This document shows positions 1-64,000 of a stretch of DNA of 64,000 nucleotides, one piece after another; position 1 is the first letter of the stretch; each line of letters opens with the position of its first letter. The stretch is from Crossiella equi (lineage in GTDB: Bacteria; Actinomycetota; Actinomycetes; Mycobacteriales; Pseudonocardiaceae): the NCBI RefSeq assembly GCF_017876755.1, contig NZ_JAGIOO010000001.1, forward strand, positions 9,285,786-9,349,785. Direction: 5' to 3'. The notes beneath the pieces are model-generated. The model was not told the origin of the DNA and did not search any database. It saw only the letters and a program-made list of their open reading frames with translations. A program made the translations under genes and the position numbers.

Positions 1-140
1 GCGCCGTTCTCGCCCATCAGCGCGTGCACCTCGCCGGGGAACAGCCGGAAGTCCACCCCTTGCAGGGCCTTCACCCCGGGGAAGGAGAGGGAGATCCCGC
101 GCATGTCGACCACCGGCCGCGCGGTCGGGGACTCGGTCAT
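1..140 (-). CDS. Sugar ABC transporter ATP-binding protein, N-terminal fragment (YtfR/RbsA-like)
   Basis: Only the first 46 codons are present because the gene runs off the left edge. The ATG lies at 140 and the peptide reads through [25 protein letters not shown] into MGENGA, the start of the Walker A loop. This layout is typical of the first ATPase half of RbsA/XylG/YtfR-type proteins, which carry two fused ATP-binding domains. It lies 26 bp downstream of the YtfQ-like binding-protein gene on the same strand, so it is probably the ATPase of the same importer. Which sugar-ABC subtype it is comes from that neighbour rather than from the fragment. Confidence 0.85.
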
Positions 141-166
141 GATCGCGCCTTCGCCGCCCGCGCCGC

Positions 167-1126
167 TCAGTACTGCCGGGTGGGCAGGGCGGCCTTGGCC
201 TGCTCCTGGGTGAACGTGCCCTCCTCGGTGACCACCCGCGGCGGCACCTGCTCGCCCGCCTTGACCTTCTTGGCCAGCTCCATCAGCTGCTTGCCCAGCA
301 GCGGGTTGCACTCCACGATGAAGTTGATCTCGCCGTTGGCCAGGGCCTGCATGCCGTCGCGCACCGCGTCCACGGTGATGATCCGGATGTCCTTGCCCGG
401 CACCTTGCCCGCGGCCTTGATCGCCTCGATCGCGCCCAGGCCCATGTCGTCGTTGTGCGCGTACACCACGTCGATGTCCGGGGTGGACTTCAGGAAGGCC
501 TCCATCACCTGCTTGCCGCCGGAGCGGGTGAAGTCACCGGTCTGCGAGGCCACCACCGTGATCTCCGGCCGGGCCTTGATCTTCTCCTCGAAGCCCTTCT
601 TGCGGTCCAGCGCGGGCGCGGCGCCGGTGGTGCCCTGCAACTCGGCCACCCGCACCGGGCCCTGGGAGTTGGCCAGCAGCCAGTCGCCGGCCTTGCGACC
701 CTCCTCGACGAAGTCCGAGCCGAGGAAGCTGCGGTAGAGCGAGGGGTCCTCGGAGTCGATGGCGCGGTCGGTGAGGATGACCGGGATGTTGGCCCGCTTG
801 GCCTCCAGCAGCACGGTGTCCCAGCCGGTCTCCACCACCGGGCTGAAGGCGATCACGTCCACCTTCTGCTGGATGTAGGAGCGGATCGCCTTGATCTGGT
901 TCTCCTGCTTCTGCTGCGCGTCGGAGAACTTCAGCTCGACCCCGGCCGCCGCGGCCGCCTCCTGGATCGACTTGGTGTTCGCGGTGCGCCAGCCGCTCTC
1001 CGCGCCGACCTGGGCGAAGCCCATGGTGAGCGCGCCGTCGGAGCGGGCGGGCGACTGGCCGCCGCCACAGGCGGCCAGCGCGCACAGCAGGACCACGCTG
1101 GCGGCGGTCGTGATCTTCTTCAGCAC
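167..1126 (-). CDS. ytfQ: Galactofuranose/arabinose-type ABC transporter substrate-binding lipoprotein (YtfQ-like)
   Basis: This 319-residue protein is the extracellular solute-binding subunit of a monosaccharide ABC importer. I chose the GTG at 1126 because GGAGGA lies just upstream and translation then opens with [19 protein letters not shown], a lipoprotein signal with a LAAC lipobox. The mature part carries YtfQ-like blocks: [27 protein letters not shown] and [10 protein letters not shown]. YtfQ of E. coli binds galactofuranose and also recognises arabinose. The gene is divergent from a secreted GH43 enzyme, and two LacI-type palindromes lie between them, so arabinan-derived furanoses are a likely substrate (inference). 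An in-frame ATG further upstream at 1186 lacks a visible ribosome-binding site. Confidence 0.88.
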
Positions 1127-1188
1127 GGGTTCCTCCGGAGAGCGGGACGGCGCGGGGCAGGGTGCGGCCGCCGTGTTGGTCGCCAAGA

Positions 1189-1200
1189 GTGAGCGCTCAC
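1189..1200. promoter_or_regulatory. LacI-type operator palindrome upstream of ytfQ-like gene
   Basis: GTGAGCGCTCAC is a perfect 12-bp palindrome with the central AGCGCT core typical of LacI-family operators. It sits 63 bp upstream of the GTG start of the binding-protein gene and about 70 bp from a second related palindrome. It probably controls the leftward transporter promoter; the regulator at 4201 is the nearest candidate. Confidence 0.55.
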
Positions 1201-1241
1201 AACCGCCGCGTCAACTGCCCGGGTGTCACGATTCGGCGGCG

Positions 1242-1281
1242 TTGACAGGTGCTATGTGGGCTGACAATGTTAGCGCTAACG
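1242..1281 (+). promoter_or_regulatory. Promoter with overlapping LacI-type operator for the GH43 operon
   Basis: TTGACA at 1242-1247 and CAATGT at 1265-1270 form a sigma-70-like promoter with a 17-bp spacer. The palindrome GTTAGCGCTAAC (1269-1280, in TGTTAGCGCTAACG) overlaps the -10 element. The same layout, operator over the -10, recurs in front of araB, which suggests the same repressor. Confidence 0.6.
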
Positions 1282-1322
1282 CTGTGACCTGAAGCACTTC
1301 CCTGCGAGCTGGAAGAACGGTC

Positions 1323-2627
1323 ATGACCCCTGCGCGCTTGCTCCGCACCGCCCTCGTCCTCGCCCTCGGACTCACCACCCCCGCCCCCGCGGCGGCCGCC
1401 GCCCCGGCCCCGGCGCTGGCTGGCGCGGCCGCGGCGCTGACCGTTTGGGACGCCGCCGACGTCCGCGGCAACCTCACCCTGCCCACCGAGTCCCAGGGCG
1501 CGGCCGTGTCCTGGCACTCCACCCGCCGCACCGTGATCACCGAGACCGGCGAGGTCACCCGCCCGCCGCACGGCGCCGACCCCGCCGCGGTCACCCTGAC
1601 CGCCACCGTCCGGCTGGGCGGCCACCAGGTGAAACGCCGGTTCCCCGTCACCGTCCGCCCGCTGCCGGCCATGGCGCCCTACGAGGGCTACCTGTTCGGC
1701 TACTTCACCGGCGAGGGCACCGCCACCGGCGAGCAGGTCTACCTGGCCGCCAGCCGCGGCAACGACCCGCTGCGCTGGGACGAGCTCAACCGCCGCAACC
1801 CGGTGCTGACCTCCAGCCTCGGCGACAAGGGCGTGCGCGACCCGTTCCTGATCCGCTCCCCGGCGGGCGACAAGTTCTACCTGATCGCCACCGACCTGCG
1901 CATCCACGGCAACGGCAACTGGGACCAGGCGCAACGCCACGGCAGCAAGCACATCGAGGTCTGGGAGTCCACCGACCTGGTGCACTGGTCCGCCCAGCGG
2001 CACGTGCGCGTCTCCACCGACGCCGCTGGCAACACCTGGGCGCCCGAGGCCTACTACGACCCCGGCATCGGCGCCTACGTGGTGTTCTGGGCGTCCAAGA
2101 TCTACGCCGCGAACGACCCGCAGCACACCGGGAACACGCACAACCGGATGCTCTACGCCACCACCCGCGACTTCCGCACCTTCAGCCAGCCCCAGGTGTG
2201 GCACGACCCCGGCTACTCGGTGATCGACTCCACCGTGATCGAGGACGGCGGCACCTACTACCGCTTCACCAAGGACGAGCGGAACAACAGCTCCAGCAGC
2301 CCGTGCAGCAAGTTCATCCTGGCCGAGAAGTCCCGGCAGCTGCGCGCCACCGCGTACGGCTTCGTGGCCGACTGCATCGGCAAGGGCGTGGTCAGCCAGG
2401 GCGAGGGACCGACGGTGTTCCGGTCCAACACCGAACGCAAGTGGTACCTGTTCATCGACGAGTTCGGCGGCCGCGGCTACCTCCCGTTCGAGACCACCGA
2501 CCTGGCCTCCGGTCGCTGGAGCCTGTCCACCGGGCACGCGCTGCCGCGCAGTCCCCGGCACGGCACCGTGCTGCCGGTCACCAAGGCGGAACTCGACCGC
2601 GTCCGCGCGGCCTTCCCCGTGAACTGA
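1323..2627 (+). CDS. Secreted GH43 arabinosidase/arabinanase with N-terminal Ig-like domain
   Basis: The product is a 434-residue exported glycoside hydrolase. It has an N-terminal signal peptide (about residues 1-27), a beta-sandwich resembling atrophied bacterial Ig domains (about 32-112) and a GH43 five-bladed propeller (about 118-430). The three GH43 carboxylates can be placed: base Asp173 in VRDPF, Asp302 in VIDST and the acid Glu361 in SQGEGP. GH43 enzymes hydrolyse arabinan or xylan linkages with inversion; the exact activity cannot be read from sequence. It precedes a second GH43 gene by 19 bp, and both lie beside the arabinose regulator, so arabinan side chains or backbone are the best guess. 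A LacI-type operator overlaps its promoter. Confidence 0.85.
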   Translation: MTPARLLRTALVLALGLTTPAPAAAAAPAPALAGAAAALTVWDAADVRGNLTLPTESQGAAVSWHSTRRTVITETGEVTRPPHGADPAAVTLTATVRLGGHQVKRRFPVTVRPLPAMAPYEGYLFGYFTGEGTATGEQVYLAASRGNDPLRWDELNRRNPVLTSSLGDKGVRDPFLIRSPAGDKFYLIATDLRIHGNGNWDQAQRHGSKHIEVWESTDLVHWSAQRHVRVSTDAAGNTWAPEAYYDPGIGAYVVFWASKIYAANDPQHTGNTHNRMLYATTRDFRTFSQPQVWHDPGYSVIDSTVIEDGGTYYRFTKDERNNSSSSPCSKFILAEKSRQLRATAYGFVADCIGKGVVSQGEGPTVFRSNTERKWYLFIDEFGGRGYLPFETTDLASGRWSLSTGHALPRSPRHGTVLPVTKAELDRVRAAFPVN

Positions 2628-2646
2628 CCGAGGATCGGAGCCGTCG

Positions 2647-4092
2647 ATGAGCCCGTTCGACCGTCGTTCCCTGCTGCGCGCCGGCGGTGTGCTGGCCGTG
2701 GCCGGCGCGCTCCCGGTGGCCACCGGCCGCCCGGCCGAGGCCGCCACCCAGGGCCTGCCCACCCGCAACCCCCTGGTCGAGCAGCGCGCCGACCCGTTCA
2801 TCACCCCGCCGATCGGCGGCCGCTACTACCTGACCGGCTCGGTGCCGGAGTACGACCGGATCGTGCTGCGCGGTGCGTCCACGTTGGACGGACTCAGCAC
2901 CGCGCCCGAACACGTCCTCTGGCGCCGCCCGGCCGGCGGCGCCCTGGGCGGGCACATCTGGGCGCCGGAACTGCACCGCATCGACGGGAAGTGGTACATC
3001 TACTTCGCCGCCGGGGACGCCGCGGAGCCGTTCCGGATCCGCACCTACGTGCTGGAGTCGGCCAACCCCGACCCACTGGCCGCGGACTGGGTGCTGCGCG
3101 GGCAGGTGCGCACCGCCTGGGACACCTTCACCCTGGACGCCACCACCTTCACCCACCGCGGCCGCCGCTACTTCCTGTGGGCGCAGGGCGAACCCGGCAT
3201 CGCCACCAATAGCAACCTCTACCTCGCCGAGATGGCCTCGGCGCTGGTGCTGAAGTCCGCGCCGGTGCGCCTGGCGGTGCCCACGCTGCCGTGGGAGACC
3301 CAGGGCTTCAAGGTGGCCGAGGGGCCCGCGGTGCTGCTGCGCAACGGCCGGGTCTTCGTCACCTACTCCGCCAGCGCCACCGACGCCCGCTACTGCATGG
3401 GCCTGCTCACCGCCGACCAGGGCGCGGACCTGCTGGACCCGCGCTCCTGGACCAAGTCGCCCGACCCGGTCTTCACCTCGAACACCGCCACCAGCCAGTA
3501 CGGCCCCGGGCACAACTCCTTCACCACGGTGGACGGGGTGGATGTGCTGGTCTACCACGCGCGGGACTACCGGGAGATCAGCGGCGACCCGCTGTTCGAC
3601 CCGAACCGCCACGTGCGGGTGCAGCGGCTGCACTGGAACGCCGACGGCACGCCCAGTTTCGGCGTCCCGGTGGGCAAGGGCGGCCCGATCTCCCGGCTGT
3701 TCCCGCTGGACGCGCCGGAGCTGGTGGTGCGGCACTGGGAGTACCGGCTGCGGGTGGACGGCGAGGTGCGCGAGCTGGCCGACACCCAGTTCCGGTTCGT
3801 GCCCGGGTTCACCGGATCGGGGACGGTGGCGCTGCAGTCGGTGAACTTCCCGGACCGGTACGTGCGCCAGGACGGCGGCGGGTTCCGGATCGACCCGTTC
3901 GCCGGCACCGAGGCCTACCGCCGCGCGGCCAGCTTCGTGCGCGAACCCGGCCTGGCCGACCGCCGAGCGGTGTCCCTGCGCCTGTCCGCTGACACCACCG
4001 CCTACCTCGCCCACGACAGCGGGCGCCTGGTGGTGGCCGTGCCGGGCAGCGCCCACCAGGCCAGGACCCGCGCGACATTCCGGGTGGACTGA
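2647..4092 (+). CDS. Tat-exported GH43 exo-arabinofuranosidase with C-terminal AbfB/CBM42-like domain
   Basis: This 481-residue enzyme begins with a twin-arginine signal (DRRSLLRAGG, cleavage near residue 33). A GH43 catalytic domain spans about 38-340, with Asp49 (RADPF), Asp164 (TLDAT) and Glu225 (VAEGP) as likely base, pKa modulator and acid. The last ~135 residues read as an arabinofuranose-binding beta-trefoil: VALQSVNFPDRYVRQDGGGF and a later SLRLSADTTAYL repeat. The same architecture occurs in Streptomyces exo-alpha-1,5-L-arabinofuranosidases of subfamily 26, so release of arabinose from arabinan is the probable role. It is the second gene of a two-GH43 unit that shares one operator-controlled promoter. 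Confidence 0.85.
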   Translation: MSPFDRRSLLRAGGVLAVAGALPVATGRPAEAATQGLPTRNPLVEQRADPFITPPIGGRYYLTGSVPEYDRIVLRGASTLDGLSTAPEHVLWRRPAGGALGGHIWAPELHRIDGKWYIYFAAGDAAEPFRIRTYVLESANPDPLAADWVLRGQVRTAWDTFTLDATTFTHRGRRYFLWAQGEPGIATNSNLYLAEMASALVLKSAPVRLAVPTLPWETQGFKVAEGPAVLLRNGRVFVTYSASATDARYCMGLLTADQGADLLDPRSWTKSPDPVFTSNTATSQYGPGHNSFTTVDGVDVLVYHARDYREISGDPLFDPNRHVRVQRLHWNADGTPSFGVPVGKGGPISRLFPLDAPELVVRHWEYRLRVDGEVRELADTQFRFVPGFTGSGTVALQSVNFPDRYVRQDGGGFRIDPFAGTEAYRRAASFVREPGLADRRAVSLRLSADTTAYLAHDSGRLVVAVPGSAHQARTRATFRVD

Positions 4093-4152
4093 ACCACTTC
4101 ACCGCCGCGGTGCGGGACAATGAGGCTGGCGCGCCGTCCGGGGACACCGGGC

Positions 4153-4166
4153 TGTTATCGCTAACA
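4153..4166. promoter_or_regulatory. LacI-type operator in front of the arabinose LacI regulator
   Basis: TGTTATCGCTAACA is an imperfect palindrome 35 bp before the regulator start. It matches the operators at 1268 and 5722, so autoregulation by the gene it precedes is likely. Confidence 0.6.
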
Positions 4167-4200
4167 TCGGCAGGTGGGCAGCGAGGATCGGAGATCGTCA

Positions 4201-5214
4201 GTGGACAACAGGGCCGCACGGGACCCCGCGATGACCGACGTCGCGCGGCTCGCCGGGGTCTCCCACCAGACGGTGTCCCGGGTGCTCAACGACCACCCCA
4301 ACGTCCGCGAGCAGACCCGGCTGCGGGTGCGTGCCGCGATCAAGGAGCTGGGCTACCGGCCCAACCGGGCGGCACGTGCCCTGGTCACCGGGAAGTCGCA
4401 GCTCATCGGCGTGGTCACGCAGAACTCCACGCTCTACGGCCCGGCCTCGCTGCTGTCGGCCTTCGAGGAGGCCGCGGGCGAGGCCGGGTTCGCGGTCAGC
4501 GTCGGCCGGGTGAAGGTGCTGGACCGCGAGTCGATCGCCGCCGCGGTGGAGCGTCACCGCGACCAGCGGGTGGCCGGGATCGTGGTGATCGCGCCCACCG
4601 CCTCGGCCAGCGACGCCCTGGCCGACGTCCCGGCCGGAGTGCCCCTGGTGACCGTCGACGGCGACCCGGACCGGGCCACCCCACTGGTCACCGTCGACCA
4701 GCAGGCTGGTGCCTTCGCCGCCACCCAGCACCTGCTGGAGGTCGGCCACCAGACGGTCTGGCACGTCTCCGGCCCCGCCGACTGGTTCGACGCCGCGGGC
4801 CGCGTCCAGGGCTGGCAACGCGCGCTGGAGTCGGCCAAGGCCGAGGTCCCACCGGTGGTGGCGGCGGACTGGAGCGCCGCGGCCGGGTACCAGGCCGGGC
4901 AGATGCTGGCCCGGATGCCCGAGGTCACCGCCGTCTTCGCGGCCAACGACCACCTGGCCCTGGGCGTGCTGCGTGCGATGAGCGAGCGCAACCGCCGCGT
5001 GCCGTGGGAGGTCAGCGTGGTCGGCTTCGACGACGTGCCCGAAGCCGCCTACTTCATCCCCCCGCTGACCACGGTCCGCCCCGATTTCGCCGCGGTGGCC
5101 AGGGAAACCCTGGGCCTGCTGCTGGCCCAGGTGAGCGACGGCGAGGCGGCGGAGCCACGGCGGACCATCGCACCCACGCTGATCCAGCGGGAGAGCGTCG
5201 CCCCGCCGTCCTGA
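4201..5214 (+). CDS. LacI-family repressor, probable arabinose/arabinan regulator
   Basis: This is a 337-residue LacI/GalR regulator. The helix-turn-helix is at the N-terminus (MTDVARLAGVSHQTVSRVLN), with the hinge helix in RPNRAARALVTGKS. The ligand-binding domain follows, with VFAANDHLALGVL and VSVVGFDDVPEAAYFIPPLT near the end. I prefer the GTG at 4201, which has AGGATCGGAG upstream, over an in-frame ATG at 4174. It lies between two GH43 genes and araBDA, and near-identical operators flank it, so arabinose or a small arabino-oligosaccharide is the likely inducer (inference). An operator in its own leader suggests autoregulation. Confidence 0.88.
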   Translation: MDNRAARDPAMTDVARLAGVSHQTVSRVLNDHPNVREQTRLRVRAAIKELGYRPNRAARALVTGKSQLIGVVTQNSTLYGPASLLSAFEEAAGEAGFAVSVGRVKVLDRESIAAAVERHRDQRVAGIVVIAPTASASDALADVPAGVPLVTVDGDPDRATPLVTVDQQAGAFAATQHLLEVGHQTVWHVSGPADWFDAAGRVQGWQRALESAKAEVPPVVAADWSAAAGYQAGQMLARMPEVTAVFAANDHLALGVLRAMSERNRRVPWEVSVVGFDDVPEAAYFIPPLTTVRPDFAAVARETLGLLLAQVSDGEAAEPRRTIAPTLIQRESVAPPS

Positions 5215-5237
5215 TCCGCCCCGCCCGCGAGGTCCCG

Positions 5238-5265
5238 GCGCGGGCGGGGGATGCTCCGCCCGCGC
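5238..5265 (+). terminator. Hairpin terminator candidate after LacI gene
   Basis: GCGCGGGCGG (5238-5247) and CCGCCCGCGC (5256-5265) form a perfect 10-bp stem with an 8-nt loop, 23 bp past the LacI stop. There is no U-tract, as is usual in high-GC actinomycetes. It could also serve the leftward broken membrane gene. Confidence 0.5.
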
Positions 5266-5272
5266 CGCGGGC

Positions 5273-5577
5273 TCAGCCGCCCTGCCCTGCTGTCCCGTCC
5301 TGGGCGGACGAGGCGTTGCCGCGGGCGCGCGTGCTCGCGGGCAGCCGGGGGATCGGTCCGCGCCGGATGTGGCGCCACTGCGAGACGAACACGACAAGGC
5401 CTGCCAGCAGGCCCATCGAGCCCGGTAGCAGCGACGCCGTCCAGTCATCGCGCAGGAGCGCCCCGCGACGGCCGCGAGGACCAGGAGCGCGCCACCGGTC
5501 AGCACCTCCCCCGAGCTCCACCGCTTGAGGTCACGCATCCGCCGGCGCTGCTCGTCCGCCCAATCCTGCTTGCCCAC
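5273..5577 (-). pseudogene. Small two-TM membrane protein, frameshifted
   Basis: Two leftward reading frames join into one plausible small membrane protein. The first runs from the GTG at 5577, with GGGAGA upstream, as GKQDWADEQRRRMRDLKRWSSG and then the hydrophobic stretch LTGGALLVLAAVAG. Near 5465-5480 the sense continues in another frame as LLRDDWTASLLPGSMGLLAGLVVFVSQWRHI and ends at 5273. Each frame alone breaks down into arginine-rich low-complexity sequence beyond the junction. I recognise no family. It is either a recently frameshifted gene or a sequencing error in a GC-rich run. It lies in the 565-bp gap between lacI and araB, which otherwise holds only a terminator and the araB promoter. 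Confidence 0.45.
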
Positions 5578-5708
5578 GCAACAACTCTCCCGCATCGAGC
5601 GGGCCGCAGGGTGGTGTCCGGAAGCGCCCGCCCGTCAGCCCACCGCTCTCCGTCGTCCACTTCATTGCGCACGTTCACCACCAACTCAACCTCCATCCTT
5701 CCCCACCC

Positions 5709-5736
5709 TTGACGAAGCAAATGTGAGCGATAACAT
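5709..5736 (+). promoter_or_regulatory. araB promoter with lac-like operator
   Basis: TTGACG (5709-5714), a 16-bp spacer and TAACAT (5731-5736) form a promoter about 45 bp before araB. The operator TGTGAGCGATAACA at 5722-5735 covers the spacer and -10, and closely resembles the E. coli lac operator core. It belongs to the same set as the sites at 1268, 4153 and 56458. Confidence 0.65.
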
Positions 5737-5779
5737 TCAACCCCAGTTTCCCCTCCTCACCCCAACGAGGCTTCCTGAC

Positions 5780-7453
5780 ATGGCGATCGATCCCGACGCA
5801 TGTGTGGTGGGCGTCGACTACGGCACGCTGTCCGGCCGCGCCGTCGTGGTGCGTGTGCGCGACGGCGCTGAGCTCGGCACCGCGACGCACGACTACCGCC
5901 ACGGTGTGCTCGACCGCGTCCTCCCCGGCACCGGGCAACCCCTGCCGCCGGAGTGGGCGTTGCAGGTGCCCGCCGACTACGTCGAGGTGCTGCGGACAGC
6001 GGTGCCCGCCGCGGTGCGGGCGGCTGGGATCGACGCCGGCCGGGTGATCGGCATCGGGACCGACTTCACCGCCTGCACCATGGTCCCGGTCAACGCGGAC
6101 GGCACGCCGTTGTGCGAGTTGCCGGAGTTCGCCGGGGAACCGCACGCCTATGTCAAGCTCTGGCGGCACCACGCGGCCCAGCCGCAGGCGGACCGGATCA
6201 ACGAGCTGGCGCACCAGCGTGGGGAGAGCTGGCTGCCGCGCTACGGCGGGCTGATCTCCTCGGAGTGGGAGTTCGCCAAGGGGCTCCAGGTCCTGGAGGA
6301 GGCGCCGGAGGTCTACGCGGCGATGGCGCGCTGGGTGGAGGCCGCCGACTGGATCGTCTGGCAGCTGACCGGGCACTACACCCGCAACGCCTGCACCGCC
6401 GGGTACAAGGGCATCCACCAGGACGGGGCCTACCCGGACGCCGAGTTCCTCGCGGCGCTGAACCCGGAGTTCGCCGGGTTCGTGGCCGACAAGCTGGCGC
6501 ACCCGCTGTCGGCGCTGGGGGAGCGGGCCGGGGGGCTGAGCGCGCGGGCCGCGGAGTGGACCGGGTTGCCCGAGGGCATCGCGGTGGCGGTGGGCAACGT
6601 GGACGCGCACGTGACCGCGCCGGCGGCGCAGGCCGTGGCGCCGGGGCAGCTGGTGGCGATCATGGGCACCTCCACCTGCCACGTGCTCAACGGCGCGGCG
6701 CTGCGCGAGGTGCCGGGCATGTGCGGGGTGGTGGACGGTGGGATCGTGCCCGGGCTGTGGGGTTACGAGGCCGGGCAGAGCGGGGTGGGCGACATCTTCG
6801 CCTGGTTCGTCAACAACCTGGTGCCGCCGGAGTACCACGAGCGGGCCCGCGAGCGCGGGATCTCGGTGCACGAGCTGCTCACCGAACTGGCCGCGGCGCA
6901 GGCCGTGGGCGAGCACGGGCTGCTCGCGCTGGACTGGCACAGCGGGAACCGGTCCGTGCTGGTGGACCACGAGCTCTCCGGCCTCGTGGTCGGCCAGACC
7001 CTGGCCACCCGGGCCGAGGACGTCTACCGGGCGCTGCTGGAGGCCACCGCCTTCGGCACCCGGACCATCATCGAGGCCTTCACCGAGTCCGGGGTGCCGG
7101 TCACCGAGCTGATCATCGCCGGTGGGCTGCTGCGCAATGCGTTCCTGATGCAGGTCTACGCCGATGTCACCGGGCTGCCGCTGTCGGTCATCGGTTCCGA
7201 GCAGGGACCGGCGCTCGGCTCGGCATTGCACGCCGCGGTGGCGGCCGGGGCACACCGGGACATCCGGGTGGCCGCGGCCGTCATGGGGTCGGTGCGCCGC
7301 GGGGTGTACCAGCCGGACCCGGCCAATGCCGAGGCATACCAACGGTTGTACCTGGAGTACCGGCAGCTGCACGACTACTTCGGCCGGGGCGCCAACGAGG
7401 TCATGCACCGGCTGCGCGGCTACCGCCGGGACGCGCTGGAGAGGACGAGCTGA
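5780..7453 (+). CDS. araB: Ribulokinase
   Basis: AraB phosphorylates L-ribulose with ATP, the second step of bacterial L-arabinose catabolism. The 557-residue product is close to the 566 of E. coli AraB. It is an FGGY-family carbohydrate kinase: the N-terminal phosphate loop is VVGVDYGTLSGRAVVVR, with GIGTDFTACTMVPVN further on. The C-terminal half holds MGTSTCHVLN, YEAGQSGVGDIFAWFVNN and IIAGGLLRNAFLMQVYADVTG. The ATG at 5780 is chosen because AACGAGG lies 9 bp upstream and the protein then begins at the family N-terminus. It opens the araB-araD-araA-transporter operon and is governed by the operator-bearing promoter at 5709. Confidence 0.95.
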   Translation: MAIDPDACVVGVDYGTLSGRAVVVRVRDGAELGTATHDYRHGVLDRVLPGTGQPLPPEWALQVPADYVEVLRTAVPAAVRAAGIDAGRVIGIGTDFTACTMVPVNADGTPLCELPEFAGEPHAYVKLWRHHAAQPQADRINELAHQRGESWLPRYGGLISSEWEFAKGLQVLEEAPEVYAAMARWVEAADWIVWQLTGHYTRNACTAGYKGIHQDGAYPDAEFLAALNPEFAGFVADKLAHPLSALGERAGGLSARAAEWTGLPEGIAVAVGNVDAHVTAPAAQAVAPGQLVAIMGTSTCHVLNGAALREVPGMCGVVDGGIVPGLWGYEAGQSGVGDIFAWFVNNLVPPEYHERARERGISVHELLTELAAAQAVGEHGLLALDWHSGNRSVLVDHELSGLVVGQTLATRAEDVYRALLEATAFGTRTIIEAFTESGVPVTELIIAGGLLRNAFLMQVYADVTGLPLSVIGSEQGPALGSALHAAVAAGAHRDIRVAAAVMGSVRRGVYQPDPANAEAYQRLYLEYRQLHDYFGRGANEVMHRLRGYRRDALERTS

Positions 7454-8107
7454 ATGTCGGTCACCGCCGAACTGCGCCGCACCGTCGCCGAACTGCACCG
7501 CGAGCTGACCCGCTACGAGCTGGTCGCCTGGACCGCGGGCAACGTCTCCGCCCGGGTGCCCGGCCACGACCTGATGGTGATCAAGCCATCCGGGGTCTCC
7601 TACGACGAGCTGTCCCCGGATGCCATGGTGGTCACCGACCTGCGCGGCAACCTGGTCGAGGGCGAGCTGGCGCCGTCCTCGGACACCGCCGCGCACGCCT
7701 ACGTCTACCGGCACCTGCCCGAGGTCGGCGGGGTGGTGCACACCCACTCGCCGTACGCCACCGCGTGGGCCGCCCGGGGCGAGCCGATTCCCTGTGTGCT
7801 CACCATGATCGCCGATGAGTTCGGTGGGGAGATCCCGGTCGGGCCGTTCGCGCTCATCGGGGACGACTCGATCGGCCGCGGCATCGTGGAGACACTGCGG
7901 GAGAGCCGGTCCCCGGCGGTGCTGATGCGCAACCACGGGCCGTTCACCGTGGGCGCCACCGCCCGCGCCGCGGTCAAGGCCGCGGTGCTGCTGGAGGACG
8001 TGGCGCGCACCGTCCACTTCGCCCGCCAGCTCGGCGGGGCCACCGCGATCGAGCCGCACCACGTGGACAGCCTCTACGCCCGCTACCAGAACGTCTACGG
8101 GCAGTGA
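7454..8107 (+). CDS. araD: L-ribulose-5-phosphate 4-epimerase
   Basis: AraD converts L-ribulose 5-phosphate to D-xylulose 5-phosphate, feeding the pentose phosphate pathway. The 217-residue class II aldolase-fold protein carries GNVSARVPG near the start, the substrate loop [12 protein letters not shown], and the metal-ligand segment [16 protein letters not shown] with its HxH pair. A third histidine sits in [10 protein letters not shown]. It starts directly after the araB stop, so translation is probably coupled. It is slightly shorter than E. coli AraD (231). Confidence 0.95.
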
Positions 8108-8133
8108 GCCCGCAGCAGTCCCGAGGAGAACGC

Positions 8134-9642
8134 ATGTCGCGCGCGGCCAAGCCGCAGGTCTGGTTCCTCACCGGCAGCCAGCACCTGTACGGCCCGGAGA
8201 CGCTGGCGCAGGTCGCCGGGCAGTCGCAGGAGATCCAGCGGATGCTCACCGGCTCCGGCCGGCTCGCCGCGGAGGTCGTCTGGCGGCCCGTGCTCACCGA
8301 CGCCGGCGCCATCCGGGCCACGATGCAGGAGGCCAACGCCGATCCGGCCTGCGTCGGGGTGATCGCCTGGATGCACACCTTCTCCCCGGCCAAGATGTGG
8401 ATCGCCGGCCTGGACGCGCTGCGCAAACCGCTGCTGCACCTGCACACCCAGCTCAACCGGGCGCTGCCCTGGGCCAGCATCGACATGGACTTCATGAACC
8501 TCAACCAGGCCGCGCACGGCGACCGGGAGTTCGGGTTCGTGCAGACCCGGCTGGGCGTGGCGCGCAAGACCGTGGCCGGGCACGCCGAGGACCCGGAGGT
8601 GATCGCCCGCCTGGACAGCTGGGTGCGCGCGGCCATCGGGCAGGCGCACCTGCGCACCCTGCGGCTGGCCCGCTTCGGCGACAACATGCGCGATGTCGCG
8701 GTGACCGAGGGCGACAAGGTGGAGGCCGAGCTGCGCTTCGGGGTCTCGGTGAACACCTACGGCGTCAACGACCTGGTCGAGCAGGTGCGGCAGGCCTCCG
8801 CCGAGGAGGTCGACCTGCTGGTCGCCGAGTACGCCGAGATCTACCGGCTGGCCCCGGAACTGCGGCGCGGGCGGGAACGGCACGAGGAGCTGCGCTACGC
8901 CGCGCGGATCGAGGCCGGGCTGCGACGGTTCCTGAGCGAGGGCGGCTTCGGCGCGTTCACCACCAACTTCGAGGACCTCGGCGGGCTGCGGCAGCTGCCG
9001 GGCCTGGCGGTGCAGCGGCTGATGGCCGAGGGCCAGGGCTTCGGCGGCGAGGGCGACTGGAAGACCGCCGCGCTGCTGGCCGCGGTGAAGGCGATGGGCG
9101 CGGGCACCGGCCGCGGCACCTCCTTCATGGAGGACTACACCTACCACTTCGGGCCGGGCGAGCCGAAGATCCTCGGCGCGCACATGCTGGAGGTCTGCCC
9201 GAGCATCGCCGCCCGGCAGCCCTCCTGCGAGATCCACCCGCTGGGCATCGGCGGCCGGGAGGACCCGGTGCGGCTGGTCTTCGACGCCGCGCCCGGCCCG
9301 GCGGTGGTGGTCGGCCTGGCCGACCTCGGCGACCGGTTCCGGTTGACCGCCAACGAGGTCGAGGTGGTCGAACCGGACGAGCCGCTGCCCAACCTGCCGG
9401 TGGCCCGCGCGGTGTGGCGGCCGGCGCCCTCCCTGTCGACCTCGGCGGAGTGCTGGCTCACCGCGGGCGGACCGCACCACACCGTGCTCACCCAGGCCGT
9501 CGGCGCGGAGACCCTGCGGGACTTCGCCCGGATGGCCGAGACCGAGCTCGCGCTCATCGGCAGCGCCACCACCGCCGAGGACTTCGCCGACCGCCTGCGC
9601 TGGAACCAGGCCTACCACCGGCTCGCCCAGGGCCTGCGCTGA
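8134..9642 (+). CDS. araA: L-arabinose isomerase
   Basis: AraA interconverts L-arabinose and L-ribulose in the cytoplasm. The 502-residue product matches the family length (about 500). Diagnostic stretches are [16 protein letters not shown] at the N-terminus, [27 protein letters not shown] and [18 protein letters not shown]. The metal-binding glutamates lie around [28 protein letters not shown]. The ATG at 8134 follows GAGGAGA; an in-frame upstream GTG at 8104 overlaps araD and is less likely. The gene order araB-araD-araA followed directly by an importer makes a full arabinose uptake and catabolism operon. Confidence 0.96.
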
Positions 9643-9659
9643 GGAATCGAGGAGAAACA

Positions 9660-10748
9660 ATGAGGTTTCTGCGGTGCACCGCCATCGCCGTGTCGATGGC
9701 GGTGCTGCTCACCGGCTGCGGCTCGGCGGTCAAGACCGTCGACCAGCAGGGGGCCGGCGGGGACGCCGCGCTGGTCGGCGTGACCATGCCGACCAAGTCC
9801 TCCGAACGCTGGATCCACGACGGGGACAACATCCGCAAGGCCCTGGAACAACAGGGTTTCCGGGTTGACCTGCAGTACGCGGAGAACGACATCCCCACCC
9901 AGGCCAACCAGATCGAGAACCAGATCACCAAGGGCGCCAAGGCCCTGGTCGTGGCCTCCATCGACGGCACCGCGATCACCTCGCAGCTCCAGCAGGCCGC
10001 CGACGCCAAGATCCCGGTTATCGCCTATGACCGGCTGATCCGCAACAGCCCGGCGGTGGACTACTACGCCACCTTCGACAACTTCAAGGTCGGCGTGGAA
10101 CAGGCCAACTCGCTGGTGGCCGGGCTGAAGAGCCGCGGCGGCGGGCCGTACGCGGTGGAGCTGTTCGGCGGCTCCCCGGATGACAACAACGCCACCTTCT
10201 TCTTCAACGGCGCGATGTCCGTGCTGCAACCGCTGATCGACGCGGGCACGATCGTCGTCCGGAGCGGGCAGAAGGACTTCGGCCGGGTGGCCATCCTGCG
10301 CTGGGAGCCGGCCACCGCGCAGCGCCGGATGGAGGACCTGCTCACCACCACCTACGTCGGCGGCCGGGTGGACGGGGTGCTCTCGCCCTACGACGGGCTC
10401 TCCATCGGCATTCTCTCCGCGCTGAAGAGCAACGGCTACGGCACCGCCGCCCAGCCCTACCCGGTGGTCACCGGGCAGGACGCGGAGATCGCCTCGGTGA
10501 AGTCCATCATCGCCGGGGAGCAGTACTCCACCGTGCAGAAGGACACCAGGGAACTGGCCAAGGTGGCCGCGAGCATGGCCAGCACGGTGCTGCGCGGGCA
10601 GAAACCCGAGGTGAACAACGACAAGGATTACCACAACGGGGTCAAGGTGGTGCCCGCCTTCCTGCTCCAGCCGGTCGCGGTGGACAAGGAGAACTACCGG
10701 AAGGTGCTGCTGGACACCGGTTACTACACCGAAAGCCAGCTGAAGTAG
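9660..10748 (+). CDS. chvE: Multiple-monosaccharide ABC transporter binding lipoprotein (ChvE-like)
   Basis: This 362-residue lipoprotein ([19 protein letters not shown], lipobox LTGC) belongs to the ChvE/GguE group of periplasmic-binding-protein type sugar receptors. Typical segments are [47 protein letters not shown] and [21 protein letters not shown]. The ATG at 9660 lies behind GAGGAGAAACA. ChvE-type proteins bind arabinose, xylose, galactose and related pyranoses. Its position between araA and a matching ATPase/permease pair indicates L-arabinose import. Confidence 0.92.
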
Positions 10749-12289
10749 TGCCGGCCGAGCACATCCTGCGGATGCGCGGGATCACCAAGACCTTCGGCGC
10801 GGTCACCGCGCTGGACGGGGTGACGCTGTCGGTGCGGCGCGGGGAGATCCACGCCATCTGCGGGGAGAACGGCGCGGGCAAGTCCACGCTGATGAAGGTG
10901 CTCTCCGGGGTGCACCCGCACGGCGGCCACACCGGGCAGATCGACTTCGACGGCGCGCCCTGCGCCTTCGGCGGCATCCGGGACAGCGAGGCGCGCGGCA
11001 TCGTCATCGTGCACCAGGAGCTGGCGCTCTGCCCGGAGCTGTCCATCGCGGAGAACCTGTTCCTGGGCAACGAGATCGCCCGCCGCGGCTGGATCGACTG
11101 GAACCGGGTCAACCACGAGGCCGGGCTGCTGCTGGCGCGAGTGGGCCTGCGGGAGAACCCGGTGACCCCTGTGCGCGAGCTCGGCATCGGCAAGCAGCAG
11201 CTGGTGGAGATCGCCAAGGCGCTGGCCAAGGACGTGCGGCTGCTGATCCTGGACGAGCCCACCGCGGCGCTCAACGACGAGGACTCCGCGCACCTGCTGG
11301 ACCTGCTGCGCGGCCTGCGCGCCGAGGGCATCACCTCGGTGCTGATCTCGCACAAGCTCAACGAGGTCACCGCGATCGCCGACTCCATCACCGTCATCCG
11401 GGACGGCCGCACCGTGCAGACCCTGGACGTGCGCGCCGAGGAGGTCAGCGAGGAGCGGATCATCGCGGGCATGGTCGGCCGCGACCTCACCCACCGCTTC
11501 CCGCCGCGGCAGGCTGTGCCGGGCGCGGAGGTGCTGCGGCTGCAAGACTGGACCGCGCACAGCCCGGCCCGGCCGGACCGCGCGGTGGTGGCCGGGGTGA
11601 ACCTGTCGGTGCGGCGCGGCGAGATCGTCGGGCTGGCCGGGCTGATGGGCGCGGGGCGGACCGAACTGGCGATGAGCGTGTTCGGCCGCGCCTGGGGCAC
11701 CGGGATCTCCGGGCAGGTCTTCCTCGACGGCCGACCGGTGGAACTGCGGTCGGTGCGCGCGGCCATCCGGCACGGCCTGGCCTACGTCAGCGAGGACCGC
11801 AAGCGCTACGGGCTTAACCTGATCGAGGACCTCACCCGCAACATCTCCGCCGCCGGAATGGGCAGACTGGCCCGGCGCGGCTGGGTGCGGGCGGAGGAGG
11901 AGTTCCGGGTGGCCCAGCGGTACCTGCGCGAGCTGGCCATCCGCGCCCCGGGGGTCGGCACCCCGGTGGGCACGCTCAGCGGTGGCAACCAGCAGAAGGT
12001 CGTGCTGGCCAAGTGGATGCTCACCGAACCCGAGGTGCTGATCCTGGACGAGCCCACCCGCGGCATCGACATCGGCGCCAAGTACGAGATCTACACGATC
12101 ATCAACCAGCTGGCCGCCAGGGGAGCGGGGGTGCTGGTGATCTCCTCCGAACTGCCGGAACTGCTCGGCCTGTGCGACCGCGTGTACGCGCTGTGCGAGG
12201 GCCGGATCACCGGTGAGCTCAGCCGCGCGGAGGCCACCCAGGAACGCCTGATGCGGCTGATGACCCAGGAGCAGGAGTGGACCCGATGA
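10748..12289 (+). CDS. gguA: Multiple-monosaccharide ABC transporter ATP-binding protein (GguA/XylG-like)
   Basis: A 513-residue protein with two fused ATPase domains energises sugar import. The first domain has CGENGAGKSTLMKVLSGV (Walker A) and LLILDEPTAALNDEDS (Walker B). The second has the degenerate P-loop LAGLMGAGRTEL, the signature LSGGNQQKVVLAKWM and VLILDEPTRGIDIGAKYEIY, the usual asymmetry in RbsA/XylG/GguA proteins. Translation starts at a GTG overlapping the stop of the binding-protein gene. It works with the permease that overlaps its 3' end. Confidence 0.93.
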   Translation: MPAEHILRMRGITKTFGAVTALDGVTLSVRRGEIHAICGENGAGKSTLMKVLSGVHPHGGHTGQIDFDGAPCAFGGIRDSEARGIVIVHQELALCPELSIAENLFLGNEIARRGWIDWNRVNHEAGLLLARVGLRENPVTPVRELGIGKQQLVEIAKALAKDVRLLILDEPTAALNDEDSAHLLDLLRGLRAEGITSVLISHKLNEVTAIADSITVIRDGRTVQTLDVRAEEVSEERIIAGMVGRDLTHRFPPRQAVPGAEVLRLQDWTAHSPARPDRAVVAGVNLSVRRGEIVGLAGLMGAGRTELAMSVFGRAWGTGISGQVFLDGRPVELRSVRAAIRHGLAYVSEDRKRYGLNLIEDLTRNISAAGMGRLARRGWVRAEEEFRVAQRYLRELAIRAPGVGTPVGTLSGGNQQKVVLAKWMLTEPEVLILDEPTRGIDIGAKYEIYTIINQLAARGAGVLVISSELPELLGLCDRVYALCEGRITGELSRAEATQERLMRLMTQEQEWTR

Positions 12290-13503
12290 CCACCCAGGCC
12301 GACCGTGCGGCGTCCACCAGGCCGGGGGCGTCGCGGCCGCGGCTGCGGATCTCGTTGCGGCAGAGCGGCATCTACGTGGCCTTCGCGCTGATCGTGCTGC
12401 TGTTCACCGCGCTCACCGGCGGCACCCTGCTGGAACCGCAGAACATCTCCAACATCATCGTGCAGAACTCCTACGTGCTCATCCTCGCGGTGGGCATGAT
12501 CCTGGTGATCATCGCCGGGCACATCGACCTGTCGGTGGGCTCGGTGGTGGCGCTGACCGGGGCGCTGTGCGCGGTGCTGACCGTGCAGCTGGACCTGCCC
12601 TGGCCGCTGGCGGTGCTGGCCACCCTGGTGGCCGGCGGGGTGATCGGCGCCTGGCACGGCTACTGGATCGCCTACTTCGGCATCCCGGCCTTCATCGTCA
12701 CCCTGGGCGGCATGCTCATCTTCCGCGCGCTCACCCTGAGCGTGCTGGGCAACCAGGGCATCGGCCCGTTCCCGGAGCCGATCCGCACGCTGTCCAACGG
12801 TTTCCTGGACGGCTACCTCGGCAACGTCGGCCTGGGCCCGCTCGGTGGCGCGGACCTGGTCAGCCTGCTGATCGGGGTGGCGGTGGTGGCCGGGATCGCG
12901 ATCACCCAGTGGCGGGCCAGGAAGGGCAGGCTGGGCTATGGCCAGGAGGTCGCGCCCACCGCGGTGTTCGTGACCAGGGTGGCCGGGGCGGGGCTGCTGG
13001 TGCTGGCGGTGGTGGTGCAGCTGGCCCGTTTCCGCAACCTGCCCTGGGTGCTGGTGCTGCTGGCCGCGCTGGTGCTGGGCTACTCGGTGCTGGCGGCCCG
13101 TTCGGTGTTCGGCAGGCGGATCTACGCCATCGGCGGCAACCTGCAGGCCGCCACGCTGTCCGGGGTGAACGTGCGCGCGGTGACCTTCTGGGTGTTCGTG
13201 AACATGGGCGTGCTGGCCGCGCTGGCCGGCGTGGTGTTCGCTGGCCGGCTCAACCAGGCCGGGCCGACCGCGGGCGCCTCCTTCGAGCTGGACGCCATCG
13301 CGGCGGCCTTCATCGGCGGGGCGGCGGTGCAGGGCGGGGTCGGCAAGGTGGTCGGCGCGGTCACCGGCGGCCTGATCATGGCGGTGATCAACAACGGCAT
13401 GTCCCTGATCGGCGCGCCCAGTGAACAGGTGATGCTGGTCAAGGGCCTGGTGCTGCTGGCAGCGGTGGCCTACGACGTGTGGACCAAGCGCAGGGCCCGC
13501 TGA
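12286..13503 (+). CDS. gguB: Multiple-monosaccharide ABC transporter permease (GguB/XylH-like)
   Basis: A 405-residue hydrophobic protein of the RbsC/XylH permease family, expected to form the homodimeric channel of the arabinose importer. Characteristic stretches are NIIVQNSYVLILAVGMILVIIAGHIDLSVGS, IPAFIVTLGGMLIFRAL and FVNMGVLAALAGVVFAGRLNQAGPTAG. About ten membrane segments can be seen. The ATG at 12286 overlaps the gguA stop as ATGA, with GGAG upstream, so I prefer it to the in-frame GTG at 12277. It is the last gene of the arabinose operon and is followed by a strong hairpin. Confidence 0.93.
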   Translation: MTTQADRAASTRPGASRPRLRISLRQSGIYVAFALIVLLFTALTGGTLLEPQNISNIIVQNSYVLILAVGMILVIIAGHIDLSVGSVVALTGALCAVLTVQLDLPWPLAVLATLVAGGVIGAWHGYWIAYFGIPAFIVTLGGMLIFRALTLSVLGNQGIGPFPEPIRTLSNGFLDGYLGNVGLGPLGGADLVSLLIGVAVVAGIAITQWRARKGRLGYGQEVAPTAVFVTRVAGAGLLVLAVVVQLARFRNLPWVLVLLAALVLGYSVLAARSVFGRRIYAIGGNLQAATLSGVNVRAVTFWVFVNMGVLAALAGVVFAGRLNQAGPTAGASFELDAIAAAFIGGAAVQGGVGKVVGAVTGGLIMAVINNGMSLIGAPSEQVMLVKGLVLLAAVAYDVWTKRRAR

Positions 13504-13511
13504 GGGGCAGG

Positions 13512-13545
13512 TCCGCCGGGCACCGTGAAGTCGGTGCCCGGCGGA
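13512..13545 (+). terminator. Terminator hairpin of the arabinose operon
   Basis: A perfect 13-bp inverted repeat (TCCGCCGGGCACC, 8-nt loop, complementary arm 13533-13545) lies 8 bp after the permease stop. Confidence 0.75.
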
Positions 13546-13653
13546 CCCGGATCCGGCCCAGAGGCTCTGCGGTGCGCCCGCCAGCGCCACCGGGGAAGGC
13601 CGATCCGCTGCGAACGCCAACGGCGCCGAATTCGGTGCGTCAGCCGGATGATT

Positions 13654-13682
13654 GTCGAATGGCAGTCGAATCATTGTCGAAT
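13654..13682 (+). repeat. Triple GTCGAAT heptamer, 11-bp period
   Basis: GTCGAAT occurs at 13654, 13665 and 13676, exactly one helical turn apart, inside the 378-bp gap between the arabinose operon and the mannanase gene. The rest of the gap holds a terminator at the left and a CebR-type box at 13773. The array is not part of a gene. Direct heptamers at 11-bp spacing resemble sites of SARP-type activators; the binding protein is unknown. Confidence 0.6.
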
Positions 13683-13772
13683 CCGACTCCTGTCGCGAAT
13701 GTCTGGGCACTTCACTGCTGTTGGCGCCCACCATGAACTGTCCGTACCGAGGTGACCTCGGCCGGGCTAACC

Positions 13773-13786
13773 TGGGAGCGCTTCCA
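13773..13786. promoter_or_regulatory. CebR-type operator upstream of GH5 gene
   Basis: TGGGAGCGCTTCCA differs at one base from the Streptomyces CebR consensus TGGGAGCGCTCCCA. It lies 96 bp before the mannanase ATG and would place that gene under cello-oligosaccharide control. Confidence 0.7.
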
Positions 13787-13881
13787 GTTCCAGTTGACTG
13801 TAACGGCGTCTGCCGCCCGATGTGAATGCCTGGGGATGAGAATCCGGGCCGGCAGAACCGATCGGACCAGTGAGGTGGATC

Positions 13882-14874
13882 ATGCGATCACGAAAGTCAT
13901 TGGTGGGCACCGTTGTGCTGAGCCTGCTCGCCTGCCTGTTCCTGACCGGACCCGCGCACGCGGCCACCGGCTTCGCCGTGCGCGACGGCCGGCTGCACGA
14001 CGCCAACGGTGTGGAGTTCGTCCTGCGCGGGGTGAACCACGCGCACACCTGGTACCCGCAGCGGTTCGGCTCGCTCGCGCACCTGTCCGCACTCGGCGCC
14101 AACTCGGCGCGGGTGGTGCTCAGCACCGGCGACCGCTGGGCCCGCAACGACGCCGCCGATGTGGCTAGGGTGGTCGCGGAGTGCAGGCGGCAGCGGCTGA
14201 TCTGCGTGCTGGAGGTGCACGACACCACCGGCCTCGGCGACCAGGCGGGCGCGATCACCCTGGACCGGGCCGCCGACTACTGGCTCGGCATCCGGGAGGC
14301 GCTGCGCGGCCAGGAGTCCTTCGTCATCATCAACATCGGCAACGAGCCGCACGGCAACAGCGGTCACGAGCGCTGGAGTGCGGACACCCGGGGCGCGATC
14401 GGCAAGCTGCGCGCGGCGGGGCTGCGGCACACGCTCATGGTGGACGCGCCGAACTGGGGCCAGGACTGGTCCGCCACCATGCGGGACGGCGCGGGCGCGG
14501 TGTTCGCCGCGGACCCGTTGCGCAACACCGTGTTCAGCGTGCACATGTACGGGGTGTACAACACCGCGGCCAAGGTCTCGGACTACCTCGGCCGGTTCCT
14601 GTCCGCCCGGCTGCCGATCGTGGTGGGGGAGTTCGGCCACCTCCACTCCGACGGCGACCCCGATGAGAACGCGATCCTGGCCTTCGGTCAGGCCAACCGG
14701 ATCGGTTACCTGGGCTGGTCCTGGAGCGGCAACAGCGCCGAGGTGGGATACCTGGACATGTCCACCGGCTTCGACCCGGCCCAGCTGACCGGGTGGGGTC
14801 AGCGGATCTTCCACGGCCCCAACGGGATCAGGCAGACCGCGAAACGGGCCACGGTGTTCGGTGGGGCGGCCTGA
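13882..14874 (+). CDS. Secreted GH5 endo-beta-1,4-mannanase
   Basis: This 330-residue enzyme has a signal peptide cleaved near AHA-ATG (residue 28) and a single GH5 barrel. The family-specific start GFAVRDGRLHDANGVEFVLRGVNHAHTWYP matches subfamily 8 bacterial mannanases. The catalytic acid/base is Glu155 in NIGNEPHG and the nucleophile Glu250 in VVGEFGH. It should cut the mannan/glucomannan backbone extracellularly. The ATG at 13882 follows GTGAGG; an in-frame GTG at 13870 overlaps that ribosome-binding site. There is no carbohydrate-binding module. A CebR-type box upstream ties mannanase expression to the cellulase genes. Confidence 0.9.
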   Translation: MRSRKSLVGTVVLSLLACLFLTGPAHAATGFAVRDGRLHDANGVEFVLRGVNHAHTWYPQRFGSLAHLSALGANSARVVLSTGDRWARNDAADVARVVAECRRQRLICVLEVHDTTGLGDQAGAITLDRAADYWLGIREALRGQESFVIINIGNEPHGNSGHERWSADTRGAIGKLRAAGLRHTLMVDAPNWGQDWSATMRDGAGAVFAADPLRNTVFSVHMYGVYNTAAKVSDYLGRFLSARLPIVVGEFGHLHSDGDPDENAILAFGQANRIGYLGWSWSGNSAEVGYLDMSTGFDPAQLTGWGQRIFHGPNGIRQTAKRATVFGGAA

Positions 14875-14939
14875 GCGCCGGGGGAGCCGCCAGGGTGAAT
14901 GGCTGTACACCTGTTGGCACCCGGGTTAGTATCCGAAAC

Positions 14940-14953
14940 TGGGAGCGCTCCCA
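14940..14953. promoter_or_regulatory. CebR box upstream of GH6 cellulase
   Basis: TGGGAGCGCTCCCA is a perfect 14-bp palindrome identical to the CebR consensus, 47 bp before the GH6 start. Confidence 0.85.
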
Positions 14954-15000
14954 GAAAGTGTCCCCCCTGTGATCGCTCAGCGACGAGCGGAGGAACCGCA

Positions 15001-16731
15001 ATGAGGTTCACACCCCTGTTGACGAACTTGCGAACGCGCCGCGGTCTACGCGGCACGGCCGCGGGTCTGGCGGCGGTGCTGACCGCCACGACCCTCGGCA
15101 CGGTGCTCGCCGCCCCCTCGGCCAGCGCCGCGCCCGCCTGCCGGGTCGACTACAGCGTGAACGACTGGGGCGGTGGGTTCACCGCCCGAGTCAAGATCAA
15201 CAATTTGGGCGATGCGATCTCCAGCTGGACGCTGGGCTTCGCCTTTCCCGGCAACCAGCGGCTTTCCCAGGGCTGGAGCGCCAACTGGTCCCAGGCCACC
15301 GACAGCCCCAACGTGACCGCGACCGGCAACGGGGCCTTGGGCACCGGGGCCTCGGTGGAGATCGGCTTCAACGCCACCTACTCCGGCAGCAACCCAGCCC
15401 CGGCCGGCTTCACGCTCAATGGCAACGCCTGCACCGGCAAGCCGACCGAGCCGCCGCCCGGTGGCGCCCGGCAGAACAACCCCTACACCGGCGCCGACAT
15501 GTACGTGAACCCGGACTGGGCGGCCAAGGTGCGCGCCGAGCCCGGCGGCAGCCGCATCGCCAACCAGCCCACCGGCGTGTGGCTGGACCGCATCGCGGCG
15601 ATCAACGGCACCGCCGCCGCCAGGGGCCTGGTCGGCCACCTCGACGAGGCGGTGCGGCAGGACGCGGCCAACGGGACCAAGCCGCTGGTGGTCCAGCTGG
15701 TCATCTACAACCTGCCCGGCCGGGACTGCTCGGCGCTGGCCTCCAACGGCGAGCTCAAGGCCGATGAGATCGGCCGCTACCGCACCGAGTACATCGATCC
15801 CATCGCCGCGATCCTGGCCAGGCCGGCCTACGCCAAGCTGCGCGTCGTGACCGTGATCGAGGTCGACTCGCTGCCGAACCTGGTCACCAACGTCAGCGGC
15901 AGGCCCACCGCGGTGCCGCAGTGCGACATCATGAAGGCCAACGGGAACTACGTCACCGGTGTCGGCTACGCGCTGAACAAGCTCGGTGACGTGCCCAACG
16001 TGCACAACTACATCGACGCCGGCCACCACGGCTGGCTCGGCTGGGACGACAACCTCAACCCGACCGTGCAGCTGATGTGCCAGGCCGCCAACGCTTCCGG
16101 CGCCACCCCGGCGGACGTGTCCGGCTTCATCGTCAACACCGCCAACTTCAGCGCGCTCTCCGAACCGTTCTTCAAGGCCGACACCGTGGTCGGTGGCAGG
16201 CCGCTGCGGGAGAGCACCAAGTGGGTGGACTGGAACCGCTACGTCGACGAACTCGGCTACGCCCAGGACTTCCGCGCCAGGGCCGCCGCGGCCTGCTTCG
16301 GCCAGGACGTCGGCATGCTCATCGACACCGCCCGCAACGGCTGGGGCGGCCCCAACCGCCCGACCGCGGCGAGCACCTCGACCGACCCGAACACCTTCGT
16401 CAACCAGTCCCGCGTGGACCGGCGCCTCCACCTCGGCAACTGGTGCAACCAGTCCGGCGCCGGTCTCGGCGAGCGGCCGAAGGCCAACCCCGGTCCCGCC
16501 GGTATCGACGCCTACGTGTGGATGAAGCCGCCGGGTGAGTCCGACGGCTCCAGCAAGTACATCCAGAACAACGAGGGCAAGGGCTTCGACCGGATGTGCG
16601 ACCCGACCTACACCGGCAACATCCGCAACGGCAACAACATGTCCGGCGCACTGGGCAACGCGCCGCTGTCGGGACACTTCTTCCCGGCGCAGCTGCAGGA
16701 GCTCATGCGCAACGCCTATCCCGCACTGTGA
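15001..16731 (+). CDS. Secreted CBM2-GH6 cellobiohydrolase (Cel6B-like)
   Basis: A 576-residue exocellulase acting from the non-reducing end of cellulose. The signal peptide ends near ASA-APA (residue 44). An N-terminal CBM2 spans about 47-144 (CRVDYSVNDWGGGF, WSANWS), followed by a short proline-rich linker and a GH6 catalytic domain (about 156-576). The catalytic acid is probably Asp289 in VIEVDSLPN. YIDAGHHGWLGW and GIDAYVWMKPPGESDG are typical of long-loop exo-acting actinobacterial GH6 enzymes such as Thermobifida Cel6B (596 aa). The start at 15001 follows GGAGGAA. A perfect CebR box controls it, and it pairs functionally with the GH48 enzyme. Confidence 0.93.
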   Translation: MRFTPLLTNLRTRRGLRGTAAGLAAVLTATTLGTVLAAPSASAAPACRVDYSVNDWGGGFTARVKINNLGDAISSWTLGFAFPGNQRLSQGWSANWSQATDSPNVTATGNGALGTGASVEIGFNATYSGSNPAPAGFTLNGNACTGKPTEPPPGGARQNNPYTGADMYVNPDWAAKVRAEPGGSRIANQPTGVWLDRIAAINGTAAARGLVGHLDEAVRQDAANGTKPLVVQLVIYNLPGRDCSALASNGELKADEIGRYRTEYIDPIAAILARPAYAKLRVVTVIEVDSLPNLVTNVSGRPTAVPQCDIMKANGNYVTGVGYALNKLGDVPNVHNYIDAGHHGWLGWDDNLNPTVQLMCQAANASGATPADVSGFIVNTANFSALSEPFFKADTVVGGRPLRESTKWVDWNRYVDELGYAQDFRARAAAACFGQDVGMLIDTARNGWGGPNRPTAASTSTDPNTFVNQSRVDRRLHLGNWCNQSGAGLGERPKANPGPAGIDAYVWMKPPGESDGSSKYIQNNEGKGFDRMCDPTYTGNIRNGNNMSGALGNAPLSGHFFPAQLQELMRNAYPAL

Positions 16732-16750
16732 TCGCCTGAGGCAGATCCGT

Positions 16751-16784
16751 GATGCCGCCCTCGCAGCGCCGCGAGGGCGGCATC
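16751..16784. terminator. Terminator hairpin after GH6
   Basis: GATGCCGCCCTCGC and its exact complement form a 14-bp stem with a 6-nt loop, 19 bp past the GH6 stop. Confidence 0.75.
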
Positions 16785-16888
16785 CCGCTTCAGGTGGCAG
16801 GCATGGTCACCGGGACTGGACCGCGTTGGGCCGCAGGCCCTTGGCCACGCTGATCCCGAGCACCTGCCAGGCGATCGGCGCACGCGAA

Positions 16889-16942
16889 CCGCCGGCCCAT
16901 CGACGTCCCCATCACCTGCTGGTGACGTCGATGGGCCGGCGG
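16889..16942. terminator. Second long hairpin between convergent GH6 and GH1 genes
   Basis: A perfect 19-bp inverted repeat (arms 16889-16907 and 16924-16942, 16-nt loop) lies 21 bp past the leftward beta-glucosidase stop. It probably terminates the cebEFG-bgl unit. Confidence 0.7.
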
Positions 16943-16963
16943 CCCGTCAGCGACCTGGTGCGA

Positions 16964-18364
16964 TCACGGTTGTTCGGCGATCAACCCGTTCTGCCTGATC
17001 ACCTGGGCGTAGAAGTGCGCGCTGCGCTTCGGGGTGCGGACCTGGGTCTGGTAGTCCACGTGCACCAGGCCGAACCGCTTGGCATAGCCCTCGGCCCACT
17101 CGAAGTTGTCCAGCAGCGACCAGCTGAAGTACCCGCGCAGGTCCGTCCCCGCCTGGATGGCCTGGTGCGCCGCGCGCAGGTGACCGTCCAGGTAGGACAC
17201 CCGGTCGGTGTCCTCGATCTGGCCGTCGCCGTTGGGTTTGTCCGGCCAGGCCGAGCCGTTCTCGGTGATGTAGAGCGGCAGCGGCGGGTACTCGGTGTGC
17301 AGCCGGGTGAGCACCTCGGTGAGCCCGGACGCCTGGATCTCCCAGTTCATGTCGGTGCGCGGCAGGCCCCGGCTGGGGAAGCGCACGTGCTCGGCGCCGA
17401 TCCAGGTGGTGGGGCCGGCGGCGGGCTCGGTCGAGGCGCCGGAGACGTGCAGGCTGCTGTAGTAGTTGACGCCCAACAGGTCCAGCGGTGCGCCGATCAG
17501 GTCCAGGTCGCCGTCCTGGATGTGCTCGGACAGCCCGAACGGCGCCAGGTCGGCCAGCACGTCCTCGGGGTACTCCCCGCGCAGCACCGGGTCGAGGAAG
17601 AGCCGGTTCTGCAGCCCATCGACCCGGCGGACGGCCTCCGCGTCGGCCTCGGAACCGGGGTCGGCCGGGTGCACCGGGTACAGGTTGAGCGTGATCCCGG
17701 CCTTGGCCTGGGGAGCCCCGTCCCTGATCGCCAGCACACCGAGGCCGTGCGCCAGGTGCAGATGGTGCACGGCGGCCACGGTGGCGCGCGGGTCGGTGCG
17801 GCCGGGGGCGTGCCTGCCCGAGGCGTAGCCGACGAAGGAGGAGCAGTACGGCTCGTTGAGCGTGGTCCAGAACGGCACCCGGTCGCCGAGGGCGCCGACC
17901 ACGGTCTGGGCGTACTCGCCGAAGCGGTAGGCGGTGTCCCGGTTCGCCCAGCCGCCGCGTTCCTCCAGCGCCTGAGGCAGGTCCCAGTGGTAGAGGGTCA
18001 CCCACGGGGTGATGTCGTGGGCCAGCAGCTCGTCCACCAGGCGCCGGTAGAAGTCCAGGCCAGCCGGGTTGACCGGGCCGCCGTCCGGGCGGATCCGGGG
18101 CCAGGCCACGGAGAAGCGGTAGGCGCGCAGGCCGAGTTCGGCCATCAGCGCGACGTCCTCGCGCATCCGGCGGTAGTGGTCGGTGGCCGGATCGCCGGTG
18201 TCGCCGTTGTGCACCTTGCCGGGAGTCCGGCAGAAGACGTCCCAGATCGAGTCGGTTCGACCGTCCACAGTGGTCGATCCCTCCACCTGGAAGGCCGCGG
18301 TGGCCGCGCCCCACAGGAATCCCGGCGGGAACGCCAGCTCGACGGCGTGGTCAGATACGTGCAC
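16964..18364 (-). CDS. GH1 beta-glucosidase (BglC-like), cytoplasmic
   Basis: This 466-residue GH1 enzyme hydrolyses imported cellobiose and cello-oligosaccharides to glucose. The N-terminal motif FPPGFLWGAATAAFQVEG is the GH1 signature. Acid/base Glu171 lies in TLNEPY and nucleophile Glu368 in LYITENG. There is no signal peptide. It starts at a GTG at 18364, four bases after the cebG stop, so it is the last gene of a cebE-cebF-cebG-bgl operon, the same order as in Streptomyces. It inherits control from the CebR box at 21470. Confidence 0.94.
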   Translation of the reverse strand: MHVSDHAVELAFPPGFLWGAATAAFQVEGSTTVDGRTDSIWDVFCRTPGKVHNGDTGDPATDHYRRMREDVALMAELGLRAYRFSVAWPRIRPDGGPVNPAGLDFYRRLVDELLAHDITPWVTLYHWDLPQALEERGGWANRDTAYRFGEYAQTVVGALGDRVPFWTTLNEPYCSSFVGYASGRHAPGRTDPRATVAAVHHLHLAHGLGVLAIRDGAPQAKAGITLNLYPVHPADPGSEADAEAVRRVDGLQNRLFLDPVLRGEYPEDVLADLAPFGLSEHIQDGDLDLIGAPLDLLGVNYYSSLHVSGASTEPAAGPTTWIGAEHVRFPSRGLPRTDMNWEIQASGLTEVLTRLHTEYPPLPLYITENGSAWPDKPNGDGQIEDTDRVSYLDGHLRAAHQAIQAGTDLRGYFSWSLLDNFEWAEGYAKRFGLVHVDYQTQVRTPKRSAHFYAQVIRQNGLIAEQP

Positions 18365-18367
18365 TCG

Positions 18368-19189
18368 TCATCCCTTCACGGCGCCCTGCATGATGCCGGC
18401 CACGATTTGCCGGCCGAGCAGGACGAAGATCAGCAGAACCGGGACCGTCGCCATGGTCGTGCCGGCCAGCACGAGCGAGTAGTCGATGTAGAAGCCGCTC
18501 TGGAGCTTCTCCAGGGCCACCTGGATGGTGGGGTTGCCCGCGTCCAGGGCGACCAGGGGCCAGAGGAAGTCGTTCCAGGAGGTCATGAAGGTGAACATGC
18601 CCAGGAAGGCCGCGGCCGGGCGGACCGCGGGCAGGCACACGTGCCAGAAGGTGCGGATCAGGCTGCACCCGTCCATCCGGGCGGCCTCGATCAGCTCGTA
18701 GGGCACCGCCTCGCTGATGTACTGGCGCATCCAGAACACCCCGAGCGCGGTGACCAGGTTCGGGATGATCACCGCCTCCAGGCTGTTGGCCCAGCCGAAC
18801 TCGGCCATCAGCATGTACAGCGGCACGATGCCCAGCTGGGTGGGCACCGCCAGCGTGGCCACCACCGCCACGAACAGCAGGCCCCGGCCGCGGAAACGCA
18901 GCTTGGCGAAGGCGAAACCGGCCAGTGTGGACAGCAGCACGGTGGACACGGTCACCGTGCCCGCCACGATCATGCTGTTGGCCAGGGCCTTCCAGAACGG
19001 CACCGAGTCGAACACCTTGGCCGCATTGGCGAGGAAGTTGCCGCCGGGCAGCAGTGGTGGCACCCGCTCGGTGACGGTGGCGCTGTCCCTGCTGGCCACC
19101 ACGAAGGACCAGTAGAACGGGAAGGCCGAGCCGAGCACGAAGGCCAGCAACAAGCCGTACACAGTGGCATTGGGCTTGCCGACGCTCAT
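18368..19189 (-). CDS. cebG: Cellobiose/cello-oligosaccharide ABC transporter permease (CebG-like)
   Basis: A 273-residue MalG-type inner permease with six membrane segments, including VYGLLLAFVLGSAFPFYWSF at the N-terminus. The cytoplasmic EAA loop reads LIEAARMDGCSLIRTFWHVCLP, the contact for the shared ATPase. No ATPase gene is nearby; in Streptomyces the distant MsiK supplies it. The ATG overlaps the cebF stop as ATGA. Confidence 0.9.
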   Translation of the reverse strand: MSVGKPNATVYGLLLAFVLGSAFPFYWSFVVASRDSATVTERVPPLLPGGNFLANAAKVFDSVPFWKALANSMIVAGTVTVSTVLLSTLAGFAFAKLRFRGRGLLFVAVVATLAVPTQLGIVPLYMLMAEFGWANSLEAVIIPNLVTALGVFWMRQYISEAVPYELIEAARMDGCSLIRTFWHVCLPAVRPAAAFLGMFTFMTSWNDFLWPLVALDAGNPTIQVALEKLQSGFYIDYSLVLAGTTMATVPVLLIFVLLGRQIVAGIMQGAVKG

Positions 19190-20166
19190 CGCCCCACCCC
19201 CGCCAGCCGCCGGGTCAGCAGGAAGTTGATCCCGGCGAAGACGATGATCACCAGGAACAGCACCCAGGCGATCGCCGAGGCGTAGCCGAAGTTCTGGTTC
19301 TCGAAGGCGGACTGGTACAGGTAGAGGGTGATGGTCTGGAACTGGTTGGACGAGCCGCCGTTGTTGGAGCCGGGCCTGGTGTCGAACAGCTTGGGCTCGG
19401 TGAAGATCTGCAGCCCGCCGATGGTGGAGGTGATCACCACGAAGATCAGCGTCGGGCGCAGCAGCGGCAGGGTGATGCTGAAGAACCGGCGCACCGCACC
19501 GGCCCCGTCGACCACCGCGGCCTCGTAGACGTCCTTGGGGATGGCCTGCATCGCGGCCAGCACGATCAGCGCGTTGTAGCCGGTCCACCGCCAGTTCACC
19601 ATGAAGGCGATGGCCAGGTGGCTGGCGAAGCGGTTGGCCTGCCAGTCGATCCGGTCCAGGCCGAATGCCTCCAGCAGGGTGTTGACCAGGCCGAAGTCGC
19701 GGCCGAACAGGTTGGCGAAGATGATACCGATGGCCACCAGGCTGGCCGCGTAGGGCAGCAGCACGCCCACCCGCCAGCCGGTGGCCGGGCGGACCCTGGT
19801 GTTGAGCAGCGCGGCCAGCAGCACCGCGATCACCAGCTGCGGCCCGCTGGAGAGCAGGAAGATGCTGATCGTGTTGGTCAGCGTGGTCCAGAACTGCTCG
19901 TCGGCGAGCAGGTTGGTGAAGTTGTCCAGCCCGACGAAGGTCGGCTCCGCGCCGCCCAGCTCCCAGTCGAAGAGGGCCACGTAGGCGGTGTAGAGCAGGG
20001 GAAACAGGCCGGTGAGGCCGAAGATCAGGAAGAACGGCGCGATGTAGAGGTAGGGCGAGAACCGGAGGTCCCACTCGCCGAGCCGGTCGCGAATGGGACG
20101 CCGTGACCGCGGCGGAACGGGAACACCGCGGTCACGGCGGGTCTGCGGGTGGAGGTCGAGACTCAC
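19186..20166 (-). CDS. cebF: Cellobiose/cello-oligosaccharide ABC transporter permease (CebF-like)
   Basis: A 326-residue MalF-type permease. A hydrophilic N-terminus precedes six membrane segments beginning at LYIAPFFLIFGLTGLFPLLYT. The EAA loop is YEAAVVDGAGAVRRFFSITLP. The GTG start at 20166 overlaps the cebE stop, which argues for translational coupling. It forms the heteromeric channel with the next gene. Confidence 0.9.
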   Translation of the reverse strand: MSLDLHPQTRRDRGVPVPPRSRRPIRDRLGEWDLRFSPYLYIAPFFLIFGLTGLFPLLYTAYVALFDWELGGAEPTFVGLDNFTNLLADEQFWTTLTNTISIFLLSSGPQLVIAVLLAALLNTRVRPATGWRVGVLLPYAASLVAIGIIFANLFGRDFGLVNTLLEAFGLDRIDWQANRFASHLAIAFMVNWRWTGYNALIVLAAMQAIPKDVYEAAVVDGAGAVRRFFSITLPLLRPTLIFVVITSTIGGLQIFTEPKLFDTRPGSNNGGSSNQFQTITLYLYQSAFENQNFGYASAIAWVLFLVIIVFAGINFLLTRRLAGVGR

Positions 20167-21440
20167 TTGGCCAGCTTCTTCGCACCGTCGACGAGTTGCT
20201 GCCAGCCCTCCGCCGAGGAGGCGCCCTGCTCGACCTTCTGCAGCGCGGCGACCCCGACGACGTCCTGGAGCTCCCCGTCGGAGGGGCCCTTGTACTGCGC
20301 CTTGGCCACCTTGCGGGCCTGCGCGGCGAACAGCGCGCCCGCCTTGACGTCGAAGTACTTGTTGTGGCTGTTCAACAGCTGCTCGTTGCTGAGGGCCTCG
20401 ACCTGGCTGGGGAAGGTGCCCTTGGCGCCGAAGGCCTTCATCTGCTGCGCGGGCGCGGTCAGCCAGGCGGCCAGCTCGGCGGCTTCCTTGGGGTGCTTGC
20501 TCTGCTTGGGCACGGTCAGGTACGAGCCGCCCCAGTTGCCGCCGCCCTCGGGAAAGGCGTCGGTGACCGCCCACTTGCCCTGGTTCTCCGGGCCCGCGTG
20601 CTGTTCGACCACGCCGAGCATCCAGGACGGGCAGGTCTTGGTGGCGAAGGCGCCGGTGCGGAAGGCGCTGTTCCACTCCGGGCCGAAGGCGGTCAGCTTG
20701 GCGGACTGGCCCTTGGCCACCGCGGCGGTGAGCTTGTCCCAGTTGGCCTTGATGGCCGGGTTGCTCTCGATGATCAGCTTGTCCTCGGTGTTGTAGTAGC
20801 CCTGGGGCAGCTGGTTCTGCATGGCGTTGAAGATCTGCGCGGCCGAGTCGAACCAGGCCTTGCCGCTGATCTTGCCGGTGAACTTCTCACCTGCGGCGAA
20901 GAAGCTGTCCCAGGTGGCGAACAGCGCCTTGACCCCCTGCGGGTCGCTGGGCAGGCCGGCTTCGGCGAAGAGGTCCTTGCGGTAGCACATGGCCAGCGGG
21001 CCGATGTCGGTGCCGTAGCCGATCAGACGGCCGTCCTTGGTGGTGACCGCCTCGGACTTCCACGGCAGCCAGCGCTCCGGGGTCACGTCGGCGGGGCCGA
21101 TCTCGCGCAGGTTGGCGAACTTGTCCGCGCGCTCCATCACCTTGGCGCGGTGGCCCTCCTCCACCGCCTCCACGTCGGCGAGGCCGGAACCGGCGCCCAG
21201 CTTGGTGTAGAGGTTCTGGTGGTGCGGCGCGGCCTGCCCGGTCTTGCGGTGGGTGATGCGGATGTCGGGGTGCGCCGCCTCGTACTCCTTGAGCAGGTCC
21301 TCGTACCCGAACTCGGTGAAGGTGGCGATGGTGAGTTCCAGCCTGCCGTCCGAGCCGGCGCCGGAACCGCAGGCGGTCAGCGCGGCAACCGCCGAGACCG
21401 CGAGCCCGAGTGCGAGTGAGCGAGGTAAGTGATGGCGCAC
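20163..21440 (-). CDS. cebE: Cellobiose/cello-oligosaccharide-binding lipoprotein (CebE-like)
   Basis: A 425-residue extracellular receptor with a lipoprotein signal (SLALGLAVSAVAALTAC). Blocks such as ATFTEFGYEDLLKEYEAAHPDI, HHQNLYTKLGAGSGLADVEAVEEG and GTDIGPLAMCYRKDLF are typical of CebE. I prefer the GTG at 21440 with GAAAGG six bases upstream; an in-frame ATG at 21467 would add nine residues and lies almost on the operator. It heads the cebEFG-bgl operon. The perfect CebR box at 21470 sits 30 bp upstream of this start. Confidence 0.92.
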   Translation of the reverse strand: MRHHLPRSLALGLAVSAVAALTACGSGAGSDGRLELTIATFTEFGYEDLLKEYEAAHPDIRITHRKTGQAAPHHQNLYTKLGAGSGLADVEAVEEGHRAKVMERADKFANLREIGPADVTPERWLPWKSEAVTTKDGRLIGYGTDIGPLAMCYRKDLFAEAGLPSDPQGVKALFATWDSFFAAGEKFTGKISGKAWFDSAAQIFNAMQNQLPQGYYNTEDKLIIESNPAIKANWDKLTAAVAKGQSAKLTAFGPEWNSAFRTGAFATKTCPSWMLGVVEQHAGPENQGKWAVTDAFPEGGGNWGGSYLTVPKQSKHPKEAAELAAWLTAPAQQMKAFGAKGTFPSQVEALSNEQLLNSHNKYFDVKAGALFAAQARKVAKAQYKGPSDGELQDVVGVAALQKVEQGASSAEGWQQLVDGAKKLAK

Positions 21441-21469
21441 GTCAACCCTTTCGCCGTTCTGGACCATGC

Positions 21470-21483
21470 TGGGAGCGCTCCCA
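21470..21483. promoter_or_regulatory. CebR box of the cebEFG operon
   Basis: TGGGAGCGCTCCCA, a perfect CebR palindrome 30 bp upstream of cebE. Confidence 0.88.
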
Positions 21484-21563
21484 GAAATCGAGCTGAGTGT
21501 TGCGCCGAGGTGTTCGGGGTGTCAAGGGGATCATGGAAAAAGACTGTCGAAGGGTTGCCGGAT

Positions 21564-21599
21564 CGGGCGCGAACTGGAATCGCTCCCAGTTCGCGCCCG
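21564..21599 (-). terminator. Terminator hairpin after GH48
   Basis: CGGGCGCGAACTGG and its exact complement form a 14-bp stem with an 8-nt loop, beginning 6 bp past the GH48 stop. The apex contains TGGAATCGCTCCCA, which mimics a CebR box, but the hairpin reading explains the whole stretch better. Confidence 0.72.
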
Positions 21600-21604
21600 T
21601 CCGA

Positions 21605-24538
21605 TCAGCCGCCGAACAGCTCGCTGTGCGCGGCGAAGGCGGTGGCGATCTCGGCCTGCGACCAGAACCGGTGCACGGTCAGGGTCGGCGGCGGGCCGCC
21701 GTCCAGGTAGGCCTGCACCTTCGGCCAGTCGGGGTCGTTCTTGTAGAAGGAGCGGATGGACAGGAAGGTGGAGTTGGCGTCGACGCGGTCGCCGTTGGCC
21801 ATCGTGCCGGTCCAGCCCGGCGGGATGTAGAGGCCGTCGCCGTTGGCGGTGGTGAGCTTGTCGTCGAAGCGGCTGTAGTCGGCGCGGGTCTCCGGTACCG
21901 CGATGCCCTTGCCGTCCTGGTGCGCCAGCAGCGCGTCCAGCAGGCGCTCACCGGTGGTCCGCGCCGCCGAGTTGCCCGAGGCCGCCGCGTAGTAGAGCAG
22001 CGTCTTGGCCAGCGCGGCGGCCACCCCGACGTCCTGGCTGTGGTTGAGCACCTTGACCGTCAGCCCGGAGTTGCCGGTGGGCGTGCCGGTCCAGTCGTCG
22101 GGCTTGCCGGTCCACTCCAGGTCCGAGGGCACCCGGAAGGAGCCGTTGCCCGCGGTGGTGTTGGCGATGGCCCAGGGCACCCACTTGTCCAGGATCGCCT
22201 TGGCACGGGCGTCCTTGGTCACGTGGTAGAGCTGGGCGATGCGTTCCACGCCCCAGACCTGGAAGCCGAACCACCGGTTGCTCGGCGGGTCGTGCCACAC
22301 CGGCTGGAAGTCGTACGCCATGCCGTGGAACTTCGCCGACCCGGCGGGCGGGGGCTGGTAGGAGCCGCCCCAGCTGTTGCTGGCGCCACCGGCGATGCCG
22401 CCGTTGGCGGCCTGCAACCACTGCAGAAACTCCAGCTGCCGGTCGTAGCTGGTGCCCCAGTCCTGCTGGCCGGTGGCCGACTTCGGCTTCAGTGCCGGGT
22501 CGTTGGCCAGCGCCCAGGCCGCCAGCGGGTTCTGGTAGCCCTGGTGCGGTGCGCTGGAACCGATCCGCCAGGCCCAGCCCGCCGAGGTGTCGGTGGCGCC
22601 GCCCCAGGAGTAGTACCAGCCCATCAGGTAGTGCGCGCTGTTCTTGCCGGTGCCGCCGGGGCAGCTGGCCGGCCCGACGCAGTTGCCGATCTTCTTGAAG
22701 TACTTGTCGAACATGGCGTAGCGCAGGTAGTCGCCCATCTTGGCCGCCTTGGCCAGGATCGGCGCCACCTCCGCGCCCTTGCCCTGCGCCTCGGCCCAGG
22801 TCTTGGCCCAGTAGGCCACCTGCACCGCGCGGGCGTCGGCATCCGGTGCGTTGGTGTAGCGCCACTGCCTGGAGTAGTTGGCGTCCTTGGTGAACAGGTC
22901 CAGGAAGCCGTTGCGGCCGCCGTGCCTGAACGTGTCGCAGGAGGGGTGGGTCACGGTCTCCCAGACCGACTCCTGCTCACCGCGCTGGAAGGTGTTGACG
23001 TAGGCGGGCGCGTTGTTGGTGCCGTCCCCGCAGTGGCCGTAGCCGTAGGTGTTGTCCACGTCGAGCAGCCAGTGCATGCCGTAGATGTCGTTGTTGCCGT
23101 AGGCCGAACGCAGTTCGGCGGCCAGCGGGTCCTGTCCGACCGCGACGCCAGGCTCCAGCTGCGAGGGGTAGTGCCTGGGGTGCGGGTGCTCGGGGGCGTA
23201 GGTGGCCGGTTTCGCCGGGTTGTAGGAGGAGTTGGTCGGCTGGTCCTTGCTGCCGGGGATGATGAACTTCTCCATCGACTCCCAGGCCTTGGCCAGCGGC
23301 GCCCAGTCCTTGGTCACGCGGCCGTAGCTGGCCTCCAGCCACAGGTAGTAGCTGAAGGCCTCCGAGGTGGTCTGGTGCCCGTGGTCGGGCGCCTCCACCA
23401 CCAGGGTCTCCACCGAGTGGTAGGGCACCAGCAGCTCGCCGAACCGGCGGAAGTAGCCTGCCGCCGGGTCCTTGATCTTGTTGTACTGGGCCAGGAAGGC
23501 CGCCGCGTAGCTGGAGGTGTCCTTGCTCAGCTCCTTCGCGGTGACGGTGGCCGCGGTGTGCCCGGCCGCGGCGATGGTGAACCTGGCCTCGCCCAGCGCG
23601 CCGCCGTTGTCGGCCGCGGCGATGGTGAGCTGCTGCGCGGTGTTCCAGTTCTGCGGGGTGAACCGCAGGGTGGCCGGGGTCGCGGTGAGGTCCGCGCTGC
23701 CGGTGCGGGTCACCGTCGCGGTGACCTCACCCGCCGGTGCGGAGGCCAGCTTGACCCCGACCTTGACCGAGTCGCCCTGACGCACGCTGACCGCGCCGGG
23801 GGTGGCCAGCACCGCGGGCGCGCCCAGCACCCGCACCGCGACCGGGTTGGAAACCGTGGTGGCGCCCTTGTCGTCGGTGGCGCGGGCGGTCACCGAGTAC
23901 GCGCCCGCGGTGGCCCCGGTCCAGTTGACCCGCCACGGCGCCGCGGTGGCGGTGCCGACCGGGGTGGTGCCGGCGAAGAACTCGACCTTGCTCACCGTGC
24001 CGTCGGTGTCGGCGGCCTCGGCGGCCAGCGCGATGCTGGCCGGCGCGGTGAAGGTGCTGCCGTCGGCCGGGCTGGTCAGGGCGACCGAGGGAGCCCGGTT
24101 CGCGCCGGTGCAGCGGACGCCGTTGACCGCGAAGTCGGTGGGCGGGCGGTTGGCCGCGCCCTTGTCGGCGTTGAAGTTGACCTGGGTGCTGCCGCCGGCG
24201 GGCAGCACCCGGCCCCAGTCCGGGTTGGCCACGGTGACCACCGCGCCCTGTTGGCTGAACACGCCGTTCCAGCCGTTGCTGACCCGCTGGCCGTCGGGGA
24301 AGGTCCAGGTGAGCCGCCAGCCGTCCAGGGCCTCGCCCTCGTTGCGGATGGTGGCGGCGGCGCTGAAGCCGGTGTCCCACTCGTTGGTCACCTGGTACAC
24401 CACGGTGCAGGCCACCGAGGGGGCGGCGGCCGCGGGCAGCGCGCCCAGCGGGAGCGCCACCGCCCCGGCCAGCGCGGTGGCGAGTGCGGCGGGCAGTGGT
24501 CCGGCTCGCCATCGCCGGGAAAGCGCACGGGATCTCAT
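21605..24538 (-). CDS. Secreted CBM2-GH48 reducing-end cellobiohydrolase with two beta-sandwich linker domains
   Basis: A 977-residue processive cellulase that works from the reducing end, complementary to the GH6. After the signal peptide (about 1-38) comes a CBM2 (42-143: ACTVVYQVTNEWDTGF to VRCTG). An Ig-like domain follows (149-237: APSVALTSPADGSTF), then a Calx-beta-like sandwich (240-335: SVRQGDSVKVGVKL, LRFTPQNWNTAQQLTI), then GH48 (340-977). The catalytic acid region is HGHQTTSEAFSYYLWLEASYG, with Glu393 and Glu402 as candidates. The ATG at 24538 follows GGAGGAGG. Many actinomycete GH48 enzymes use an FN3 linker, so the two-sandwich linker is less usual. A perfect CebR box precedes it. 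Confidence 0.93.
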   Translation of the reverse strand: MRSRALSRRWRAGPLPAALATALAGAVALPLGALPAAAAPSVACTVVYQVTNEWDTGFSAAATIRNEGEALDGWRLTWTFPDGQRVSNGWNGVFSQQGAVVTVANPDWGRVLPAGGSTQVNFNADKGAANRPPTDFAVNGVRCTGANRAPSVALTSPADGSTFTAPASIALAAEAADTDGTVSKVEFFAGTTPVGTATAAPWRVNWTGATAGAYSVTARATDDKGATTVSNPVAVRVLGAPAVLATPGAVSVRQGDSVKVGVKLASAPAGEVTATVTRTGSADLTATPATLRFTPQNWNTAQQLTIAAADNGGALGEARFTIAAAGHTAATVTAKELSKDTSSYAAAFLAQYNKIKDPAAGYFRRFGELLVPYHSVETLVVEAPDHGHQTTSEAFSYYLWLEASYGRVTKDWAPLAKAWESMEKFIIPGSKDQPTNSSYNPAKPATYAPEHPHPRHYPSQLEPGVAVGQDPLAAELRSAYGNNDIYGMHWLLDVDNTYGYGHCGDGTNNAPAYVNTFQRGEQESVWETVTHPSCDTFRHGGRNGFLDLFTKDANYSRQWRYTNAPDADARAVQVAYWAKTWAEAQGKGAEVAPILAKAAKMGDYLRYAMFDKYFKKIGNCVGPASCPGGTGKNSAHYLMGWYYSWGGATDTSAGWAWRIGSSAPHQGYQNPLAAWALANDPALKPKSATGQQDWGTSYDRQLEFLQWLQAANGGIAGGASNSWGGSYQPPPAGSAKFHGMAYDFQPVWHDPPSNRWFGFQVWGVERIAQLYHVTKDARAKAILDKWVPWAIANTTAGNGSFRVPSDLEWTGKPDDWTGTPTGNSGLTVKVLNHSQDVGVAAALAKTLLYYAAASGNSAARTTGERLLDALLAHQDGKGIAVPETRADYSRFDDKLTTANGDGLYIPPGWTGTMANGDRVDANSTFLSIRSFYKNDPDWPKVQAYLDGGPPPTLTVHRFWSQAEIATAFAAHSELFGG

Positions 24539-24582
24539 GCAGGGTCCTCCTCCGGACACACAGGGGTGAGGGCGGTGGATTC

Positions 24583-24596
24583 TGGGAGCGCTCCCA
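24583..24596. promoter_or_regulatory. CebR box upstream of GH48
   Basis: TGGGAGCGCTCCCA, perfect palindrome 45 bp upstream of the GH48 start. It also lies about 137 bp before the divergent broken LacI gene. Confidence 0.85.
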
Positions 24597-24732
24597 GATT
24601 GGGACTGTAACCGCGTCGAAACCCGCTGTGAACCCTCGGCCGCGCACGGGCGGGGTCCATCGGTGACATTGCACCCGTTCGGTCCCGCCCGCGCTGCCGG
24701 GCGGACCAAGCGGATCATCGGAGGTGGTGGGT

Positions 24733-25504
24733 GTGACCCGAGGTGCCACGCGGCCGACGCTGGAAGACATCGCCGCCTGCGCTGGTGTGTCCCGTTCGAT
24801 CGCCTCCGGGGCGCTCAACGAGGACGCCTGCGTCAGTTCCAGGGCCAGGGAGGAGGTCCTCGACGCCGCGAGCGAGCTCGGCTACTCGCCCAACCAGGCG
24901 GCGCGTTCGCTGGCACCAGGCGCACCAACGCGATCGCGCTGGTGCTCTCGGAGCCGGAGACCAAGGTCCTGGAGGACCCGTACTTCGCCGAGATCGTCCG
25001 CGGCGCGTTCCGGCAGCTGTCCGCGCTGGGCAGCCAGATGTTGATGATGCTGGTGGACAGCCGCGAGGTCGTGCCGGGCACGGTGCGTTTCCTGGTGGAT
25101 GGGCACGTCGACGGCGCGCTGGTCTTCGCCGCGCACCGGGGCGATCCGTTGTCGACCGCGCTGCGCCTGCTGCGGCTGCCGATGGTCTTCGGCGGCGGCG
25201 GTCCCGGCGGCAGCACCTGCGGCCCGCACCTGGTCGACTTCGACAACCAGGGCGGCGCGAAGCTGGCGGAGCGCGCGCCGCACGCCACCGGACGCGGGTG
25301 CCGCAGGACGTGGCGGTGGTGGGCTTCGACGACCACCGGGGACTGGCCGAGGCGACCAGCCCGCCGCTGACCACGGTGCACCAGGACCCGCGCGAGCAGG
25401 TCCGGCAGATGGTGCGCACCCTGCAGCAGCTGATCTGTGGGGAGAACCTGCCGCCGGGCAGGCAGGTGCTGCCGGTCAGCCTGGTGCGCCGGGCCTCGGC
25501 CTAG
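24733..25504 (+). pseudogene. LacI-family regulator, broken by frameshifts and an internal deletion
   Basis: Three reading frames together give pieces of one LacI regulator. The helix-turn-helix TLEDIAACAGVSRSIASGALN and YSPNQAARSLA come from the first frame, entered at the GTG at 24733 behind ATCGGAGG. RRTNAIALVLSEPETKVLEDPYFAEIVRG through GGAKLAERA are in the second. VPQDVAVVGFDDHRGLAEATSPPLTTVHQD to VSLVRRASA are in the third. One frameshift falls near 24910. At the second junction, near 25285, roughly 90-100 residues of the ligand domain are missing. It has the right place and family to have been a local cellulose regulator; that role is inference. Confidence 0.8.
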
Positions 25505-25531
25505 CCGCTCGGCGGGAGTGGTGGCCGGGGC

Positions 25532-26083
25532 TCAGTGCTGGTGCGCGGGCGGCTGGGCGAAGACGCAGTCGTCCACATCGGCCGGGATCTGGCGGACCTT
25601 GTCATCGGCGTAGGCGCAGCGCAGGTAGTACAGGTCCAGCTGGTAGACGCCGAGGAAGCCCGAGGTGACCGCGAAACCGTTGCCGAAGGCCAACATCGGC
25701 GCATCGGCGACGGCGCCCTTGGTCATCGCCTCCCGCCAGGCGCGCTGGAACTCCGTTTGCTTGCCAGGGGCGAACAGCAGCAGCCCGACCTTGGGGTAGG
25801 AGGGCGGCACCGCGCAGCTGGACCATTCCGCGAGGTGGGGCTCGACCAGCCCGCGCAGCTCCGCGCCGACCAGCCTGCCCAGCTCCTCGGGCGTGCCTGC
25901 CTTGGGGGAGACACAGCCTGAGGTCCGGTCGTTGACCAGGTTCACCAGTGCGCGCATGGTGGTGACCGGCTGGCCGAGCGCGCCCGCACCGCGATCTGCC
26001 AGCGGTGCAACGGGTTCCGCGGCGCATCCGGCGAGCAGGGGCAGCGCCAGTGCGGCAGTCGCGGCGATTCTGGGCAGGGTCAT
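25532..26083 (-). CDS. Small secreted lipoprotein of unknown function under a CebR box
   Basis: A 183-residue lipoprotein: signal TLPRIAATAALALPLLAGC with Cys20 as the lipidated residue, then a compact domain. Visible features are NDRTSGCVSPKAGTPEELGRLVGAEL, PKVGLLLFAPGKQTEFQRAWREAM and YQLDLYYLRCAYADDKVRQIPADVDDCVF. Several cysteines after the lipobox could pair outside the cell. I recognise no family. The ATG at 26083 follows a strong AGGAGG. TGGGAGCGATCCCA lies 13 bp upstream, and the divergent neighbour is a cellulose-active LPMO, so co-expression with cellulases is likely. A helper role at the cell surface is only a guess. Confidence 0.72.
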   Translation of the reverse strand: MTLPRIAATAALALPLLAGCAAEPVAPLADRGAGALGQPVTTMRALVNLVNDRTSGCVSPKAGTPEELGRLVGAELRGLVEPHLAEWSSCAVPPSYPKVGLLLFAPGKQTEFQRAWREAMTKGAVADAPMLAFGNGFAVTSGFLGVYQLDLYYLRCAYADDKVRQIPADVDDCVFAQPPAHQH

Positions 26084-26096
26084 GGCGCCTCCTGTC

Positions 26097-26110
26097 TGGG
26101 AGCGATCCCA
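26097..26110. promoter_or_regulatory. CebR-type box at the lipoprotein promoter
   Basis: TGGGAGCGATCCCA matches the CebR palindrome except at one central base, 13 bp upstream of the lipoprotein ATG. Confidence 0.75.
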
Positions 26111-26163
26111 GCACCGTAGCCAAACCTCTGCCTGATTGACAAGGAGATGTGCTACCCCGAGAC

Positions 26164-26177
26164 TGGAAGCGCTCCCA
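26164..26177. promoter_or_regulatory. CebR-type box at the AA10-CBM2 promoter
   Basis: TGGAAGCGCTCCCA, one base off the palindrome, 25 bp upstream of the LPMO ATG. With the site at 26097 it makes a divergent two-operator control region. Confidence 0.78.
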
Positions 26178-26202
26178 GAATCCCAGTCACAAGGAACTGA
26201 CC

Positions 26203-27270
26203 ATGACACTGCGAAGCAGGCTCGCGGCGTTGGCGGCAGTGGTCGTCGCGCTGTGTTCGATGGTCCTCGTCCTACTGGATCAACGCCCGGCTCAGGCGCA
26301 CGGGGCCATGATGCAACCGGGCAGCCGGACCTTCTTCTGCTGGAAGGACGGCCTGAGCTCCACCGGTGAGATCAAACCGAAGAACCCCGCCTGCGCCGCC
26401 GCGGTGGCCCAGAGCGGGACCAACCCGCTGTACAACTGGTTCAGCGTGCTGCGCTCCGACGGCGAGGGCCGCACCCGCGGCTTCGTCCCCGACGGCCAGC
26501 TCTGCAGCGGCGGCAACACCACCTTCTCCGGCTGGAACCTGGCCAGCGACGACTGGCCGCTGACCCACCTGACCGCCGGGGCGGACATGCGCTGGTCCTA
26601 CAACGCCTGGGCTGCCCACCCCGGCTGGTTCTCCCTCTACGTCACCAAGGACAGCTGGAGCCCGACCCGGCCACTGACCTGGAACGACATCGAAGAACAG
26701 CCGTTCCTGACCGTCGACCACCCACCGCTGACCGGTTCGGTCGGCACGGTCGAGGGCCACTACGGCTGGAACGGCAAGCTGCCGCAGGGCAAGAGCGGCA
26801 AGCACGTCATCTACTCGGTGTGGAAGCGCTCGGACAGCAAGGAGACCTTCTACGGCTGCTCCGACGTCGTCTTCGACGGCGGCAACGGCGAGGTCACCGG
26901 CATTGGCGGCAACCCCGGCCCGACCGGCACCACCAGCCCGACCAGCACCACCGCGGGCCCACCAGGAGCCTGCACCGCGGAGTACGCGGTGACCAACAGC
27001 TGGGTCGGTGGCGCCCAGGTGAAGGTGACCGTGCGCAATCCCGGCAGCGCCCCGGTGCACGGCTGGACCGTGCGCTGGAACGCCCAGCCGGGACAGCGGA
27101 TAACCAGCCTGTGGGACGGCACGCACTCGGTCGCCGATGTCGCGGTGACGGTGCGGAACGCGTCCTGGAACGCGGGTGTGCCCGCGGGCGGGCAGGCGGC
27201 GTTCTCCTTCACCGTGGAGTCGGCCGGTGACCACACACCGGCGGGTCCACTCACCTGCGCCAGTCCCTGA
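26203..27270 (+). CDS. Secreted AA10 lytic polysaccharide monooxygenase with C-terminal CBM2
   Basis: A 355-residue copper enzyme that oxidatively cleaves crystalline polysaccharide. The signal peptide should be cleaved at AQA-HG, leaving His33 as the N-terminal copper ligand; the second brace histidine is probably His139 in NAWAAHPGWF. The AA10 domain reaches about residue 238 and includes PDGQLCSGGN and YGCSDVVFDGG. A Thr/Pro/Ser linker then leads to a CBM2 (about 252-355: CTAEYAVTNSWVGGAQVKVTVRN). AA10-CBM2 proteins of this kind in Streptomyces act on cellulose at C1. Its CebR-type box supports cellulose over chitin as substrate. Confidence 0.92.
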   Translation: MTLRSRLAALAAVVVALCSMVLVLLDQRPAQAHGAMMQPGSRTFFCWKDGLSSTGEIKPKNPACAAAVAQSGTNPLYNWFSVLRSDGEGRTRGFVPDGQLCSGGNTTFSGWNLASDDWPLTHLTAGADMRWSYNAWAAHPGWFSLYVTKDSWSPTRPLTWNDIEEQPFLTVDHPPLTGSVGTVEGHYGWNGKLPQGKSGKHVIYSVWKRSDSKETFYGCSDVVFDGGNGEVTGIGGNPGPTGTTSPTSTTAGPPGACTAEYAVTNSWVGGAQVKVTVRNPGSAPVHGWTVRWNAQPGQRITSLWDGTHSVADVAVTVRNASWNAGVPAGGQAAFSFTVESAGDHTPAGPLTCASP

Positions 27271-27278
27271 TGGCGCAG

Positions 27279-27321
27279 CCGCGGCGCGGGTCCCTTCCTC
27301 CACCCGGGACCCGCGCCGCGG
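27279..27321. terminator. Bidirectional terminator between LPMO and LacI regulator
   Basis: A perfect 16-bp inverted repeat (arms 27279-27294 and 27306-27321, 11-nt loop) fills the gap between two convergent genes. Confidence 0.8.
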
Positions 27322-27326
27322 TGTGG

Positions 27327-28337
27327 TCAGCGCGCGGGCGGCGCGGTGCTGCGGCGCACGATCAGTGTGGTGGCCAGCTCCACCCTGCGGTGCTCCGGTT
27401 CGGTGCCGCGGGCCAGCGCCACCGCCAGGCGGGTGGCCGCGGCGGCCATGTCCTGCAACGGCTGGCGGACCGTGGTCAGCGGCGGGCCGACCCACTGCGC
27501 CACCGGCAGGTCGTCGAAACCGACCACGCTCAGGTCCTCCGGGATGCGCAGGCCCGCGGTGCGCGCGGCCTCGTAGACGCCCAGCGCCTGCAGGTCGCTG
27601 CCGGCGAAGACCGCGGTGGGCCGCCGGGGCAGTTCGAGCAGCGCCTCGAACTGGGCGCGGCCGGACTCGACGTGGAAGTCGCCGTAGCGCACCAGTTCCG
27701 GGTCCACCACCAGTCCGGCGGTCTCCAGCGCGGCGCGGTAGCCGTCCACCCTGGCCCGGCTGCACAGCACCCGTTCCGGGCCGCCGATCACCGCGATGCG
27801 CTGGTGGCCCAGCTCGATCAGGTGCCGGGTGGCGGTCAGGCCGCCGTTCCAGTTGGTCGCGCCGATGGAGGGGGTGTGCACGCCGGGCTCGCCGATCGGG
27901 TCCACCACCACGACCGGGATGTCCCTGGCCCGCAGCTTGGCCAGCTGCGCGGCGCTGAGGTCGGAGAACACCGCGACCACGGCGAGGGGTTTGCGGGTGA
28001 TCACGCCGTCCACCCAGCCCTGCCCCGGGGTCAGCCTGCCCTGGGACTCCGAGAGCACCAGCGCCAGCCCCTGCTCGGCGGCCACCTGCTCGGCGCCGCG
28101 GATGATCTCCAGCGCCCAGGCGCTCTCCAGTTCGTGGAACATCAGCTCGATCAGGGTGCCGCGGCGGGACCGCTCATCGCCCCTCCGCCGGTAGCCGTGC
28201 TGTCGGATGATCGACTCCACCCGCTCGCGGGTTTCCGGCGCGACATCGGGCCTGCCGTTCATCACCTTCGAAACTGTCGGGATCGAAACGCCCGCCTCGG
28301 CGGCGATGTCCGCGATGGTGACCTTGCCCGGTGCCAT
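27327..28337 (-). CDS. LacI-family repressor, probable xylan/xylose regulator
   Basis: A 336-residue LacI regulator. The helix-turn-helix is VTIADIAAEAGVSIPTVSKVMNGRPD and the ligand domain ends with DLSVVGFDDLPVAQWVGPPLTTVRQP. It resembles Streptomyces XlnR/BxlR-type xylan regulators in length and in context: it is divergent from a GH10 xylanase and lies 1.1 kb from the bxlEFG-like importer. Candidate operators are at 28405, inside its own coding sequence at 28265, and at 32441. The ligand, perhaps xylobiose, is inferred. Confidence 0.85.
   Translation of the reverse strand: MAPGKVTIADIAAEAGVSIPTVSKVMNGRPDVAPETRERVESIIRQHGYRRRGDERSRRGTLIELMFHELESAWALEIIRGAEQVAAEQGLALVLSESQGRLTPGQGWVDGVITRKPLAVVAVFSDLSAAQLAKLRARDIPVVVVDPIGEPGVHTPSIGATNWNGGLTATRHLIELGHQRIAVIGGPERVLCSRARVDGYRAALETAGLVVDPELVRYGDFHVESGRAQFEALLELPRRPTAVFAGSDLQALGVYEAARTAGLRIPEDLSVVGFDDLPVAQWVGPPLTTVRQPLQDMAAAATRLAVALARGTEPEHRRVELATTLIVRRSTAPPAR
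28265..28280. promoter_or_regulatory. Operator-like repeat copy inside the xylan LacI gene
   Basis: CCTTCGAAACTGTCGG, within codons about 20-25 of the regulator, matches 14 of 15 bases of the element in the divergent promoter at 28405. It may be an intragenic roadblock operator or a coincidence of the coding sequence. Confidence 0.3.
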
Positions 28338-28404
28338 GGCCGGAGTCTACGACAACCGGGTTGCCCCAACGGGCCTATTGCCGGGGTGCGGCGAACGCGC
28401 CTAG

Positions 28405-28419
28405 CTTCGAAAATGTCGG
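28405..28419. promoter_or_regulatory. Candidate xylan-regulator site between lacI and GH10 genes
   Basis: CTTCGAAAATGTCGG lies midway between the divergent starts. It shares CGAAA-TGT-CGG with the clear palindrome at 32441 and is the best operator candidate in this 120-bp region. Confidence 0.45.
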
Positions 28420-28457
28420 TTTTCACATAGAAAGTATCGACAAGCCCTGGAGCGACA

Positions 28458-29462
28458 ATGAAGTTGCGCAGACAACTGCTGGTGCTGGGCCTGCTCGTCG
28501 CCGGTGTGGGCGCGGGCGCGCAACCCGCCTCGGCCGCCGGCCCCCTGCACGGCAGCACCGACCGCTGGGTCGGCAGCGCGGTGGCCGCGGGCCCGCTGGC
28601 CAATGAGCAGGACTACCGCGGGACCCTGACCCGCGAGTTCGACAGCGTGACGCCGGAGAACGAGATGAAGTGGGCGATCACCGAACCCCAGCGTGGCCAG
28701 TACAACTGGGGCGGCGCGGACGCGATCGTCAACTACGCCCAGCAGAACGGCAAGACCGTGCGCGGGCACACCCTGGTGTGGCACAGCCAGTACCCGAACT
28801 GGCTGAACAACCTCTCCGCCAACGACCTGCGGGCCGCGGTGGAGCAGCGGATCCGCACCACGATGACCCGGTACAAGGGCAAGATCCGGGCCTGGGACGT
28901 GGTCAACGAGGTGTTCGAGGAGGACGGCAGGCGCCGCCCCTCGATCTTCCAGACCAGGCTGGGCGACAACTGGATCGCCGATGCCTTCCGGCTGGCCCGC
29001 CAGGTCGACCCCTCGGCCAAGCTCTACATCAACGACTACAACACCGAGGGCAACAGCGCCAAGGCCAACGCGATGTACGCGCTGGCGCGGCAGCTCAAGC
29101 AGCAGGGCGTGCCGATCGACGGGGTGGGCATCCAGGCGCACCTGGCCACCCAGTACGGCTTCCCCGGCGGCTACCAGGACAACCTGCGGCGGCTGGCCGC
29201 GCTCGGCCTGGACGTGGCAATCACCGAGGCCGACGTGCGGATCCAGCTGCCCGCAGACGGGGGCAAGCTGGCCGCCCAGGCGAACTACTACAAGCAGCTC
29301 TGGGACGGCTGCCACACGGTGAGCCGCTGCGTGGAGTTCACCACCTGGGGCTTCACCGACCGGCACTCCTGGGTGCCGGGCACCTTCCCCGGCACCGGGG
29401 ACGCCTGCCTGTTCGACCGCTCCCTGCGGCCGAAACCGGCCTACCGCGCGATCAACCCCTGA
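28458..29462 (+). CDS. Secreted GH10 endo-beta-1,4-xylanase
   Basis: A 334-residue single-domain xylanase with a signal peptide cleaved near ASA-AGP (residue 27). The GH10 barrel shows FDSVTPENEMKW and [11 protein letters not shown]. Acid/base Glu151 is in AWDVVNEVF and nucleophile Glu257 in AITEADVR. It carries no binding module. Xylo-oligosaccharides it releases would be taken up by the neighbouring importer. The divergent LacI gene and shared intergenic operator suggest xylan-specific induction. Confidence 0.94.
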   Translation: MKLRRQLLVLGLLVAGVGAGAQPASAAGPLHGSTDRWVGSAVAAGPLANEQDYRGTLTREFDSVTPENEMKWAITEPQRGQYNWGGADAIVNYAQQNGKTVRGHTLVWHSQYPNWLNNLSANDLRAAVEQRIRTTMTRYKGKIRAWDVVNEVFEEDGRRRPSIFQTRLGDNWIADAFRLARQVDPSAKLYINDYNTEGNSAKANAMYALARQLKQQGVPIDGVGIQAHLATQYGFPGGYQDNLRRLAALGLDVAITEADVRIQLPADGGKLAAQANYYKQLWDGCHTVSRCVEFTTWGFTDRHSWVPGTFPGTGDACLFDRSLRPKPAYRAINP

Positions 29463-29478
29463 CCCGGGCGGGCCGGTC

Positions 29479-30297
29479 TCACCTGCCGAACCCGGCGGTG
29501 AGGCCGGCCAGCAGGAACCGCCGCCCGATCAGGTAGACCACGAAGATCGGCAGCACGGACAGCGTCACCGCGGCCAGCAGGCCGGGCACGTTCACCCCGA
29601 ACTGGCCCTGGAAGTTCCACAGGCCCAGGGTGAGCACCCGGTTCTCCGCGGACTGGGTGAGCACCAGCGGGAACAGGAAACCGTTCCAGGCGCTGAGCGC
29701 GGTGTAGACGGCCACGGTGACGATGGCCGGCCTGGCCAGCGGCAGCACCAGGTCGAAGAGCGTGCGCAGCGGCCCGGCCCCGTCGATGGCCTGTGCCTCG
29801 TAGAGCTCGCGCGGCACATCGCGCAGGCTGGTGGTCAGCACCAGGGTGGCCACCGGCAGCGCGAAGGCCGCGGTGGGCAGGATGACCCCGGTGAGGCTGT
29901 CGTAGAGGTGCAGCCGGGTGATCAGCAGGTAGACCGGGATGATGGTGGCCTGCGCCGGAATCGCCAGCCCGGCCAGCAGCAGGCTGAACCCGCGCCGCAC
30001 CCACGGGCTGGTGCTCCTGGTGGCCGCGTAGGCCGCGGGCACGGCCAGCAGCAGCACGATGAGCACGGTGGCCGCGGTGACCACCGCGTTGTTGAGCAGG
30101 TACCGGCCGAATCCGCCGTCCAGCACGGTCAGGTAGTTCGCCAGCGTCGGATTCACCGGTGGGGCCAGGGGATGGCCGCTCAGGTAGTCGGCGCGGCCGC
30201 GCAGGCTGGCGGCCAGCACGTAGTACAGCGGCAGCAGCACCACCAGCAGCCAGAGTCCGGCGAAGGCGCCGCCGACGCGGTTCGGCGTGCTCCTCAT
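29479..30297 (-). CDS. bxlG: Xylo-oligosaccharide ABC transporter permease (BxlG-like)
   Basis: A 272-residue MalG-type permease with six membrane segments, from AFAGLWLLVVLLPLYYVLAASL onwards. The EAA loop is LYEAQAIDGAGPLRTLFDLVLP. Its ATG overlaps the bxlF stop by four bases. It ends 16 bp from the convergent xylanase with no clear hairpin between them. No ATPase gene is present, so an MsiK-type shared ATPase is assumed. Confidence 0.86.
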   Translation of the reverse strand: MRSTPNRVGGAFAGLWLLVVLLPLYYVLAASLRGRADYLSGHPLAPPVNPTLANYLTVLDGGFGRYLLNNAVVTAATVLIVLLLAVPAAYAATRSTSPWVRRGFSLLLAGLAIPAQATIIPVYLLITRLHLYDSLTGVILPTAAFALPVATLVLTTSLRDVPRELYEAQAIDGAGPLRTLFDLVLPLARPAIVTVAVYTALSAWNGFLFPLVLTQSAENRVLTLGLWNFQGQFGVNVPGLLAAVTLSVLPIFVVYLIGRRFLLAGLTAGFGR

Positions 30298-31145
30298 ACG
30301 CCCTCCTGCTGACTGGACATGGCCCGGAAACCGGTGGCCCGCAACACGACCAGCGACAGCGCCGCGCCCAGCACCACGAGCAGCACGCCGATGGTGCTGG
30401 CGTAGCCCAGCTCGAAGCCGGTGAACCCGGTGATGTACATGTGCAGCGGCAGGATCCGGGTCGCGGTGCCCGGTCCGCCGCCGGTGAGGATCAGCACGGT
30501 GTCGAAGGTGGTCAGCGAGCCGATGAGCATCAGCACCGAGGAGCTGATCACGGTGTGCCGCAGCTGGGGCAGCGTGATGTGCCGGAAACGGGCCAGCCGC
30601 CCGGCCCCGTCCAGCACCGCGGCCTCGTACAGCGCGGCCGGCACCGCCCGCGCCGCGCCCTGGTAGAGCAGGGTGTGGAAGGGCACGTACTGCCAGGTGA
30701 TCACCAGCACCACGGCGCCGAGGGCCAGTTCCGGGTCGCCCAGCGGGGCCAGCGCCCCGGCGGTGAGGCCGAAGTTGGGGTCCAGCAACGCCTGCCACAG
30801 CAGGGCGATCGCGGCGGTGGAGAGCAGCAGCGGCAGGAAGAACAGCGCGCTGAGCACAGCCCGGCCGCGCTGCCTGCCCGCCGCCCACACCCCGATCAGC
30901 AGCGCCAGCGGGGTCTGCACCAGCCAGGACAGCACCATGACCAGCAGGGTCCGGCCGAGCGCGGCGTGCGCTTCGCCGTCGGCGAGCAGCCGGGCCCAGT
31001 TGTCCGCGCCAGTGACCCGTGGCGTGCCCAGGCCGTCCCAGGCGGTGAAGCTCAGGCCGAGGACCAGCACCATCGGCAGCACCGCGAACAGGGTGAAGAA
31101 GGCCAGCGCGGGCAGGGCGTAGAGAGCCGACGGCCGCTGGGTCAT
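30294..31145 (-). CDS. bxlF: Xylo-oligosaccharide ABC transporter permease (BxlF-like)
   Basis: A 283-residue MalF-type permease starting ALYALPALAFFTLFAVLPMVLVLGL. The EAA loop is LYEAAVLDGAGRLARFRHITLP, and LILTGGGPGTATRILPLHMY follows. The ATG overlaps the stop of the binding-protein gene, indicating coupled translation within bxlEFG. Confidence 0.86.
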   Translation of the reverse strand: MTQRPSALYALPALAFFTLFAVLPMVLVLGLSFTAWDGLGTPRVTGADNWARLLADGEAHAALGRTLLVMVLSWLVQTPLALLIGVWAAGRQRGRAVLSALFFLPLLLSTAAIALLWQALLDPNFGLTAGALAPLGDPELALGAVVLVITWQYVPFHTLLYQGAARAVPAALYEAAVLDGAGRLARFRHITLPQLRHTVISSSVLMLIGSLTTFDTVLILTGGGPGTATRILPLHMYITGFTGFELGYASTIGVLLVVLGAALSLVVLRATGFRAMSSQQEGV

Positions 31146-32431
31146 CCGCGGCTGGCCAGCGCGTCGGCGAACTGCCGCGGGGAGAGCTTGCCCAGGAAGA
31201 ACTCCTGGAGCTGGGTGAGCAGGAAGGTGGCCTGTTCGGCGGGCAGGTCCTGGTCCCAGGACAGCTGGAAGTGCGGGGCGGCGCGCACCTGCTCGTAGAG
31301 CCAGCTGGTGTAGGCGGCGTTGGGGGCCTTGGCCAGCTTCTCGGCCAGCCCGCTCACCGCTGGCACGTCGCCCGCGTCGATGAGCGCCTGCACGTAGGCG
31401 GGGTCGTGCAGCTGGGTGGCCACGAACTTCTTCGCCTGGTCCACTGTGGACGAGCCGGCGGACACCGAGTAGAAGTTGGCCGGGTTGCCAACCAGGTTGC
31501 GCGGATCGCCCGCACCACCGGGCAGCGCGGGGAAGGGGACCCAGCCCAGCGCCTCCCGCTTGACGAACTCCGGGCTCTGGCCGAGCTGGTTGACGTACTC
31601 CCAGGAGCCCATCAGGTGCATCGCGGCCTTGCCCTGGGCCAGGATGGTGGAGGCGCCGCCGAGGTCGTAGCCCACCCCGGCGAAGTCCCGGCCGAAGCCG
31701 CCGCGGTCGATGAGCTCCTTGAGCCGGGTCATCGACTCCAGCACCGCCGGGTGCCGCCAGCCCTCGGGTTTTTCCTTCACCGCGCGGAAGACCTCGGTGC
31801 CGCCGATCCGGTCGAGCAGGTACTCCGCCCACATCAGCTCGGTCCAGGCCTGCGAGCCGGCCAGCGCGATCGGCTGCACGTTCCTGGCCTTGAAGGTCTC
31901 CACCAGCGCCAGCAACTCGTCCCAGGTGCCTGGCGGCCGCGCACCCGCGGCGGCGAAGACCTCCTTGTTGTAGAACAGGACCACCGGTTGCATGCCGCGC
32001 ATCGGCAGGCCGTAGAGCTTGCCGTCCAGGCGGGCCGCGGCCAGCACGTTGGGCAGGAACGCCTCGCCGAGGCCAGGGTGTTCGGAGAGCAGCGGGGTCA
32101 GGTCGGCGACCTTGCCCGCGTCGACGTACTCCTTGAGGTTGCCGCCGCCCCAGTTGAAGAAGGCCGAGGGCGGGTTCGGTGAGCCGAGGGCGACCCGCAG
32201 CTTCTGCTTGTACGGGTCGTTGCCGAAGGTCTCCAGCTTGGCGGCGCCGCCGGTGCGGTTGAAGCGGTCCACCGACTGCTGTTCGATCGGGTTGAGCACG
32301 TTGTCCTGCAGGGCCCACACCGTGACCCCCGCCGGGCCTGCCGGGCCCGCGGTGCCGCAGGCGGCCAGCGCGCCCGCGGCCAGGACGAGCGCCAGGAGGC
32401 GGAGGGAGCGCGGTCGGGAACGCCGTAACAT
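31142..32431 (-). CDS. bxlE: Xylo-oligosaccharide-binding lipoprotein (BxlE-like)
   Basis: A 429-residue extracellular binding protein with a lipoprotein signal (LRLLALVLAAGALAAC). The body is typical of family 1 oligosaccharide receptors: SAFFNWGGGNLKEYVDAGKVADL, RGMQPVVLFYNKEVF and KAAMHLMGSWEY. It is preceded by an almost perfect 20-bp palindrome and flanked by a xylanase and a GH3 beta-xylosidase, the layout of Streptomyces bxlEFGA. The start is the ATG at 32431 with GGTGG upstream; an in-frame ATG at 32482 would place the operator inside the coding sequence. Confidence 0.87.
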   Translation of the reverse strand: MLRRSRPRSLRLLALVLAAGALAACGTAGPAGPAGVTVWALQDNVLNPIEQQSVDRFNRTGGAAKLETFGNDPYKQKLRVALGSPNPPSAFFNWGGGNLKEYVDAGKVADLTPLLSEHPGLGEAFLPNVLAAARLDGKLYGLPMRGMQPVVLFYNKEVFAAAGARPPGTWDELLALVETFKARNVQPIALAGSQAWTELMWAEYLLDRIGGTEVFRAVKEKPEGWRHPAVLESMTRLKELIDRGGFGRDFAGVGYDLGGASTILAQGKAAMHLMGSWEYVNQLGQSPEFVKREALGWVPFPALPGGAGDPRNLVGNPANFYSVSAGSSTVDQAKKFVATQLHDPAYVQALIDAGDVPAVSGLAEKLAKAPNAAYTSWLYEQVRAAPHFQLSWDQDLPAEQATFLLTQLQEFFLGKLSPRQFADALASRG

Positions 32432-32440
32432 GGAGCCACC

Positions 32441-32460
32441 TTTCCGAAATGTTTCGGAAA
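32441..32460. promoter_or_regulatory. Xylan-regulator operator in front of bxlE
   Basis: TTTCCGAAATGTTTCGGAAA is a 20-bp palindrome with a single mismatch at the centre, ten bases before the bxlE ATG. GAAA/TTTC palindromes with CG flanks are known operators of Streptomyces xylanase repressors. Confidence 0.7.
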
Positions 32461-32558
32461 CTGTGCGAATGCGGCCGACCATAGGGAGGCGGCTCGACCA
32501 GTGTCAAGATGGCTATAGGCCGATCAGGCTCACGTTTTGGCAGCTCGTGTTCGGCGGG

Positions 32559-32586
32559 TTGTGTTTCGTAAGCCTACCGATACTAT
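32559..32586 (+). promoter_or_regulatory. Promoter of GH3 gene, consistent with a leaderless transcript
   Basis: TTGTGT (32559-32564), 16 bp, TACTAT (32581-32586). The GH3 ATG begins 8 bp after the -10, and no ribosome-binding site lies in that gap, so transcription probably starts at or next to the start codon. Confidence 0.5.
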
Positions 32587-32593
32587 CGGCGTC

Positions 32594-34954
32594 ATGGAGC
32601 GCCTCTGGGGGATGCCGGGTCGTCCGGTTGAGCAGCGGGTGGCCGCACTGCTCGCCGAGATGACCCTGGCGGAGAAGCTGGCCCAGCTCGTCGGCGTGTG
32701 GGTGGGGGTGTCGGAGGTGGCGGCCGAGGTCGCCCCGGCCCAGCACGAGTTCGCCGAGTCCCTTCCTCCCTGGGACGAGCTGACCAAGTCCGGGCTGGGC
32801 CAGCTGACCCGCGTCTTCGGCACCGCCCCCGTCGATCCGGCGCACGCGGCCAGGGCACTGGCCCAGACCCAGCACCGCCTCCTGGCCGACACCCGGCTGG
32901 GCATCCCGGCGATGGCGCACGAGGAGTGCCTCTCCGGCTTCGCCGCCTGGCAGGCCACCATGTTCCCGGCGCCGCTGGCCTGGGCGGCGGCCTTCGACCC
33001 CGGCACGGTGCGGCTGATGGCCGAGGCGGTAGGCCGTTCGATGGCCGGGGTCGGTGTGCACCAGGGCCTGGCCCCGGTGCTGGACGTGCTGCGCGATCCG
33101 CGCTGGGGCCGGTCCGAGGAGACGCTGGGGGAGGACCCGTACCTGGTCGGCGTGCTCGGCGCGGCCTACGTCAACGGCCTGGAGTCGGCCGGGATCGTGG
33201 CCACCCTCAAGCACTTCGCCGGGTACTCCGCTTCCAGGGCGGGACGCAACCACGCCCCGGTGGGCATGGGGCCGCGCGAGTTCGCCGATGTGGTGCTGCC
33301 GCCGTTCGAGCTGGCCCTGCGCGTGGGCGGGGCGCGTTCGGTGATGCACTCCTACGCCGAGGTCGACGGCGTGCCCCCGGCGGCCGACCCGGCGTTGCTG
33401 ACCGGGCTGCTGCGGGAGAGCTGGGGCTTCCAGGGCGTGGTGGTGGCCGACTACTTCGGCATCTCCTTCCTGGAGACCGCGCACGGCGTGGCCGCCTCCC
33501 CCGGCGAGGCGGCGGCGCTCGCGCTGGCCGCGGGAGTGGACGTGGAGCTGCCGAGCGTGCGCTGCTACGGCGAGCCGCTGGCTGAGCTGGTGCGCGCGGG
33601 TGTGGTGCCGGAGCAGCTGGTGGACCGCGCGGTGACCAGGGTGCTGCGGCAGAAGTGCGAGCTGGGCCTGCTGGACGAGGACTGGGATCCTGAGCCGCCC
33701 GCGCTGCGCCTGGGCCTGCCGGTGGACCTGAACCCGCCTGAGCTGCGCACACTGGCCCGTACCCTGGCCGAACGCTCGATCGTGTTGCTGGCCAACGACT
33801 CCGGCCTGCTGCCGCTGCGTGATCCCGGGCGGCTGGCGGTGCTGGGGCCGTGCGCGGAGGAGGTGCTCGCCCTGCTGGGCTGCTACTCCTTCCCCAGCCA
33901 CGTCGGCACCCAGCACCCCGAGGTGCCGCTGGGCATCGAGGCGCCCACCCTGCTGGACGCGCTGCGCGCCGAGTTCCCGGACACCGAGATCCGGTGCGCC
34001 CCAGGCTGTGCGGTCACCGGCGAGGACCGCTCCGGCATCCCGGCCGCGGCCGCGCTGGCCGAGGCCGCCGAGGTGTGCGTGCTGGCTCTGGGCGACCGCT
34101 CCGGCCTGTTCGGCCGCGGCACCTCCGGCGAGGGCTGCGACGCCGCCGACCTGGCCCTGCCGGGGGTGCAGGCCGAGCTGCTGGCCGCGGTGCTGGACAC
34201 CGGGACCCCGGTGGTGCTGGTCCTGCTGGCCGGCCGCCCCTACGCCCTCGGCGGGGATGCCGAGCGGGCCGCGGCCGTGGTGCAGGCCTTCTTCCCCGGC
34301 CAGGAGGGCGCGGTCGCGGTCGCGGGCGTGCTCAGCGGCCGGGTGAACCCCTCGGGCAAGCTGCCCGCGCAGATCCCGCACGGCCCTGGCGGGCAGCCCG
34401 CGACCTACCTGCGCCCGAAACTCGGCGGAGCGGGATCGGCCAGCTCGGTGGACCCGTCCCCGCGGTTCCCGTTCGGCCACGGCCTGTCCTACACCAGCTT
34501 CGCCTACCTGGAGGGCCACGCGCCGGCCGAACTGCCCGGCGACGGCGAGATCGAGGTGTCCTGCCTGCTGCGCAACACCGGCGACCGGCCCGGCGCCGAG
34601 GTCGTCCAGCTGTACCTGCACGACCCGGTGGCCTCGGTGACCAGACCGGTGCGCCAGCTGGCCGGGTTCGCCAGGGTGCGGCTGGACCCCGGCGAGTCGG
34701 TGCGAGTCCGCTTCCGGCTGCACGCCGACCGGACCTCCTTCATCGGCCGGGACGGCCGCCGGGTGGTCGAACCCGGCGAGCTGCACCTGCTGCTGGGCTC
34801 CTCCAGCACCGACCTGCGGTGGCGGCACGTGGTGTGGGTCACCGGCGAACCCCGGTACCCCGGCCCGGACCGGGTGCTGGTGACCCCGGTGTGGCTGGAC
34901 GAGGAGGAGGTCACCGGCCTGCCGCTCGGCAGCCGGCAGGCGGACTCGGCTTAG
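32594..34954 (+). CDS. bxlA: GH3 beta-xylosidase/beta-glucosidase, cytoplasmic
   Basis: A 786-residue GH3 enzyme without a signal peptide, expected to cleave imported xylobiose and xylo-oligosaccharides. The N-terminal barrel includes VLDVLRDPRWGRSEETLGEDPYL and LKHFAGYSASRAGRNHAP. The nucleophile is Asp286 in GVVVADYFGI. The GH3 C-terminal sandwich and FN3-like domains follow (PFGHGLSYTSFAYL, GEVVQLY-like strand near residue 670). It is divergent from bxlEFG, matching BxlA of Streptomyces. Its last 44 bp overlap the convergent anti-sigma gene. Its promoter suggests a leaderless mRNA. Activity on glucosides or arabinosides cannot be excluded from sequence. Confidence 0.9.
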   Translation: MERLWGMPGRPVEQRVAALLAEMTLAEKLAQLVGVWVGVSEVAAEVAPAQHEFAESLPPWDELTKSGLGQLTRVFGTAPVDPAHAARALAQTQHRLLADTRLGIPAMAHEECLSGFAAWQATMFPAPLAWAAAFDPGTVRLMAEAVGRSMAGVGVHQGLAPVLDVLRDPRWGRSEETLGEDPYLVGVLGAAYVNGLESAGIVATLKHFAGYSASRAGRNHAPVGMGPREFADVVLPPFELALRVGGARSVMHSYAEVDGVPPAADPALLTGLLRESWGFQGVVVADYFGISFLETAHGVAASPGEAAALALAAGVDVELPSVRCYGEPLAELVRAGVVPEQLVDRAVTRVLRQKCELGLLDEDWDPEPPALRLGLPVDLNPPELRTLARTLAERSIVLLANDSGLLPLRDPGRLAVLGPCAEEVLALLGCYSFPSHVGTQHPEVPLGIEAPTLLDALRAEFPDTEIRCAPGCAVTGEDRSGIPAAAALAEAAEVCVLALGDRSGLFGRGTSGEGCDAADLALPGVQAELLAAVLDTGTPVVLVLLAGRPYALGGDAERAAAVVQAFFPGQEGAVAVAGVLSGRVNPSGKLPAQIPHGPGGQPATYLRPKLGGAGSASSVDPSPRFPFGHGLSYTSFAYLEGHAPAELPGDGEIEVSCLLRNTGDRPGAEVVQLYLHDPVASVTRPVRQLAGFARVRLDPGESVRVRFRLHADRTSFIGRDGRRVVEPGELHLLLGSSSTDLRWRHVVWVTGEPRYPGPDRVLVTPVWLDEEEVTGLPLGSRQADSA

Positions 34955-35297
34955 GCCACCAGGAGGGCAGCCGGGCCCGGCGGGGACCGGCGAGCCAGCC
35001 GGCCACCAGCAGCCCGGCCAGCGTGGCGGCCAGCACCCCGGCGGCGGTGCCGAACCTGGCCCGCAGCCGAGCCGCGCGGACCAGACCGGCAGGAGGCGCG
35101 GGGGTGAGCAGCTCGGCGGCCTGGTCCCTGGCCACCGCGACGAGCAGGCCGGGCAGTCCGGCGAACCCGGCGACCGCGTGCGCGCACGGGCGGCAGGCGC
35201 GCAGGTGGGCCTCGTAGTCCCGGCGCTCGGTGTGCGAGAGCGCGCCCAGCAGGTAGGCGGCGTCCCAGTCCCGGTACGGGTCGGCTGGCGGCGTCAC
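34911..35297 (-). CDS. Zinc-finger anti-sigma factor
   Basis: A 128-residue single-pass membrane protein. The N-terminal cytosolic part has DAAYLLGALSHTERRDYEAHLRACRPC with the HxxxCxxC zinc motif (His31, Cys35, Cys38) of ZAS-type anti-sigma factors. One membrane segment follows (FGTAAGVLAATLAGLLVAGWLAG), with a short outside tail. The GTG at 35297 overlaps the stop of the ECF sigma gene, so it should hold that sigma factor inactive until a signal arrives. Its 3' end overlaps the convergent GH3 gene by 44 bp. Confidence 0.88.
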   Translation of the reverse strand: MTPPADPYRDWDAAYLLGALSHTERRDYEAHLRACRPCAHAVAGFAGLPGLLVAVARDQAAELLTPAPPAGLVRAARLRARFGTAAGVLAATLAGLLVAGWLAGPRRARLPSWWPKPSPPAGCRAAGR

Positions 35298-35803
35298 CGG
35301 CTGGTCAGCCCCTTCTCCCTGAGGGCCAGGCGCAGCGCGCGCAGGCCGTAGTGCAGGCGGGAGCGCACGGTGCCCTGCGGCACCGCCAGGTCCACCGCGA
35401 GCTCGGCTACCGAGTGCCCGAGGTAGAACGCGCGGATGATCACCGTGCGGTGCTCGGCGGTCAGCTGGGTCAGCACGTCGGTGATCACCCAGGCGTCCAG
35501 CACCGAGTCGGTCTGGTCGGGCCGCGGCGGGTCGGGCACCCTGGCCGCGCCCACTTCCCGCCGGGAGTGCGCGCTGCGGCGTTCGTCGATGACCACGTTG
35601 CGCGCCACCCGGAACAGCCAGGCCCGCGCCGCCGACTCGCCCTGGTCCAGCACCGCGGGGCTGCGCCACAGCCGCAGCAGGCTTTCCTGGACCACGTCCT
35701 GGGAGAGCTGTTCGTCACCGGTCAGCCGCAGCGCGAAACGCCTCAGCGCGGGCGCGTGCCGGTCGTGCACCAGGCGGAGCAGCTCCGCTGCCGTGGTGCT
35801 CAC
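35294..35803 (-). CDS. ECF-family RNA polymerase sigma factor
   Basis: A 169-residue ECF sigma factor. Region 2 reads ALRRFALRLTGDEQLSQDVVQESLLRLWRSP with WLFRVARNVVIDERR, and region 4 LTAEHRTVIIRAFYLGHSVAELAVDLAVPQGTVRSRLHYGLRAL. The GTG at 35803 sits one base from the end of the membrane-protein gene, and the 3' end overlaps the anti-sigma gene. A promoter with an ECF-like GGCAAC -35 heads the operon, suggesting autoregulation. The trigger is unknown; the co-transcribed membrane flavoprotein-like gene hints at a redox or metal cue (inference). Confidence 0.93.
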   Translation of the reverse strand: MSTTAAELLRLVHDRHAPALRRFALRLTGDEQLSQDVVQESLLRLWRSPAVLDQGESAARAWLFRVARNVVIDERRSAHSRREVGAARVPDPPRPDQTDSVLDAWVITDVLTQLTAEHRTVIIRAFYLGHSVAELAVDLAVPQGTVRSRLHYGLRALRLALREKGLTSR

Positions 35804-35804
35804 C

Positions 35805-37073
35805 TCAGGAGTCCCAGATCGCGCCGTAGGCCGGGATTCCCCGTGCCTCGAGGGATTCGACCAGGTGCCAGGTGGTCTTCCGGTTGGAGATGCAGATGAC
35901 GGCCTCCGCGCCGGACTCCCGGTGCGCGCGCAGCGCCAGTTCGACCAGGTCGGGCTTGCCGTCCCGGTCGGTGTCCCAGATGACCGCCTCCGGCTGCACG
36001 GACTCGATCTCGGCCACCAGCGCCTCGCCGTAGGTGCGCACCGGGTTCCTGGTCGACCACACCAGGCGGGCCGGGGTGTCCCCGGCGAGCAGGTGCGGCA
36101 GGCAGGGGCCGATGCCGCTGCCGGTGGCCACCCACACCACGCCGCGGAAGAGCCGGTCGATGTTGCCCACGCCCGCGGTCGGGATGCCCTTGACCCACAG
36201 GTGCGCGGGCCGGTCGTCGACCAGCGCGCCGGTCCAGTCGCCGGCGCGGGAGATGGTGAGCCGGAAGCCGGAGCGGCCCGGCGTGGGCACGTTGGCGAAG
36301 GAATGCCACTCCAGCAACGGGTTCCGGCTCACCGCGGTGGAGGAGCCGGCGAACGGGGTGACCCCGTGGTCGAAGGTCACCAGGGCCACGTGCGGGGACG
36401 GCGTGCTGATCCGCACCGGCACCCGGCGCAGCCGCAGCCAGGGCAGCGCCACGCTGGTCACCACCACCAGCAGGGCCCAGAACGGCGCGGAGCCGAGGAA
36501 GTCCCGGCCCTGCGCCTGGGCCAGCGCGGCCGCGTGCGCGGTGAAGAGCACCAGCAGCGCCCAGCCGCCGAAGCGGTGGCAGCGCTCGAACAGGTCGTGC
36601 CGGGCCGCGCGCAGCCTCGGCAGCGCGAGCACCACCATGGCCACCAGCAGCGCCGCGATGGCCCAGGTGCAGGCCAGCAGCGGTGCCGGGCCGCCGCGGG
36701 CGGTGATCGTCCAGGCCAGCACCGCGAACCAGGCCGTACCGGCGATCGCGCCGCCGATGTGCAGGCCGCCGAAGTGGTAGACCTTGCCCAGCGTCCACCG
36801 CACCCGCAGCGGCCAGTGCTTCGGCGCGCTGGTGGCCAGCCGGAACAGCAGGTTGATCACGTGCTGCTGCCGGATCAGCACGGCCAGCAGCAGGTTGCCC
36901 AGCACCAGCCACAGCAGCACGTCGAGGTCGGCTGGCCAGTCGGTGGTCAGGGCCAGCACCAGGTTGGCCAGCACCACCGCGGCCAGCAGCCGGTTGTGGT
37001 GGGTGAACGGCCTGCGCCGCAGCCGGGCACGCCAGCTCGCCGGGGCGGGGGCCAGTACCGGGGCGGCGCTCAC
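35805..37073 (-). CDS. Six-TM membrane protein with C-terminal ferredoxin/ferric-reductase-like domain
   Basis: A 422-residue protein in two parts. Residues 1-215 hold six membrane segments (about 28-45, 52-68, 107-124, 131-151, 168-186, 197-212). Histidines in or near them (71, 100, 105, 166, 180; in VYHFGGLHIGG and ERCHRFGGW) could bind haem. The C-terminal half looks like a flavin/NAD(P)H reductase domain: LEWHSFANVP resembles a FAD-contact strand and VWVATGSGIGPCLPHLL a nucleotide-binding turn. It recalls the fungal TmpA-type membrane flavoproteins. The GTG at 37073 overlaps the stop of the adenylation gene, so the two proteins are probably made together. Electron transfer linked to the adenylated product is a hypothesis. 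Confidence 0.68.
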   Translation of the reverse strand: MSAAPVLAPAPASWRARLRRRPFTHHNRLLAAVVLANLVLALTTDWPADLDVLLWLVLGNLLLAVLIRQQHVINLLFRLATSAPKHWPLRVRWTLGKVYHFGGLHIGGAIAGTAWFAVLAWTITARGGPAPLLACTWAIAALLVAMVVLALPRLRAARHDLFERCHRFGGWALLVLFTAHAAALAQAQGRDFLGSAPFWALLVVVTSVALPWLRLRRVPVRISTPSPHVALVTFDHGVTPFAGSSTAVSRNPLLEWHSFANVPTPGRSGFRLTISRAGDWTGALVDDRPAHLWVKGIPTAGVGNIDRLFRGVVWVATGSGIGPCLPHLLAGDTPARLVWSTRNPVRTYGEALVAEIESVQPEAVIWDTDRDGKPDLVELALRAHRESGAEAVICISNRKTTWHLVESLEARGIPAYGAIWDS

Positions 37074-38629
37074 GCGACGGTCTCCGCCTGCTGGCCGGTC
37101 AGCCGGGCCAGCAGTGCCCGCCGGTCCACCTTGCCGCGTTCGGTCAGCGGCAGCCGGTCCACCGGCACGATCAGCGCGGGCACGCAGTAGTAGGGCAGCT
37201 GGGCGGCCACCGCACGGCGGACCGCCTCGGGCACGGCGGTCGCCGGGCTGACGAACCCGACCAGTCTGCCCTGGTGCAGCACCGTGCTGGCCCGCCGGCA
37301 GCCGGGCGCGCGTTCCAGCGCCGAGGTGACCGCGTCCAGCTCGACCCGGAACCCCTTGACCTTCACCTGGTCGTCGGTGCGCCCGTGGTGTTCCAGCTGG
37401 CCGTCGGTGGTCCAGCGGACCAGGTCGCGGGTGCGGAACATCAGGCCGCCGCCCAGGAACGGGTCCAGGCGGTAGCGCTGCGCGGTGAGCTCGGCGTTGC
37501 CGAGGTAGCCGCCGGTGACGCAGGCGCCACCGGCCCACATCTCGCCCACCTCGCCGATCCGGCACGGGTTGAGCGCCTCGTCGAGCACGTAGACGGTGGT
37601 GTTGGGCACCGGGCGGCCGATGGTCAGCCGGCCGGTGGCCGGGTCGTAGCGCTGCACGGTGTTGACGATGGTGACCTCGGTGGGCCCGCAGGCGTTGTGG
37701 AAGACCGCGGTGCGTGACCAGGCGCGGGCCAGCGCGGGCGGGCAGCGCTCACCGGCCACCGCGACCACCCGCACCCGCGGACAGGCGTTCGGGTCCACAG
37801 TGGACAGAACGCCGGGGGTGGCGATCAGCGCGGTCGCGGTGCGGGCCGCCGCGGTGGGGTCGTCACCGCGCACGAGCACGCAGCCGCCGTTGGCCAGCGT
37901 GCCCAGCACCTCCCACACGGCCATGTCGAAGGCGATGTTGAGCAGCTGGGGAACCCGGTCGCCGGGACCGATGCCGAGCGAACCCGGTGCGGTGAGCAGG
38001 ACGTTGCACAGGTTGGCGTGGGTGACCCTGACCCCGTTGGGTCTGCCGGTGGTGCCCGAGGTGAAGATCACCACCGCGGTCTCGCCGCACCGGGTGGGCA
38101 GGGCCGCGGTCGCCGATGGGTGGTCGTCGATCGCGATCACCGTGCCGAGGCCGTCCGGCACCAGTCCCCGGTGCGCCGTGGTGGTGAGCACGACCTCGAT
38201 GCCCGCCACCGCGGCGATGTGCCGCAGGTGCGGCGGCGGGGTGAGCCGGATGTCCTGCGGCACATAGGCCGCACCGGCCTTCAGCACCGCGAGCATGCCC
38301 ACCACCATGGCCACCGACCTGGTCAGGAACAGCCCGACGTGCGCGCCGGGGCGCACCCCGTGCTCGACGAGCAGCCGGGCCAGCGCGGTGGCCCTGCGGT
38401 CCAGCTCGGCGTAGGTCACCGACTCGCCGAGGTGCTCCACGGCGGGGGCCTGCGGGCAGGCCGCGGCCCGCGCCTGGAAGGCGTGGTGGAGGTGGGTGAA
38501 CGGGACCGGGACGCGCGGTCCCCACCCGAAGCGGTCGAAGAGCAGGCGCTCTTGCGGGGGCAGGCCGCGCAGGGCAGGGGATTCGACGATCGGGGTCACT
38601 CCGGATCCTTTCGCCAGGCCGGTGGTCAC
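37070..38629 (-). CDS. Stand-alone NRPS-like adenylation enzyme
   Basis: A 519-residue AMP-forming ligase of the amino-acid adenylation type. Core motifs are LKAGAAYVPQD (A2), VIFTSGTTGRPNGV (A3), NIAFDMAVWEVLG (A4), ACGPTEVTIVNT (A5), GGYLGNAELTAQRY (A6), RTRDLVRW (A7), GRTDDQVKVKGFRVEL (A8) and LTERGKVDRRAL (A10, with the catalytic Lys). The Asp in FDMAVWE, which binds the alpha-amino group in NRPS A domains, is present. No carrier-protein, condensation or thioesterase domain follows; the protein ends just after A10. It heads a four-gene, fully overlapping operon with a membrane flavoprotein, sigma factor and anti-sigma factor. The substrate is unknown. Confidence 0.88.
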   Translation of the reverse strand: MTTGLAKGSGVTPIVESPALRGLPPQERLLFDRFGWGPRVPVPFTHLHHAFQARAAACPQAPAVEHLGESVTYAELDRRATALARLLVEHGVRPGAHVGLFLTRSVAMVVGMLAVLKAGAAYVPQDIRLTPPPHLRHIAAVAGIEVVLTTTAHRGLVPDGLGTVIAIDDHPSATAALPTRCGETAVVIFTSGTTGRPNGVRVTHANLCNVLLTAPGSLGIGPGDRVPQLLNIAFDMAVWEVLGTLANGGCVLVRGDDPTAAARTATALIATPGVLSTVDPNACPRVRVVAVAGERCPPALARAWSRTAVFHNACGPTEVTIVNTVQRYDPATGRLTIGRPVPNTTVYVLDEALNPCRIGEVGEMWAGGACVTGGYLGNAELTAQRYRLDPFLGGGLMFRTRDLVRWTTDGQLEHHGRTDDQVKVKGFRVELDAVTSALERAPGCRRASTVLHQGRLVGFVSPATAVPEAVRRAVAAQLPYYCVPALIVPVDRLPLTERGKVDRRALLARLTGQQAETVA

Positions 38630-38659
38630 CCCAGCTGAACGAGACAGGTCGGGTGAATG

Positions 38660-38687
38660 TTCAACTAAATCTGCGAAAATCGTTGCC
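38660..38687 (-). promoter_or_regulatory. ECF-type promoter candidate for the adenylation-sigma operon
   Basis: On the minus strand GGCAAC (38687-38682), a 16-bp spacer and GTTG (38665-38662) match the general GGAAC-N16-GTT plan of ECF promoters, about 33 bp before the first gene. It is likely read by the sigma factor encoded in the operon. Confidence 0.5.
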
Positions 38688-38711
38688 AGGAGTGGGAGTT
38701 AGCCCGACGTG

Positions 38712-38741
38712 GTCGAACGCGGCGTCGAACGCGGGTCGAAC
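38712..38741. repeat. Triple GTCGAAC heptamer upstream of the adenylation-sigma operon
   Basis: GTCGAAC at 38712, 38724 and 38735 (periods 12 and 11 bp), 25 bp upstream of the -35 element of the leftward operon. It resembles the GTCGAAT array at 13654. Confidence 0.6.
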
Positions 38742-38771
38742 ACCGGAGTCCACAGCGGACTTCGGGGCGAT

Positions 38772-39897
38772 TCAGCAGCCGGGGCGGCGGCGGTGCGAGC
38801 TGGCCCGTTCGGTCAGCCGCACCACCAGCGCGGTCAGCCGGGGCTGCTCCTGCGGCAGAGCCGCCACCGTGCGCCGCACCGAGGGCAGCTGCTCGTCGGT
38901 CGCCCTGGTCAGCACCGAGACACCGCGGCGGATCGCGGCCGCGGTGAAACCGGCCATGGATCGGTGCGCGTAACCGGTGTCGCGGTGGTAGACCAGCCGG
39001 GGTGAGCCGAGCATGGCCACTCCCGCGGCGCGGCGGCCCGGTTCACCGTAGGCCGTCCGGTTGGCCGCGCAGTTCCGCCGGGTGTAGCTGATGTCGTCCA
39101 GCGGGATGGAGAAGGCGCGCACCCCGAGGTCGTACATGGCTTGCAGCTTCGCGGTGAGCGCGGCGCGGTCCTCGGGGCTGGAGTAGCAGATCGAGGTGCC
39201 GGGGGAGAGGGCGTAGGTGAACCGGACGTGCCGCGCCGCGGCGGCCTCGACCAGCTCACCCAGCTGGGCCAGCCGGTCGGCCGGGTAGGGCTCGCGCCAG
39301 CGGTCGCGGTGGCACGGGTCGTTCTTGGACGCGTAGATGTAGGTGTTGGCCTTGACCTGGCCGTAGAAGGCGAGCTGGTCGAGGCGTTCCTGATGGGTCC
39401 ACGGCGAACCGTAGAAGCCCTCGATGGTGCCGTGCAGGGCCATCGCGGGGAAGTCGCTGACCGTGGCGCCCGCGATGCGCCGACGGTGCCGGTCACCGGT
39501 GAACAGCTGCCGCAGGGTCTGCACGGCGTAGTACCGGCCCGCCGGGTCCACCCCGCCGAGCGCCACGGAACCGCGCCGCGCGGTGACGGTGAGCGCGCTG
39601 CCCTCCGCCCGGCCGGGGACCGGGGTCGAGCCGAGGGTGGCGGCGACGTCCGGCCGGACCCAGGTGGAAGGTCAGCGGCGCGCGCCCCTCGGTGCCGATG
39701 TGCCGGACGCCGTGCTCGCGCGGGGTCCGCTCCAGCAGGGTGCGGGCAGTCGGGTCGGAGCGCTCGTCCACCACCAGCCGTACCCGGTCGCCGACCGGGA
39801 TGTCCGGTCCGCTGCGCTGGATGTGTTGCGGTGCGGGGAAAACCTGGGGGAGCGCGGCGGCGAGCAGGACGGATGCCGTTCGGTCGAGTGACTGCAT
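38772..39897 (-). pseudogene. GH84 beta-N-acetylglucosaminidase remnant
   Basis: The start of a secreted GH84 gene is visible from the ATG at 39897 (QSLDRTASVLLAAALPQVFPAPQHIQ, then VRLVVDERSDPTARTLLE and APLTFHLGP). Near 39660 the frame shifts and continues as VALGGVDPAGRYYAVQTLRQLFTG, then the GH84 barrel: DFPAMALHGTIEGFYGSPWTHQERLDQLAFYG, KNDPCHRDRWREPYP and FSIPLDDISY with the catalytic Asp pair. After about residue 200 of the barrel the sequence becomes unrelated and soon stops. The catalytic domain is therefore incomplete as well as frameshifted. GH84 enzymes remove GlcNAc; this copy should be dead. Confidence 0.78.
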
Positions 39898-40035
39898 GCG
39901 ATCTCCAGACAAGTGCGGGCGGTGATGTGCTCCAGTATGGCCCGTGGCCGGGACTTTTCCGGTGCCGCCAACGTCGGGGCGCGGTGGTCCGGTCTACGGG
40001 TTCCCAAGACGTGCCGGACTGGCTACCCTCCAGAC

Positions 40036-40049
40036 TGGGAGCGCTCCCA
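40036..40049. promoter_or_regulatory. CebR box upstream of second AA10 LPMO
   Basis: TGGGAGCGCTCCCA, perfect palindrome 37 bp before the LPMO ATG, about 15 kb from the rest of the cellulase cluster. Confidence 0.86.
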
Positions 40050-40086
40050 GAAATCTTGATGCTCGATCCTCAAGGAGGAGGAAAGC

Positions 40087-40755
40087 ATGGCGCACAACAG
40101 TTCCGCTCGCCCCCTGCTCGCCAGAGCGCTCGTGGTGCTGAGCGCGGTCGGCGCGCTGCTGGCCGGAGCCCTGACCGGCATCGCTCAGGCGCACGGCTCG
40201 GCCACCGATCCGCCCTCGCGCAACTACGGCTGCTGGCAGCGCTGGGGCAGCGACTTCCAGAACCCGGCCATGGCCACCAGGGACCCGATGTGCTGGCAGG
40301 CCTGGCGGGCCAACCCGAACGCGATGTGGAACTGGAACGGCCTGTACCGGGAGAACCTCAAGGGCAACCACCGCGGCAACATCCCGAACGGGCAGCTGTG
40401 CAGCGGCGGGCACGCCGAGGGCGGCCGGTACGACTCGATGGACACCGTGGGCGCGTGGCAGACGGTGAACAAGCCACGGCAGTTCACCGTCACCATCACC
40501 GACCAGGCCCGCCACGGCGCGGACTACCTGCAGGTGTACATCACCAAGCAGGGCTTCAACCCCGCGACCCAGGCGCTGGGCTGGGACAACCTGGAACAGG
40601 TCGCCCAGACCGGCCGCATCGCGCCGAACGGCACCTACCAGGTCGGGGTGGACGCGGGCAGCCGGACCGGGCGGCACATCGTCTACACCATCTGGCAGGC
40701 CAGCCACCTGGACCAGTCCTACTATTTCTGCAGCGACGTCAACTTCACCGGCTGA
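40087..40755 (+). CDS. Secreted single-domain AA10 lytic polysaccharide monooxygenase
   Basis: A 222-residue copper oxygenase consisting only of an AA10 domain. Cleavage at AQA-HG exposes His36 as the N-terminal ligand; His143 in QARHGADYLQVY is the likely second brace residue. GSATDPPSRNYGCWQRWGSD, PMCWQAW and MWNWNGLYREN are nearly the same as in Streptomyces cellulose-active C1/C4-oxidising enzymes of the ScLPMO10B type. A strong AAGGAGGAGG precedes the ATG. The CebR box confirms membership of the cellulose regulon. Confidence 0.93.
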   Translation: MAHNSSARPLLARALVVLSAVGALLAGALTGIAQAHGSATDPPSRNYGCWQRWGSDFQNPAMATRDPMCWQAWRANPNAMWNWNGLYRENLKGNHRGNIPNGQLCSGGHAEGGRYDSMDTVGAWQTVNKPRQFTVTITDQARHGADYLQVYITKQGFNPATQALGWDNLEQVAQTGRIAPNGTYQVGVDAGSRTGRHIVYTIWQASHLDQSYYFCSDVNFTG

Positions 40756-40775
40756 ATCCGGGGGTGGCGCGCACG

Positions 40776-41546
40776 ATGCGGAAAGTCGCTGACCGGCTCG
40801 TGCGCGCCTGCCCCGCGGCCGGGGAACCGTGGCTGATGGCCGACGACGGGTGCGTGCGGGTGCACGCCGGGCGGATCGCGCTGGCGGAGTACCTGCTCGG
40901 CCCGGCCGAGCCGTGCCTGAACCCGTTGCGCACCACCGCGGGCGAGGTGGTCACCGGAGTGGGCGGACTGCGGTTCAGCGCGGGCGAGTTCTCCGGCGAG
41001 AACGTCTGGGGCGGCCGCCCCCAGCCCTTCGCCGGCACGGTGCGGCACGTGCGCTGGGCGCGGGCCCGCTGCCACGGCGGCCGGGCGGAGCTGCGGCACT
41101 GGCTGGACTGGCGGACCCGGTCGGGTCAGTGCTGGCTGGCCGAGGACCGCGCGATCGAGGTGGACCAGGTGGATCCGGCCGACGGTTCCTGGCTGCTCAC
41201 CTGGAGAAGCCGACTGCACAACACGAGCGGGCGACGACTCCGGTGGGGCAGGCCGGGCTGCCCTGGTGCCCGCTCCTTCACCGCCACCGGCCCGGCCGCG
41301 GAAGGAGTCATCGGCACCCGCGCGCCGTGGCGGGTGTTCTCCGGTGCGCACGAGGAAAGCGGGCGGCGCTCCACCGTGGTCCTCCTCGAACACCCCGGCA
41401 ACCGCCGGGAGCCGCTGCTGGTCGAGCCGGAGGCCCGGCTCGACCTGACCCACCACGTCCTCATCGCGGACGGGCACTGGGATCCGGCCCGCATCAGGCG
41501 TTATCTCACCCGGCGGGTGGCTCCCCGCTGGGCAAGGTTTTCGTGA
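40776..41546 (+). CDS. PmoA/DUF6807-like protein
   Basis: A 256-residue cytoplasmic protein with blocks found in the DUF6807 family (annotated PmoA): YLLGPAEPCLNPLRTTAGEVV, FSGENVWGGR and the C-terminal LTHHVLIADGHWDPARIRRYL. The function of this family is not established; members often sit in carbohydrate-use loci beside oxidoreductases. The ATG at 40776 lies behind a G-rich stretch, 20 bp after the LPMO stop on the same strand. It could therefore be co-transcribed with the LPMO from the CebR-box promoter. I see no signal peptide or catalytic motif. Confidence 0.6.
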   Translation: MRKVADRLVRACPAAGEPWLMADDGCVRVHAGRIALAEYLLGPAEPCLNPLRTTAGEVVTGVGGLRFSAGEFSGENVWGGRPQPFAGTVRHVRWARARCHGGRAELRHWLDWRTRSGQCWLAEDRAIEVDQVDPADGSWLLTWRSRLHNTSGRRLRWGRPGCPGARSFTATGPAAEGVIGTRAPWRVFSGAHEESGRRSTVVLLEHPGNRREPLLVEPEARLDLTHHVLIADGHWDPARIRRYLTRRVAPRWARFS

Positions 41547-41565
41547 GCACCCAAGGGGTCCAGTC

Positions 41566-42882
41566 ATGCGAACGAGGTTCACCGCGACCGGGTCGGCACT
41601 GGCCCTGCTGCTCGCCCTGACCACCGCGGGGCCGGTCGCGGCCGCCCCGGCCGCGACCGGCGGCTTCTCGGTGCTCACCTACAACATCGCCGGGTTGCCC
41701 GAGGGCATCTCCTCGGGCAACCCGGCGGTCAACACCCCGCTGATCAGCCCCCGGCTGGCACCCTACGAGCTGGTGGCCGTGCAGGAGGACTTCAACTACC
41801 ACGCTGCCCTCTACGCCGGGGACAACCACCCGCACCGCACCGCCACCAGCGGCGGGGCCGGGCTCGGGGACGGGCTCAACACCCTGTCCGCGTTCCCGGT
41901 CCAGGACTTCACCAGGGTCACCTGGGCCGCGTGCAACGGCACGGACTGCCTGACCCCCAAGGGTTTCACCGTATCCCGGCTGCGGGTGGCCGAGGGCGTG
42001 CACCTGGACCACTACAACCTGCACGCCAACGCGGGCAGCACCGAGGCTGACCTGGCCGCCCGCCGGGCGAACGTGACCCAGCTGACCCGGTTCATCGCCG
42101 CCCACTCCGCGGGCAACGCGGTGCTGGTCACCGGCGACACCAACACCCGCTACACCCGGGCAGGCGACAACATCCGCGAGCTGGTCGCCGGCGCCGGCCT
42201 GACCGATCCCTGGGTCGAGCTGGTCCGGGGCGGGCAGCCGCCCGCGGCGGGCACACCCGCGCTGGTCTGCGACCCGGCGGCGGTCACCGACGACTGCGAG
42301 GTGGTGGACAAGATCTTCTACCGGGGCAACCGGCTGCTCCGGCTCAGCGCGCGCTCCTACCACAACGAACACGCCAAGTTCCTGGACGCCAAGGGAAAGC
42401 CGCTGTCCGACCACTACCCGCACCTGACCAGGTTCGAGTTCACCCTGGCCGAGGGCATCCGGCTCAGCGACCACTTCGGCGGCCCGCACGGCACGCCGTT
42501 CACCGACCTGGACCGGGTCAGCGGCCCACTGGCCGAACGCTCGGTGCTGCTGCGCGGCAGTGAACGCCTGGACGCGGTGGAGCTGACCCGCGCGGACGGG
42601 ACCACCCTGCGGCACGGCGGTTCCGGCGGCAGCGCGAACACGCTCACGCTGGCTCCGGGTGAACGCCTGGTCCGGCTGACCCTGAGCAAGGGCCAGCACT
42701 CCGGCCGCACCAGGGTCTTCTCCGCGCAGCTGAGCACCGACCGGGGGCAGGTGGTCAGCGCGGGGCGGCCGACCGGCGACGTGGTGACCTTCACCGCGCC
42801 GCCTGGCTGGCGCATCGCCGGGTTCACCGGACGGGCCGGAGCCGAGGTCGACCAGCTGGGCGTGGTCTACCTGCCAGGGTGA
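41566..42882 (+). CDS. Secreted endonuclease/exonuclease/phosphatase-family enzyme with jacalin-like domain
   Basis: A 438-residue exported protein. After a signal peptide (about 1-27) an EEP-fold domain follows: VLTYNIAGLP, the metal-binding Glu in AVQEDFNY, LDHYNLHANAG, VLVTGDTNTR and the terminal SDHYPHLTRFEF. This set fits secreted phosphodiesterases such as nucleases or sphingomyelinases. The last ~135 residues form a jacalin-like beta-prism: SDHFGGPHGTPFTDL, LAPGERLVRLTLSKG and IAGFTGRAGAEVDQLGVVY. The lectin-like part may target a glycan. The actual substrate is unclear. It follows the DUF6807 gene by 19 bp. Confidence 0.8.
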   Translation: MRTRFTATGSALALLLALTTAGPVAAAPAATGGFSVLTYNIAGLPEGISSGNPAVNTPLISPRLAPYELVAVQEDFNYHAALYAGDNHPHRTATSGGAGLGDGLNTLSAFPVQDFTRVTWAACNGTDCLTPKGFTVSRLRVAEGVHLDHYNLHANAGSTEADLAARRANVTQLTRFIAAHSAGNAVLVTGDTNTRYTRAGDNIRELVAGAGLTDPWVELVRGGQPPAAGTPALVCDPAAVTDDCEVVDKIFYRGNRLLRLSARSYHNEHAKFLDAKGKPLSDHYPHLTRFEFTLAEGIRLSDHFGGPHGTPFTDLDRVSGPLAERSVLLRGSERLDAVELTRADGTTLRHGGSGGSANTLTLAPGERLVRLTLSKGQHSGRTRVFSAQLSTDRGQVVSAGRPTGDVVTFTAPPGWRIAGFTGRAGAEVDQLGVVYLPG

Positions 42883-42932
42883 CCGGTCGCGAGCACCGGG
42901 GCCTCCTGTTCGGACGGACGCGCCTCCGTCCC

Positions 42933-42994
42933 GTCGAAGTGTCGACTGCCGTCGTCGAATCCTCGTCGAATCGAGTAAAGCGTTGTGGCACAAC
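42933..42994. repeat. GTCGAA heptamer cluster and GTTGTG palindrome upstream of GH16-like gene
   Basis: GTCGAAG at 42933 and GTCGAAT at 42954 and 42965 stand 21 and 11 bp apart, related to the arrays at 13654 and 38712. At 42982-42994 lies a perfect GTTGTG-G-CACAAC palindrome. Both are in the 190-bp gap before the GH16-like gene. A weak hairpin (42912-42931) may end the preceding gene. Confidence 0.5.
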
Positions 42995-43072
42995 ACTTCC
43001 ACCTGGACAACGCGACTTGTGATCCGGCACACTGGCCCCAGCTCCGCCGCTGAAGCGAAGGGTGGCACCTCC

Positions 43073-43861
43073 ATGCGCACCACAGCAGCCACGCTGGCTC
43101 TGCTGGTCACGGCGAGCCTGGCCGGTCCAGGCCTCGGCCGGGCGGCGGGCTGGGAGGACGTGGTCCGGCCGAGCTCCTTCAGCGGTTACGGCGCGCTGGA
43201 GTCGGAGTGGAACTACCGCTACCCCTGGGGTTCGGACCACAACGGCTCGGCGCGGATGTACGCCAGCGCCAGCGACCACAACCACGTCTCGCTCTCCGGT
43301 GGCGTGCTGACCCTGCGCGCCTCGCGGATCTCCTGGAACGAGGGCAACAGCTCCGCCTCCCCGCACCTGCCCATCCGCTACCACTCCGGCGCGATCCACG
43401 CCAAGGACCAGGTGGTGGTCACCGGCCAGTTCCCGGACTACGAGGTCAGGGGCGAGTTCCAGGCCCCATCGGGGCGCGGGACCTGGCCGGCGTTCTGGCT
43501 GACCGGTGTGCGCAGCTGGCCGCCGGAGAGCGACATCATGGAGTTCAAGGGCGACAACCGCAACTGGTTCAACACCTTCCGCTCCGCCGGTGACGTCTCC
43601 ACCACGACCGTCGGGGTGTCCTCGCCCGGCTCCTGGCACACCTACCGGGCGTGGATCACCAAGGTGAACGGCACCGACGTGGAGATCCACTACTACCTGG
43701 ACGGGAAGTGGATCACCAAGCACACCGGCCGGAACTTCGTCGGCAAGCCGCTGTGGGTGATCCTCAACCTGCAGATGGAAGGGTCCTCGGGAAGCCCGGG
43801 CCCCGGCGGGGACACGGTGACGCGGGCCCGCAACGTCTACATCGGACGGACCAGGGCCTGA
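43073..43861 (+). CDS. Secreted GH16-like beta-jelly-roll hydrolase
   Basis: A 262-residue exported protein. The signal peptide ends near residue 25. The remainder is a concanavalin-like sandwich with GTWPAFWLTGVRSWPPESDIMEFKG; the ExDxxE pattern (ESDIME) is the GH16 active-site strand. IHYYLDGKWITKHTG and LWVILNLQMEG are further GH16-type strands. The family acts on beta-glucans, galactans and related chains; specificity is not evident, and overall similarity to typical laminarinases looks low. It precedes the GH30 galactanase by 82 bp. Confidence 0.68.
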   Translation: MRTTAATLALLVTASLAGPGLGRAAGWEDVVRPSSFSGYGALESEWNYRYPWGSDHNGSARMYASASDHNHVSLSGGVLTLRASRISWNEGNSSASPHLPIRYHSGAIHAKDQVVVTGQFPDYEVRGEFQAPSGRGTWPAFWLTGVRSWPPESDIMEFKGDNRNWFNTFRSAGDVSTTTVGVSSPGSWHTYRAWITKVNGTDVEIHYYLDGKWITKHTGRNFVGKPLWVILNLQMEGSSGSPGPGGDTVTRARNVYIGRTRA

Positions 43862-43943
43862 GCGGCCCATGGCCCGTTGGAAAGCGCTCAGCAGTCCGGC
43901 TCGCCCCCTTCCAGCTCGGCCGAGCACGCCACTGAGGACGGTC

Positions 43944-45965
43944 ATGACCAGCAGAGGACCCCTGTTCCGCTCGCTCGCACTCACCGCCGCCCTGGTGGCC
44001 TTCTCGGCCCTCCCGGTCGCCGCGGCGCCGAGCGACGCGGTCACCGTCCGCGTCGATCCCTCCTACCAGCAGCAGGAGTTCCAGGGCTGGGGCACCAGCC
44101 TGGTCTGGTTCGCCAACGCCACCGGCGGCTACCCGGAGCCGATCCGCCGCAAGCTGGTGGACCTGCTCTTCGGCGAGGACGGCCTGCGCCTGAACATCGC
44201 CCGCTACAACATCGGCGGCGGCAACGCCCCGGACGTCCGCAAGGACTACATGAAGAAGGGTGCGACCATGGAGGGGTTCTGGAAAGCCCCGCCAGGCACC
44301 ACCCAGAAGGACAAGGACTGGTGGCGGCCGGACAACCCCGCGCACTGGAACCTCGACGCCGATGCCAACCAGCGCTGGTGGGTCGATCAGATCAAGCAGA
44401 AGGTCACCCACTGGGAGGCCTTCAGCAACTCACCGCCCTGGTTCCAGACCGTCAGCGGCTACGTCTCCGGCGGCTTCAACCCCAACACCGACCAGATCCG
44501 CCCGGAACGGGTCGAGGACTTCGCCACCTACCTGGCGCGGGTGAGCGCGCACCTGGAACGCGCGCACGGCATCAAGTTCGGCACCCTCGCACCGCTCAAC
44601 GAGCCGAACACCTCCTTCTGGGGCACCCAGCTCGGCCCGAACGGCCAGCCGACGGGCGGACGGCAGGAAGGCGCGCACGCCGGGCCCGGCCTGCAGCAGC
44701 AGGTGCTGCTGGCCTCCCGGCGCGCCCTGGACCGGCTCGGTTCGCGCACCGAGGTCTCCGCGATGGACGAGACCAACCCCGGCCTCTTCGCGCGCAACTG
44801 GCAGGGCTACGGCCCGGCCCGGGATGTGATCGGCCAGCTCAACGTGCACACCTACGGCACCGGCCAGCGCACCAGCGCCCGCGACATCGCCAAGGGCGCG
44901 CACCGCGACCTGTGGATGAGCGAGATCGAGGGCACCTGGGGCACCGGCACCGACTACACCGGCATGGAACCGGGACTGGGCATCGCCACCCGCGTGGTGG
45001 AGGACATCCGCGAGCTGGAGCCCTCGGCCTGGGTGCTGTGGCAACCGGTCGAGGACACCGGTCCGCAGGTGAGCGCGGGCAAGAACTGGGGCAGCATCCA
45101 CGTGCCGTTCACCTGCACGGCCAGGGACACCCCGCAGACCTGCCCGATCCGCACCAACACCAAGTTCCACACCCTCCGCAACTTCACCCACCACATCCGG
45201 CCGGGCGACCGCTTCGTCAAGACCGACCAGCCCGCCACCGTGGCCGCGGTGGCGCGCTCCGGCGCGCAGGCGAAGGTGGTACACGTCAACAACGGTGCCG
45301 CCACCCGCACGGTGACCCTCGACCTCTCGCGGTTCGGGCAGATCTCGCCGCAGGCCTCGGTGACCCCGGTGGTCACCAGCTCGGCGGGCGCGCTGGTGCG
45401 CGGCAACCCGGTGCGCGTCTCCGGCGGGTCGGCGCGGCTGACCGTGCCGGCGAAGTCGGTCACCACCTTCCTGGTCGACGGCGTCTCCGGGGTGGCCGAG
45501 GGCGCCGCGCTGATCCAGCCCGGCCACCGGTACCAGCTGCCGGGGGTGGCCAGCGGCAAGTCGATGGCGCCTGCCGCGAGCGGCACCGGGGTGGTCATCC
45601 GCAACAGCGCCGCCGGCAGCGCGGCGCAGCAGTGGTCGGTGCGGAAACCGATCGGTGCCAACGGAAACCGCGAACGGCACGAGATCGTGCACGCCGGCAG
45701 CGGCGTTCGGATCGCGGCCAGGGGCAACGCCGCCGTCCTGGAACCGGCGGGCACCCCGGCCAGTCCGGCCGCGCAGTGGATCATGTCGACCACCGGTGAC
45801 GGCAGCTGGACCTTCGTCAACGCCGCCACCGGCCGGGTGCTCGACGTGGCCGGGCAGTCCACCGCGGACGGCGCGGCGGTGGTCACCGCCGACGCTTCCT
45901 CCGCGCCGAGCCAGCGATGGCGGGTGACCGATCAGACCGCGGGCGCACCAGGGAACTCCCAGTAG
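43944..45965 (+). CDS. Secreted GH30 endo-beta-1,6-galactanase with C-terminal ricin-type module
   Basis: A 673-residue exported enzyme. Signal peptide to about residue 28, then a GH30 barrel plus side sandwich (about 34-505): FQGWGTSLVWFANATGGYP, LNIARYNIGGGN, acid/base Glu220 in LAPLNEPNT and nucleophile Glu327 in WMSEIEGT. This closely follows subfamily 5 beta-1,6-galactanases such as the Streptomyces avermitilis enzyme. Residues about 520-665 form a ricin/CBM13-like trefoil (YQLPGVASGKSM, QQWSV, ATGRVLDVAGQS, QRWRV). It should act on galactan side chains of arabinogalactan proteins. It lies directly upstream of the RG lyase. Confidence 0.9.
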   Translation: MTSRGPLFRSLALTAALVAFSALPVAAAPSDAVTVRVDPSYQQQEFQGWGTSLVWFANATGGYPEPIRRKLVDLLFGEDGLRLNIARYNIGGGNAPDVRKDYMKKGATMEGFWKAPPGTTQKDKDWWRPDNPAHWNLDADANQRWWVDQIKQKVTHWEAFSNSPPWFQTVSGYVSGGFNPNTDQIRPERVEDFATYLARVSAHLERAHGIKFGTLAPLNEPNTSFWGTQLGPNGQPTGGRQEGAHAGPGLQQQVLLASRRALDRLGSRTEVSAMDETNPGLFARNWQGYGPARDVIGQLNVHTYGTGQRTSARDIAKGAHRDLWMSEIEGTWGTGTDYTGMEPGLGIATRVVEDIRELEPSAWVLWQPVEDTGPQVSAGKNWGSIHVPFTCTARDTPQTCPIRTNTKFHTLRNFTHHIRPGDRFVKTDQPATVAAVARSGAQAKVVHVNNGAATRTVTLDLSRFGQISPQASVTPVVTSSAGALVRGNPVRVSGGSARLTVPAKSVTTFLVDGVSGVAEGAALIQPGHRYQLPGVASGKSMAPAASGTGVVIRNSAAGSAAQQWSVRKPIGANGNRERHEIVHAGSGVRIAARGNAAVLEPAGTPASPAAQWIMSTTGDGSWTFVNAATGRVLDVAGQSTADGAAVVTADASSAPSQRWRVTDQTAGAPGNSQ

Positions 45966-45989
45966 CCACCTCGACGAACGGATCCTGCA

Positions 45990-47822
45990 ATGCACAGGTC
46001 AACGGTGCTGCGCGCACTGCTCATCACGACCTCCTCGGCCCTGGTGGCCACCGCCGCGGTTCACCCCGCCACCGCCGCCGCACCAGCCGCCGCACAGGCG
46101 GAGCGGCTGGACCGCGGCCTGATCAGCGTGCACACCGGCACCGGCAACTTCCTCAGCTGGCGGCTCGCGGCCGGTGAAGCCCCGGCCACCGCGTTCGCTG
46201 TCTACCGCGACGGGCGGAAGGTGACCACGGAACCGCTCACCCGCACCAACTTCCAGGACACCGGAGCCCCGGCCGAGGCGGTCTACGAAGTACGCCCAGT
46301 GGTGGGGGGCGTGGAGTCGGCCGGCCCCGCCACGCCGCCGCTGCGGATGGGCGCGCACACCGAGGGCGAGCTGGGCACCACGGCCGCCACACGGGATGTG
46401 CCGTTGCAGATCCCGCCCGGCGGCTCGACCTCCTCGGGGGCCTACACCTACGAGGCCAACGACGCCAGTGTCGGCGACCTGGACGGTGACGGTCAGTACG
46501 AGATCGTGCTGAAGTGGAACCCGACCAACGCCAAGGACAACGCGCAGGCCGGTCACACCGGCAACACGATCCTGGACGCCTACGAGCTGGACGGCAGGCG
46601 GTTGTGGCGGATCGACCTGGGGCGCAACATCCGCTCCGGCGCGCACTACACCCAGTTCCAGGTCTTCGACTACGACGGCGACGGCAAGGCCGAGCTCGCG
46701 GTCAAGACCGCGGACGGCACCCGCTCCGGTACCGGTCAGGTGATCGGCAACGCCGGCGCCGACCACCGCAACTCCAGCGGGTACGTGCTGACCGGGCCCG
46801 AGTTCCTGACCGTGTTCCGCGGCACCGACGGCGCGGTCCTGGACACCGAGAACTACGTGCCGCCGCGCGGCAACGTCGCCGACTGGGGCGACAACTACGG
46901 CAACCGGGCCGACCGGTTCCTGGCCGGAACGGCCTTCGTGGACGGTGCGCGGCCGAGCATCGTCATGGCGCGCGGCTACTACACCCGCGCGGTGGTCTCG
47001 GCCTGGGACTTCCGCGGCGGACAGCTCACCCGCCGCTGGACCTACGACTCCGGCCGCAGCGGTGGCGCGCACGGGCAGGGCAACCACAACCTGTCGGTCT
47101 CCGATGTGGACGGTGACGGGCGGGACGAGATCATCTACGGTTCGGCCACCATCGACGACAACGGCGCGCTGATGTACCGCACCGGTTTCGGTCACGGGGA
47201 CGCGCTGCACGTCAGCGACCTGGTGCCGATCCGGCCCGGCCAGGAGGTGTTCACCGTGCACGAGTCGGGCAACCAGCCCGCGATGGACGTGCACGACGCG
47301 CGCACCGGCCAGGTGATCTACCGCGCGCCGGCGTGCGGCTGCGACAACGGCCGAGGGGTCGCCGCGGACGTGTGGGCGGGCAGTCCCGGCGCGGAGATCT
47401 GGTCCAGTGCGGTGGGCGGGCTGCGCAGCGCGGCAGGCGGCAACCAGGTCGCGGCGCGCAAGCCCGGTTCGCAGAACTTCGTGATCTGGTGGGACGGCGA
47501 CGCCCAGCGCGAGCTGCTGGACGGCACGCAGATCAGCAAGTACGGCACCGGCGGCGACACCCGCCTGCTCACCGGTTCGGGGGTCTCGTCCAACAACGGC
47601 ACCAAATCCACCCCGGTGCTGCAGGCCGACATCCTGGGCGACTGGCGGGAGGAGGTCATCTGGCGCACCAGTGACAACCGGGCGCTGCGGATCCACGCCA
47701 CCACCGCGCCGACCACGATCAGCCGGGCCTCGCTGATGCAGGACCGCCAGTACCGGCTGGCCGTCGCCTGGCAGAACACCGCCTACAACCAGCCGCCGCA
47801 CGCCAGTTTCAGCACCCCGTGA
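45990..47822 (+). CDS. Secreted PL11 rhamnogalacturonan lyase
   Basis: A 610-residue exported lyase (signal peptide to about residue 30) that cleaves the rhamnogalacturonan I backbone by beta-elimination. It is an eight-bladed propeller with repeated calcium-binding D-x-D-x-D-G turns: SVGDLDGDGQYEIVLKWNP, VFDYDGDGKAELAVKTADG and VSDVDGDGRDEIIYG. ISVHTGTGNFLSWR and ILGDWREEVIWRT are PL11 hallmarks shared with YesW/YesX. It starts 24 bp after the GH30 gene. The downstream GntR regulator and oligosaccharide importer would take up its unsaturated products. Confidence 0.93.
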   Translation: MHRSTVLRALLITTSSALVATAAVHPATAAAPAAAQAERLDRGLISVHTGTGNFLSWRLAAGEAPATAFAVYRDGRKVTTEPLTRTNFQDTGAPAEAVYEVRPVVGGVESAGPATPPLRMGAHTEGELGTTAATRDVPLQIPPGGSTSSGAYTYEANDASVGDLDGDGQYEIVLKWNPTNAKDNAQAGHTGNTILDAYELDGRRLWRIDLGRNIRSGAHYTQFQVFDYDGDGKAELAVKTADGTRSGTGQVIGNAGADHRNSSGYVLTGPEFLTVFRGTDGAVLDTENYVPPRGNVADWGDNYGNRADRFLAGTAFVDGARPSIVMARGYYTRAVVSAWDFRGGQLTRRWTYDSGRSGGAHGQGNHNLSVSDVDGDGRDEIIYGSATIDDNGALMYRTGFGHGDALHVSDLVPIRPGQEVFTVHESGNQPAMDVHDARTGQVIYRAPACGCDNGRGVAADVWAGSPGAEIWSSAVGGLRSAAGGNQVAARKPGSQNFVIWWDGDAQRELLDGTQISKYGTGGDTRLLTGSGVSSNNGTKSTPVLQADILGDWREEVIWRTSDNRALRIHATTAPTTISRASLMQDRQYRLAVAWQNTAYNQPPHASFSTP

Positions 47823-47916
47823 CCGCGGCGACCGGCGCCGCAGCGCCTCGGAGGTGGTGCGCTTCCCGCTGAGCAGGTGGGGGACCGTGCCGGTGGCGAC
47901 CCCGGCGCGGCGGGGG

Positions 47917-48660
47917 TCAGCCGAAGACTCGGCGCTGGATCTCCCGGCGGTAGTCCGCGAGCGTGTTGTCCAGGTGCACCCCGGTCGCGTGCGCCGCCGC
48001 GTCCGGGTCGCCGTCCCGGATCGCCTGGTAGATCGCGGCGTGTTCCTCGACGGCCTCCGCCGCGTGCCCGCCGACGCCGCCCCGCAGGCCGATCACGTGG
48101 GACTGGCGTTGCAGGCGGCGGGCCTCGCGCACCGAGGCGATGAGGAAGTGGTTGTGCGCGGCGGCGGCGATGCCCAGGTGGAAGTCCTCGTCACCGCGTT
48201 CGAACAGGGCGGGCTGCCCGGTCAGGTGGCCCTGACGGCAGAGCTCGGCGGCGGCGGCGATGGCGCGCAGTTCGGCCGGGGTCGCGTGCGTGGCGGCGAG
48301 CCTGCTGGCCGCGATCTCCTGGATGCGGCGGAACTCGAAGAGCATGTAGACCTGGTCCAGGTCGGTGGGCAGGAAGAACCCGCCCCAGCGCGCCGGGCCC
48401 AGCATCCCGTCGTCGTCGGCGACGTAGAGGCCCCTGCCCTTCTGCGCCCGGACCCGGCCGATCGCGGAGAGGATCTTGATCGCTTCCCGCACCACGGTCC
48501 GGCTGGAGCCAAGCCGGGTGGCCAGCTCGTTCTCGGTCGGCATGCGGTCGCCCGGCCGCAGTTCCAGCTCGGCGATGAGCTCCAGGATCCGCTCGGCCAC
48601 CAGCTCGTAACCGGGCTTGTACGAACCGGCCTCCGGACGTGCCTCGCTGTCCACCCGCAT
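47917..48660 (-). CDS. GntR-family (FadR-type, FCD domain) transcriptional regulator
   Basis: A 247-residue regulator. The winged helix-turn-helix (ELRPGDRMPTENELATRLGSSRTVVREAIKIL) is GntR class. The FCD all-helical effector domain has FEFRRIQEIAASRLAA, DEDFHLGIAAAAHNHFL and a His/Asp set that normally binds a metal and a carboxylate ligand. Uronate-type ligands are common in this subfamily, fitting a rhamnogalacturonan locus. It is divergent from the ABC operon, with a TGACC-GGTCA operator candidate between them. It converges on PL11. Confidence 0.88.
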   Translation of the reverse strand: MRVDSEARPEAGSYKPGYELVAERILELIAELELRPGDRMPTENELATRLGSSRTVVREAIKILSAIGRVRAQKGRGLYVADDDGMLGPARWGGFFLPTDLDQVYMLFEFRRIQEIAASRLAATHATPAELRAIAAAAELCRQGHLTGQPALFERGDEDFHLGIAAAAHNHFLIASVREARRLQRQSHVIGLRGGVGGHAAEAVEEHAAIYQAIRDGDPDAAAHATGVHLDNTLADYRREIQRRVFG

Positions 48661-48738
48661 GCCTCCTACCCCGTGGGACCACCGGGGAAGAGTCTGCCCG
48701 AGGTTGAGATGATCGGGGTATCAGTAGGACTCATATCT

Positions 48739-48752
48739 TGACCTGATGGTCA
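48739..48752. promoter_or_regulatory. Inverted repeat, candidate GntR operator over the ABC operon promoter
   Basis: TGACCTGATGGTCA has perfect 5-bp arms and lies in the 187-bp divergent region. TTGACC (48738-48743) could be a -35 with TCCTAT (48762-48767) as -10, so the repeat would cover the -35. Confidence 0.45.
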
Positions 48753-48847
48753 CCTGGCGACTCCTATGTATGACACAAATCGGGTAATAGCCGCGTCGGC
48801 CGGTCGGTAGGCCCGCGATGAGTCAGACACATTCTGGGGAGTAGCTC

Positions 48848-50134
48848 ATGACAGCGAAGCTCGCGTGGCTGGCCGGCTGGACCGCGCTCCTGCTGGCCGC
48901 CACCGCCTGCGGCGACGGCGGTGGCTCGGCTGCTCCGCAGGCGTTGACGGTGTGGGTGGACTCCACCCGCCTGGCCGCCGCGCAGCTCTACCAGAAGCAG
49001 AACCCCTCGGTGCCGATGGACATCGTCACCTACGACGGCGGTGCCAACGGCTCGAACTACCTGCAGACCAAGGTGAGCCTGTTCAACCGGACCCGCAGCG
49101 GCTGGCCGGACGTGGTCTTCAGCTCGCAGAACAACGAGACCACCTGGGCCGTGCCCGCGAAGTTCGCCGCGCCGCTGGACAAGGGGCTGATCCCGCGGTC
49201 GCTGCTCGACGGCTGGGCCGCCGGCGCGAACGACCCGTGCGTGGTCGAGGGCACCTTGTACTGCCTGCGCAACGACCTGTCCCAGACCGTGCTCTGGTAC
49301 GACGCCGCCCTGATGGAGCAGTGGGGCTACCAGGTCCCCACCACCTGGGAGCAGTACGAGGACCTGGGCCGCAGGGTCGCCGCCGAACACCCCGGCCACC
49401 TGGTCGGATCCGCGGGCGATACCTTCACCCCGGAGATCTACCTGTGGGCGGGCAAGTGCGGCGCCAACCAGATCACCGGGCCCAAGCAGGTCACCGTGAA
49501 CACCACCGGTCCGCGGTGCACCCGGATGGCCGCGCTGCTGGACACGCTGATCAAGAACGGCACCCTGTCCACCAGCAGCGTGTTCAGCTCCGACTTCGGC
49601 AAGAACCACGCCGGCAAGATCCTCATGATGCCCGGCCCCGCCTGGTACGGCGGCTCGCTGTTCCAGGACACGTTCAAGGTGCCGCCCGGCCGGATCGCGG
49701 TCGCCCCGATGCCGCGGTGGGCCGATGACCCCAGCCCCTCCGCGGGCAACGTCGGCGGCGGGACCTGGCTGCTGTCCGCGCACAGCACCAAGGTGCGGGC
49801 CGCGACCGACTTCCTGACCTGGGTGACCACCTCGGCGGACTACCAGGGCAAGCTCGCCCCCGGCTACCCGGCCTACCAGCCGGCGGCGAAGGCGTGGCTG
49901 GACAGGCAGGCCGCCTCCGGCTACTACGCCAACGACGTCGCCGCGCCGCTGCAGGCGGCGGCGGGCCAGGTGTGGCCGGGGTGGGGCTACGGGCAGTTCA
50001 GCCAGGAGGCGATCTGGGCGGCCAGGGTGACGCCGGGCCTGCACGCGGGCCGGACCATCGTCTCGATGCTGCCGGAGTGGCAGCAGGCGATCGTCGACCA
50101 CGCGCGCGCTGACGGCTACCAAGTCAGCCCATGA
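48848..50134 (+). CDS. Oligosaccharide ABC transporter binding lipoprotein
   Basis: A 428-residue family 1-type solute-binding lipoprotein (LAGWTALLLAATAC as signal and lipobox). Recognisable segments are ALTVWVDSTRLAAAQLYQKQNPSVP, GWPDVVFSSQNNETTWAVPAKFAAPLDKG, YCLRNDLSQTVLWYDAALMEQWGY and GTWLLSAHSTKVRAATDFLTWV. It is the first gene of a four-gene unit with two permeases and a cytoplasmic enzyme. Neighbouring PL11 and the GntR regulator make rhamnogalacturonan or galactan oligosaccharides the likely cargo (inference). Confidence 0.88.
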   Translation: MTAKLAWLAGWTALLLAATACGDGGGSAAPQALTVWVDSTRLAAAQLYQKQNPSVPMDIVTYDGGANGSNYLQTKVSLFNRTRSGWPDVVFSSQNNETTWAVPAKFAAPLDKGLIPRSLLDGWAAGANDPCVVEGTLYCLRNDLSQTVLWYDAALMEQWGYQVPTTWEQYEDLGRRVAAEHPGHLVGSAGDTFTPEIYLWAGKCGANQITGPKQVTVNTTGPRCTRMAALLDTLIKNGTLSTSSVFSSDFGKNHAGKILMMPGPAWYGGSLFQDTFKVPPGRIAVAPMPRWADDPSPSAGNVGGGTWLLSAHSTKVRAATDFLTWVTTSADYQGKLAPGYPAYQPAAKAWLDRQAASGYYANDVAAPLQAAAGQVWPGWGYGQFSQEAIWAARVTPGLHAGRTIVSMLPEWQQAIVDHARADGYQVSP

Positions 50135-51000
50135 CCGCCGGGGTGCGCTGGCGCGCGGGCCACGGCTTCGTCGCCCCGTACGTGCTGCTGCTGCTGGCTT
50201 TCGGTGTGCTGCCCACGGGGTACGCGGTCTACTCCGCCTTCACCGACGCCGGTGGCTCCTTCGCCGGTCTGGCGAACTTCGTCACCGCCGCGAGTGACTT
50301 CCGGTTCGCCGCCGCGGCCGGGCACGTCGCGCTCTACCTGGTCTTCTGGCTGGCCGCGCTGGTGGTGTTCGTGGTCGTGCTCGCGCTGCTGCTGCACCGG
50401 GTGGGCTCCCGTGGCCTGAGCAGGTCGTTGCGCTTGCTGTACTACCTCCCGGGCGCGCTGGCCGGATCAGCCAGTGTCCTGGTCTGGCTGTTCCTGCTCG
50501 ACCCCGCGGTCAGTCCGGTGGGCTTCCTGTTGCGCGCCTGCGGTTTCGACACCTTCGGCCAGGTGGTCGCACCGGATCACCTGCCGGTCCTGTTCACCCT
50601 CATCGCGTTCTGGACCGGCGCGGGCGGGTGGATCGTGGTGATGTACGGGGCGTTGAACACCATCTCCACCGAGGTGCTGGAGGCGGCGCGGATCGACGGC
50701 GCGGGCGCGTGGCAGACCGCGTGGCACATCCAGCTCCCGTTGCTGCGCAAGTGGATCGTCTACATGATGATCCTCGCCTTCGCCGGCGGCACCCAGCTCT
50801 TCGTCGAGCCCCAGCTGCTGTCGCAGGCCAGTGTCGGGGTCGCGGGCCGGGACCACTCGCTCAACCAGCTCTCCTACGAGTTCGCCTTCCAGCACGACAA
50901 CATCGGCGCCGCCGCCGCCATCTCGGTCGGGCTGCTGCTGACCGGGCTGCTCGCCGCCGCTGCGTTCGTCGCGAGATCGAGGTTCTTCGATGCCGACTGA
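50131..51000 (+). CDS. Sugar ABC transporter permease (MalF-type)
   Basis: A 289-residue permease with six membrane segments starting at FVAPYVLLLLAFGVLPTGYAVYSAF. The EAA loop is LEAARIDGAGAWQTAWHIQLP. Its ATG overlaps the stop of the binding-protein gene as ATGA, and its 3' end overlaps the next permease by 11 bp. Confidence 0.88.
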   Translation: MTAGVRWRAGHGFVAPYVLLLLAFGVLPTGYAVYSAFTDAGGSFAGLANFVTAASDFRFAAAAGHVALYLVFWLAALVVFVVVLALLLHRVGSRGLSRSLRLLYYLPGALAGSASVLVWLFLLDPAVSPVGFLLRACGFDTFGQVVAPDHLPVLFTLIAFWTGAGGWIVVMYGALNTISTEVLEAARIDGAGAWQTAWHIQLPLLRKWIVYMMILAFAGGTQLFVEPQLLSQASVGVAGRDHSLNQLSYEFAFQHDNIGAAAAISVGLLLTGLLAAAAFVARSRFFDAD

Positions 51001-51856
51001 CCTGCGGCGCAACCCGCTGCCCTCGCTGATCCTCGCGCTGTTCCTGCTCTTCTTCGCCCTCCCCGTGCTCTGGCTGGTGCTGGCCGCCACCAAGACCGAC
51101 GAGCAGCTCGTGCGCGATCACCCGCTGTCCGTGGGCTCCTGGCAGGCGCTGCTGGCCAACTGGGAGGCGCTGACCGCCTTCCAGGACAACGTGATCCTCC
51201 GGTGGCTGGGCAACTCCGCGCTGTACTCCTTCCTCGCCCTGGCCATCACGCTGTGCGTGTCGGTGCCCGCCGGGTACGCGCTCGCGCTGACCGAGTTCCG
51301 CGGCAGGCGCACCCTGCTGGCGGTCACCCTGGTGGTGATGCTCATGCCCAGCGCGACGCTGGTGGTGCCGCTGTTCCTGGAGCTGAACGCGGTCGGCCTG
51401 ATCGGCTCGATGTGGTCGATCGTGCTGCCGTACTCCTTCCACCCGTTCGGGGTCTACCTGGCCTACATCTTCTTCAGCACCGCCCTGCCGAGGGAGCTGC
51501 TGGACGCGGCCAGGCTGGACGGCTGCTCGGAGCCCGGCGTGTTCGGCCGGGTCGCCCTGCCGCTGGCCGCGCCGGTGGTCGCACTGGTCGGGTTCTTCAG
51601 CTTCGTGGCCAACTGGACCAACTACTTCCTGCCCTACGTCCTGCTGCCGGCCAGCGACCAGTTCCCGGTCCAGGTCGGCCTCGGCGAGCTGCTGAACAAC
51701 GTGCCCCAGTTCAACCCGACCGTGGGTGAGCTGGCGGTGCAGCGCCCGCAACTGGCGCTGGCGACCCTGGTGGCGATCACCCCGGTGCTGCTCGTCTTCC
51801 TGTTCTCCCAACGGTTCCTCGTCGCCGGGATGCTCGCCGGCGCGACCAAGGAGTGA
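50990..51856 (+). CDS. Sugar ABC transporter permease (MalG-type)
   Basis: A 288-residue permease: LPSLILALFLLFFALPVLWLVLAATK at the N-terminus and the EAA loop LLDAARLDGCSEPGVFGRVALP. It pairs with the previous gene. As with the other importers here, no ATPase is encoded nearby. The stop lies 8 bp before the chosen ATG of the following enzyme gene. Confidence 0.88.
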   Translation: MPTDLRRNPLPSLILALFLLFFALPVLWLVLAATKTDEQLVRDHPLSVGSWQALLANWEALTAFQDNVILRWLGNSALYSFLALAITLCVSVPAGYALALTEFRGRRTLLAVTLVVMLMPSATLVVPLFLELNAVGLIGSMWSIVLPYSFHPFGVYLAYIFFSTALPRELLDAARLDGCSEPGVFGRVALPLAAPVVALVGFFSFVANWTNYFLPYVLLPASDQFPVQVGLGELLNNVPQFNPTVGELAVQRPQLALATLVAITPVLLVFLFSQRFLVAGMLAGATKE

Positions 51857-51864
51857 ACTCCCGG

Positions 51865-53778
51865 ATGTACCCCGTGATCATCGCCTCGGTCCCCCTGCTC
51901 GAACCACCGGCCTGGGCCATCGCCCAGCGCGAACTCTTCGACCTGCTGGAACACGCCTGGCGGCGGTTCGAGGAGGACTTCACCGGCCTGGACGGGGAGC
52001 TGATCTACCCGGACCGGCTCAGCTCGCGCGACGGGGTGGACGACTTCTACGAAGCCTTCTTCAACTGGCCCCAGCTCTACCTGCTCGGCGGGTCGGTCGA
52101 CCTGCTGGACGCGGCCGAATGGCACTGGGAGGGCATCACCCGGCAGCTGACCGGACTGGGCATGCTCCAGCAGGAGTACGAGCGCGGCTACGACTGGTTC
52201 CACCAGGGTGAGAGCCTGCTGCTGCTCTACTTCCTGTGCATGGCCGCGCCCGGCCGCTGGGCCGGGCGGGCGCTGCGCTTCGCCGAGCTCTACGTCGACC
52301 CCGCGCACGGCAACTACGACCCCGAACACCGCATCATCCGCAAGCCGCACAACGGAAGCGACCCACAGCGGACCGGGCTCTTCGACGGCGATTCCTACCC
52401 GTGGTTGCCCGAGGAAGCCCGCAGGTACGGCTTCCCGCTGGACTGGATTCCCGCCCCCGCCAACGGAAACCCCGACCCGCGGCTGGGTGGGCAGATGCGC
52501 CTGCGGATGGCGGTCGGGGACACCGCGGTCAACCTGGCGGCCGCCGGGCTCGTGCTCAACGCCCTGCTGCTGTCCGGAGAGCAGCGCTACCGGGACTGGA
52601 TCGCCGAGTACGTCGGAGCCTGGCGGGAGCGGGCCGAGGCCAACGGCGGCATCCTGCCCGACAACGTCGCCCCCGACGGCAGGGTCGGCGGGCTCCTGGA
52701 GGGCCGCTGGTACGGCGGGCACTACGGCTGGTCCTGGCCGCACGGCTGGTACAGCGTGGGGCAGGCCGCGACGGTCGCCGCGCTCGCCGCGGTCGCGGCC
52801 ACCGGTGACGAGTCCTTCCTGGACCTGGTGCGGCCGGCCCTGGACGAGGGCATCCGGCAGGGCAAGACCATGGCCTGCACCGAGGCGGACTCCAGCCTGA
52901 CGGCCAGGTGGGCCGCGCAGCTGGGCGAGGACGTGCACACGCCCACCCTGCACGTGCCGCTGCGCCACGCCGACGGTGGCTGGTTCGACTACAACCCGGT
53001 GCTGATGGCGATGCCCACGGCGTTGTGGCACCACTCCGCCGCACCTGCCGACCTGGACCGCCTCCAGCGGCTGCGCGCCGCCGCCGGGTACGACTGGCGT
53101 ACCGTGCGGCCGTTCCGCAACAAGGAGGAGTCCGGGCACGAGGAGCCCTGGCTGGCCTACCTCGCCGGGGACAACCCCGCCTACCCCGAGCGCATCCTGG
53201 CCGCGGCCCAGGCCCAGGTCCGGCACCGGCTGGCCAGGATGGCGCGGTACCGCGACGTCGAGGTGGCCGAGCCGGACATCCACCTGTGGCAGCAGGCGAA
53301 TCCGGTGGTCACCGAGGCACTGGTGCAGCTCACCTGGGGCGGCCCCCAGGTCATCTACAACGGCGGCCTGCAACAGGCCCGGGTGCGCTACTACGACGCC
53401 GAGGCGCTGCGGCCCGGCCTGCCGCCCTCGGTGGCGGCGCTGGTGTCCGGCATCGACCCGGCGGCCACCACGGTGGAGCTGATCAACCTCCATCCGGCTG
53501 CGACCCGTTCCGTCGTGGTGCAGGCCGGGGCCTTCGCCGAGCACACTATCCGCTCGGTGCGCCACACCATCTGCCCGGACCCCTCCTGGATCGGCGACCT
53601 CTATGACCACGGACCCCGCGAACCGGCCGTGACCTCAACGCTCACCGAGGTCAACGGTCCGTGGCTGGGGGTTCGGCTGCCCTGCTCCACCCGGGTCCGG
53701 CTGACCCTGCGCCTGGACCTGCGCGACCGGCCACCGTCCTACCAGACCCCGTTCGACGCACCGCCCCCGGCGCACTGA
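51865..53778 (+). CDS. Unrecognised cytoplasmic protein, probable alpha/alpha-barrel carbohydrate enzyme
   Basis: A 637-residue soluble protein with no signal peptide or membrane segment. I cannot assign a family. The aromatic-rich helices FYEAFFNWPQLYLLGG, YERGYDWFHQGESLLLLYFLCMA and GHYGWSWPHGWYSVGQAATVAALAAVAATGD resemble an (alpha/alpha)-barrel glycosidase or lyase. The end (about 530-637) looks like beta-strands (TTVELINLHPAATRSVVVQAG, LGVRLPCSTRVRLTLRLDL), perhaps a beta-sandwich. The start is the ATG at 51865 behind AAGGAG; a GTG at 51853 lacks a ribosome-binding site. As the last gene of the importer operon beside PL11 and GH30, it probably processes an imported RG or galactan oligosaccharide. 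Confidence 0.6.
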   Translation: MYPVIIASVPLLEPPAWAIAQRELFDLLEHAWRRFEEDFTGLDGELIYPDRLSSRDGVDDFYEAFFNWPQLYLLGGSVDLLDAAEWHWEGITRQLTGLGMLQQEYERGYDWFHQGESLLLLYFLCMAAPGRWAGRALRFAELYVDPAHGNYDPEHRIIRKPHNGSDPQRTGLFDGDSYPWLPEEARRYGFPLDWIPAPANGNPDPRLGGQMRLRMAVGDTAVNLAAAGLVLNALLLSGEQRYRDWIAEYVGAWRERAEANGGILPDNVAPDGRVGGLLEGRWYGGHYGWSWPHGWYSVGQAATVAALAAVAATGDESFLDLVRPALDEGIRQGKTMACTEADSSLTARWAAQLGEDVHTPTLHVPLRHADGGWFDYNPVLMAMPTALWHHSAAPADLDRLQRLRAAAGYDWRTVRPFRNKEESGHEEPWLAYLAGDNPAYPERILAAAQAQVRHRLARMARYRDVEVAEPDIHLWQQANPVVTEALVQLTWGGPQVIYNGGLQQARVRYYDAEALRPGLPPSVAALVSGIDPAATTVELINLHPAATRSVVVQAGAFAEHTIRSVRHTICPDPSWIGDLYDHGPREPAVTSTLTEVNGPWLGVRLPCSTRVRLTLRLDLRDRPPSYQTPFDAPPPAH

Positions 53779-53818
53779 CCGCTGTCCCGAACCCGTTCTC
53801 CGGAAAGGTGGAAAGACC

Positions 53819-56194
53819 ATGCCTGTCCGCACCAGACCTGCGGTCGCCGCGCTGCTCGCGGCGACCCTCACCGGGGCGACCCTGCTCGCCGCTCCCGCCC
53901 AGGCGGCCGAGGCCGCGGTCACCCGGATCCTGGTCGCCCCGGGCGGTGACGACCACAACTCGGGTGAGCGCGGCCGGCCGGTCGCCACCCTCGCCAAGGC
54001 CCAGGAACTGGCCCGCGCCCGCGCCGGCCGCACCGATGTGGTGGTGGAGCTGGCCGACGGCGTGCACCGGCTCGCCGCACCGCTGAGCTTCACCAGCGCG
54101 GACTCCGGCCGCAACGGCCACACCGTCACCTGGCAGGCCGCGCCCGGCGCCACCCCGCGGGTCTCCGGCGGGGAGCCGGTGACCGGCTGGACGGCGCACG
54201 ACCCCGGCGCGAACATCTGGGTCGCGCCGGTGCCCAGGGGCGTGGACTCCCGGCAGCTCTACGTGGACGGCACGCTCGCGCCCCGCGCCTCGATCGGCAT
54301 CTCCCGCAACGACGTGCGGATCACCCCCACCGGCATGACGATCACCAACCCCGCGCTGAACTACCTGGCCACCCTGCCGCAGCAGAACCGGATCGAGCTG
54401 GAGAGCCTGAACTCCTTCACTGACCGCTTCTCCCCGGTGCAGAGCATCAGCGGCAGCACCATCACCATGCAGCAACCGGCCTGGCGCAACAACAACTGGG
54501 GCTACGACACCCTCGCCAAGCCCTTCGCCGGTGGCAGCCTGACGCTGCACAACGCCTACTCGTTCCTGCGCACCGCCGGCCAGTGGTACCTGGACCCGGC
54601 GGCCGGGCGGCTCTACTACAAGATCGCCGCGGGCCAGTCGCCGGTGGGCCGCGACATCGTGCTGCCCCGGCTGACCTCGCTGGTGCGGATGAGCGGTAGC
54701 CACGCCAACCCGGTCCGCGACATCACCGTGCGGGACCTGGTCTTCGAGCACACCACCTGGCTCCAGCCGGGCACCTCGGCCGGGTACGCCAACCAGCAGA
54801 GCGGCACGTTCATCGCCACCGCCCACCAGATGCCCGCCGACTTCCTGACCTCCTGCCAGTCGGGCTGCCGGCAGTTCGAGGCCGCGCGCAACAGCTGGGG
54901 CCAGGTGCCAGCCGCCGTGCAGGTCTCGGCCGCCACCGGCATCAACCTCTCCGGCAACACCTTCCGGCACCTCGGCCAGGTCGGGCTGGGCATCGGCAAC
55001 GACGCGAACGCCCACCAGAGCGGAGTCGGCCTGGGCGCGGCGAACATCACCGTCTCGCGCAACACCTTCACCAACCTCTCCGGCGGCGGCATCGTGGTGG
55101 GCGGGGTCCGGCCCGACGCGCACCACCCGGCCAGCCCGGCGCTGGTCAACAGGGACATCACCATCAGGAACAACCTGGTGACCGAGGTCGCCAAGGACTA
55201 CAAGGACATGGCGGGCATCCTGGCCACCTACGTCACCCGTGGGCTCATCGAGCACAACGAGGTGTCCAACCTCGCCTACGACGGTATCGACATCGGCTGG
55301 GGCTGGGGCGCCAACGACCCCGGCGGCAGCCAGGACTACCGCAACCGTGGCCTGTACGAGCACCAGCCGGTCTACACCACGCCGACCACGCTGCGCGAGA
55401 CCGTGGTCCGGTACAACGTCGTGCACGGCACCAAGAAGTCCCTGCACGACGGCGGCGCGCTCTACAACCTCTCCGCCAACCCCGGTGGCTCGATCGACCA
55501 CAACCTCGTCTACGACAACCGGAGCACCGTCGGGCTGTACCTGGACGAGGGCTCGCGCTCGGTGTCGGTGGCGCAGAACGTGGTCATCGACAGCGGGGTC
55601 TGGGCCTTCACCAACGCCAGCGCCACCAACAACACCAGCGACAACGTCTTCGCCGGGAACTGGTACAACACCGGGGCCACCAGGGTGGCCACCGGCGCGC
55701 CGCACCACAACGTGCTGCGCGGCAACGTCCAGGTGAGCGGCAGCTGGCCGGTGGAGGCGCAGCGGGTGATGGCCCAGGCCGGCATCGAACCCGCCCTGCG
55801 GCCCAGCACCGGCAACGTGCTCGGGCTGGCCGCGGGCAAGTGCCTCGAGGTGGCGAACAACAGCACCACGCCGGGCACCCAGCTGCAGATCCGGGGGTGC
55901 GCGGGCGCGACGGGCCAGATCTGGACGCGGACGTCATCGGGTCAGCTGAGCGTGCACGGCGGCACCAGGTGCATGGCGGCCAAGGACAACCAGACCGCCG
56001 CGGGCACCCCGGTGGTGATCGGGCCGTGCGACGGGGGAGCGAACGGGCAGTGGCGGTTCAACGCCAACGGCTCGCTCACCGGCGTGCAGTCCGGGCTGTG
56101 CCTGGACGTCAGCGGCGGCGGCACCGCCAACGGCGCCAAGGTCGTGCTGTGGGCCTGCAACGGCGGCGGCAACCAGCAGTGGGTGCTCTCCTAG
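53819..56194 (+). CDS. Secreted right-handed beta-helix polysaccharide-active protein with CBM13
   Basis: A 791-residue exported protein. Signal peptide to about residue 30, then a start common in helix-type CAZymes (ILVAPGGDDHNSGERGRPVATLAKAQ). A long parallel beta-helix follows (about 250-640) with repeats such as INLSGNTFRHL, ITVSRNTFTNLSGGG, ITIRNNLVTEVAKDY and LIEHNEVSNLAYDG. A ricin-type CBM13 ends it (about 665-791: QIWTRTSSGQLSVHGGTRCM, GQWRFNANGSL, NQQWVLS). It could be a GH141-like hydrolase or a lyase; I cannot pick. It lies 40 bp after the unknown enzyme, with a GGAAAGGTGG site, so it may belong to the same rhamnogalacturonan operon. Confidence 0.72.
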   Translation: MPVRTRPAVAALLAATLTGATLLAAPAQAAEAAVTRILVAPGGDDHNSGERGRPVATLAKAQELARARAGRTDVVVELADGVHRLAAPLSFTSADSGRNGHTVTWQAAPGATPRVSGGEPVTGWTAHDPGANIWVAPVPRGVDSRQLYVDGTLAPRASIGISRNDVRITPTGMTITNPALNYLATLPQQNRIELESLNSFTDRFSPVQSISGSTITMQQPAWRNNNWGYDTLAKPFAGGSLTLHNAYSFLRTAGQWYLDPAAGRLYYKIAAGQSPVGRDIVLPRLTSLVRMSGSHANPVRDITVRDLVFEHTTWLQPGTSAGYANQQSGTFIATAHQMPADFLTSCQSGCRQFEAARNSWGQVPAAVQVSAATGINLSGNTFRHLGQVGLGIGNDANAHQSGVGLGAANITVSRNTFTNLSGGGIVVGGVRPDAHHPASPALVNRDITIRNNLVTEVAKDYKDMAGILATYVTRGLIEHNEVSNLAYDGIDIGWGWGANDPGGSQDYRNRGLYEHQPVYTTPTTLRETVVRYNVVHGTKKSLHDGGALYNLSANPGGSIDHNLVYDNRSTVGLYLDEGSRSVSVAQNVVIDSGVWAFTNASATNNTSDNVFAGNWYNTGATRVATGAPHHNVLRGNVQVSGSWPVEAQRVMAQAGIEPALRPSTGNVLGLAAGKCLEVANNSTTPGTQLQIRGCAGATGQIWTRTSSGQLSVHGGTRCMAAKDNQTAAGTPVVIGPCDGGANGQWRFNANGSLTGVQSGLCLDVSGGGTANGAKVVLWACNGGGNQQWVLS

Positions 56195-56513
56195 CGACGG
56201 CGGTGACGCAGGTGCCGTCGAGGCTGCGGGAAATACCCAGATCGGCGGCCACCTGCTGTTCGGAGGCAGTTTCACGGGAACGCGGCACCGGCCCAGCTGG
56301 TCCGGTGGCCGTGGTATCGCCCTGTGCCCGATTCGAAATGCCGGAAATTGCCGTGTGGAAACGCGTACACGGCGCCTGAATGGCTTGTTCGATGAATTCG
56401 ACCACGGTGTCGAATGGTGTCCCCGGAATGGAGGCGTTGTTCTCTCGTGTATCGCTATGTTAGCGTTCACATTACTGTCGTATTACGGCTCGTACGAACC
56501 TGTTGGGGTTCTC
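56195..56513. promoter_or_regulatory. 319-bp control region with arabinose-type operator and inverted GTCGAAT pair
   Basis: TGTTAGCGTTCACA at 56458-56471 is the reverse-orientation match to the arabinose-cluster operators (TGTGAGCGATAACA at 5722), 42 bp before the GH27 start. At 56396-56415 ATTCGAC and GTCGAAT form a 7-6-7 inverted repeat related to the heptamer arrays elsewhere. I see no gene in this gap. Confidence 0.6.
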
Positions 56514-58781
56514 ATGCGCGGTAAATCTTTTGTTCCCGGACGCGTTGCGCGGGTGCTGGGCGTCCTCGTCGCCGCCCTCTTGGCCGCGGGAGTGGTCGCC
56601 GGTGCCCCCGCCGGTGCAGCGCCCGCCGCCGACCTGCGGGTGATGCCGCTGGGTGACTCGATCACTGAGGGCGTCGCCGTGCCCGGCGCGTACCGGACCG
56701 GGCTCTGGCGGCGGCTGACCGGGGCGGGGCACCGGGTGGACTTCGTGGGATCGCTGGCCAACGGGCCGTCCGGCCTGGGGGACCGCGACCACGAGGGGCA
56801 TCCCGGCTGGCGCATCGACCAGATCGAGGCCAACGTGACCGGCTGGCTGCGCAGGTACACCCCGCGCACGGTGTTGCTGCACATCGGCACCAACGACGTG
56901 CTGCAGAACCGCGACCTGCCGAACGCGCCGGCCCGGCTGTCCACCTTGCTCGATCGCATCACCGCGACCGCCCCGGCCGCCGAGGTGCTCGTGGCCACGA
57001 TCATCCCGCTGGCCAACCCGGGCCAGGAGGCGAACGTGCGCGCGTTCAACGCCAAGATCCCCGGCATCGTGCGGAGCAAGGTGAACGCGGGCAAGCGGGT
57101 GCGCATGGTCGACATGCACGCCGCGCTGCGGCCTGCCGACCTCTACGACGGCATCCACCCGAGCGCGGCGGGCCACGACAAGATGGCCGCGGCCTGGTTC
57201 AGCGCGCTGCGGGCGGCTCCGCAGCGCGCCGGGGAGCCCGGCCCGGCCGAAGCGGCCACGCCGCCGCTGGGCTGGAACAGCTGGAACAGCTTCGGCTGCA
57301 ACGTCAACGAGACGGTGGTCCGCCAGGCGGCCGACGCGATGGTCAGCTCGGGGATGCGGACGGCGGGTTACCAGTACGTGGTGGTCGACGACTGCTGGTT
57401 CGACCCTCAGCGCGACGCCCAGGGCAACCTGCGGGCCAGCCCGGCGAAGTTCCCGAGCGGGATGAAGGCGTTGGGGGACTACATCCACAGCCGGGGCCTG
57501 AAGTTCGGCATCTACCAGGTGCCGACCGAGCGCACCTGCGCCCAGCGGGTGGGCAACTACCCGGGGTCGACCGGCAGCAAGGGGCACGAGGTCCAGGACG
57601 CCCGCACCTTCGCCTCCTGGGGCGTGGACTACCTCAAGTACGACTGGTGCTCGCCGGAGGGCAGCAGGGAGGAGCAGGTCGCCCGGTTCCGGCTGATGCG
57701 GGACGCCCTGCGCGCCACCGGGCGGCCGATCGTCTACAGCATCAACCCGAACAGCTTCCACGCGATCACCGGGGACACCTACGACTGGGGCCAGGTCGCC
57801 GACCTGTGGCGCACCACCGAGGACCTGCTCGACATCTGGCAGAACGGCAACGTCAACAGCTACCCGATGGGCGTCGGCAACGTGGTCGACATCAACGCCC
57901 CGCTGGCCGCGCAGAACCGGCCGGGCCACTTCAACGACCCCGACATGCTGGTGGTCGGCAGGCCAGGGCTGTCGCTGACCGAATCGCGCTCGCACTTCGC
58001 GCTGTGGGCGCTGATGGCCGCGCCGCTGATGGCGGGCAACGACATCCGCACCATGTCCGCCGAGGTCAGCGCGATCCTGCGGAACTCCCGGCTGCTGGCG
58101 GTGAACCAGGACCGGCTCGGCCTCGGTGGCAGGCGGGTCCGCGACGACGGCGGCACCGAGGTCTTCGCCAAGCCGCTGGCCGACGGCTCGGTGGCGGTCG
58201 GCCTGTTCAACCGCGGTGGCGGGGAGGCCACGATCAGCACCACGGCCGCGCAGATCGGCCTCGCCGGTGGAGCGTTCACCCTGACCGACCTGTGGACCGG
58301 GGCCGTGGCCGGTAGCGGCGGCCAGATCAGCGCGAACGTGCCCGCGCACGGAGTCGCGGTGTACCGGGTGTCCGGCGGCGCCCCGCTGGCCAGCACGACC
58401 TCCGGGCTGCGTGGCGGCGGATCGGGCCGTTGCCTGGACGTCGACAACGCCTCGACCGCCGCCGGTGCGGCCGCGGTGATCTGGGACTGCCACACCGCCG
58501 CGAACCAGCTGTGGACCACGTGGGCGGGTGGCGAGGTCCGGGTCTTCGGCGACAAGTGCCTGGACGCGGAGAACCGGGGCACCGCCAACGGCACCCGGGT
58601 GCTCACCTGGCCCTGCAACGGTCAGGACAACCAGAAGTGGACCCTCAACGCCAACGGCTCGGTCACCAGCGTCCACTCCGGACTCTGCCTGGCCGTCAAC
58701 CAGTCCGCCACCACCAACGGGTCGCGGCTGGTGCTGTGGAGCTGCGACGGCCAACCCAGCCAGAAGTGGGCTCGCGCGTAA
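56514..58781 (+). CDS. Secreted SGNH esterase-GH27-CBM13 fusion
   Basis: A 755-residue exported protein with two catalytic domains. After the signal peptide (about 1-36) comes an SGNH hydrolase (about 40-235): VMPLGDSITEG (Ser block), HIGTNDVLQ and LYDGIHPSAAGH (Asp-His block), similar to CE3-type acetyl esterases. A GH27 barrel follows (about 243-620): PPLGWNSWNSFGC, VVVDDCWF, nucleophile Asp in YLKYDWCSPEG and acid Asp in HFNDPDML. A CBM13 trefoil ends it (about 640-755). GH27 in actinomycetes includes alpha-galactosidases and beta-L-arabinopyranosidases. The arabinose-type operator upstream favours the latter (inference). Confidence 0.87.
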   Translation: MRGKSFVPGRVARVLGVLVAALLAAGVVAGAPAGAAPAADLRVMPLGDSITEGVAVPGAYRTGLWRRLTGAGHRVDFVGSLANGPSGLGDRDHEGHPGWRIDQIEANVTGWLRRYTPRTVLLHIGTNDVLQNRDLPNAPARLSTLLDRITATAPAAEVLVATIIPLANPGQEANVRAFNAKIPGIVRSKVNAGKRVRMVDMHAALRPADLYDGIHPSAAGHDKMAAAWFSALRAAPQRAGEPGPAEAATPPLGWNSWNSFGCNVNETVVRQAADAMVSSGMRTAGYQYVVVDDCWFDPQRDAQGNLRASPAKFPSGMKALGDYIHSRGLKFGIYQVPTERTCAQRVGNYPGSTGSKGHEVQDARTFASWGVDYLKYDWCSPEGSREEQVARFRLMRDALRATGRPIVYSINPNSFHAITGDTYDWGQVADLWRTTEDLLDIWQNGNVNSYPMGVGNVVDINAPLAAQNRPGHFNDPDMLVVGRPGLSLTESRSHFALWALMAAPLMAGNDIRTMSAEVSAILRNSRLLAVNQDRLGLGGRRVRDDGGTEVFAKPLADGSVAVGLFNRGGGEATISTTAAQIGLAGGAFTLTDLWTGAVAGSGGQISANVPAHGVAVYRVSGGAPLASTTSGLRGGGSGRCLDVDNASTAAGAAAVIWDCHTAANQLWTTWAGGEVRVFGDKCLDAENRGTANGTRVLTWPCNGQDNQKWTLNANGSVTSVHSGLCLAVNQSATTNGSRLVLWSCDGQPSQKWARA

Positions 58782-58799
58782 CCGGGAAAGGGCAGTGTG

Positions 58800-60404
58800 A
58801 TGTCACGTCAACGAAGACTGCGCGGCGCGGTCCTGGCGATCGCGGCGACCCTGGGCCTGCTGGCCGGCGCCACCGGCGCGGCCCCGGCCAGCCCCGTGCC
58901 CCAGCCGAGCACCACCTACGGCAACCCGTTGCTGTGGCAGGACTTCGCGGATCCGGACATCATCCGCGTCGGCGACACCTACTACTACTCCGCCTCCACC
59001 ATGCACTACTCGCCGGGCGCGCCGATCCTGCGCTCCTACGACCTGGTGCACTGGGAGGTCGCGGGTCACTCGGTGCCGAAGCTGGACTTCGGCGCGAAGT
59101 ACGACCTCAACGGCGGCCGGGGCTACGTCCGGGGTGTCTGGGCCTCCTTCCTCAACCACCGCAAGAGCGACAACACCTTCTACTGGGGCGGCTGCGTCGA
59201 CTTCGCCAAGACGCACCTGTACACCGCGGCCGCCGTTGAGGGGCCGTGGCGGCGGCACACCACCATCGACAAGTGCTACTACGACGCCGGTCTGCTGATC
59301 GATGACAACGACACGATGTACGTGGCCTACGGCAACAAGAACATCAGCGTCGCGCAGCTCTCGCCGGACGGCCGGACCGAGGTGCGCTCGCAGCAGGTGT
59401 TCAGCACCCCGCCGAACATCGGCACCCTCGAAGGCGCCCGGTTCTACAAGCGCGGCAACGACTACTACATCTTCCTCACCCGCCCCGCGAACGGGCAGTA
59501 CATCCTGAAGTCGACCAACGGGCCCTTCGGGCCGTACGCGATCCAGCAGTTGCTGCTGGACCTGCCAGGCCCGATCCAGGGTGGTGGCGTCCCGCACCAG
59601 GGCGGCCTGGTGCAGACCCAGCACGGGGACTGGCACTACCTGGCCTTCGTCGACGCCTACCCCGGCGGCCGGGTGCCGGTGCTCGCGCCGGTCACCTGGA
59701 CCGCCGACGGCTGGCCGCGGATCCAGACCGTCAACGGCGCCTGGGGCAGGAGCTACCCGTTCCCGAAGCTGCCCCCGCACCCGCTGAAACCGATGCTCGG
59801 CGTGGACACCTTCCCCGGCCCCGGACTCGGCCCCGAATGGGAGTGGAACCACAACCCGGATGACACGAAGTGGTCGGCGGACAACGGGTTGCGGCTGCGG
59901 ACGGCGACGGTCACCAACGACCTGTACTCCGCGCGCAACACCCTGACCCACCGCATCACCGGCCCGAGCTCGACCGCGACGATCGCACTGGACCTCTCCG
60001 GCATGCGCGACGGCGACCGCACCGGGCTGGCCATGCTGCGGGACTCCTCGGCCTGGATCGGGGTCAAGCGGGAAGGCGGCCGCAACCGCGTGGTGATGGT
60101 CAACGGCCTCACCATGGACGGCAACTGGAACACCACCGGCACCGGCCGCGAGGCCGCCAGCGCGGGCTTGAGCGGCAACCGGATCTTCCTGCGCGCCAAC
60201 GCCGACGTCCGGCCCGGCGCGGGCAGACAGGCCCGCTTCTCCTACAGCGCCGACGGGGTGAACTTCACCCCGCTCGGGCCCGGGTTCACCCTCAACCACA
60301 ACTGGACCTTCTTCATGGGCTACCGGTTCGCCGTCTTCAACCACGCCACCCAGTCACTCGGCGGCGCGGTCACCCTCCAGCGCTTCGAGCAGACCACCCC
60401 GTAA
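58800..60404 (+). CDS. Secreted GH43 beta-xylosidase/alpha-L-arabinofuranosidase
   Basis: A 534-residue exported enzyme. Signal peptide to about residue 30; GH43 propeller about 38-335 with the base Asp in FADPDIIRVGD (Asp51 or Asp53), the second Asp in YYDAGLLIDDND and the acid Glu in TLEGARFYK. A C-terminal beta-sandwich (about 345-534) of the GH43 C2 type follows, with IALDLSGMRDGDRTGLAML and FFMGYRFAVFNHATQ. Such two-domain GH43 enzymes act on xylo- and arabinoxylo-oligosaccharides, though this one is exported. It lies 18 bp after the GH27 gene, within the unit under the operator at 56458. Confidence 0.85.
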   Translation: MSRQRRLRGAVLAIAATLGLLAGATGAAPASPVPQPSTTYGNPLLWQDFADPDIIRVGDTYYYSASTMHYSPGAPILRSYDLVHWEVAGHSVPKLDFGAKYDLNGGRGYVRGVWASFLNHRKSDNTFYWGGCVDFAKTHLYTAAAVEGPWRRHTTIDKCYYDAGLLIDDNDTMYVAYGNKNISVAQLSPDGRTEVRSQQVFSTPPNIGTLEGARFYKRGNDYYIFLTRPANGQYILKSTNGPFGPYAIQQLLLDLPGPIQGGGVPHQGGLVQTQHGDWHYLAFVDAYPGGRVPVLAPVTWTADGWPRIQTVNGAWGRSYPFPKLPPHPLKPMLGVDTFPGPGLGPEWEWNHNPDDTKWSADNGLRLRTATVTNDLYSARNTLTHRITGPSSTATIALDLSGMRDGDRTGLAMLRDSSAWIGVKREGGRNRVVMVNGLTMDGNWNTTGTGREAASAGLSGNRIFLRANADVRPGAGRQARFSYSADGVNFTPLGPGFTLNHNWTFFMGYRFAVFNHATQSLGGAVTLQRFEQTTP

Positions 60405-60441
60405 CCACCTTCCCGCTCGACCTCGGAAGGAAGGCGTCATC

Positions 60442-61791
60442 GTGAAACGCTCCGCGATCCTCGCTGTCGTGTGCCTGCTGGCGATGTCACCGGCCATCGC
60501 CAGCGCGGACAACCCCATCGTCCAGCACATCTACACCGCCGATCCCTCGCCACTGGTGCACGACGGCCGCGTCTACCTCTACACCGGGCACGACGAGGAC
60601 GGCTCCACCACCTTCACCATGAAGGACTGGCGGGTGTGGTCCTCGGCGGACATGGTGAACTGGACCGACCACGGTTCGCCGTTGAGCCTGGCCACGTTCA
60701 GCTGGGCCCGCTCCGACGCCTGGGCGGGGCAGGCGGTGCAGCGCAACGGCAAGTTCTACTGGTACGTGCCGGTGACCAGCCGCGCCACCGGCCGGTACGC
60801 CATCGGGGTCGCCGTCGCCGACAGCCCGACCGGGCCCTTCCGCGACGCCCTCGGGCGACCGCTGGTGGAGAACGGCGAGATCGACCCGAGCGTGTTCGTC
60901 GACGACGACGGCCAGGCCTACCTGTACTGGGGCAACCCGAACCTGTGGTACATCAAGCTCAACGCCGACATGGTGTCCTACTCGGGCAGCGGCCCGACCC
61001 GGATTCCGCTCACCCCGGCCGGTTTCGGCACGCGCACCGGAGATCCCAACCGGCCGACCCTGTACGAGGAGGGGCCGTGGGTGTTCAAGCGCAAGGGGTT
61101 GTACTACAACGTCTACGCCGCGAAGTGCTGTTCCGAGCACATCGCCTACTCCACCGCGCCGGGACCGACCGGGCCGTGGACCTACCGCGGCACGGTCATG
61201 CCGACCCAGGGCCGCAGCTTCACCAACCACCCCGGCCTGATCGACTTCAAGGGCGGCAGCTATTTCTTCTACCACAACGGCGCGCTGCCCGGCGGCAGCG
61301 GCTACACCCGCTCGGTCGCGGTGGAGAAGTTCAGCTACAACGGCGACGGCAGCATCCCCACCATGACCATGAGCACGGCCGGTCCACCGCCTGCTGATGT
61401 GCTGAACCCCTTCGTGCGCCAGGAAGCCGAGACGATCGCGTGGGGTTCGGGCATCGAGACCGAACGCGCGAGCGAGGGCGGGATGAACGTCGGCTGGATC
61501 GAGAACGGCGACTCGATCAAGGTCAAGAACGTCGCCTTCGGCGGCGGCGCGCGCTCCTTCAGCGCGCGGGTGGCCTCGGGAGCGGCCGGTGGCGCCATCG
61601 AGCTCCGGCTCGGCGGGCCCAGCGGCACGCTGGTCGGCCGGTGCGCGGTCGGCGGCACCGGCGGCTGGCAGAACTGGGCCACGGTGTCCTGCCCGGTGAG
61701 CGGCGCGACCGGAACGCAGGACCTGCACCTTCGGTTCACCGGCGGCAGCGGCTACCTGTTCAACCTGGACTGGTGGCAGTTCGCCGGGTGA
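60442..61791 (+). CDS. Secreted GH43 arabinoxylan arabinofuranosidase with CBM6-like domain
   Basis: A 449-residue exported enzyme starting at the GTG at 60442 behind GGAAGGA. After the signal peptide (about 1-22) the GH43 domain (about 26-310) shows the base Asp34 in YTADPSPLVHDG, EIDPSVFVDDDG and the acid Glu in YEEGPWVFK. The last ~130 residues (RQEAETIAWGSGIETE to LDWWQFAG) form a CBM6-type sandwich. This architecture is common in arabinoxylan arabinofuranosidases. It is the third gene of the 56.5-64 kb run. Confidence 0.87.
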   Translation: MKRSAILAVVCLLAMSPAIASADNPIVQHIYTADPSPLVHDGRVYLYTGHDEDGSTTFTMKDWRVWSSADMVNWTDHGSPLSLATFSWARSDAWAGQAVQRNGKFYWYVPVTSRATGRYAIGVAVADSPTGPFRDALGRPLVENGEIDPSVFVDDDGQAYLYWGNPNLWYIKLNADMVSYSGSGPTRIPLTPAGFGTRTGDPNRPTLYEEGPWVFKRKGLYYNVYAAKCCSEHIAYSTAPGPTGPWTYRGTVMPTQGRSFTNHPGLIDFKGGSYFFYHNGALPGGSGYTRSVAVEKFSYNGDGSIPTMTMSTAGPPPADVLNPFVRQEAETIAWGSGIETERASEGGMNVGWIENGDSIKVKNVAFGGGARSFSARVASGAAGGAIELRLGGPSGTLVGRCAVGGTGGWQNWATVSCPVSGATGTQDLHLRFTGGSGYLFNLDWWQFAG

Positions 61792-61826
61792 CCCGCGACC
61801 GCCCCGGACCCTGCCCAGCACGGTGA

Positions 61827-62867
<1,041 letters not shown>

Positions 62868-62903
62868 TCCGCACACCCGTCAGCATCCAGGAAGGAGACG
62901 CAC

Positions 62904-64000
62904 ATGCTCGGCACGACCAGAACCCGAAGACGGAGCAGGTTGCCCGCGGCGGTGGCCGCGGTGGCCGCCCTGCTGGCCGGTCTGCTGGCCGGCGCGAGTC
63001 CCACCGAGGCGCGGGCGGCCGGGCCGGAACCCCAGGTGGCCGGCCCCGGCACCGACAGGTCCACCGCGAACCTGCCGTCGAACTTCCGGTGGTCCTCCAG
63101 CGGGGTGCTGGCGGGTCCGAAGCCGGACGCCCAGCACGCCGGGGCGCTGGCGGTGAAGGACTTCTCCGTGGTGCGGCACAACAACCAGTGGCTGGTCTAC
63201 GCGACCACGGCCAGTCCGTCGGGCTGGGGACTGGTGCAGTACGCGTTCAACGACTGGTCCCAGGCCGCCACCGCGCGGCACACCTACCTGGACACCTCCT
63301 CGGCGATCGGGCGCGGGTACCGGGCCGCGCCGCAGCTGTTCCACTTCGCGCCGAAGAACCTGTGGTACCTGGTCTACCAGACCGCCCCGCCCACCTACTC
63401 GACCAGCACCAACCCCGCCGACCCCCGGTCCTGGTCGGCGCCGCGCACCTTCATCGCCCAGGAACCGCCGATCGTCCAGCAGAACAAGGGCAACGGCCAG
63501 TGGATCGACTTCTGGGTCATCTGCGACTCGGCGAACTGCTACCTGTTCTTCAGCGACAACAACGGCCACGTCTACCGGGCCCAGACCTCGCTGGCGAACT
63601 TCCCCAACGGCTTCGGCAACACCCAGATCGTGCTGTCGGACGCCAAGTTCTCGTTGTTCGAGGCGACCAACGTGTACAAGGTCGCCGGCCGGGAGCAGTA
63701 CCTGTTGATCCAGGAGGCGATCGGCTCCACCGGGCGGCGCTACCTCCGGTCCTACACCGCGCCCAGCCTCATCGGCCGGTGGACCCCGTTGGCGGCGACG
63801 GAGAACCAGCCCTTCGCCGGGCGGAACAACGTCAGCTTCCCCGGCGGCGCCTGGACCCAGGACATCAGCCACGGCGAGCTGGTGCGGGCCGGCAACGACC
63901 AGACGCTGACCATCAACCCGTGCCGCCTGCAGTACGTGTACCAAGGAATGGATCCCAGAGCAGGTGGTGAGTACATCCGGCTGCCCTGGCGGATGGGTCT
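62904..64000 (+). CDS. Secreted GH62 alpha-L-arabinofuranosidase (3' end cut by window edge)
   Basis: The frame is open to the right edge, giving 365 residues. A signal peptide (to about residue 35) is followed by a GH62 domain: LPSNFRWSSSGVLAGPKPD, AVKDFSVVRHNNQWLVYATT with the base Asp, GQWIDFWVICDSANCYLFFSDNNG, FEATNVYKV with the likely acid Glu, and AGRNNVSFPGGAWTQDISHGELVR. GH62 removes arabinose from singly substituted xylose in arabinoxylan. Sequence reaches YIRLPWRMG, close to the usual end of the catalytic domain, so little is missing unless a binding module follows. The start at 62904 follows GGAAGGAG. Confidence 0.93.
   Translation, partial: MLGTTRTRRRSRLPAAVAAVAALLAGLLAGASPTEARAAGPEPQVAGPGTDRSTANLPSNFRWSSSGVLAGPKPDAQHAGALAVKDFSVVRHNNQWLVYATTASPSGWGLVQYAFNDWSQAATARHTYLDTSSAIGRGYRAAPQLFHFAPKNLWYLVYQTAPPTYSTSTNPADPRSWSAPRTFIAQEPPIVQQNKGNGQWIDFWVICDSANCYLFFSDNNGHVYRAQTSLANFPNGFGNTQIVLSDAKFSLFEATNVYKVAGREQYLLIQEAIGSTGRRYLRSYTAPSLIGRWTPLAATENQPFAGRNNVSFPGGAWTQDISHGELVRAGNDQTLTINPCRLQYVYQGMDPRAGGEYIRLPWRMG

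Follow-up and report, generated by a model that had tools for sequence, protein, structure and literature searches.

Carrier-less adenylation domain and TmpA-like flavocytochrome in a Crossiella operon: a possible bacterial counterpart of fungal TmpB

Introduction

An amino-acid adenylation (A) domain encoded beside a membrane redox protein and a sigma/anti-sigma pair raises the question of what an activated amino acid is used for outside a nonribosomal peptide synthetase (NRPS). Such a set of genes lies in the window, the whole 64,000-nucleotide stretch of Crossiella equi DNA analysed here. Fusion of an A domain with a TmpA-like membrane domain is known from fungi as TmpB/TmpL/ChNPS12, described in 2009-2016 (PMC4804170, PMC2766074, PMC2823734), and single A domains of Hahella and Salinispora were assigned to the TmpB/TmpL/NPS12 clade in 2010 (PMC2823734). 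A sequence-only reading of the locus had rightly pointed to the fungal parallel, but its view that the set is unlike any known pathway does not hold in the light of these reports. Fungal TmpB and TmpL are required for normal sporulation, and for virulence in two fungal pathogens. The question of their product has stood since 2009 and is directly testable in the bacterial version, where the soluble and membrane portions are separate proteins, a further enzyme is available, and the sigma factor is inducible and apparently dedicated.

The operon and its control

Four open reading frames on the minus strand encode the A domain, a membrane flavoprotein, an extracytoplasmic function (ECF) sigma factor and a zf-HC2 anti-sigma factor, with the following features.

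38637..38663, minus strand: ECF-type promoter TGAAC-N14-TCTCGTTC (-35 GAAC, -10 CGTT), a conserved motif
37070..38599, minus strand: stand-alone NRPS-type adenylation domain (TIGR01733; own clade)
35805..37073, minus strand: TmpA-like six-TM flavocytochrome of NADPH-oxidase fold (AF2 pLDDT 88; Foldseek; conserved H105/H166, GSGIGP at 318-323)
35804, minus strand: slot that in relatives holds an enoyl-CoA hydratase gene, flanked by tmpA and the sigma gene; Crossiella has a deletion here
35294..35803, minus strand: ECF sigma factor (PF04542/PF04545, sigma r2/r4)
34911..35297, minus strand: zf-HC2 (ZAS-type) anti-sigma factor (PF13490 above cut-off; HLRACRPC; one likely TM segment)

All three internal junctions are tight, with GTGA overlaps at 37073-37070 and 35297-35294 and a one-base gap at 35804. 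Together with retention of the set across phyla, this bears out the earlier view of the genes as one functional unit; cross-phylum conservation and the fusions described below exclude chance adjacency. A phage-borne module was also considered and rejected, as no relatives were found among viral contigs. The neighbouring genes encode sugar transporter parts, a GH3 glycosidase, a broken NAGidase, an LPMO and a lectin protein, and there is no carrier-protein gene near the operon.

The regulatory genes have the make-up of an ECF sigma/ZAS pair: sigma regions 2 and 4, an ECF promoter, and an anti-sigma factor in which HLRACRPC matches the H-x3-C-x2-C of zf-HC2 and a TM segment can be read from the sequence. 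The sigma gene is conserved with the operon in relatives from Pseudonocardiales, Rhodococcus and Nonomuraea. The promoter motif is conserved 5' of the operon in the aligned sigma-bearing loci and is absent from the sigma-less L034, L035 and L037, a co-occurrence that suggests autoregulation. In the 9.44 Mb Crossiella genome the exact motif occurs once, at the operon, which makes the sigma factor seem both dedicated and autoregulatory. Of seven genomes, five carry the motif once, at the operon, and two carry an exact copy at one additional site. The earlier expectation of a sigma switch belonging to the operon was thus right as to its presence, although the switch lies outside the conserved core and is restricted to one actinobacterial subclade.

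The A gene had been read from GTG 38629. GTGACC at this position is conserved as DNA directly past the promoter, but the frame from it reaches TGA within six codons in relatives (L012); the start is more probably GTG 38599, after GCGAAAGGA.

The adenylation domain

The A protein matches the amino-acid adenylation domain TIGR01733 above cut-off (E = 1.9e-100), and no carrier, condensation or release domain was found in it with Pfam and NCBIfam. It is therefore an NRPS-type A domain without C, T and TE domains, as in fungal TmpB/TmpL/NPS12, and neither the protein nor the gene cluster supplies a carrier that would make it part of an NRPS module, in agreement with the earlier proposal that it has no NRPS partner. 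Its pocket code, DMWIAAAIVK, was read against what we take to be the GrsA sequence; in relatives it is DMWI[AI]A[ASCG]I[VI]K, near-invariant across phyla. In a tree, the operon A domains and their relatives form one clade apart from the NRPS A domains of the same genome (branch 1.59). An ordinary NRPS part was rejected in view of this separate clade and the absent carrier.

An A domain acting in trans, which charges a carrier protein elsewhere so that TmpA modifies the loaded amino acid, is a different matter. Such a role was suggested for bacterial single A domains by Bushley and Turgeon (PMC2823734), and the genome holds dozens of NRPS A domains, with one cluster within about 85 kb. We nevertheless regard it as improbable: no carrier gene is linked, the A clade stands far from the NRPS A domains encoded in the same genome, and the A-TmpA pair has been retained in four phyla without any carrier gene turning up repeatedly beside it.

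Pairing with TmpA across bacteria

The same A domain lies directly upstream of TmpA in all 80 closest TmpA homologues, which belong to Actinomycetota, Chloroflexota, Bacteroidota and Pseudomonadota; the pairing is kept in at least four bacterial phyla. In 10 Bacteroidota loci the two are fused into one protein of ~1,005-1,019 aa. A random survey gave adjacency in 12/12 strong matches, and the identity matrices of A and TmpA correlate at 0.95. Homologues are thus not consistently apart, the finding that would have spoken against a joint function, and the constant pairing supports the earlier idea that an activated alpha-amino acid is handled with a membrane redox protein. Diverged TmpA proteins without an A domain also exist. 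For the Bacteroidota fusion, the AlphaFold model (10 rows; pLDDT 48, pTM 0.30) was too poor to use.

The TmpA-like membrane protein

Neither Pfam nor NCBIfam has an entry that the membrane protein matches above cut-off, and comparison with PDB sequences gave no relative, the matches being noise or, at best, very weak ones to NOX2/DUOX. Its AlphaFold model (pLDDT 88.3) has six TM helices and an FNR-type FAD/NAD(P) domain, the NADPH oxidase/ferric reductase fold, in line with the six helices and reductase-like C-terminus read earlier from the sequence. The best Foldseek matches are SpNOX/NOX/DUOX, with a TM-score of 0.63-0.67 to SpNOX over the full-length fold at 13% identity in the SpNOX/NOX2/DUOX comparison. 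GSGIGP is present in 81/81 paired TmpA sequences. This fold makes a flavin likely in TmpA; bound flavin has been demonstrated for recombinant TmpL only (PMC2766074).

Ferric reductases carry two-haem H-x13-H pairs. The paired histidines noted earlier are not of this kind. H105 and H166 are universal (90/90 sequences), but TM3 and TM5 do not carry the two H-x13/14-H pairs expected for two haems: the outer TM3 position has no His, and the outer position H180 varies among H, Q, L and D. In a weak profile match (E 0.3), H166 stands opposite His209 of NOX2. TmpA thus appears to keep one haem-ligand pair only (H105/H166), on the inner side, and its identity as a classical ferric reductase or NOX was rejected for want of the outer ligands.

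TmpA might still be an NADPH oxidase or reductase, yielding superoxide or peroxide or reducing metal at the membrane, while the A domain supplies a regulatory or redox-active aminoacyl product, comparable to the redox homeostasis ascribed to TmpL. The NOX fold of the model and the redox phenotypes of fungal tmpL mutants (PMC2766074) agree with this account, which is nonetheless unlikely: the missing outer ligands make NOX-type transmembrane electron flow unlikely, A. nidulans tmpB mutants show no H2O2 sensitivity (PMC4804170), and a conserved hydratase would be left unexplained.

An enoyl-CoA hydratase as third member

That hydratase is encoded after TmpA in 76/80 relatives. It has the crotonase fold (PF00378) with both catalytic Glu in 76/76; Glu/Glu/Pro was recognised by pattern in 75 and by eye in L032. 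The hydratases in this slot belong to two lineages, and L045, an A-TmpA fusion from the type-2 group, is accompanied by a type-1 hydratase, so that this slot has been filled anew with the same activity. The local gene is absent from the present operon, two other Crossiella and two Kribbella. Crossiella is nested in the tree beside Amycolatopsis that retain it, and no type-1 orthologue was found elsewhere in the Crossiella genome; the gene has evidently been lost in Crossiella and Kribbella, where the hydratase is either dispensable or acts in trans. The usual third member, lost here, was thus not visible from this locus. No bacterial A-TmpA-hydratase operon was found in the open-access literature, the part covered by our search.

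In other Crossiella (L128, L129), a second A-TmpA copy is followed by genes for MarR, an aldehyde dehydrogenase and a Zn-alcohol dehydrogenase, so that its downstream chemistry may differ. These neighbours would suit an aldehyde or alcohol as the operon product, formed by reduction or cleavage of the activated amino acid, with the hydratase serving as an Fcs/Ech-like hydratase/aldolase or the dehydrogenases handling the aldehyde. They are confined to Crossiella, however, no short-chain reductase domain is present, and TmpA is unlike thioester reductases, all of which renders such a product quite unlikely.

Proposed working

The operon would be a reduced version of a TmpB-type module found in bacteria, in which a carrier-less A domain and a TmpA-like flavocytochrome, normally with a hydratase, activate a hydrophobic or aromatic alpha-amino acid and carry out its oxidation at the membrane. 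The amino acid would probably be oxidised as its CoA ester and hydrated afterwards; belief and doubt are evenly balanced here. The promoter, the operon layout, the A-TmpA pairing and fusions, the hydratase, the pocket, the fold and the histidine pattern are features of the sequences and models; from amino-acid adenylation through hydration, the chemistry is what we infer. The ECF sigma factor, held by the membrane-anchored zinc anti-sigma factor, would switch on essentially its own promoter alone. The A domain would adenylate a single alpha-amino acid, hydrophobic or aromatic, which would be identical or similar from phylum to phylum. A soluble thiol would then accept the acyl group; by analogy with other ANL ligases this is most likely CoA, the one pointer to CoA being the hydratase. 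Within TmpA, NAD(P)H would donate electrons by way of FAD to a single haem b at the cytosolic face. Instead of being sent across the membrane, they would drive an oxygen-dependent reaction at the inner leaflet, probably the desaturation or hydroxylation of the activated amino acid. The hydratase would add water to the unsaturated thioester, in Crossiella perhaps through a housekeeping enzyme.

More tentatively, and on balance doubtfully, bacteria and fungi may share a pathway in which the carrier-less A domain forms alpha-aminoacyl CoA esters, a single-haem NOX-like enzyme desaturates or oxygenates them at the inner leaflet, and hydration leads to a small diffusible signal; a molecule of this class has been proposed for the role of TmpB in the sporulation of fungi. 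If so, a NOX-fold protein with the inner haem site alone would serve biosynthesis rather than transmembrane electron transfer, a new use of this fold in a previously unrecognised pathway common to bacteria and fungi.

Comparison with known systems

TmpA shares its full-length fold with SpNOX/NOX2/DUOX but has only the inner haem-ligand pair. A precedent for an adenylating amino-acid ligase and a hydratase-fold enzyme working on aminoacyl-CoA is the beta-valine pathway of BvaA and BvaB (PMC4619459), although the PaaK-like BvaA has a beta-amino acid as its substrate, the pathway has no membrane redox protein, and the operon-type hydratases keep the Pro after the second Glu, apparently the one reported missing in BvaB. 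In A. nidulans, the gene for the adenylate-forming enzyme AfeA adjoins that for TmpA, both acting in one pathway toward an extracellular signal (PMC4804170); AfeA is a 4CL-like acyl-CoA ligase, whereas the Crossiella enzyme is an amino-acid A domain. The closest likeness in architecture is to TmpB/TmpL/ChNPS12. In these proteins, too, the A domain comes without carrier, condensation and release domains and precedes six TM helices and a GSGIGP-bearing FAD/NAD(P) domain; at 989-1025 aa they resemble the Bacteroidota fusions in length. TmpB also has a PheA-like pocket, as do the bacterial enzymes, and a hydratase gene lies beside tmpB in Aspergilli (PMC4804170, PMC2766074). Most bacteria differ from this arrangement in having two separate genes and the hydratase inside the same operon, one actinobacterial subclade has ECF sigma/anti-sigma control, and the Crossiella operon is without the hydratase.

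Operon layout and regulation

The predicted minus-strand operon of four genes is confirmed in the Crossiella equi genome (9.44 Mb, one contig); neighbouring genes overlap by GTGA at two of its junctions and are one base apart at the third:

38663-38637, minus strand, promoter motif TGAAC-N14-TCTCGTTC, the sole exact match in its own genome
38599-37070, minus strand, adenylation (A) domain
37073-35805, minus strand, TmpA-like membrane protein
35803-35294, minus strand, ECF sigma factor
35297-34911, minus strand, anti-sigma factor (zf-HC2 domain with HLRACRPC)

Upstream regions of sigma-bearing relatives have this motif or a close variant in common, in most cases with a stretch resembling GTGACC after it; the motif is absent upstream in the loci without sigma (L034, L035 and L037). 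Six other genomes also carry the exact motif at their operon, and in two of them there is a second exact site. This distribution suggests that the sigma factor is dedicated to its own operon. The start of the A gene, placed at GTG 38629 by the sequence-only reading, is more likely GTG 38599 after GCGAAAGGA, since 38629 falls inside a conserved non-coding stretch and the same frame stops at TGA in a relative (L012). In Rhodococcus rhodnii (L024), two sigma/anti-sigma pairs (5275-5888 and 9998-10746) flank the A-TmpA-hydratase genes on both sides.

The operon neighbours are carbohydrate transport and degradation genes. Immediately upstream, a NAGidase/GH20b gene (38772-39912, minus strand) is broken over two frames, its 3' part continuing into a LacI-regulator remnant; the LacI gene at the corresponding position in another Crossiella locus (L009) looks intact.

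Pairing of the A domain with TmpA

The membrane protein was searched against genome contigs, where the closest named relatives are from Crossiella, and the best 80 loci (Actinomycetota, Chloroflexota, Bacteroidota and Pseudomonadota) were retained. The same A domain is encoded immediately upstream in all 80, the two forming a single open frame of about 1,005-1,019 codons in 10 Bacteroidota loci. Among genomes drawn evenly from each group, the membrane protein is present in 9 of 395 genomes of Actinomycetes (its own counted), and in 2 of 296 and 4 of 349 genomes of the phyla Bacteroidota and Pseudomonadota (reference genome counted in each); the strong matches examined are accompanied by an A domain in 12/12 and by an enoyl-CoA hydratase in 11/12. 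The identity matrices of A and TmpA correlate at 0.95, and the two proteins almost certainly function jointly.

No A neighbour is found beside diverged TmpA homologues (profile scores of about 540 bits at most), so solitary TmpA proteins make up a broader family, as in fungi. Solitary TmpA-like genes annotated 'hypothetical protein' are carried on Pantoea and cyanobacterial plasmids (L216, L217, L218), and a TmpA-like protein without the GSGIGP stretch (L127:5377-6648) adjoins a class-V aminotransferase/desulfurase-like gene.

Enoyl-CoA hydratase as a third member

Directly 3' of tmpA, 76 of the 80 best loci have an enoyl-CoA hydratase gene, lacking only in Crossiella and Kribbella; it escaped the sequence-only reading because it is absent from the Crossiella equi genome. 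Both catalytic glutamates are kept in all 76 hydratases, which form two lineages, and the hydratase beside one A-TmpA fusion (L045) belongs to the other group's type, so this activity entered the same slot more than once. Crossiella adjoins Amycolatopsis retaining hydratase and sigma on the A-domain tree, so the hydratase was lost in Crossiella; Kribbella has lost both genes. The best stand-in candidate in the own genome is a hydratase at 7,313,359 (up to 63% identity to type-2 members). In 13 Bacteroidota loci, DUF6733 is a fourth gene after the hydratase (e.g. L081:10307-11038), whose product likely has a signal peptide and is possibly located in the outer membrane.

Predicted chemistry

The A domain passes TIGR01733 and has nothing further of NRPS type. 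Measured against the GrsA sequence as a ruler, its pocket code is DMWIAAAIVK, and nearly the whole family has DMWI[AI]A[ASCG]I[VI]K. The Asp235 and Lys517 equivalents are invariant, consistent with an alpha-amino acid substrate, and the pocket resembles that of PheA, a comparison also made in the fungal TmpB study (PMC4804170). The family forms one clade far from the own-genome NRPS A domains (n=15 sampled), and no carrier protein is found among the genes surrounding the operon; one main rival explanation is that the A domain acts in trans, loading the carrier of an NRPS.

The AlphaFold model of the membrane protein (pLDDT 88, pTM 0.85) matches bacterial SpNOX, NOX2, NOX5 and DUOX in Foldseek at 13-16% identity, and a redox or ROS role is another main rival. 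H105 (TM3 start) and H166 (near TM5 start) are kept in 90/90 sequences, nine diverged solitary ones included, H166 aligning with NOX2 His209 in a weak profile alignment (E 0.3). Outer-haem histidines are missing on TM3 and variable on TM5. TmpA would thus hold a single haem on the cytosolic side adjacent to FAD, and an electron path of NOX type to the outside would be absent. H100, H159 and E163, likewise invariant in paired members, possibly form a metal or substrate site close to the haem.

The best single guess, tentative and put at even chances or somewhat less, is that an aminoacyl-CoA would be oxidised by TmpA and then hydrated; its grounds are the hydratase, the pattern of haem ligands and the precedent of BvaA/BvaB, an adenylating ligase and a hydratase-fold enzyme of the beta-valine CoA pathway (PMC4619459). 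An aldehyde-forming route, the third main rival, is suggested by other Crossiella, where a second, different A-TmpA copy (L128:3501-8395; L129:4219-10315) is followed by MarR and aldehyde dehydrogenase genes and no hydratase, and in L129 also by a Zn-alcohol dehydrogenase gene.

Comparison with known systems

In the open-access literature searched, no description of the bacterial operon was found. Bushley and Turgeon place single bacterial A domains of Hahella and Salinispora within the clade of fungal TmpL, TmpB and ChNPS12, with no mention of a bacterial TmpA neighbour in the portion of their text searched (PMC2823734). In each of these fungal proteins, an A domain and a TmpA-like membrane flavoprotein are joined in one chain (PMC2766074; PMC4804170); recombinant TmpL binds flavin (PMC2766074), and tmpB influences sporulation (PMC4804170). 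In Aspergillus, an enoyl-CoA hydratase gene adjoins tmpB (PMC4804170), which matches the bacterial A-TmpA-hydratase triad. The operon is likely the bacterial counterpart of TmpB.
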